Shown here piece by piece: positions 1-24,724 of a DNA stretch of 24,724 nt. The stretch is from a virus: IMG/VR virus record IMGVR_UViG_3300032116_001250, positions 1 to 24,724 of that record; one strand, written 5' to 3'. Each line of letters begins with the position of its first letter. Within the stretch, counting starts at the first letter, position 1. Under the pieces are notes generated by a model. The model saw only the letters and a list, made by a program, of their open reading frames with translations, had not been told where the DNA came from and made no database searches. The position numbers and the translations under genes were made by a program.

Positions 1-2018
1 AATACCCATCTGGAGCGTCCATCGACCCATTGGCGCTGTTTGACGAAGCCGAGCTCGCGCATGATCGATGCCACCTGCATCTGATCGGCGCGGCCTTGGC
101 GCTCGACTGGTTTGCTGATCGCCTCGGTCAGTAGCAGCTCGCTGGTGATGGGTCGGCCATCGTTGCGGGGTGCGTTGACCCATTCCTGAATGGCGGCCTT
201 CCATGGGCTGTCGACGAGATAGGACTCGTTTTCGTGATCGACCTGTGCGCTGTGCTCGCGTGATAGGTGGTTGGGTTCGCCTGCCCGGTATGCGTGCACC
301 GCTGCGCTCCAGATGGCGTCACGCTCGAGCAGCAGGCCATCCACGGGGATGTGCGGGGCGGCTGTGACGGGTATGACCCAGAAACGGCGGTTGCCGGTGT
401 CGTCGACCAAGAAGCCGGTGTCTCGGTTGGTGGAGCCGACGATGATGGATCGCCTGGGGTATGCCTCGGTTGTGCGTTGGTATGGCGCACGGAACATGTC
501 CGTTTGCTGCGTAAGGAATGCTTTCACCTGGCCGGCGTGCTTACGGCCGGTGATGTGATCCAGCTCGGCCCATTCCATAAGCCACGAGCGGTGGAGCACC
601 ATCAGGTCATCCTTGGAGCCGATGTCACGTAGGGCATCGCTGAACCAGAGGCCGCCGAGGTTGCGCCAGAAGGTCGACTTACCGCAGCCCTGGGGGCCCA
701 TGAGCACGCAGGCTGAGTCGTGCTTGCAGCCGGGCTCGAAGATACGGCGTACAGCGGCCACGAGCGTGGCCTTGAGCATGGCGTCGTAGAGGCTGCCGAG
801 CTGATCACCGGGCCGTAGGTAGGCGGTTGCCAAGTGATCGATTGGGATGGGTGGGATGTGATCGGATACGTGCTCGAGATATTCGCGGACGGGATCGTAT
901 GGGTTCTCAAGTGCGACAACGTGGACGGCATCGGCTGCTAAATCTTTGGTGACCTTGACGCCTTGCTGTGAGAGGGCGAGGTAGAAGTGCTCGATGTGCT
1001 CGAGGGGTTGCTGATCCAGCTCGATGGTTTTGGTGAAGAGGTTCCATCGCAGGCGATCTGCCATCTGCTGACGCAGCAGGGCGAGAAGCTCATTGGATTC
1101 GAGCTTGAGCAGTTTGCCGTTATGGCTTGGCGTAGGGTTTGATGCGCCATCTGGTGCATGGACGGATGGCCGCGCGGCTGGAGACGTGCGGCTTTTCTGA
1201 TGGCCTGCAAGGTGGGCGAGGGTGCCAAGGGAGACGCCACCGGCTGCGGCTGAGAAGGTGCGCCATTTGGCTTCGCAGGCACCGGGCTCAAACTTGCCTG
1301 AGATGGTCGACCATTGGATCCAATCGGCGAGGAGAGCATCGTCGACGCTGTGTAGTGCCATGCCGACCCGTAGCCATGCGTCGTAGTCGTCTGCATCAGC
1401 TGCTGGCACTGATGCGAGATATGTGCGTGCGCGTTGGATGTCGGTATCTGGCAGCTGCAGGAGTGGGGCAGGTGCGGGCTTCTGGCGCTGCATCTGCTGC
1501 AGCAGTAGTGATGGGGCTTCTGCGATGGTGAGATCGCCGGGTGCGCGATCTTTGAGCCAGCGGTAGGCGCCGGTCATCGGGTGAGCGCCAGCCACTACGG
1601 ATTGGCAGCCAGCCCAGCGAAGCTCTAGCTGCTCGCCTTTGATGCTGCTGCGCAGCTTGGTGGTCTTGATCGTGGCCCAGAAGGGTTCAGGGACTTGGTA
1701 GATGATCTGCACACGGCCATCACGGCCGGATGTGACGGCCCAGGATTTCGGTAGGTCGCGGAGTGGTGCGCCGATCTGCTCGAGCACTTCAGAGGCGCCG
1801 AGGCCATCGTGATCGACAAACAGCAGGCCGCCCGACTGTGGGCCAGCGATGACGCCGATTGCTACGGCACGGCCGGCGTTTATCTCGGTGGTGAGATCAG
1901 CGCGGGATATGGGGTGCTTCTGCCATTCGGGCTGATAGGGGCGCTTGTCGTTGCCAACGGCTACCAGTGCCCAGTGATCGGGGATATTGGCGAGCTGATC
2001 GAGGAGGTCGGCTACCAC
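1..2018 (-). CDS. Prim-Pol / VapE-family primase-helicase (3' end cut by window edge)
   Basis: An open frame of 672 codons runs off the left edge without a stop, so the C-terminus is missing, though probably only a little. Residues about 10-190 resemble the bifunctional primase/polymerase (Prim-Pol) N-terminal domain, with the pattern WALVAVGNDKRPYQPEW, then LLFVDHDG and SGRDGRVQIIYQVP. Residues about 200-260 match a primase C-terminal (PriCT-like) module (DDYDAWLRVGMALHS...WRTF). From about residue 385 it is a virulence-associated-protein-E ATPase: Walker A GPQGCGKST at 441-449, an acidic strand LMEWAEL, and the family signature STNRDTGFLVDDTGNRRFW near 530. The family primes and unwinds phage DNA at the origin. 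The frame is closed upstream by TGA at 2078-2076, and the first usable start is GTG at 2018, with no clear Shine-Dalgarno. It lies 52 bp after the VRR-NUC gene and is probably in the same operon. Confidence 0.9.
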   Translation of the reverse strand, partial: MVADLLDQLANIPDHWALVAVGNDKRPYQPEWQKHPISRADLTTEINAGRAVAIGVIAGPQSGGLLFVDHDGLGASEVLEQIGAPLRDLPKSWAVTSGRDGRVQIIYQVPEPFWATIKTTKLRSSIKGEQLELRWAGCQSVVAGAHPMTGAYRWLKDRAPGDLTIAEAPSLLLQQMQRQKPAPAPLLQLPDTDIQRARTYLASVPAADADDYDAWLRVGMALHSVDDALLADWIQWSTISGKFEPGACEAKWRTFSAAAGGVSLGTLAHLAGHQKSRTSPAARPSVHAPDGASNPTPSHNGKLLKLESNELLALLRQQMADRLRWNLFTKTIELDQQPLEHIEHFYLALSQQGVKVTKDLAADAVHVVALENPYDPVREYLEHVSDHIPPIPIDHLATAYLRPGDQLGSLYDAMLKATLVAAVRRIFEPGCKHDSACVLMGPQGCGKSTFWRNLGGLWFSDALRDIGSKDDLMVLHRSWLMEWAELDHITGRKHAGQVKAFLTQQTDMFRAPYQRTTEAYPRRSIIVGSTNRDTGFLVDDTGNRRFWVIPVTAAPHIPVDGLLLERDAIWSAAVHAYRAGEPNHLSREHSAQVDHENESYLVDSPWKAAIQEWVNAPRNDGRPITSELLLTEAISKPVERQGRADQMQVASIMRELGFVKQRQWVDGRSRWV

Positions 2019-2070
2019 ATGGACGGTGAGAGGCCGGCAGAGTTTGGCAGATAGGTTGGCAGGTTGCCAG

Positions 2071-2424
2071 TTATCTCAGCAGATCGTTTGCGTCTTGGAT
2101 TGAGCGGGCGATCCCTGCGATACCACCGGCGCCCTGCACGGTGTTCAGCCATGCGTACTGCTCAGGGCGAACCCGCCCGGTTGGGGTCTTGACTTCTATC
2201 GACGTGAACACCGCCACCTGACTGCCGACCATGCCGGGGGTGATGGTGATGATGCGCCAGCCGATCAGATCAGCGGAGCCGCGTGCGAGGCCAAACTGCA
2301 CAGGCCGGCCGGTGCGTGGATCGGGCAGAGTCCCGCAGTTGTTTCTGTAGAGCCTGAGATCACTTCTCGTGCCCAGTGCCAGTCGTATTTGCTGTAGCAG
2401 ATGCGTCTCGCCTTGAGCCATCAA
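2071..2424 (-). CDS. VRR-NUC domain nuclease
   Basis: A 117-aa protein that is essentially one VRR-NUC (PD-(D/E)XK superfamily) domain, the usual length for phage stand-alone members. The family landmarks are in order: RLYRNNCG near residue 25, FGLARGSADLIG (catalytic Asp) near 44-55, the catalytic E-x-K of TSIEVKTPTGR near 75-85, and the C-terminal GGIAGIARS. Family members are structure-specific nucleases that often sit beside SF2 helicases in phage replication modules, as here. The start at 2424 lies inside the 3' end of the upstream HNH/AP2-like gene (65-bp overlap). A second ATG follows immediately, so the start could be one codon later. Translation is probably coupled to the upstream gene. 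Confidence 0.9.
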   Translation of the reverse strand: MMAQGETHLLQQIRLALGTRSDLRLYRNNCGTLPDPRTGRPVQFGLARGSADLIGWRIITITPGMVGSQVAVFTSIEVKTPTGRVRPEQYAWLNTVQGAGGIAGIARSIQDANDLLR

Positions 2425-3025
2425 GATCCTCTAGGTGCTTTTGCACATTGTGACGCGGAATGCCAAGCACCTCGCCCCACTCAGTCAGTGTCAGCCTCTG
2501 GCCGCCATGCTCGATATACACGCAGCAGCGCCGGTTGTTTTGCTGTTGCTTGCGCGTGGCCCACCGGCAATTGTCGGGCTCGTAGCCCCAGTCGTTATTG
2601 ATGCGGTCGATCGTGAGGCCTTCTTGGTATCCGCTGCCCCGAGCCCAATCCCGAAAGGCGCGATAGTCGCGCCATTCCTTGCAAACCTTGATCCCGCGGG
2701 CTCCATAGTTGACGTATGCCCGATGGCCTGTGCTGTGACAGCGCCGAACCATTGAGTCCCACACCCTATACAGCTTGGTGTGGCACTCCATGTGCTTGGT
2801 GTGCCGGCCACGCAAACAGCCGCAGGCAATCTGCTTGCCGGCACGCTCGTAGAGGCGGGACTTGCGAATAACGGTCACGCGGCCGCAGTCACACAAACAG
2901 CGCGCCATCTGGTAGCGCTGGCCTTCTGACGCATCACCCACGACGGTGAGCATTCCGAAGCGCTGGCCAAGCAGCTCGGCAGGAATTGGATTCGGCACGA
3001 AAGAAGATGGGTCAACTGTTCCCAT
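2360..3025 (-). CDS. HNH/AP2-like phage DNA-binding protein, probable free-standing endonuclease
   Basis: A 221-aa protein. The open frame extends upstream to 3148, but I chose ATG 3025: it lies one base after the stop of the SF2 helicase, is preceded by an AGGAA Shine-Dalgarno-like stretch, and removes a 40-residue tail with no family likeness. Visible parts: an N-terminal cysteine-rich segment (CLCDCG...ACGC, residues 44-70), then a module seen in many phage HNH/AP2-type proteins (YGARGIKVCKEW, LTIDRINND, GYEPDNCRWAT, residues 107-157). A helix-turn-helix-like end follows (LTLTEWGEVLGIPRHNVQKHL, about 178-198). Such proteins bind DNA, and some are mobile homing-type nucleases. Whether this one cuts DNA cannot be judged, because the HNH histidines are not obvious. 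It sits between two replication genes, as a mobile insertion might. Confidence 0.75.
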   Translation of the reverse strand: MGTVDPSSFVPNPIPAELLGQRFGMLTVVGDASEGQRYQMARCLCDCGRVTVIRKSRLYERAGKQIACGCLRGRHTKHMECHTKLYRVWDSMVRRCHSTGHRAYVNYGARGIKVCKEWRDYRAFRDWARGSGYQEGLTIDRINNDWGYEPDNCRWATRKQQQNNRRCCVYIEHGGQRLTLTEWGEVLGIPRHNVQKHLEDLDGSRRDASATANTTGTGHEK

Positions 3026-3026
3026 C

Positions 3027-4589
3027 TTATTGCGTTCCTGCGCGCTGCTGCCGGGCATTGTGCACGCGGTGAGCCCATGCGGGGCTGTAACCGCGTTGGC
3101 GTGCAATTTCGAGAAGCTCGGGCAGTGATCGCGCTTTAGCCTGTTCATATGACCTTTTTGAACCCCTGTTACTAAGTTTTACGTTTTCAATGGGCACATC
3201 TCTACTGATGGTTGCTTTACCGGTTTTAGGATGAATAAGTGTGACCGCAACCGTGCTTTCATTTAAAACAGAAAGCACCCTCCAATCTCCACGGCCGCCA
3301 GGCGTAGCCTTTGTCCATATTTTGCCAAACCTGATGTTTACTTTTGCCCCTTTGTAGAGGCCGTTGCTGAATACCTCAACAAGCTCACCATTTATCTGTT
3401 TGATTTCGCGTCGTAACTTAGGCGCACAGGCTGCCCCACACACCGGGCACACCGGCGCGGGCTTGAACGCCGCGTAGCACTCAGGGCATGTGCGGACTGA
3501 TGGCGCTGGTGTGCCGCGGCCACCACGCACGATGCCTTCGGCCAGGCTCCATTCGCGCGGATCATCGGGGAAGCCATGGCGGGTGACATTGCCAACGTGA
3601 TCGAGGATGAGCGCAGCATCCTTGCCGGGTGCTGGGCGCAGCACGCGGCCCACCTGCTGGAGGTAGAGCCCTAGCGATTGCGTTGGCCTGAGCAGGATCG
3701 CGCAGCTAGCGGCTGGCACATCAAAGCCCTCGCTCACCACATCCACGGTCACGAGCACACGCACGATGCCGGCGGCGAAATCAGCCACCACCTGATCGCG
3801 GTTGCCCGTGCCACCCAACAGCAGTGCTGCGCTGATCCCTGCCGTCTTAAATGCGTCGCACACTGAGATAGCATGGGCGACATTGCAGCAGAAGGCGATG
3901 GCCTGTTGCCCATCGGCCAGGCGCTGGTAATGCGCGATTGCATCGCCGGTAACTGTGGGCCGATCCATGGCAGCTGCGGCCTGATCGTTGGCGTAATCAC
4001 CAGCACGGCGCCGGATCCCGGATAGATCAGCCACCACTGGCGGCGCATAGATCCGCGCGGCAGATAGAAATCCCCAAAACACCAGATCAGCAACGCTGGG
4101 ACCGAGCACCAGCTGATCGAAGGCTTCGCTGAGGCCGCGGCCATCGAGCCTGCATGGTGTAGCTGTGACGCCTAGGCGATAGGCATCAGGCCAGTGCTCG
4201 AGGATCTGGCGCCAGCTGCCTGCTGCTGCGTGGTGCGCTTCATCGATGATCACGAGCGATGGCGACCAATCCATGCGCGATAGGCGCCGCACAAGCGTTT
4301 GCACCGATGCGATCTGCACCGCGTGATCGGATGCGGGATGGCCTGCGGCAATGATGCCGTGCTCCAACCCAGCCCATGCGAGCTTGCTAGCGGTCTGATG
4401 GATCAGCTCACGGCGATGCACCAGGATCAGCACCTGCCGACCACGTGCTGCAGCTTGCGCGGCGATGCTGGCGAGGATGATTGTTTTGCCACCGCCCGTG
4501 GGTAGGCATAGCAGCGGTGCCCTGGCGCCCTGCTGCATGGCGGAGCGCAGTGCATCGATGGCGCGATCCTGATACCCCCTCAGTTGCAT
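3027..4589 (-). CDS. SF2 DEAD/DEAH-box helicase with C-terminal zinc ribbon
   Basis: A 520-aa superfamily 2 helicase. Motifs: Q-like start LRGYQDRAIDAL, Walker A PTGGGKT (30-36), motif II IIDEAH (114-119), motif III-like TATPCR (142-147), and motif VI QQVGRVLRP (311-319). A zinc-ribbon candidate follows (CPEC 368-371, CPVC 381-384). The last 40 residues (RSLPELLEIARQRGYSPAWAHRVHNARQ region) are the tail usual in phage members. Between ribbon and tail, residues about 405-472 form an extra beta-rich segment whose DNA (about 3170-3375) is visibly more AT-rich than its surroundings. The start overlaps the end of the upstream helicase-methyltransferase by 10 bp, which suggests coupled translation. 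The likely role is DNA unwinding in phage replication or recombination, alongside VRR-NUC and the VapE primase. Confidence 0.92.
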   Translation of the reverse strand: MQLRGYQDRAIDALRSAMQQGARAPLLCLPTGGGKTIILASIAAQAAARGRQVLILVHRRELIHQTASKLAWAGLEHGIIAAGHPASDHAVQIASVQTLVRRLSRMDWSPSLVIIDEAHHAAAGSWRQILEHWPDAYRLGVTATPCRLDGRGLSEAFDQLVLGPSVADLVFWGFLSAARIYAPPVVADLSGIRRRAGDYANDQAAAAMDRPTVTGDAIAHYQRLADGQQAIAFCCNVAHAISVCDAFKTAGISAALLLGGTGNRDQVVADFAAGIVRVLVTVDVVSEGFDVPAASCAILLRPTQSLGLYLQQVGRVLRPAPGKDAALILDHVGNVTRHGFPDDPREWSLAEGIVRGGRGTPAPSVRTCPECYAAFKPAPVCPVCGAACAPKLRREIKQINGELVEVFSNGLYKGAKVNIRFGKIWTKATPGGRGDWRVLSVLNESTVAVTLIHPKTGKATISRDVPIENVKLSNRGSKRSYEQAKARSLPELLEIARQRGYSPAWAHRVHNARQQRAGTQ

Positions 4590-6847
4590 GGCAAGAGCTC
4601 CGCTTGCTTGGCGGCCTGCACATTGGTGAGGTTCTTCACTGCGCAGTTGAAGTAGGACGGCTTCAGTTCAAACCCAACAAAGCGGCGGCCCATCTGCAGG
4701 CTCACGTGGCCTTCGGATCCGATACCAGCGAACGGGCTCAGCACCACATCGCCTGGGTTGCTCCAGAGCTGCAGGCCGCGGCGGATCACTTCCAGCTGCA
4801 GCGGGCAGATGTGGCGCTCATCTTCATTAGCGCGTGCGCTGCGGTACTGCAGCGTGTCTGATGGGTTGATGTCCATCCATACGGGGCTGGCATAGCGCTG
4901 CCAGATGTTGATCGAGTCTTTGATCTGATCGCCCGTCTTAGGTGGTGGGTTCTCACCGGCAAACTCAGTGAATGGGCCGGCCACCGGCTCCGTGTTGTCG
5001 CCCAGCTTGCGCACGGTCACCAGATAGTCAGGGATGCCTTGGCGGCTGAGTGCTGAGTCTTTACGGATTTGTTTGTGCAGCAGGCCGATTGCCTTGGTGC
5101 GCTGCATGGCGGTGACTGGATCCTTCCAGATGCAGACCTCGCTATGAAATACGAAACCAGCGGCCTGGAAAATGCGCAGCATGTCACCGCGAAAGTCCTT
5201 CACGCCGATGAAGCCATCGCGCTCTTTGCTGCTGGGGAGATTCATGCAGTGAAAGCTGATCAGCCGGCCGGGCATCATCACGCGGTGGAGCTCAGCGGCA
5301 AGGAATCCGAAGTGATCAAAGAACTCCTGCTCAGTGCGGCTATTGCCCATATCGCGGTCGCTGTTGGAGTAGGTGTAGAGCGACGCGAACGGCGGGCTGA
5401 AGATGCTGTAGTGGATGGAATCAGAGTCCAGCTGGCGGATGCTCTCCACGCAGTCGCCCATATAGAGATCCCATCCATCGCCGGTTTGGTGCTCTGTGAT
5501 GTGTGGGGCAACTTGGCGCTGGATCTTCTTGAGTTGTTCCATGGTTGATTGCTTCATGATGGTGACCATGGATTGCGCCATGGCGATGCTGTCCGCTTCC
5601 TTGCGGCGGATGTTGTCGATCACGCGGCCCTCTGCCACGTCGTAGATGATGTGAGCGTTGACGGGGTGCTGTTGACCGAATCGCCAGCAGCGGCGGATGG
5701 CTTGATAGAACGCCTCATAACTGTGGCTGAGGCCAACGAATGCGACGTTGTGGCAGCGCTGGAAGTTGAGGCCAAACCCGAAGATGCTGGGCTTGCTGAC
5801 TAGAACGCGGATCTTGCCGTCTTGAAAGTCGATAGCGGCCTGCCGCTTGTGATCGTCTGAATCGGAGCCTGATACCTCAACAGCACCATCGATGGCTGTG
5901 GTGAGCGCTTTGGATTCATCGTTGAGATCACACCAGATCAGCCATTGCTCGGTGTTGCTGTTGGCCAAGGTGGCAGCTGCTGCAACGCGCAGATCGAGCG
6001 ATGCCTTGCGCACGTGGCGTTGATCGCTGAGGGTGCGGGCCTCCATGGCGAACAGTGCCATCTGGCCGGCGTCATCAGTTGCGGCATCACGTGGCGTTTC
6101 GACCGTGCAGTCTTGGATCTGTAGCGCCGGCAGCACGAAGTTGCCGTCCTCGTAGCCGAGATCTGATGGCTTGCGGATGGTGACCGCCCAGCTGCAAACC
6201 CACTCCCAGAACTTGCTGACGGCATGACCTTTGAGGCGCCACTTGCTGGTGTCGCCGCCGTCGTGGACGAAGAACATGGCCAGCATCTCGGTGCGGGTCA
6301 TGACGCCGATGAACTCAGCATGGTTGCCCAGCTCCATGTGGTCATTCGGTGCTGGTGTGGCGGAGCAGGCCAGCCGGAATGGCGTCTGTGCGAACGACTC
6401 GATGATCTGGTTGCGGATCTTGCCGGTGTATGCCTTGAGGATGCTGGACTCATCGAGCACCACGCCAGAGAAGGCAGTGGCATCGAAGTGGGCGAGCTTC
6501 TCGTAGTTGGTGACCGTGATGCCGGGTTGCACATCGGCTTGTGTGCTGGCGAAGTTGCAGGCAATGCCGAACTTCTGGCCCTCGCGCACGGTTTGGTGTG
6601 AGACGGCAAGCGGCGCCAGGATCAGCACATTGCCGCCGGTGTGCTGATGCACCTGCGATGCCCACTCGAGCTGCATGGCGGTTTTGCCCATGCCGCAATC
6701 GGCCCAGATGCAGAACCTGCCAACACGGCAGGCCATGGTCACGATGTCCCGCTGAAAGGGGAAGAGCGGCGCGGTGAAGTCTGATGGATCAAACCCGACT
6801 GGTGGGCAGGCGGTTGATTTGGATGCGAGGAATGCGGAGTAGTTCAT
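4580..6847 (-). CDS. SNF2-type helicase fused to beta-class DNA methyltransferase
   Basis: A 755-aa two-part enzyme. Residues about 25-410 are an SNF2/SF2-type ATPase: Walker A CGMGKT (51-56), motif II LDESS (131-135), SATP (162-165), and motif VI YQAIRRCWRFGQ (381-392). Residues about 455-750 are an amino-methyltransferase of circularly permuted (beta-class) order, with motif IV SPPF (484-487) before the AdoMet-binding motif SPFAGIGSEG (704-713). SPPF is the form seen in N4-cytosine enzymes such as M.PvuII, so m4C is the better guess, but m6A is not excluded. The open frame reaches 6946 and would overlap the divergent gene, so I prefer ATG 6847, leaving a 91-bp control region. No cognate restriction enzyme is adjacent. 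It is the first gene of the leftward replication operon. Confidence 0.9.
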   Translation of the reverse strand: MNYSAFLASKSTACPPVGFDPSDFTAPLFPFQRDIVTMACRVGRFCIWADCGMGKTAMQLEWASQVHQHTGGNVLILAPLAVSHQTVREGQKFGIACNFASTQADVQPGITVTNYEKLAHFDATAFSGVVLDESSILKAYTGKIRNQIIESFAQTPFRLACSATPAPNDHMELGNHAEFIGVMTRTEMLAMFFVHDGGDTSKWRLKGHAVSKFWEWVCSWAVTIRKPSDLGYEDGNFVLPALQIQDCTVETPRDAATDDAGQMALFAMEARTLSDQRHVRKASLDLRVAAAATLANSNTEQWLIWCDLNDESKALTTAIDGAVEVSGSDSDDHKRQAAIDFQDGKIRVLVSKPSIFGFGLNFQRCHNVAFVGLSHSYEAFYQAIRRCWRFGQQHPVNAHIIYDVAEGRVIDNIRRKEADSIAMAQSMVTIMKQSTMEQLKKIQRQVAPHITEHQTGDGWDLYMGDCVESIRQLDSDSIHYSIFSPPFASLYTYSNSDRDMGNSRTEQEFFDHFGFLAAELHRVMMPGRLISFHCMNLPSSKERDGFIGVKDFRGDMLRIFQAAGFVFHSEVCIWKDPVTAMQRTKAIGLLHKQIRKDSALSRQGIPDYLVTVRKLGDNTEPVAGPFTEFAGENPPPKTGDQIKDSINIWQRYASPVWMDINPSDTLQYRSARANEDERHICPLQLEVIRRGLQLWSNPGDVVLSPFAGIGSEGHVSLQMGRRFVGFELKPSYFNCAVKNLTNVQAAKQAELLPCN

Positions 6848-6938
6848 AGGCGGGTGGATCGGGCTGAGCGGCCCGCTGTGGCGCACCGTAGCGCACCTTG
6901 CGGCATCCGCTAGTATTTGCCGGCAACCCCCTAGAATT
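6848..6938. promoter_or_regulatory. Divergent control region for replication and RecET operons
   Basis: This 91-bp gap separates the start of the leftward helicase-methyltransferase gene from the start of the rightward nuclease gene, so both promoters must lie here or just inside the genes. Visible elements: a direct repeat GCGCACC at 6881-6887 and 6891-6897 (10-bp, one-turn spacing), a TAGTAT -10-like hexamer at 6911-6916, a perfect 10-bp palindrome TTGCCGGCAA at 6917-6926, and TAGAAT at 6932-6937 just before the ATG. I see no convincing -35 box, so exact promoters are not assigned. Confidence 0.45.
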
Positions 6939-7772
6939 ATGGACAACGCCGCGTATCACGCGCATCCGGCTGTCTCAAAGTCTCATCTGGATCTCATCGC
7001 GAGATCACCGCTGCACTATTGGGCGCGGTATCTGGACCCTGACCGTGTGGCACCAGATCCCAGCCCGCAGATGCGCCTCGGCACTGCGCTGCACACGCAT
7101 GTGTTAGAGCTCAGCAGGTGGGATGAGGAGATCGCCGTGGCGCCGCCCATGGATCGCCGCACCAAAGCCGGCAAGGAACTGTGGGCCGCATTCGAGTCGC
7201 AGGCTGAAGGCAAAACGGTCATCACCGCCGACGATGCCGCGCAAGTGATGGCCATGGGCCGTGCTGTGCTGCGTCACCCTGCTGCAGCGATGCTGCTGGG
7301 GCTACCGGGCAAGGCTGAGACCACGCACATGTGGACGGATGCCAGCACGGGGCTTGACTGCAAATGCCGGCCGGATTGGCTAACGGACGACGGCAGCATC
7401 GTGGTTGATCTCAAGACCACCAAGGAAGCCAGTCCGCGAGGGTTCAAGCAAAGCGTGGCCAATTTCGCCTACCACAAGCAGGCAGCCTGGTATCTGCACG
7501 GGATTGAGCAGGCCACCGGGCGCCGGCCCGATCAGTTCATCTTTATCTGCGTGGAATCAACCGCGCCGTATGCCGTGGCGGTCTATGCCGCCGATGCGGA
7601 GATGATCGAGCGGGGCCACGATCAGGCCATGCGCGATTTGGCGAAATTGGCGGTTTGCAAGGCCGCCGATCACTGGCCGAGCTACAGCGAGCAGATTGAA
7701 ACGCTCAGCCTGCCGGGTTGGATGACGGGCGCCACAGGCCAGCAGCAGACCACTGAGATCGAGACCTACTAA
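6939..7772 (+). CDS. RecE-like PDDEXK exonuclease
   Basis: A 277-aa PD-(D/E)XK nuclease of the phage RecE-C-terminal/DUF3799 type. Motifs: VSKSHLDLIARSPLHYW near the N-terminus, GTALHTHVLE (His52), CRPDWL (Asp146), the catalytic VVDLKTT (Asp157, Lys159), and the QAAWYL helix (Gln181). Such enzymes degrade one strand of duplex ends to give 3' single strands for an annealing protein. The RecT-like partner begins on the stop codon of this gene (TAATG), giving a classical RecET pair. It is the first gene of the rightward operon and has no evident Shine-Dalgarno. Confidence 0.9.
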   Translation: MDNAAYHAHPAVSKSHLDLIARSPLHYWARYLDPDRVAPDPSPQMRLGTALHTHVLELSRWDEEIAVAPPMDRRTKAGKELWAAFESQAEGKTVITADDAAQVMAMGRAVLRHPAAAMLLGLPGKAETTHMWTDASTGLDCKCRPDWLTDDGSIVVDLKTTKEASPRGFKQSVANFAYHKQAAWYLHGIEQATGRRPDQFIFICVESTAPYAVAVYAADAEMIERGHDQAMRDLAKLAVCKAADHWPSYSEQIETLSLPGWMTGATGQQQTTEIETY

Positions 7773-8443
7773 TGGATCCACAATCAGCCATTACCACCCA
7801 GCCCACCGGCTCAGTTTTCTCTGGCATCCAAGCCTTCGAGGATGCGCAACGGATTGCCAAGGCACTGGCCAGCAGCACGCTGATTCCGCCGCAGTTCCAA
7901 GGGCAGCAGGGTTTCGCCAACTGCTTGGTGGCGCTTGAGATTGCGGGACGGATGGGCATCAGCCCGTTCCTGGCGATGCAGCACCTGCACGTCATCCATG
8001 GCCGCCCCAGTTGGAGCAGCAGCTTCATCATTGCGATGGTGAACGGCTGCGGTCGTTTCAGCCCGTTGCGGTTTGAGCTGAGCGGCAGCGGTGACTCGCT
8101 GGCCTGTTATGCCACCGCCAAGGATCTCGCCAGCGGGCAAGAACTGAAGGGTCCGACCATCACGATGGCGATGGCCAAGAAAGAGGGATGGGCAACCAAG
8201 AGCGGCAGCAAGTGGCAGACGATGCCCGAGCTGATGATCCGCTATCGCGCCGCGGCCTTCTGGGGGCGTCTGTATGCCAGCGACATGCTGCTGGGTATGC
8301 AGAGCCAGGAGGAGGTTGTGGATGTGGAGCCGGTCACGGTGACCGAAACCAGCGTGGCGGATCTGAATGCCGCCATCGCCCAGCCGGCGCCTGCGGCACC
8401 AGTGGAGGCACCAGTGGAGGCGGATCAGGATGAGCTCTTCTGA
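7772..8443 (+). CDS. RecT-family single-strand annealing protein
   Basis: A 223-aa RecT/Red-beta superfamily protein. The core LVALEIAGRMGISPFLAMQ (residues 52-70), HVIHGRPSW (73-81) and the later KKEGW...MPELMIRYRAAAFWGRLY (136-169) are characteristic. Family members bind the single strand exposed by the exonuclease and anneal it to a complementary strand. The ATG overlaps the nuclease stop codon by one base. After the folded core comes an Ala/Pro/Val-rich linker (about 190-216) ending in a short acidic tip, DQDELF, which resembles the C-terminal tip of bacterial SSB proteins. The end overlaps the next gene by 14 bp. Confidence 0.92.
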   Translation: MDPQSAITTQPTGSVFSGIQAFEDAQRIAKALASSTLIPPQFQGQQGFANCLVALEIAGRMGISPFLAMQHLHVIHGRPSWSSSFIIAMVNGCGRFSPLRFELSGSGDSLACYATAKDLASGQELKGPTITMAMAKKEGWATKSGSKWQTMPELMIRYRAAAFWGRLYASDMLLGMQSQEEVVDVEPVTVTETSVADLNAAIAQPAPAAPVEAPVEADQDELF

Positions 8444-8621
8444 GTATCTGACGGCGCCACAACTGGCGAAACGTTGGGGGTTGCACCCTGACACGCTGAA
8501 ACGATGGCGGGATGCCGGCAAAGGTCCGGCATATTTCCGCACTCCCGGCTTCGTGCTCTATCCCCTGGCCGAGGTGGAGCGCTACGAACAGGCCAACACC
8601 ATTACCCCCGGACAATCATGA
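8430..8621 (+). CDS. Small MerR/excisionase-like helix-turn-helix protein
   Basis: A 63-aa protein that is a single winged HTH of the AlpA/excisionase (helix_turn_helix_17) type: LTAPQLAKRWGLHPDTLKRWRD, then GPAYFRTPGFVLYPLAEVERY. I chose ATG 8430 over an upstream in-frame ATG at 8367 because the domain begins right after it, a GGAGGCGGATCAGG stretch precedes it, and it gives a short overlap with RecT. It could act as a local transcription factor or, if this is a prophage, as an excisionase-like factor; no integrase is in view to support the latter. It is coupled to the following gene by ATGA. Confidence 0.85.
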   Translation: MSSSEYLTAPQLAKRWGLHPDTLKRWRDAGKGPAYFRTPGFVLYPLAEVERYEQANTITPGQS

Positions 8622-8950
8622 GCTTCAAGCTGAACCTGAGCATCTTCAAGAGCACCAAGCCCGAGAGCAAGGTCGATTTCAGCGGAATGATGAATGTGAA
8701 AGTCGAAGAGCTGGACGCCTTCTGCGCGTTCGTGCTCAGCCAGACGCCGGATCAATATGGATCGGTCCAGGTGCCCATCACCGGATGGAAGAAGACCAGC
8801 CAGAAGGGGCTGGCGTATGTGAGCGCTGTCGCCCAACCCCCGCGTGATTGGGTGCCGCCTGCAGCTGCTGCTCAGGTGACCGCCGCGGCGCAGAACCTGG
8901 CCGCCGCCACTGATGGCGCTGTGGCTGAAATCGAGGTTGATCTTTTCTAG
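8618..8950 (+). CDS. 110-aa protein of unknown function, possible ssDNA-associated factor
   Basis: A 110-aa protein starting in an ATGA overlap with the HTH gene. I do not recognise a named family. Residues 1-80 look like a compact alpha/beta domain (MSFKLNLSIFKST, VEELDAFCAFVLSQ, SVQVPITGWKKTSQKGLAYVS). Residues about 82-102 are Ala/Pro-rich, and the last residues are acidic and end in EIEVDLF. That layout (domain, flexible linker, acidic tip ending in hydrophobics) is the layout of SSB, and RecT two genes upstream ends similarly. A role with single-stranded DNA is therefore plausible but is inference only. It is the last gene of the RecET operon, and its stop overlaps the stop of a convergent gene. 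Confidence 0.8.
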   Translation: MSFKLNLSIFKSTKPESKVDFSGMMNVKVEELDAFCAFVLSQTPDQYGSVQVPITGWKKTSQKGLAYVSAVAQPPRDWVPPAAAAQVTAAAQNLAAATDGAVAEIEVDLF

Positions 8951-9153
8951 GGATGGCCCATCAGCTTGCACTCGAGGCGGGCGATTTCGTTCACGGCCTG
9001 CTGCAGCAGCTGCTGCTGATAGCAGGCTTGTTTCAAAAGCGCCGCGGCCATGGTGCCGGCATCTGGACTGTTGAGCAGGCTGCGGGCCTGCTTTTCTATT
9101 TCAAACTGTTGTTCTGCTGTCAGCTGGACAGCCATCCACTCACCGAAGTTCAT
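8947..9153 (-). CDS. Small helical hypothetical protein, convergent to the RecET operon
   Basis: A 68-aa, mostly helical, Gln/Ala/Leu-rich protein (TAEQQFEIEKQARSLL, ALLKQACYQQQLLQQAVNEIA) with a probable amphipathic or coiled-coil C-terminal half. No family recognised. The opposite-strand frame here is less protein-like, being hydrophobic without the pattern of a membrane helix. Its stop overlaps the stop of the 110-aa gene tail to tail, and its start is 41 bp from the divergent zinc-ribbon gene. An internal ATG at residue 7 is an alternative start. Confidence 0.65.
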   Translation of the reverse strand: MNFGEWMAVQLTAEQQFEIEKQARSLLNSPDAGTMAAALLKQACYQQQLLQQAVNEIARLECKLMGHP

Positions 9154-9194
9154 GGTGCCATAGTGGTGGTGTACATCAGCACGTTAGCGAAGCT

Positions 9195-9428
9195 GTGAAC
9201 TGTCCCCGGTGCGCCTGCGGTGTGATCCGCGCAACGCTTACCAACGGCAGAGATAAGGATCGCGTGATTCGGCAGCGCCGCTGCACCGAGTGCCGCCATG
9301 TCTGGTACACCGCGGAACTGCCGGTCAGCGTGGCTGTTGTGGGATGGGAGCGGACGCCGGGCACGGGTAAGAGCGTGCCAACGCTGCGCGTTCCTGTCGA
9401 CCTGGCGGTGGGGTCCAACGCGGTGTAA
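9195..9428 (+). CDS. NrdR-like zinc-ribbon protein
   Basis: A 77-aa protein starting with GTG. Residues 1-42 mimic the zinc ribbon of NrdR: MNCPRC, a charged strand, IRQRRCTEC and HVWYTAEL, with cysteines at 3, 6, 30 and 33. The ATP-cone domain of true NrdR is absent, so it is not a ribonucleotide-reductase repressor as such. Small phage zinc ribbons of this kind are probably nucleic-acid-binding regulators. The C-terminal 35 residues are not recognisable. Confidence 0.75.
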   Translation: MNCPRCACGVIRATLTNGRDKDRVIRQRRCTECRHVWYTAELPVSVAVVGWERTPGTGKSVPTLRVPVDLAVGSNAV

Positions 9429-9454
9429 CGGAATGCGACTGCATCTCTAGCGCG

Positions 9455-9596
9455 TACACCGCGGACGGTGTAGTATGGCGGCACGAGGGGAGCGGCCCAC
9501 TCGCAAAACTCAACCGCCGACCGAACAGCGCACACGAGGTCGTAAAACCCGAGCGCAACACGGCCTGACTAAGCCCGCAACGCCGGTTGGCCCGGC
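9455..9596 (+). other. Intergenic stretch with three strong hairpins (possible structured RNA)
   Basis: The 187-bp gap between the zinc-ribbon gene and the next small gene holds unusual folding potential. Hairpin 1 has arms TACACCG 9455-9461 and CGGTGTA 9466-9472 around a 4-nt loop. Hairpin 2 is nested: outer GGCGG 9477-9481 with CCGCC 9514-9518, inner CGAGGGG 9484-9490 with CCC 9496-9498 and CTCG 9500-9503. Hairpin 3 pairs GCCGG 9582-9586 with CCGGC 9592-9596. No T-run follows any hairpin, so a terminator is unlikely. It may be a structured leader, a small RNA, or (hairpin 1) a protein operator. An in-frame ATG at 9475 would extend the next gene through here, but the resulting peptide is low-complexity and basic. 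Confidence 0.35.
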
Positions 9597-9615
9597 ACCC
9601 CATTACACCCACACC

Positions 9616-9768
9616 ATGAAACGCCTCCTAACTAGCGACTGGGGGCCAACGTTCTACCTATGGACTGCCCAGCTCGCAGAGATCATCGTGGCCGTGTACG
9701 TCGCCGGGCGAATGTTCGGCGAGTGGCTGCATCACCTAAACGACCGCATCGCAAGGATCACACGATGA
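9616..9768 (+). CDS. Small hypothetical membrane-associated protein
   Basis: A 50-aa protein with a hydrophobic stretch at about residues 10-33 (FYLWTAQLAEIIVAVYVAG) that could be one membrane-spanning or membrane-surface helix, followed by a basic end. The start at 9616 is preceded by ACCCACACC, closely similar to the ACCCACACACC before the start at 10044, and has no Shine-Dalgarno. An extension to ATG 9475 is possible. It is the first of seven overlapping small genes and is coupled to the next by ATGA. Confidence 0.6.
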   Translation: MKRLLTSDWGPTFYLWTAQLAEIIVAVYVAGRMFGEWLHHLNDRIARITR

Positions 9769-9893
9769 TGAATCGCATCAATAACGCCATCTGCTGCCTG
9801 ATCGCTGCGAGCGTGTTCGCCATGATCGGCATCGAATCCGGCGCACACCACAGCCCCACCCACTCCGGCACGCAGCAGGTGGTGCGCAAATGA
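9765..9893 (+). CDS. Small membrane or secreted hypothetical protein
   Basis: A 42-aa protein in an ATGA overlap with its upstream neighbour. Residues 8-24 (AICCLIAASVFAMIGIE) are a hydrophobic helix after a short basic start, so it resembles a signal anchor or a cleaved signal peptide, followed by a polar His/Ser/Thr-rich tail. No family recognised. It is supported mainly by exact stop-start overlaps at both ends. Confidence 0.6.
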   Translation: MMNRINNAICCLIAASVFAMIGIESGAHHSPTHSGTQQVVRK

Positions 9894-10051
9894 CGCCACG
9901 CCGCTTCTACTTCCAGATCAAGGCCGCCAACGTGCTCGAGTGCATCACGGCAACCAGCCTCACCGAGGCCAAGCTGATCGCCGCTGATACGTGGCTCGAG
10001 TGGTGGTCACAAATTGAATGGATCAACGCAGAACCCACACACCATGGCTGA
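9890..10051 (+). CDS. Small Trp-rich hypothetical protein
   Basis: A 53-aa soluble protein (MTPRRFYFQIKAANVLECIT...) with a strand-helix pattern: a short N-terminal beta strand, then the helix SLTEAKLIAADTWLEWWSQ, then a final strand. The fold looks like a tiny alpha/beta phage protein, but I do not recognise it. The start is in an ATGA overlap with the upstream gene, and the end overlaps the next gene by 8 bp, which supports real coding despite the length. Confidence 0.6.
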   Translation: MTPRRFYFQIKAANVLECITATSLTEAKLIAADTWLEWWSQIEWINAEPTHHG

Positions 10052-10277
10052 GATAAATGGCGCCCTTTTTCAGTGGCGCACGGATGAGGCTGAGATTGGC
10101 AACTATGGCGAAGGCGTCAGTAGGCCACGCCACAACGCCCGCGTGCGTGATTACAAAGTGATCATCTACCCGCAAGGCGCACGGCCGATCACGTGGTACA
10201 CGCGTGCCGAATCGAAACGCGCTGCTGAGAAGTACGCGCGCAATCGCTGGCCGGGTGCTGCTGTGGAGGTGGAGTGA
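10044..10277 (+). CDS. Hypothetical protein, 77 aa
   Basis: A small basic alpha/beta protein. Residues 31-77 (HNARVRDYKVIIYPQG...RAESKRAAEKYARNRWPGA) form strand-turn-helix elements like those in small phage proteins that adapt a host or phage complex, but no family can be named. ATG 10044 is preferred to an upstream in-frame ATG at 10014 because it is preceded by ACCCACACACC and limits the overlap with the preceding gene to 8 bp. The stop overlaps the next GTG start (GTGA). Confidence 0.7.
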   Translation: MAEINGALFQWRTDEAEIGNYGEGVSRPRHNARVRDYKVIIYPQGARPITWYTRAESKRAAEKYARNRWPGAAVEVE

Positions 10278-10471
10278 GCGACGTCCGCCATCGCATCGAA
10301 CAGCTTCTGAGTGACACAAGCGCCTTTGCAGCCGGTCAAACTGAGGAGCGCCAACGGATCCGCCAGCTGATTGATATCCGCATCGATCAGCTGCATGGCA
10401 CCCTTGGCATCCGCAACCGGCAGCAGCTTTGCGCTGAGCTGCTCCACATCCGCCAATTTCTCGAACCATGA
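10274..10471 (+). CDS. Small coiled-coil hypothetical protein
   Basis: A 65-aa, almost entirely helical protein starting with GTG in a GTGA overlap. Charged and leucine-rich heptad-like spacing (VRHRIEQLLSD, IRQLIDIRIDQLHGTL, AELLHIRQFLE) suggests a helical hairpin or a dimeric coiled coil. No family recognised. Coupled to the following gene by ATGA. Confidence 0.7.
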   Translation: MSDVRHRIEQLLSDTSAFAAGQTEERQRIRQLIDIRIDQLHGTLGIRNRQQLCAELLHIRQFLEP

Positions 10472-10737
10472 TCCCGGCCTCATTCCTAGATCAGCAGCGC
10501 GCCGACATGATGGACGCGCTCTATGAACGCAGCGGCCGCACGAACGGGCTGTACACCGGCCTGTGGGAGGAGTTTGCCCATGATCTGGCGGCCAACTTCC
10601 GCGACACGTCATACCCCGAGCTGCTGGCCCGTGTCGTGCGCGCCATGGATGCCGCCGAGTCGGTGATGACGCAGAAGCAAGCGCAGCAGGCTATCGAGGT
10701 CTGCCGCCAGCAGCTGCTGGGCGACAAGTGGCGATGA
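10468..10737 (+). CDS. Hypothetical helical protein, 89 aa
   Basis: An acidic, mostly helical protein. It begins MIPASFLDQQRADMMDALYERSG, continues through an amphipathic middle (LWEEFAHDLAANF) and ends with a Gln/Ala-rich helix (TQKQAQQAIEVCRQQLL). No catalytic motif or named family seen. It overlaps both neighbours by the ATGA arrangement, so it is almost certainly translated as part of the small-gene operon. Confidence 0.72.
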   Translation: MIPASFLDQQRADMMDALYERSGRTNGLYTGLWEEFAHDLAANFRDTSYPELLARVVRAMDAAESVMTQKQAQQAIEVCRQQLLGDKWR

Positions 10738-10919
10738 GCCGGCCATTCAAACGCGGCGAGGAGAACCACGCCGTGATCCTGAGCGAGGAGCTGGTGCGGG
10801 AGCTGCGCCAGCTTCGCGTTGATGGTCTTAGTTACCAGCAGCTTGCTGATCGGTATGAAATCGACAAGAAACACGCATGGCGCATTTGCCAACGTCTCGC
10901 GTGGGGGTGGCTGGATTAG
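10734..10919 (+). CDS. Small homeodomain-like HTH DNA-binding protein
   Basis: A 61-aa protein whose second half is a resolvase/homeodomain-like helix-turn-helix: EELVRELRQLRVDGLSYQQ, then LADRYEIDKKHAWRICQRL, in which LSYQQLADRYEI is the first helix and turn. The N-terminus is basic (RPFKRGEEN). Proteins of this size are usually local transcription factors. It is the last gene of the 9616-10919 chain (ATGA with the previous gene) and ends 22 bp before a palindromic operator. A GTG two codons upstream is an alternative start. Confidence 0.75.
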   Translation: MSRPFKRGEENHAVILSEELVRELRQLRVDGLSYQQLADRYEIDKKHAWRICQRLAWGWLD

Positions 10920-10941
10920 TTCTACACACTAGTCAGCTTTG

Positions 10942-10991
10942 ATGGTACAAATGTACCATTGATAAACATGATTCAATGTGCTACAATGGTA
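10942..10991 (+). promoter_or_regulatory. Sigma-70-type promoter with palindromic operator
   Basis: TTGATA at 10959-10964 and TACAAT at 10982-10987 are separated by exactly 17 bp, giving a strong consensus-like promoter in a locally AT-rich patch. A perfect inverted repeat ATGGTACAAATGTACCAT (10942-10959, 8-bp arms, 2-bp centre) abuts the -35 box. A third ATGGTA half-site (10986-10991) covers the end of the -10 box, and CATTGA/TCAATG (10957-10962 and 10973-10978) forms another repeat across the spacer. This layout suggests repression by a dimeric regulator, most simply the winged-helix product encoded directly downstream. Confidence 0.75.
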
Positions 10992-11024
10992 TCGAAGGGA
11001 GAGATCCCTACTGCACATCGACAA

Positions 11025-11306
11025 ATGAAAACCGCACTTACCGACGCTCAGGTTCGGGTCATGATGGCTATACGCCGTTCTGGCCGTGTGCCTAGTAACA
11101 CCACGGTTCCTCTGCTGCACCGCCTAGCCGCCAAAGGCTTCATCAAGCATCTGCACATTTTTGACGAACAGGGCAAGCTTATTGTCCCTAACCGAAAACC
11201 TGATCAGATGGAGTTGACTGAGGAAGGGGAAAAAGCCCTTGCGCAAGTTGAGGCTGCCCAAGCCTGTCATGACCTAGCTGCTCGCCTGAGTGGCATCCTG
11301 AGCTGA
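11025..11306 (+). CDS. Winged-helix (MarR-like) small regulator
   Basis: A 93-aa protein with a winged-helix pattern: helix 1 LTDAQVRVMMAIRRSG, a recognition region NTTVPLLHRLAAKGFIKHL, a beta wing (HIFDEQGKLIVPNRKPDQMELT) and a C-terminal helix (EEGEKALAQVEAAQACHDLAARL). This is inferred from pattern, not a named family. The frame is open to 10959, but that start lies inside the promoter. Given the -10 box at 10982-10987, transcription should start near 10994, so ATG 11025 gives a leader of about 30 nt; ATG 10986 is excluded. With its own promoter, operator and terminator, it forms an independent unit within the plus-strand small-gene region. Confidence 0.75.
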   Translation: MKTALTDAQVRVMMAIRRSGRVPSNTTVPLLHRLAAKGFIKHLHIFDEQGKLIVPNRKPDQMELTEEGEKALAQVEAAQACHDLAARLSGILS

Positions 11307-11316
11307 TCTCACGCAT

Positions 11317-11342
11317 AAAGCCCGCCATGGAGCGGGCTTTTT
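11317..11342 (+). terminator. Intrinsic terminator of the regulator cistron
   Basis: A perfect 9-bp stem AAAGCCCGC (11317-11325) and GCGGGCTTT (11332-11340) around the 6-nt loop CATGGA, running into a five-T stretch (11338-11342). It lies 10 bp after the regulator's stop codon. Confidence 0.9.
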
Positions 11343-11344
11343 AT

Positions 11345-11437
11345 TTGCCGGGGAGCCTGATGCCTTCGGGCTGAAAGCCATACAAGACCCATGGGGGGAA
11401 AGCAGGGGGCGTACAGTCGCTATCCATCCCCCGGCAA
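11345..11437 (+). other. Intergenic element closed by long-range inverted repeat (possible structured RNA)
   Basis: Between the terminator and the next gene, TTGCCGGGG (11345-11353) pairs perfectly with CCCCGGCAA (11429-11437) and encloses about 75 nt. Inside is GCC-TTCG-GGC, a UUCG-tetraloop hairpin (about 11362-11371), a CCCATGGG palindrome, and a G-run (11405-11409) that could compete for the C-run. This may be a structured leader of the 78-aa gene or a small RNA. No T-run or known RNA family is recognised. Confidence 0.3.
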
Positions 11438-11460
11438 CACAACTAGTCAACATCACTTCT

Positions 11461-11697
11461 ATGTCTGAACTTTCACCCGCTGCTCAGGTCGTACTGGCTG
11501 CTGCCAATTGCGCTTGCTGTTACGGCCCGGATGACGTGCTCAATGATTCTCGATGGATTGCTGCCGCCGCCCTTCGAGCTGCTGCGGATCAGGTGGTGCC
11601 GGTGCCGATCAAAGCTCAAACTCCAGAAGAGCATTGGGCACTGCTTGGCGTTAAAAACCGACTGCTTGCCATCGCGGATGAGCTTGAAGCCCAGTAG
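11461..11697 (+). CDS. Small hypothetical protein, 78 aa
   Basis: A 78-aa, Ala-rich helical protein: SELSPAAQVVLAAANCACC, then DSRWIAAAALRAAADQVV, then NRLLAIADELEAQ. The layout (two helices around RWIAAAALRAAADQV and a final helix with ADELE) is common among uncharacterised proteins of cyanobacteria and their phages, as far as I recall, but no function is known. The start follows AACATCACTTCT with no Shine-Dalgarno. Confidence 0.75.
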   Translation: MSELSPAAQVVLAAANCACCYGPDDVLNDSRWIAAAALRAAADQVVPVPIKAQTPEEHWALLGVKNRLLAIADELEAQ

Positions 11698-11712
11698 TCA
11701 GACCCACTAGCC

Positions 11713-11934
11713 ATGCCAGACCCAATCAACCCATCCCACTACCGCCGCGGCCCGGTGGAAGCTATCGACGTGATCGAATCCGCGATCACCGATGCACCCC
11801 ACATGGTGCCGGCATACCTGCAGGGCCAGGCGCTGAAGTATCTGCTGCGCATGTGGTGCAAGGGCAACGCGCTCGAGGATGCCCGCAAGTGCCACTGGTA
11901 TCTGAGCCGTCTTATCGCCAAACTGGAAGGATGA
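11713..11934 (+). CDS. DUF3310-family protein
   Basis: A 73-aa protein matching the small phage family DUF3310: NPSHYRRGPVEAIDVIESA at the start, then YLQGQALKYLLRMWCKGN and DARKCHWYLSRLIAKLE. The HY...EAIDVI and KYLLR...K...D..K...YL...L pattern is the family signature. Members occur in many phages near nucleotide-metabolism and DNA genes; related sequence is found in T7 gene 1.7, which has nucleotide kinase activity, but no activity can be claimed for this short form. Coupled by ATGA to the next gene. Confidence 0.88.
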   Translation: MPDPINPSHYRRGPVEAIDVIESAITDAPHMVPAYLQGQALKYLLRMWCKGNALEDARKCHWYLSRLIAKLEG

Positions 11935-12164
11935 CGCGTCGACTGCCTGGCTTGAATCTGATCGAGCGCATCGCGCTGCGGATCCTCACGCGCAGCCGCA
12001 ATACTGGGCTGGTGGTGGTCAAGCCCTACGGCTACCCCTGCATCTACGTCGCATCAGACGGCACCGATCCGATTGCGGCCTATGTCACCGATGGCCCGGA
12101 TGAGCCGGCCAGCATGTTGCTCGAGCGGATCTACCACCAGCCAGCAGCAGGCGAGCTCGAATGA
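11931..12164 (+). CDS. Hypothetical protein, 77 aa
   Basis: A 77-aa protein starting in the ATGA overlap with the DUF3310 gene. It has a basic N-terminal helix (LNLIERIALRILTRSRNTG), then a beta-rich centre (LVVVKPYGYPCIYVASDG) and an acidic end with a helix (EPASMLLERIYHQPA). No family recognised. Its stop overlaps the next start (ATGA). Confidence 0.72.
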   Translation: MTRRLPGLNLIERIALRILTRSRNTGLVVVKPYGYPCIYVASDGTDPIAAYVTDGPDEPASMLLERIYHQPAAGELE

Positions 12165-12502
12165 TCAGTCTGCATGGCGGCCGATTGTTGCTGCTGTGCA
12201 GTCGCTCAGATCGCACCTGGCACGCTCGCGTGGTGCTCGGCCCCAAGCCAGAGCATCAGCTGGAGATGGATACGGGCACCATTCAGCTGCAGGCTGCACT
12301 GCTGAAAGCGCAGCACATCTATCAAGCTGCACGCCGCAAGCTGCGCCCGGAAGGTCAACCGCCGATGTGCTGGGATTGCCAGCAATGGGACATGAGACGG
12401 CAGCGCTGCGCATTTGAGTTGCCAGAATCAAAGAGAAGCGGCGGCCGTTATGCGGCCAGGTGTGAGCTGTATGTTCGGCCCGGAAGTCATCAGCCGGAGT
12501 GA
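12161..12502 (+). CDS. Hypothetical protein with Cys motif, 113 aa
   Basis: A 113-aa protein. The first 60 residues look like a beta-rich domain and helix (GGRLLLLCSRSDRTWHARVVLG, ALLKAQHIYQAARRKL). Residues about 69-104 hold four cysteines in a zinc-site-like arrangement (CWDC, then RCAF and RCELY). It may be a small metal-binding protein; function unknown. It starts in an ATGA overlap with the previous gene and overlaps the next by 32 bp. Confidence 0.72.
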   Translation: MISLHGGRLLLLCSRSDRTWHARVVLGPKPEHQLEMDTGTIQLQAALLKAQHIYQAARRKLRPEGQPPMCWDCQQWDMRRQRCAFELPESKRSGGRYAARCELYVRPGSHQPE

Positions 12503-12641
12503 TCGCGACGGCGGCTACATCGAGACGCTGATGCCGGTACACGGCGAGGTGTACTACCGCAGCTGCGTTGGTGGCACCTGCCGCTATAGCTCCGACCTAT
12601 GGCAGGCCGAGCTGTATCTCGATCATCTGCTGGCCCGTTGA
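12471..12641 (+). CDS. Small hypothetical protein, 56 aa
   Basis: A 56-aa protein beginning MFGPEVISRSDRDGGYIETL and ending in a helix (SSDLWQAELYLDHLLAR), with two cysteines in SCVGGTC. The frame extends upstream to 12414, but ATG 12471 reduces the overlap with the upstream gene from 89 to 32 bp. No family recognised. The stop overlaps the start of the next tiny gene (TGATG). Confidence 0.6.
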   Translation: MFGPEVISRSDRDGGYIETLMPVHGEVYYRSCVGGTCRYSSDLWQAELYLDHLLAR

Positions 12642-12727
12642 TGCTGCGCGACGTGCTGATCCTGATCGTCGAATACTGGGCGACGTGCTTTATCGCCCTA
12701 TGGGTGTGCAGCAGGATCCTGCCGTGA
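12641..12727 (+). CDS. Tiny single-span membrane peptide, 28 aa
   Basis: A 28-aa open frame sharing a base with the stop of the upstream gene. It is nearly all hydrophobic (LILIVEYWATCFIALWVCS) after a short charged start and ends with RILP, as expected for a one-helix membrane peptide. The exact TGATG coupling and membrane-like composition are the only evidence. A 77-aa frame overlapping it on the same strand is less protein-like. Confidence 0.45.
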   Translation: MLRDVLILIVEYWATCFIALWVCSRILP

Positions 12728-12796
12728 TTGGGTTGGCCGGTGGTGGGTCCTCACGCGGTGTCCACCTATTGCCCGCAGCCGGCCGCTACGGGACCG

Positions 12797-12837
12797 CCTA
12801 GATCCTCGAAAAAGGTCTAGGGCGAAAGCTTAGCCCT
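12797..12837. terminator. Convergent-gene hairpins, possible weak terminator
   Basis: Between the rightward small-gene operon and the leftward HNH gene lie two inverted repeats. CCTAGATCC (12797-12805) pairs with GGTCTAGG (12814-12821) with one bulge, and AGGGC (12819-12823) pairs with GCCCT (12833-12837). On the minus strand the second is followed within 10 nt by a TTTTT run, so it could end HNH transcripts. No T-run follows on the plus strand. Confidence 0.4.
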
Positions 12838-13135
12838 CACCCGCCACCCATCGCGCCACAGCCCATTCGCCCAGCGCAGACCAGAACGGCTGAGCGCGAT
12901 ACCAGTCAACCCATGGCTTGTGGCCTTTTGAGCTGTTGCACGCCCAGCAGCAGGCAACCATGTTGCTGCGCACCGTTAGCCCGCCGTGCGCTTTCGGGAT
13001 GATGTGATCGAGCGTTGGGCTGCGGCCCAGTTGATCGCCGCAATAAGCACAGCGATAATTCCAAGCCAGCAGGATCTGATCGCGAGCTGATCGCCGTGTG
13101 ACCAGCCTCGTTTCTTCAATGTGGTGTCGATCCAC
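12830..13135 (-). CDS. HNH endonuclease
   Basis: A 101-aa HNH nuclease with the full motif: RCAYCGDQL (first Cys pair, about residues 28-36), TLDHIIPKAHGG (the DH of HNH, about 41-52), then NMVACCWACNSSKG (second Cys pair and the Asn, about 58-71). Small phage HNH proteins nick or cut DNA; some assist terminase, others are homing enzymes. The location away from head genes and beside an unrelated small gene does not favour a terminase partner. The start overlaps the upstream gene by 20 bp. Confidence 0.9.
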   Translation of the reverse strand: MDRHHIEETRLVTRRSARDQILLAWNYRCAYCGDQLGRSPTLDHIIPKAHGGLTVRSNMVACCWACNSSKGHKPWVDWYRAQPFWSALGEWAVARWVAGEG

Positions 13136-13349
13136 TGAGATCTGCTGGCAGCGGAACAGCGTTCACCTCGATATCGATGATGTCCTCATCGGATCGGATG
13201 TACTCAGCCATGTGGCTGTAAATATCTGCCGGCAAATCATCGGGGTCCGAATTGGACCTGATGATCAGCTTGGCGGAGATCTCTAGGTAGAACGCCCGCA
13301 TGGGCTGGCCGCCGCTTGGCATACGGTAGCGGTCGCCACTGAGTCTCAT
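13116..13349 (-). CDS. Hypothetical protein upstream of HNH gene
   Basis: A frame of up to 77 residues. The convincing part begins at an internal Met (position 13301): MRAFYLEISAKLIIRSNSDP, then DDLPADIYSHMAEYI, then an acidic strand DEDIIDIEVNAVPLP. That looks like a small alpha/beta protein. The first 16 residues are less protein-like, so the true start may be 13301 or 13322. No family recognised. It overlaps the HNH gene by 20 bp and probably forms a two-gene unit with it. Confidence 0.6.
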   Translation of the reverse strand: MRLSGDRYRMPSGGQPMRAFYLEISAKLIIRSNSDPDDLPADIYSHMAEYIRSDEDIIDIEVNAVPLPADLSGSTPH

Positions 13350-13374
13350 GGGATTACAGAATTGCTATGGGATT

Positions 13375-13392
13375 GCGCGGCATGATTCGCGC
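13375..13392. promoter_or_regulatory. Inverted repeat in divergent control region
   Basis: GCGCG (13375-13379) and CGCGC (13388-13392) with an 8-bp spacer lie in the 55-bp gap between the leftward 77-aa gene and the rightward 70-aa gene. An operator for one or both is plausible. No clear -35/-10 pair was found. Confidence 0.3.
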
Positions 13393-13404
13393 TACCGTCC
13401 CGCA

Positions 13405-13617
13405 ATGCAATACATCCTCCGCATCGGCCCGTGGCACGTCGGGCCGTTTGACACGCACCAAGGCGCGCAGCACTGGGCAGAGCGCCACGGCTGTGATGAC
13501 TTCACGATGGTGCCGCTTGACGATCCAGCAGAGGCGCCGGGCATCATCCACCGGATGCGGATGGCGCCGCTGCAGCATCCCATGAAAAAAGCGCCGGCTG
13601 CGCAAGCCAGCGCCTAA
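13405..13617 (+). CDS. Small hypothetical protein, 70 aa
   Basis: A 70-aa protein: a strand MQYILRIGPWHVGPFDTHQG, a helix AQHWAERHG, then DDFTMVPLDDPAEAPG. This small strand-helix-strand type with VGPFDT...AERHG occurs, as I recall, as uncharacterised proteins in cyanobacterial phages. An in-frame ATG at 13348 is rejected because it would overlap the divergent gene. The last 11 codons (MKKAPAAQASA) coincide with an intrinsic terminator acting on the opposite strand. Confidence 0.7.
   Translation: MQYILRIGPWHVGPFDTHQGAQHWAERHGCDDFTMVPLDDPAEAPGIIHRMRMAPLQHPMKKAPAAQASA
13585..13613 (-). terminator. Intrinsic terminator of the leftward late operon
   Basis: Read on the minus strand: GCGCTGGCT (13613-13605), a 5-nt loop TGCGC (13604-13600), then AGCCGGCGC (13599-13591), followed by six T (13590-13585). 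The 9-bp stem contains one G.U pair. It lies 26 bp past the dCTP deaminase stop codon and inside the 3' coding end of the convergent 70-aa gene. Confidence 0.88.
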
Positions 13618-13638
13618 CCTTCACTCCACAGGCGAACG

Positions 13639-14154
13639 CTAGCCCTTGGATGCAGTTACGCCCAGGTCTGCGTTATATCTTCCGGTTTGAGCGTAGCTGC
13701 GTTCCACGGTTCCGCTCACGAGAATAAATTTCATCTGTCCGATCTTCATGCCGGGCCAGATGCCGAGCGGGTGCAGCCTGCGCTGGTTGCACAATTCCAT
13801 GGTCAAGCGGCTGCCATACCATCCCGCGTCGCAATAGCCAGCCTCAGCATGATCCCATCCCTCGCGTGCGCGGCTTGATTTGAGCACGAACTGAGCGCCG
13901 ACGTGATTCGGCAGGTTGAAGATCTCGCGCGTTTCCGCCAAGAAGAACTCACCCGGCTGTATCAGATACGGATCCTCTGCCGTGTGGCCGAGGATATCCA
14001 CCACCTGCAGCTCAGGCGTATCGGCCACCTCGATCATGATGCGGCTGCCTAGCGTCACGTCGTAGCTGGCCGGGTTCAGCAGATCTTCATCGAACGGCAT
14101 CACCATGGCGTGCTGTTTGCACAGACGACGGATCTCGTGATCAGGAACGAGCAC
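13639..14154 (-). CDS. dcd: dCTP deaminase (dCTP deaminase/dUTPase family)
   Basis: A 171-aa member of the dCTP deaminase/dUTPase fold. Landmarks: LLNPASYDVTLG (25-36), PGEFFLAETREIF (67-79), the active-site SSRAREG (93-99), then AGYCDAGWYGSRLTMELCN with the conserved Glu120, and a C-terminal PGMKIGQMKF strand. The SSRAR plus TMELCN arrangement matches deaminases (Ser, Arg and Glu catalytic set) better than trimeric dUTPases, but a bifunctional enzyme cannot be excluded. It would feed dUMP/dTTP synthesis during phage replication. It is the last gene of the late operon, followed by a terminator, and starts 7 bp after the endolysin gene. Confidence 0.88.
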   Translation of the reverse strand: MLVPDHEIRRLCKQHAMVMPFDEDLLNPASYDVTLGSRIMIEVADTPELQVVDILGHTAEDPYLIQPGEFFLAETREIFNLPNHVGAQFVLKSSRAREGWDHAEAGYCDAGWYGSRLTMELCNQRRLHPLGIWPGMKIGQMKFILVSGTVERSYAQTGRYNADLGVTASKG

Positions 14155-14160
14155 AGGCCC

Positions 14161-15240
14161 TCAATAATCCCAGCGCACCTTAGGCCGGCCTTGACGGATG
14201 CCTAGGTGGATGAAGCCTTTATATGCGCCATAGCCCAGCGAGTGCGGCCAAGCTTTCTCGCACCAGTTCTGCACCGCGTATATATCGGCACCATCGATGT
14301 AGAAATCGACCGCACCGCATCCGGGTTTGTAGAGGTGCTCGCTGTTGCTGGCACCACCTGCCTGCCGGTTGATCGCCTCAGGCCGATAGCCGGATGTGAT
14401 CACGATTGGCCGCCCGCCGAACTGCACGCGCACGCGCTCCAGGAATGCCGCCAGCTCAGCAGCAATATCGAGCTGGCCCTGATTGTGGAATCTGCGGGCC
14501 TCCTGATCCAGCGCGAACTCGCCCAACCTGATGTGCGGCGTGATCCTGGCCGTGAACGGGCTACCGGGGCGCAGCTTGGCGGTTTCAGGTTCGGCCGCAG
14601 CCTGATGCTGCCCCCAGAGTTTGCCCTCAGCGCGACGGCGGCGTAGCAAGCCAGCCTCAACGTTGGTGCCAGGGTTGCGGTAGAGCTCCAAGGCTGCAGG
14701 CACCGCGGCCCAAGCACGCTCGCGCAGGTATTGGCTGATGGTCTCGAATCCAGCGGAGCCGTAGAAGCCAGCGCCGAGGTTGTAGGCGAAGCTCACCAGC
14801 GCAGAACGCTGATCGTCATCCATCACATTCCAATGCGGCACGGTGGTGCGCAGCTTGTCGGTGATGCGGTCGATCTCAAGGCGCAGCAGCATGTCAGCCT
14901 CGATCACGTTGATCATGTCGCCGCGTTTCACGGGCGTGCCGTTGCTGTAGCGCGTGGTGCCATAGCCGATGGTCCACGGCTCGCCACCTGATAGCGGATC
15001 GGGGTAGGCGCTGAGATGACAGCCCTCAAACTCCTTAATCAGTTTGATGGCGCCGGCCAGATCGGTTTGCTTGCCGTCTTGGCTCCAGGTTTGAAACCAC
15101 TCGCGATCCCTGCGCATTACGGCGTCGTAGCCGTTCTGCGCGAGATCGGTTTCGAGCTGCTGAATCGCGGCGCTCTGATGCGGCTGGCCCTTGTAATACT
15201 TGAAGAGCTGCTGCAAGGTGATTGGCGCGTCGTTCGCCAT
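14161..15240 (-). CDS. Two-domain endolysin: GH24 lysozyme plus M15 peptidase
   Basis: A 359-aa lysis enzyme. Residues about 60-212 are a T4-lysozyme-type (GH24) muramidase: IKEFEGCHLSAYPDP with catalytic Glu72 and Asp81, WTIGYGTT (Thr90), and SFAYNLGAGFYGS later. Residues about 225-355 are an M15-type D-Ala/L,D-peptidase: VITSGYRPEAINRQAGG, then SEHLYKPGCGAVDF with zinc-binding His302 and Asp312, and FIHLGI with His345. Both active sites look intact, so it should cut glycan strands and stem peptides. The first 55 residues are of unknown role. There is no signal peptide, so it depends on a holin, and two small membrane proteins lie immediately upstream. Confidence 0.93.
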   Translation of the reverse strand: MANDAPITLQQLFKYYKGQPHQSAAIQQLETDLAQNGYDAVMRRDREWFQTWSQDGKQTDLAGAIKLIKEFEGCHLSAYPDPLSGGEPWTIGYGTTRYSNGTPVKRGDMINVIEADMLLRLEIDRITDKLRTTVPHWNVMDDDQRSALVSFAYNLGAGFYGSAGFETISQYLRERAWAAVPAALELYRNPGTNVEAGLLRRRRAEGKLWGQHQAAAEPETAKLRPGSPFTARITPHIRLGEFALDQEARRFHNQGQLDIAAELAAFLERVRVQFGGRPIVITSGYRPEAINRQAGGASNSEHLYKPGCGAVDFYIDGADIYAVQNWCEKAWPHSLGYGAYKGFIHLGIRQGRPKVRWDY

Positions 15241-15243
15241 GAT

Positions 15244-15390
15244 TCAGCGGCGTTGCTTTGGGAAGGCGATACGGAGCGCTTGAAAGATCAGCTGCACCCA
15301 GCTGTTGGACTTCAGCGGTGAGACTGCGATGATCTCAGAGCCTGCCGCCACGACGATGGCGACGATGGCGATTGTGGTTGCCTGATCCAT
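15244..15390 (-). CDS. Small membrane protein, holin candidate (48 aa)
   Basis: A 48-aa protein with an N-terminal hydrophobic helix (TIAIVAIVVAAGSEIIAV, residues 6-23), a polar SPLKSNSWVQ turn, a second amphipathic helix (LIFQALRIAF) and a basic end KQRR. The size, topology and position (3 bp before the endolysin) fit a small class II/III holin or an accessory lysis protein. It is not assignable by motif. ATG 15390 directly follows the stop of the 83-aa gene (15393). Confidence 0.65.
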   Translation of the reverse strand: MDQATTIAIVAIVVAAGSEIIAVSPLKSNSWVQLIFQALRIAFPKQRR

Positions 15391-15392
15391 GG

Positions 15393-15644
15393 CTAGGGAG
15401 ATGGCGGGCGTGCTTCCAACCTAGAGACCCGCTGCTCTACCGTCGATAGCCGGCCGAACGTCTCCTTTCGGTCTTCCTTGATATCAGTGTGAAGCACCTC
15501 AAGCTGTGAGGCGATGTGCTCAACAGCTGAGGTAAGCCTGATCACGGCCTCGCGGGCTTCATCTGATTTGCGACTGAAGCCAGCAGCACCCATGGCTGCG
15601 ACGGAAATAGACGCGCCGGCAATGGCTGCGATGACTTCGATCAT
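15393..15644 (-). CDS. Membrane-anchored coiled-coil protein, lysis-associated
   Basis: An 83-aa protein: an N-terminal membrane helix (MIEVIAAIAGASISVAAMGAAGF), then a long charged helical coiled coil (about residues 27-77, with SAVEHIASQLEVLHTDIKED and RLSTVEQRVSRLEAR). This is the reverse orientation of phage XhlA-type proteins, which carry coiled coil then membrane helix, so it is analogous rather than homologous. The likely role is as a holin partner or spanin-like anchor in the lysis cassette. Confidence 0.7.
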   Translation of the reverse strand: MIEVIAAIAGASISVAAMGAAGFSRKSDEAREAVIRLTSAVEHIASQLEVLHTDIKEDRKETFGRLSTVEQRVSRLEARPPSP

Positions 15645-15669
15645 GGCGCCATGGGGCTACAGGCTTAGT

Positions 15670-15807
15670 TTACCGACCCTGCCCGCGGAGGGGTTTCTTC
15701 CCGCGACGGCGCGGACGGCTGCGTTGGCCGAACCCTTGGCGTGTGGTTTTGGGCGGCCCGGCCTGATGGTCGAGCCGTGCGGTACCGGTCTTGGCTTTTA
15801 CTGCCAT
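15670..15807 (-). CDS. Small highly basic protein of 45 aa overlapping upstream gene
   Basis: A 45-aa, Arg/Lys/Gly/Pro-rich protein (MAVKAKTGTARLDHQAG..., ending GKKPLRGQGR). The start codon shares a base with the TAA of the 121-aa gene (TAATG), which is strong evidence of coupled translation. I recall similar tiny basic proteins ending in RGQGR in cyanophages, with no known function. Being basic and unstructured, it could bind nucleic acid or the capsid. A longer overlapping frame (15665-15904) on the same strand is not favoured. Confidence 0.65.
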   Translation of the reverse strand: MAVKAKTGTARLDHQAGPPKTTRQGFGQRSRPRRRGKKPLRGQGR

Positions 15808-16172
15808 TATTTAGCAATCCAATTTTTAATGTTTTCATCCCACTGGTAGCGCCGCCCATCATCAGGCATCGGCAATGGAGGCTCCCACAGGCATGTAACC
15901 TCATTCAACAACCAGCTGGCATAGGACTGTGGCGGGATGAACGCATCACGCTGCGCATCATATTTGTAGCCGATACCAGCATAATTTTTGCGAAACGGAC
16001 TGCCGCCAAATTGGTGAACACCGCCGCATGTGTTGTAACTGGTGCGCTTGCAAGGCTGACCACGAAACTGGCCGTAATGCAGCTCCCAGTCAATTCCGCC
16101 ATCGTTTTCATCCCTGCCTGAAATCACCTCCGTGACGACGTTCGATGAATCAAGAAAAGCGTAGTGGGCCAT
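15807..16172 (-). CDS. Cyanophage-type structural or tail-associated protein, 121 aa
   Basis: A 121-aa, beta-rich protein with many aromatic residues: MAHYAFLDSSNVVTEVISG at the start, SYNTCGGVHQFGG and NYAGIGYKYDAQRDAFIPPQ in the middle, and a Trp-rich end (WEPPLPMPDDGRRYQWDE). I recall this pattern as common in cyanophage and pelagiphage virion protein genes near tail fibres; its exact role is unknown. It lies directly downstream of the glycine-rich adhesin and is coupled to the 45-aa protein by TAATG. Confidence 0.8.
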   Translation of the reverse strand: MAHYAFLDSSNVVTEVISGRDENDGGIDWELHYGQFRGQPCKRTSYNTCGGVHQFGGSPFRKNYAGIGYKYDAQRDAFIPPQSYASWLLNEVTCLWEPPLPMPDDGRRYQWDENIKNWIAK

Positions 16173-16177
16173 GGGTT

Positions 16178-17068
16178 TTACCAGTTGATAGTACCTGTGC
16201 CAGCGGTGAATCTATAAACTCTATACCCAGATCTGCTAGGCTGATCATAAGTGAGGCCAGGGGCAATATATGTAATTGCATCGTATGTGTCTGGATATGC
16301 AATGACCACAATTCCAGAGCCGCCTGTGCCACTGCTGATCGTTGTGATGTAAGTGTCACCGCCGCCGCCGCCGCCTGTATTGGCGGTGCCATTTCCCCCA
16401 GAAGCTGCTGGGCCAGCACCAGCACCACCACCATCTGAAGCAGAACCAACAGGCGACGCGTAGTAGCCGCCGCCGCCGCCACCGCCGCCACGGCCCACGG
16501 CTGCGCCAGTGATTGAGGAAGTTACACCTACGCCACCGGCGGCACCGCTTCCGCCGTTTTGGCCAAGACCGCCTGCACCACCACCGCCGCCTGCTCGATA
16601 GTCGCCACCGCGCTCACCGCCGCCGCCTTTATATCCCTGATTTGTTGTGCCTGCTCCGCCCTGTGATGCGAGTGACCGTTCCGCTGCACCACCACCAGAT
16701 CCTCCCGAGGGCGCAGTGCCTCCTCCAATGCCACCACCACCACCACCGCCAACTGAAGTAATTGAAGCGAATACAGAATCACTACCATTGCCACCATCTT
16801 GAAAAGCAGTGGTTTTTTTCGCGCCACCTGCACCGACTGTGATGGTGTAGCTAGTGCCAATGGAAACACTCAATTCGCTTTCAGCGCTGGCACCGCCGCC
16901 AGAAGATTCACCAGATACAGAACAGCGATAACCACCGGCACCACCGCCGCCGCCTGCCTCATCGCCGGTCCCGCCGCCACCTCCACCAGCGATCACCAGA
17001 TATTGCACGGTGCTGGGAGCAATCACACCAGGGGCTGCTAATGCTGCCAACAGTTGCATAATTGCCAT
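16178..17068 (-). CDS. Glycine-rich tail adhesin-like protein
   Basis: A 296-aa protein with an extraordinary Gly content. N-terminal 25 residues ([21 protein letters not shown]), then repeated GGGGGG runs at about 30-250 mixed with short beta segments, and a compact C-terminal domain ending GYRVYRFTAGTGTINW. Poly-glycine arrays of this sort form polyglycine-II bundles in phage adhesins such as the gp38-type tips. It follows the tail-fibre gene directly (one-base overlap) and so is probably a fibre-tip or receptor-binding protein. The DNA is locally repetitive (GCC/ACC triplets), and several antisense frames across it are artefacts. Confidence 0.85.
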   Translation of the reverse strand: MAIMQLLAALAAPGVIAPSTVQYLVIAGGGGGGTGDEAGGGGGAGGYRCSVSGESSGGGASAESELSVSIGTSYTITVGAGGAKKTTAFQDGGNGSDSVFASITSVGGGGGGGIGGGTAPSGGSGGGAAERSLASQGGAGTTNQGYKGGGGERGGDYRAGGGGGAGGLGQNGGSGAAGGVGVTSSITGAAVGRGGGGGGGGYYASPVGSASDGGGAGAGPAASGGNGTANTGGGGGGDTYITTISSGTGGSGIVVIAYPDTYDAITYIAPGLTYDQPSRSGYRVYRFTAGTGTINW

Positions 17069-18798
17069 CAGCTTAGTCCTCCACCGCTAATCACAAAAGT
17101 ATTGCTAGCAACGCACAGTATGGTTGCTAATCCGTATTGCGCAAGCGTTCTATTGCCAGTGTTAGCGGTGCCGACTTGTCGCAACGTCACGGAGGATCCT
17201 TGCGTGATTGTTTGATTGCTGCCGCTGTTGTTGTAGATCGAAACCGCATCGCCAATATTGAATACCCCGGATGATACGGTCACTCCTCCAGTAGTGATGC
17301 TGATATGTTTGCCTGCATCACCTGCAACAAGTACATACGCGCTTGTCTGGCTATTCGCTGGGATTTTTGGATATGTCTGACTTGTATCAAATGTAATTTG
17401 CCCTGTCATTGAGCCGCCAGACTTTGGCAGCGCAGCATTGGCCAGGTCATATGCTGATTTCACCGAGTTAGGCGTCGCGGCCTTGGTGGTGCTGGTGCTG
17501 CTGGTTGAATCCTCTAGTTGAACGGCTCCCTTCTGGCTGGTGGTGCCATCTTGAATGCTGATATCAGGCGTCGCGCCACCAGTGCTCGCCAGCGGGCTGG
17601 TAGCAGTAACTGCGGTAACAGTGCCCCCGGAGCCAGTGGCGCTGATTGTGATGGTGCCATTGCCATTTGTGATGGTGACGCCAGTGCCTTGAGTGATGGT
17701 TGATTTGGCAAGTGTGCCATCGGTCTTGCCAATCAGCAGCTGACCGTCGGTGTAAGTGGTCTGCCCGGTGCCGCCATCAGTTGCACTCAACGTGCCAGTA
17801 ATACTGCTAGCACTAAGATCAATCGCTAATTCTGTTGATTCAATTACCAGGCCACCGTTAGCTTTTAGGTCGGCTGAAAATGTCGTCCCAGCCAAGTTCA
17901 ATCCATCACCAGCTGTGTAAGTGGTATCGGTTGCGGCGATGCTGATGCTGCCATTGCCATTTGTAATGCTTACATTGCTGCCTGCCGTCAGCGTCGATTT
18001 CGCCAGCGTGCCATCGGTTTTGCCGATTAGCAGCTGGCCATCTGTATAGGTGGTCTGGCCGGTGCCGCCGTAGCCGGTGCCGATAGTGGTGCCATTCCAG
18101 ATGCCGGTGCCAATGGTGCCGACGGTGGTGAGGCTGCTGCTCACCACGGCACTGCCGAGGCTTGTGGCATCTAGCACCTTTGTGCCAGCGATGCGGTATT
18201 CCTTGGCGCTGGCGATGTTGAGGTGCTCGCTGAATGTCCACGCATCGGTGGCATCGATCCAGCTGATCGTCTTGTCGGTGGTGCCCTTCAGAGTGATGCC
18301 GCCACCGTCGGCGGTTATGTCGGTCGGGGTTGTGACCTTACCGATAACAATGTTCTTATCTTCAACGTCCAGCGTCTGCGTGTTGATGATCGTTTCGGTG
18401 CCGTTGACCGTCAGATCACCTTGGATGACGACGTTGTTGTCAAAGGTCGCAGCACCCGTCACATCTAACGTGCCAGGCACGTCGATATTGCTGGCCCACT
18501 CAACGCCCGTACCGGCTGCATCGGTCTGCAGCAGCTGCCGCGCCGTGCCATCAGCCAGCTTGCTTACGGCGATTTCAGCATTGCTAGCAATGGATGCATC
18601 CGTGATCGGAAATGCCGGGATAAGGCTCCAAGGCGTGTAGGACAGAGAAGTCCAAGCCGTGGACCCTGTACCGACCTTCCACTTTCCGGTGTCGCTTTCG
18701 TATCCAAGCTCCCCGGCCAGCAGAGTTGGGTTGTTGGATGTCCAGTTGGCTGCCGTATCGCGGCGCTGCTGCTGGAACGCAAGAATCGTAGTAGTCAT
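17068..18798 (-). CDS. Tail fibre protein with Mtd-like N-terminus and internal repeats
   Basis: A 576-aa, Thr/Ser/Gly-rich fibre. Residues about 5-57 ([34 protein letters not shown]) match the N-terminal module of the major-tropism-determinant type. The middle is beta-helix-like and has two repeats (244-289 and 342-387) sharing the identical 26-residue block beginning [11 protein letters not shown]. Residues about 422-470 carry a fibre element ([33 protein letters not shown]) seen in P2/lambda-type fibres. It shares a base with the adhesin gene downstream and an ATGA with the upstream gene. The job is host recognition and attachment. Confidence 0.9.
17638..17775. repeat. Tail fibre internal repeat, copy B
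   Basis: Encodes residues 342-387 of the tail fibre. It shares a 26-residue block with copy A that is identical in protein but clearly different in DNA, with changes mostly at third positions. The remaining residues are similar rather than identical. Confidence 0.85.
17932..18069. repeat. Tail fibre internal repeat, copy A
   Basis: Encodes residues 244-289 of the tail fibre; partner of copy B, offset by 98 residues (294 bp). Confidence 0.85.
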
Positions 18799-19295
18799 GC
18801 CGATGCGCCGCCGTTAACAATCAGGATACGAGCAGGCGAGGCGGCAGCGCCACCAGCATTCAGGATATATTCTCGCGCAGGAATACTGGCGGAATCTGCG
18901 GCATTGAAGATCACGTCTCCTAAGTCGATGGCATAGGTGGTGAGCTCAACCTCAACACTCCACAGGTCGCACGATCCATCTGTGATGACTGGGGGCGATG
19001 CATAGCGCCATGCGTAGTCGGCAACAATGGGAACAGGCGGCGAGTCATATCCATTCCAGACTTCCCCCGATAGAAAGAAGATGCCATAGGTGCCATCCTG
19101 CGCAACGTAATGCGCCTTGATCAGGTCTAGATCAGCCTCGCTGATATTGTTAAACGCCAGCTGTAGCGTCTGCTCTACACGGCGATTGCCTTGCCGGTAG
19201 GCAACAGTGCTGCCGGACAGTGCGACCTGCTGCACCTGTGGCACATTGCCTGGCACATAGGTGCGGGCCGATGGGATAAGAGCAGGGAACGCCAT
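18795..19295 (-). CDS. Tail-associated protein, paralogue of its upstream neighbour
   Basis: A 166-aa protein. The first 120 residues align by eye with the whole 123-aa protein encoded just upstream: FP.L.P..R near the start, Q.L.L, a helix ending HY..Q.G, then W.GY..PPV and Y.WRY, then an EL strand. It differs by a C-terminal extension of about 43 residues (DLGDVIFNAADSA...[10 protein letters not shown]). Function unknown; its place between tail tip and fibre suggests a distal-tail or fibre-adaptor protein. It overlaps the fibre gene by ATGA. Confidence 0.75.
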   Translation of the reverse strand: MAFPALIPSARTYVPGNVPQVQQVALSGSTVAYRQGNRRVEQTLQLAFNNISEADLDLIKAHYVAQDGTYGIFFLSGEVWNGYDSPPVPIVADYAWRYASPPVITDGSCDLWSVEVELTTYAIDLGDVIFNAADSASIPAREYILNAGGAAASPARILIVNGGASA

Positions 19296-19297
19296 GG

Positions 19298-19669
19298 CTA
19301 GATCGGCACCGTTTCTAGTTCAAGTGTGAGGCTGTAACGCCGGGGCGATGCGATGCTCACATCAAAAGCACCGGTATATCGCCACTTGTAACTGGCTGAG
19401 CTGACCGGAGGCGTGGTGTAGCCACCCCATACGGCATTGGATAGATCAAATGGGATCAGGCTGCCCTCCTGTCCCGCATAGTGATCCAGGATCTGCTGCG
19501 CTTCGGATTCGGTCAAATATTCGTAGCCAAGGCTCAATCGTTGTGCCACGTAGGCGGAACCTTGCTTGAAGCGAACCTCACCGCCGCTGGTGCCTTTGTA
19601 CACCTGCTGCGGTATGTCGCCCAGGCTGAGCGATCTTGTGCGCGGTGCCAGCGAGGGGAAGGTTGCCAT
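19298..19669 (-). CDS. Tail-associated protein, 123 aa
   Basis: A 123-aa, beta-rich protein (FPSLAPRTRSLSLGD, LTESEAQQILDHYAGQEGS, NAVWGGYTTPPV, YKWRY). It shares a one-base overlap with the stop of the 680-aa tail-tip gene and has a paralogue directly downstream. Resembles small tail proteins found between tail hub and fibre genes in cyanobacterial siphophage-like clusters, but no named family is certain. Confidence 0.75.
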   Translation of the reverse strand: MATFPSLAPRTRSLSLGDIPQQVYKGTSGGEVRFKQGSAYVAQRLSLGYEYLTESEAQQILDHYAGQEGSLIPFDLSNAVWGGYTTPPVSSASYKWRYTGAFDVSIASPRRYSLTLELETVPI

Positions 19670-21711
19670 CAGACGACTGTGAACGTGCCATTAAGCACTT
19701 CATTGCTAATCGTAGGCACGGTGCTGCCATGCACCGGGAACTGTGCTGCCTCGATGCTGGTGGTGCCGTCAGTGTTGTGATCGATGGCAGTGATCTGGTA
19801 ATACTCCGTCTCGGTGCGGTTGTCGCCAGCGCTGCTGATGCGTTGCTTTTGCACCCGGATGATATTGGTGGGGATCAGACCGGTGGTATCAAGTGCAGTC
19901 TCGAACTCAATCGAATGCACCGAGTAACGCCGCCGCGCCAGGAAGTGCTTGGCGTAGATGATCGCGTGATTGCGGTTTGAGCAGAAATCCGACATATCGA
20001 ACTGCTCCACCGGAGCATCTAGGCTCACGCCGCTGTAGCGCACCTGCACGCTTTGCTGTGTGCCGATGGCGTCAGGGTCATTTTTGCGGAATAGGACAGC
20101 GACATTCACATCGGACTTCTCGGCTGCGCTCACGTAGGTCTTGCTGTAGCTACCAGGCAGGATCTCATCCTCTGTGAACGTAGCCGCAGGCGATAGCGTT
20201 GCCGTGCTGATCTGCTGGCTGCCGTTCAGGGGCAGCACAGGAGCAAAGCGATACTGGCCGCCAGTGGAGATGAATGACAGCAGGAAAAAAGGAGCCGTCT
20301 CGCTGATCAACTCGATGATGTTCACCGACTCGGAGATGATGCCGTTGAACTGCAGGCTGTAGTTATTGCAGAACGTCGCCAGCGATGGCATGTTCGTGGT
20401 CAGGATTGGGCGCGATACATCAGGCGTTGTGCCAGCCGTCTGTCGCTTGAAGCTGGTGAACAGGTACATGGCCAGATCCACCAGCTGGTTGCTGGCGCCT
20501 TGCGTGCTGCCTGCTGCATTCACGCTGTAAAGCGCCACGCGGATGCCTTGCTCGTAGTAGATCGAGATCTGCCGCGTAGTGGTCGGATAGGACCCGGCCT
20601 CCGGCGGATCGTAGATGTCGCCAACAACCTTCAGGAAGGTGATGTCTGCATAGGATGAGTTATCAGCTGTTGGCGTACTAGATGGGTTGGCATATTTGCT
20701 AACAACGTACTCATATTGAACAGCGGTGAGAGTGCCAGTTGTAGCCGCATAATTATTGTCTAATGGATTTTCAACACCCAGCATCGTCCACACTTCAGTG
20801 ATGCTGCCAGATGATCCGATGCTGGCATGAAATGCAGGATTAGGTGCCACATAACCAAATGCACCTGTGCCATCGATCAAATCCTGCACAACGCCAACAG
20901 CTCCTGCCGATGGCGGCTCCGTCCCTGCTACGTATTCCAGCGAATAGTTGAATCCGAATTGCGTGCTAGACGGCAAGCCAATAGCAGCAAACCATGCGCT
21001 AGTCAAATCCGCGCCGGTCACGTTATCGAAAAACTCAACTGTGCCAAGGAATCCGATGTTTGTTGTGTCGCCAGTGCCCCTAGCAATTTGCCTGTATCCC
21101 CAGTAGCTAGTAGCTCGATATTCTTGGCGATTAGTCCATGTTCCGGTAGGTGGTATTGCTTCTGCAAGGTATGAGTAGGTTTCGTTTCCGCAATACAAGC
21201 CCGCCCCAAGGATCGGGCATGTGCCAGGCGATGATGCAAGCGTGGCAGCGCTGTTGTAGATATTGCTGATCGTGATCGTCTGATCTTCTAAGAATGCCAT
21301 GCATCGCAGGCCAACCCATGTGCGGTGCTTCACTGGGCTGCTGACAATCTCGCCCTGACTGACAGGAAACAGGAAGCTGCCTTTAAAGAAATAGGATCCA
21401 GCCTTGACCAGGGCTGGCTGAATCCAGACGCCGCCGCTATTGCTGACGCGCTTGCCGAACAAGATGGGTACAGTCTCGCCGGCGACTGCGATCCTTTGCT
21501 CTGCACCAAGATCAGCCGCGGGCGTCTTCCGGTTACCAGGCGAGCGATCCTTATTTGTGCTGGATTGATTGGGCGCAGCCTTTGGTGCAGGGAATCCGCA
21601 TGTGTCTTGAGTTGTATTGACCACACCTTTGGCACGTTTCAGCCGCCGCCTGATGCGCTTTTTATCGGTGAGGCGATCAAGCCATTTGTTTGCCGGTGAA
21701 AGCCTGCTCAT
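19669..21711 (-). CDS. Tail tip / central fibre protein, gpJ-like
   Basis: A 680-aa protein. After a basic linker (residues 1-70) comes AEQRIAVAGETVPILFGKRVSNSGGVW, like the start of lambda gpJ-type tail tip proteins, where a pore or attachment domain begins. A central part follows (about 130-360) rich in Tyr/Ser/Gly, then TTNMPSLATFCNNYSLQFN and an ISE...FFLLSF region (about 440-500) characteristic of tail-hub proteins. The C-terminal 150 residues are beta-rich with an ARRRYSVHSIEFE strand. Order in the operon (after tape measure, before fibres) supports the assignment. It starts in an ATGA overlap. Confidence 0.78.
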   Translation of the reverse strand: MSRLSPANKWLDRLTDKKRIRRRLKRAKGVVNTTQDTCGFPAPKAAPNQSSTNKDRSPGNRKTPAADLGAEQRIAVAGETVPILFGKRVSNSGGVWIQPALVKAGSYFFKGSFLFPVSQGEIVSSPVKHRTWVGLRCMAFLEDQTITISNIYNSAATLASSPGTCPILGAGLYCGNETYSYLAEAIPPTGTWTNRQEYRATSYWGYRQIARGTGDTTNIGFLGTVEFFDNVTGADLTSAWFAAIGLPSSTQFGFNYSLEYVAGTEPPSAGAVGVVQDLIDGTGAFGYVAPNPAFHASIGSSGSITEVWTMLGVENPLDNNYAATTGTLTAVQYEYVVSKYANPSSTPTADNSSYADITFLKVVGDIYDPPEAGSYPTTTRQISIYYEQGIRVALYSVNAAGSTQGASNQLVDLAMYLFTSFKRQTAGTTPDVSRPILTTNMPSLATFCNNYSLQFNGIISESVNIIELISETAPFFLLSFISTGGQYRFAPVLPLNGSQQISTATLSPAATFTEDEILPGSYSKTYVSAAEKSDVNVAVLFRKNDPDAIGTQQSVQVRYSGVSLDAPVEQFDMSDFCSNRNHAIIYAKHFLARRRYSVHSIEFETALDTTGLIPTNIIRVQKQRISSAGDNRTETEYYQITAIDHNTDGTTSIEAAQFPVHGSTVPTISNEVLNGTFTVV

Positions 21712-21926
21712 TGTTCACACTCCTTGCATTGGCTCAATACTGCAGCCAATGCCATAGGGGGCAGCACTGCCACGCATTTCTCAATGCACTCCACGCCATC
21801 AATCTCATTGCCATCGGCATGTAGATAGATGCGGCGATTATCCTCAACTGCCAAGGTGACGCCTTCATGCGTGCAACCGTCAGCGCATTGCACCTTGAGT
21901 TTCACTGCTGCAATGATCCTGCTCAT
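21708..21926 (-). CDS. Small cysteine-rich tail-cluster protein, 72 aa
   Basis: A 72-aa protein with six cysteines at about residues 14, 18, 47, 51, 67 and 70, spaced like a metal site (CADGC, CIEKC and CKEC). It sits exactly between two tail genes with ATGA overlaps on both sides, so it is real and co-translated. It might bind zinc or an iron-sulfur cluster, as some tail-tip proteins (lambda gpL) do; family unknown. Confidence 0.75.
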   Translation of the reverse strand: MSRIIAAVKLKVQCADGCTHEGVTLAVEDNRRIYLHADGNEIDGVECIEKCVAVLPPMALAAVLSQCKECEQ

Positions 21927-22432
21927 CGTCCCGTAAACCTCCCAATCAGATCAGATGCCACCTTGCGCGTCGGCACTTGTGGCTTTGTCTTGTCGATCAT
22001 GGGGCTGACCGTCCACGAGACGGAATCATCATCTACCTGAGCGCCATCAATGCCGCCAATGTAACGGCTGATCAGCTGGGCGCTACCAGGATCAACTGCA
22101 TCCATGCCTGCATCCTGCAGGTAGAGAGATGCGATCACCAGCCGATTGGTGCCGATGGCAGTATCGGTGAGGTCAATCACGTCGCCAGTGGCTGCGATCT
22201 CAATCGATAGATCGCCAATGCTATTGGCTGCACGCAGAGCAAAACCTGATGCGGTGAATGGAATGTAGAAGAAATCACCCTGCACATCGCTATCGATCAG
22301 CGACATGTCCTGCGGCACTTGGTAGAAGTTCTGCCAGCGACGTGTCGGCGTGCGCTTGCTGCCGCTGTAAACGCTGTTGCGGTCTGCGTAATATTCCAAG
22401 AAACAGAGCAAGTCATATTGAGCAGCCATCAC
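21923..22432 (-). CDS. Tail-tip-associated protein, 169 aa (position of lambda gpM/gpL)
   Basis: A 169-aa, beta-rich protein with LLCFLEYYADRNSVYSGSKRT at the start, a middle YIPFTASGFALRAANSIGDLSIEI and an end VSWTVSPMIDKTKPQVPTRK. It lies immediately after the tape measure, where lambda carries its minor tail proteins M and L, and precedes the tail-tip gene. It has no metal-site cysteines. Named homology is not certain, so it is assigned by position and composition. It overlaps both neighbours by ATGA. Confidence 0.68.
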   Translation of the reverse strand: MMAAQYDLLCFLEYYADRNSVYSGSKRTPTRRWQNFYQVPQDMSLIDSDVQGDFFYIPFTASGFALRAANSIGDLSIEIAATGDVIDLTDTAIGTNRLVIASLYLQDAGMDAVDPGSAQLISRYIGGIDGAQVDDDSVSWTVSPMIDKTKPQVPTRKVASDLIGRFTGR

Positions 22433-24237
22433 GCCAGTCCCAGTGAGCGCCGCACACTGCTATCACCTGCAAGCAGGCTCAGCGTTTGATTGACGCCAGC
22501 TTGCACGGCTGCGCTGAGATCTTCGGTGGTGACAAAGTTCGTGCCATCCATCTGAGTGACCGGGCCAGTCTGAATGCTGACGCTGGCGCCACCAGGCACC
22601 ACCATGCCGCCCTCGGCAAACCGCGGAATAGCAGCCGGGCCACGCACACCGGCCATCCAGTTGGCGGCAAATGCACCAGCCTTGGACTGGGGCACGATGT
22701 ACTCAGGCTCGCCACCTTCGCCAACCATGGCCAGGGTAGGGCCGCTGACCACGCCACCCTCAGCGAAGCGTGGGATTGAAGGCATTGGCAGTTGCGGGAT
22801 CTGTGGCAGTCGCAGACGGGCCAATGCAGAGTTAGCGCCACGGATCACGCCATTGATTGCGTTGACCACGCTGCCGATAGCGGTGCCGATGCCATTCAGG
22901 ATCTGATTCACAATGCCGCGCACTGATTCAAACGCGGCTTTGAATGGCGCTGTGATCGCATCGGTGACGGTCTTAAAGGTGTTGGCAATGCCCTGAACCA
23001 ACCCGTTGATCGCCTCGCTGATCGGCTGCACAAAGTTTACATTTACGAACTGCACGACAGCCTGGAAGCCGGCAACGACCGGATCGATAAACACCGTCTT
23101 GAAGCCCTGCGCAGCCTGCTGCAGCACGGCGCCAATCGCCTGAAATGCTTGGCCGATCTGATCGCGGAAGGCGTAGATCGCCACGCCAGCAGCAACAGCA
23201 AGCGCAACCCAGCCCACTGGGCCGCTGAATACACCGATCAGGATCTGGCCCAACGTGCCAAGGCCAGCCACTAGCGGGCCAATGGCGCCCGCCCATCCCG
23301 CGATCAAAGCCGGAATGCCAACCAATGCGGCACCGATGCCGGTGAGCAGCGGGCCAAGCGCGGTAAAGATTGTGACGATGGACGCCAAGGCCGGGCCAAA
23401 TACAACCAAGACAGCTGTCAGAGCGCCGATACCAGCAACAAGGTTTTGCACCGGTTGCGGTAAACCAGAGAACCATTGCGCCCAGCCGGCGATGGCCTGC
23501 GCCACCTGCGTCAGATAGGGCAGCAATGCCGTGACCGCTTCATTGAATGGCCCGGCAATAGATCGCGCGATGCCATTCAACGCATCGTTGAACTTATCCG
23601 CAGCCTGCGCCATCTCGGTATCGATGGTCGCTGAGTATTGGCTGAGAGCATCCCGGCCACCATTCAGCATCGGGATCAGGTTCATACCCGACTTGCCGAA
23701 TAGCTCCATCGCTAGCGCAGTCTTCTGCGCACCGTCTGGCATCTTGGCGAACTTATCCGCCAGGTCCAGCATGATCGCATCGACGCCGCGAATCTTGCCC
23801 TGGGCATCCGTTGAGCTGATGCCAATCGCCTTCAGGGCTTCATTGGTTTTGGATGCGGGGTCAACAATCCCCTTCGATAGCCGCCCCATCGCCTTGGCGA
23901 CTTCATCGATGCTGCTGCCTGAATCCTCTGCTGCAGCGCCAAACTTGCTCAGGATCGGCACCGCAACGCCTGTGCGCTGACTGAGATCGTTGAGGTTATC
24001 GGCTGCATCAATGGCACGCTTGCCCATTGCCGTCAGGCCGGCGATACCAGCAGCTGGCACCAACGCACCAAGCGCACCGCCGATGCCAGCAGTAGCACCT
24101 TTCAGCCGGCCAAATGTACCGGATAGTCCTGCCGCTTCCTTATTGGTTTTGCCAAGCGCACGATCCAGATTCTCGATCTGTGCCAGACCGTCAACCTTTG
24201 CCCTGATCGTCAGGGCTGTTGTCATGTCCAGCGCCAT
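22429..24237 (-). CDS. Tape measure protein
   Basis: A 602-aa protein of tape-measure type. Residues 1-260 are Ala/Leu/Lys-rich helical with the conserved region AKAMGRLSKGIVDPASKTNEALKAIG and AMELFGKSGMNLIPML (phage tail TMP core). The centre holds long hydrophobic helices (about 262-370), then IPRFAEGGVVSGPTLAMVGEGGEPEYIVP, a typical tape-measure C-terminal motif, present twice in part (IPRFAEGGMV). Length sets tail length: at about 0.15 nm per residue the tail would be about 90 nm. It begins 2 bp after the GT-type chaperone. Confidence 0.93.
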   Translation of the reverse strand: MALDMTTALTIRAKVDGLAQIENLDRALGKTNKEAAGLSGTFGRLKGATAGIGGALGALVPAAGIAGLTAMGKRAIDAADNLNDLSQRTGVAVPILSKFGAAAEDSGSSIDEVAKAMGRLSKGIVDPASKTNEALKAIGISSTDAQGKIRGVDAIMLDLADKFAKMPDGAQKTALAMELFGKSGMNLIPMLNGGRDALSQYSATIDTEMAQAADKFNDALNGIARSIAGPFNEAVTALLPYLTQVAQAIAGWAQWFSGLPQPVQNLVAGIGALTAVLVVFGPALASIVTIFTALGPLLTGIGAALVGIPALIAGWAGAIGPLVAGLGTLGQILIGVFSGPVGWVALAVAAGVAIYAFRDQIGQAFQAIGAVLQQAAQGFKTVFIDPVVAGFQAVVQFVNVNFVQPISEAINGLVQGIANTFKTVTDAITAPFKAAFESVRGIVNQILNGIGTAIGSVVNAINGVIRGANSALARLRLPQIPQLPMPSIPRFAEGGVVSGPTLAMVGEGGEPEYIVPQSKAGAFAANWMAGVRGPAAIPRFAEGGMVVPGGASVSIQTGPVTQMDGTNFVTTEDLSAAVQAGVNQTLSLLAGDSSVRRSLGLA

Positions 24238-24239
24238 GC

Positions 24240-24530
24240 TCAGCCCTTGCGCTTGTTAATCGCTCCCACCACTGTAGCCTCAATGATCTGTAGGTCACTG
24301 AGCACCTCAGCCGGATCGGCGATCTGCAGTAGATCAAACACCCAGCGCACGGCGCTGTAGTCCAGACCGATCAACGTACCTGAATCGGTACGCCATTGCG
24401 TCTGCACCTTGAGGAACACACGCACTGCAGCCCATGCATCAGGCTCCACCTCATAATTGACGGCCGCTTTGCTTGGTGGTGGCTCGATCCCGAAGATGGC
24501 CGCATCCTTTGCGGTCTCATCGATCTCCAT
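24240..24530 (-). CDS. Tail assembly chaperone second frame (DUF1799, gpT-like)
   Basis: A 96-aa, DUF1799-like protein: PDAWAAVRVFLKVQTQWR, GTLIGLDYSAVRWVFDL, DLQIIEATVVGAINK. In lambda-like phages this is the T part of the GT frameshift protein. The frame is open upstream of the ATG at 24530 and continues back to 24563 (LIGAAEHWLGG), which joins it in the -1 frame to the end of the upstream chaperone at the slippery site. It is therefore probably made mainly as a fusion; independent start at 24530 is possible but not required. Confidence 0.85.
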   Translation of the reverse strand: MEIDETAKDAAIFGIEPPPSKAAVNYEVEPDAWAAVRVFLKVQTQWRTDSGTLIGLDYSAVRWVFDLLQIADPAEVLSDLQIIEATVVGAINKRKG

Positions 24531-24559
24531 CCCACCAAGCCAGTGCTCAGCGGCCCCTA

Positions 24560-24724
24560 TTAGTTTTTTCGCTTCTGCTCCACCAGCGACTCGAAGTAGG
24601 CGGCAACCAATGCGCCGGCCATCATGGGCACATCCAACAACTGCGCCTTCACTGCATTGCTGAATGGCACGGGCTCACCATCGCCATCGATGATGCCATC
24701 CCATCCCATGAGGATCTCGTATGC
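24560..24724 (-). CDS. Tail assembly chaperone (gpG-like), 5' end cut by window edge
   Basis: The last 54 residues of a tail chaperone (GWDGIIDGDGEPVPFSNA, LLDVPMMAGALVAAYFESLVEQKRKN). The pattern 'W.G..D.DG.P.PF' and the terminal basic helix match phage tail-assembly chaperones encoded upstream of DUF1799. The zero frame ends at TAA immediately after CGA AAA AAC, with a second stop, TAG, next in frame. It is the first of the tail genes in view; head and connector genes must lie to the right. Confidence 0.85.
   Translation of the reverse strand, partial: AYEILMGWDGIIDGDGEPVPFSNAVKAQLLDVPMMAGALVAAYFESLVEQKRKN
24563..24569 (-). promoter_or_regulatory. Programmed -1 frameshift slippery site
   Basis: The heptamer A AAA AAC sits in the correct phase (CGA AAA AAC, then TAA) at the 3' end of the chaperone frame. 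Shifting back one base continues CTA ATA GGG into the DUF1799 frame without a stop. A GGTGGAG stretch (24584-24578) lies 8 nt upstream of the heptamer and resembles the internal Shine-Dalgarno that stimulates the E. coli dnaX shift. Confidence 0.85.

Follow-up and report, generated by a model that had tools for sequence, protein, structure and literature searches.

Phage genes controlled by the host SOS repressor LexA have been described in several systems. In the LexA-controlled antirepressor units of coliphage 186 (Tum), N15 (AntC) and the Salmonella Gifsy phages (GfoA/GftA), a small phage gene located outside the structural genes is driven by a promoter that carries a host LexA box, and the Gifsy boxes are preceded by terminator-like palindromes (PMC3121763). 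The P1 promoter of Bacillus phage GIL01 (host LexA, gp7/phage LexA homologue) likewise combines host LexA sites with small phage regulators (PMC4551915, PMC6182141). On the host side, cyanobacterial LexA boxes follow the consensus RGTACNNNDGTWCB, with the lexA boxes of Synechococcus CC9605 and CC9902 reading GGTACAAATGTATT (PMC3091678), and the lexA, recA and umuC genes of the SOS response of marine Synechococcus are mitomycin-inducible (PMC3744912). Little is known about whether and how cyanophages detect damage to their hosts, or about the control of lysogeny and delayed lysis in Synechococcus. LexA-controlled phage regulators are familiar from 186 Tum, the Gifsy antirepressors and GIL01, but a literature search of incomplete coverage turned up no cyanophage for which a LexA box has been reported.

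The DNA analyzed here (the window, a virus record of 24.7 kb) is part of the genome of a Synechococcus-type siphophage and encodes proteins with matches to the following families: tail tape measure, endolysin, RecT-like annealing protein, exonuclease VIII and helicase/methyltransferase. Among named phages, the Synechococcus siphophages S-CBS3 and S-CBS1 are closest to it. Because Synechococcus is the host of these relatives, the host of the window phage is most likely a Synechococcus/Cyanobium-type cyanobacterium. Near the middle of the window lies a short cistron (Table 1), which probably represents a moron cassette consisting of a gene for a MarR-like regulator with its own promoter and terminator, the promoter carrying a host LexA box beside its −35 hexamer.

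Table 1. Features of the cistron and of the segment that contains it (window coordinates)
Feature	Position	Strand	Remark
Inserted moron-type segment	10917..11712	+	begins at the TAG stop of the 63-aa gene (upstream) and ends immediately ahead of the ATG of the 73-aa gene (downstream)
Direct repeat ACTAGTCA, 8 bp, left copy	10928..10935	.	flanks the cistron
Inverted repeat ATGGTACA-AA-TGTACCAT	10942..10959	.	sequence
LexA (SOS) box-like site GGTACAAATGTACC	10944..10957	.	adjoins the −35 hexamer; matches RGTACNNNDGTWCB
Promoter-like TTGATA-N17-TACAAT	10959..10987	+	best promoter-like match of the window; extended −10 TG at 10979–10980
Third half-site CAATGGTA, weak	10984..10991	.	complement of TACCATTG (10954–10961)
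93-aa MarR-like winged-helix protein (predicted)	11025..11306	+	otherwise orphan; ATG 11025, TGA 11306
Terminator-like hairpin and U-run (predicted)	11317..11348	+	intrinsic type
Direct repeat ACTAGTCA, 8 bp, right copy	11442..11449	.	start of a linker conserved in other cyanophages
78-aa gene MSELSPAAQ...	11461..11697	+	the insert's second gene; belongs to a cargo family that recurs in cyanophages

The cistron shares with the Tum, AntC and Gifsy units a small gene outside the structural genes and a promoter with a host LexA box, and we count the terminator-like palindromes of the Gifsy boxes as a further likeness. It differs from them in that its product is predicted to be a MarR-like DNA-binding protein, for which no phage repressor that it might inactivate is known. 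Furthermore, those units belong to temperate phages, and in the window we noticed no integrase. Unlike the temperate phage GIL01, the promoter of which works with a set of boxes and a LexA-binding cofactor, the cistron has one box and one accessory gene. Compared to the cyanobacterial LexA regulon (lexA, recA and umuDC boxes), the 14-bp box is the same, but it precedes a phage gene, and its GGTACA/TGTACC halves are more symmetric than those of any box in 18 host-type genomes.

That the cistron is a moron-type cassette inserted into an otherwise coupled gene pair is well supported by comparison with related phages. Of 24 relatives in which the 63-aa gene is present, 22 have an empty site, where the stop codon of this gene and the beginning of the 73-aa gene overlap by a few bases; only L026 and L029 carry intervening sequence. 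In the window, the same two genes are 793 bp apart, and the space is occupied by the 93-aa cistron and the 78-aa gene. The cistron is thus an extra unit, with a predicted promoter and a predicted terminator, set between two genes that are direct neighbors in relatives, which agrees with the sequence-only reading of a self-contained moron set apart from the coupled operons on either side. The linker at the right copy of ACTAGTCA recurs without change in other cyanophage contigs, and several of these have little else in common with the window; an exact scan with the left insertion junction found it only in the sister contig.

The predicted TTGATA-N17-TACAAT promoter, which had been proposed to abut the repeat, is indeed located directly after it, and no other site in the 24.7 kb reaches a 10/12 match. 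A predicted terminator that closes the unit is also present, as had been read: folding of 11300–11352 gives −17.1 kcal/mol with a z-score of only −1.2, and terminator-like matches in the window occur at the chance rate. Such a terminator would stop readthrough into the following genes. In relatives, these genes adjoin the upstream operon directly, and no good promoter-like site is found between the terminator and these genes (11345–11712).

The inverted repeat was initially taken for a perfect 18-bp palindrome. Its two 8-bp arms do match perfectly (8/8), but the AA center is not self-complementary, so that 16 of the 18 positions pair overall. Inverted repeats with 8-bp arms and a spacing of 0–4 nt are expected about three times by chance in such a sequence and one was seen; because of this, the repeat by itself proves nothing. 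The additional half-site proposed to cover the −10 end exists as an 8-nt sequence and could be due to chance. What is above chance is that the repeat lies in an intergenic gap right beside the best promoter, and that it fits a LexA box exactly.

The idea of a LexA box arose after the sequence had been viewed, and the consensus itself was taken from the literature. The box of the window is identical to that of the CC9605 and CC9902 lexA genes in 12 of 14 positions, namely the first 12 bases. Given any repeat of the 8+2+8 type, the inner six bases RGTACA would be found by chance in about 2 of 4096 cases, or about 1 in 2000 at equal base frequencies. Eighteen genomes of Synechococcus, Cyanobium and related organisms, gathered via a sigma-factor query, were used for comparison; they represent the likely host type. 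All 18 picocyanobacterial genomes encode LexA, and a box variant is found upstream of lexA in each of them (e.g. GGTACAAATGTATT, GGTACACCTGTATC, GGTACATATGTATT and GGTTCATCTGTATT), several with a GGTACA left half. On the forward strand, RGTACANNTGTAYY occurs 40 times in these genomes, compared to six occurrences of the reversed control, and its sites lie upstream of lexA, of a UmuD-like gene and of further genes. The exact palindrome GGTACANNTGTACC is absent from all 18, and the host lexA genes have no clear promoter just downstream of the box, unlike the window, so the geometry differs. With a LexA matrix built from boxes that were chosen by consensus, with the window site left out, this site scores 18.9 bits, the next best site elsewhere in the window 9.7 bits and the best site in 80 related loci 16.0 bits.

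Matches to the box are found elsewhere, too. The loose consensus RGTACNNNDGTWCB in its reversed control form also matches once in the window. In viral contigs, 107 of the 119 occurrences of the exact GGTACAAATGTACC are located inside long open reading frames, which means that chance matches exist; none of the other 12 has a 10/12 promoter beside it. RGTACANNTGTWYY is absent from the records of 50 related phages, which total about 1.1 Mb. Among the relatives, LexA-consensus matches are present in L023, L084 and L069. Those in L023 and L084 lie within genes and were taken as chance matches; L022 has the same 14-mer as L023. Such matches inside genes, and the number of inverted repeats expected in the window, are what one would cite for an ordinary moron with a constitutive promoter of its own and a chance repeat that has no regulatory role. 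We consider this improbable: no second repeat of this kind was seen, and the one that exists lies at the best promoter and conforms to the LexA box, scoring well beyond any other site of the window. The box is known from one phage only, L004/L350 being near-identical copies of it.

The repeat also contains GTA and TAC half-sites and is centered near −43 from the predicted start, a layout compatible with an activator such as NtcA. NtcA sites have the form GTA-N8-TAC. The half-sites of the window are separated by N6 and a good −35 hexamer is present, which makes binding of NtcA or another such cyanobacterial regulator very improbable; NtcA itself was rejected on the spacing. We regard the operator most probably as a host LexA (SOS) site and not as one of the 93-aa protein.

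The 93-aa protein is likely to be a DNA-binding regulator. The reading frame and its length are as first described, and the winged-helix fold is backed only by a single-sequence model of modest quality (pLDDT of 71). This model matches MarR/PadR winged-helix structures, with a best Foldseek E-value of 0.006 and a best Z-score of 8.8. The predicted fold thus resembles that of MarR/PadR regulators, but the protein is shorter than most of them and displays no significant sequence match to the family: searches found no Pfam or PHROG family, the NCBIfam match is weak and not convincing, and phmmer against MarR chains gives an E-value of only about 1.2, short of an assignment by MarR family profile. 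A relationship to the DNA-binding domain of LexA was considered and rejected, as BLASTP produced no alignment. In viral contigs and phages, there are no homologues beyond the near-identical sister contig (L004/L350); a pattern scan of 84,980 species genomes found none, and neither did a search, run with no positive control, of 151 genomes of one picocyanobacterial family. At the DNA level, the cistron has only short matches to named phages, located at its terminator end. The start codon is most likely ATG 11025 but is not certain because the frame stays open upstream to 10959 and contains further ATGs at 10968 and 10986. Codon statistics weakly favor ATG 11025 over the upstream starts, as the upstream codons score poorly, and there is no close Shine-Dalgarno sequence before it.

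The sequence-only reading regarded the palindrome as the operator of the 93-aa protein. This is now the less likely interpretation because the palindrome reads as a LexA box of picocyanobacteria. MarR-type proteins often bind to palindromes in the promoters of their own genes, the 93-aa protein looks MarR-like in its predicted fold, and the palindrome adjoins the −35 hexamer and ends 66 nt before the ATG, so autoregulation, alone or jointly with LexA, is possible. A protein that represses itself independently of host LexA is nevertheless unlikely: the near-exact copy of a host lexA box would have to be a coincidence, and there is no homologue in which such a palindrome is conserved upstream of the gene.

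If the site is a LexA box, as the comparison of sequences suggests, LexA binding, repression and SOS induction at the cistron promoter can be inferred as follows. In an undamaged host, the host LexA would occupy the box adjoining the −35 hexamer and block the promoter. Upon damage to host or phage DNA, RecA-promoted cleavage of LexA would free the promoter, and the 93-aa protein would be made. We guess that this protein would then re-set transcription of phage or host genes. The cistron would then operate in the manner of the LexA-controlled units of 186, N15 and Gifsy and of GIL01. Such SOS control would fit a regulatory role in a phage reacting to host DNA damage. A bolder proposal, which we regard as rather doubtful, is that a cyanophage from a largely integrase-free group reads the host SOS state via an unusually symmetric copy of the host lexA box, which might in addition serve as a decoy for LexA while phage copies accumulate, and answers with a dedicated MarR-like regulator, which would make the cistron the first LexA-wired switch of a cyanophage, delivered as a cassette. 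A cyanophage regulator gene preceded by a LexA box offers a concrete and easily testable link between the host SOS response and phage gene expression, and its location in a cassette suggests that SOS control can arrive in this small form.

The suggestion of a lysis-lysogeny type switch found no clear support. No S24/CI-type repressor domain is found in the window, which is a genome fragment, or in 19 relatives, and a Phage_integrase domain is present in three of 23 relatives (a search that left out the window) but in neither S-CBS1 nor S-CBS3. Because no repressor target was found and integrases occur in so few relatives, the 93-aa cistron is not classed as an antirepressor unit. Part of the phage group may be temperate. 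Tyrosine integrases are encoded by L342, L343 and L344 (records of L053, L054 and L082). The freshwater phage S-LBS1, the architecture of which is described as similar to that of S-CBS1 and S-CBS3, encodes an integrase, but no sign of integration was obtained upon induction with mitomycin C (PMC6157547).

Several other features of this phage group were observed. The early regions of S-CBS3 and S-CBS1 contain a gene for a group 2 sigma factor (L002 6210–7109 and L003 9034–9924, respectively), and no counterpart was noticed in the window. An Rfam search of the whole window returned no family. This includes an element of about 120 nt (9483–9604), which has no unusual fold and is located outside annotated genes in S-CBS3 and S-CBS1; it is conserved at the DNA level (75–95%) in these two and in about two dozen related phages.

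Small cargo genes of cyanophages (window 10917–11712; L026, L029/L349, L345–L348, L351 and L352–L368) are joined by conserved stop-linker-start sequences and have the appearance of a cassette system in which short linkers are shared. The linker TAGTTCTACACACTACGAGGTTCAACA-ATG is found exactly in 18 viral contigs, some of them 71–85 kb long, after differing upstream genes and mostly before genes of the MTQEHPITPPPELV type. Another linker, TAGTCAACATCACTTCTATGTCTGAACTTTC, precedes genes of the MSELSPAAQ type, several of which form one array in L029.
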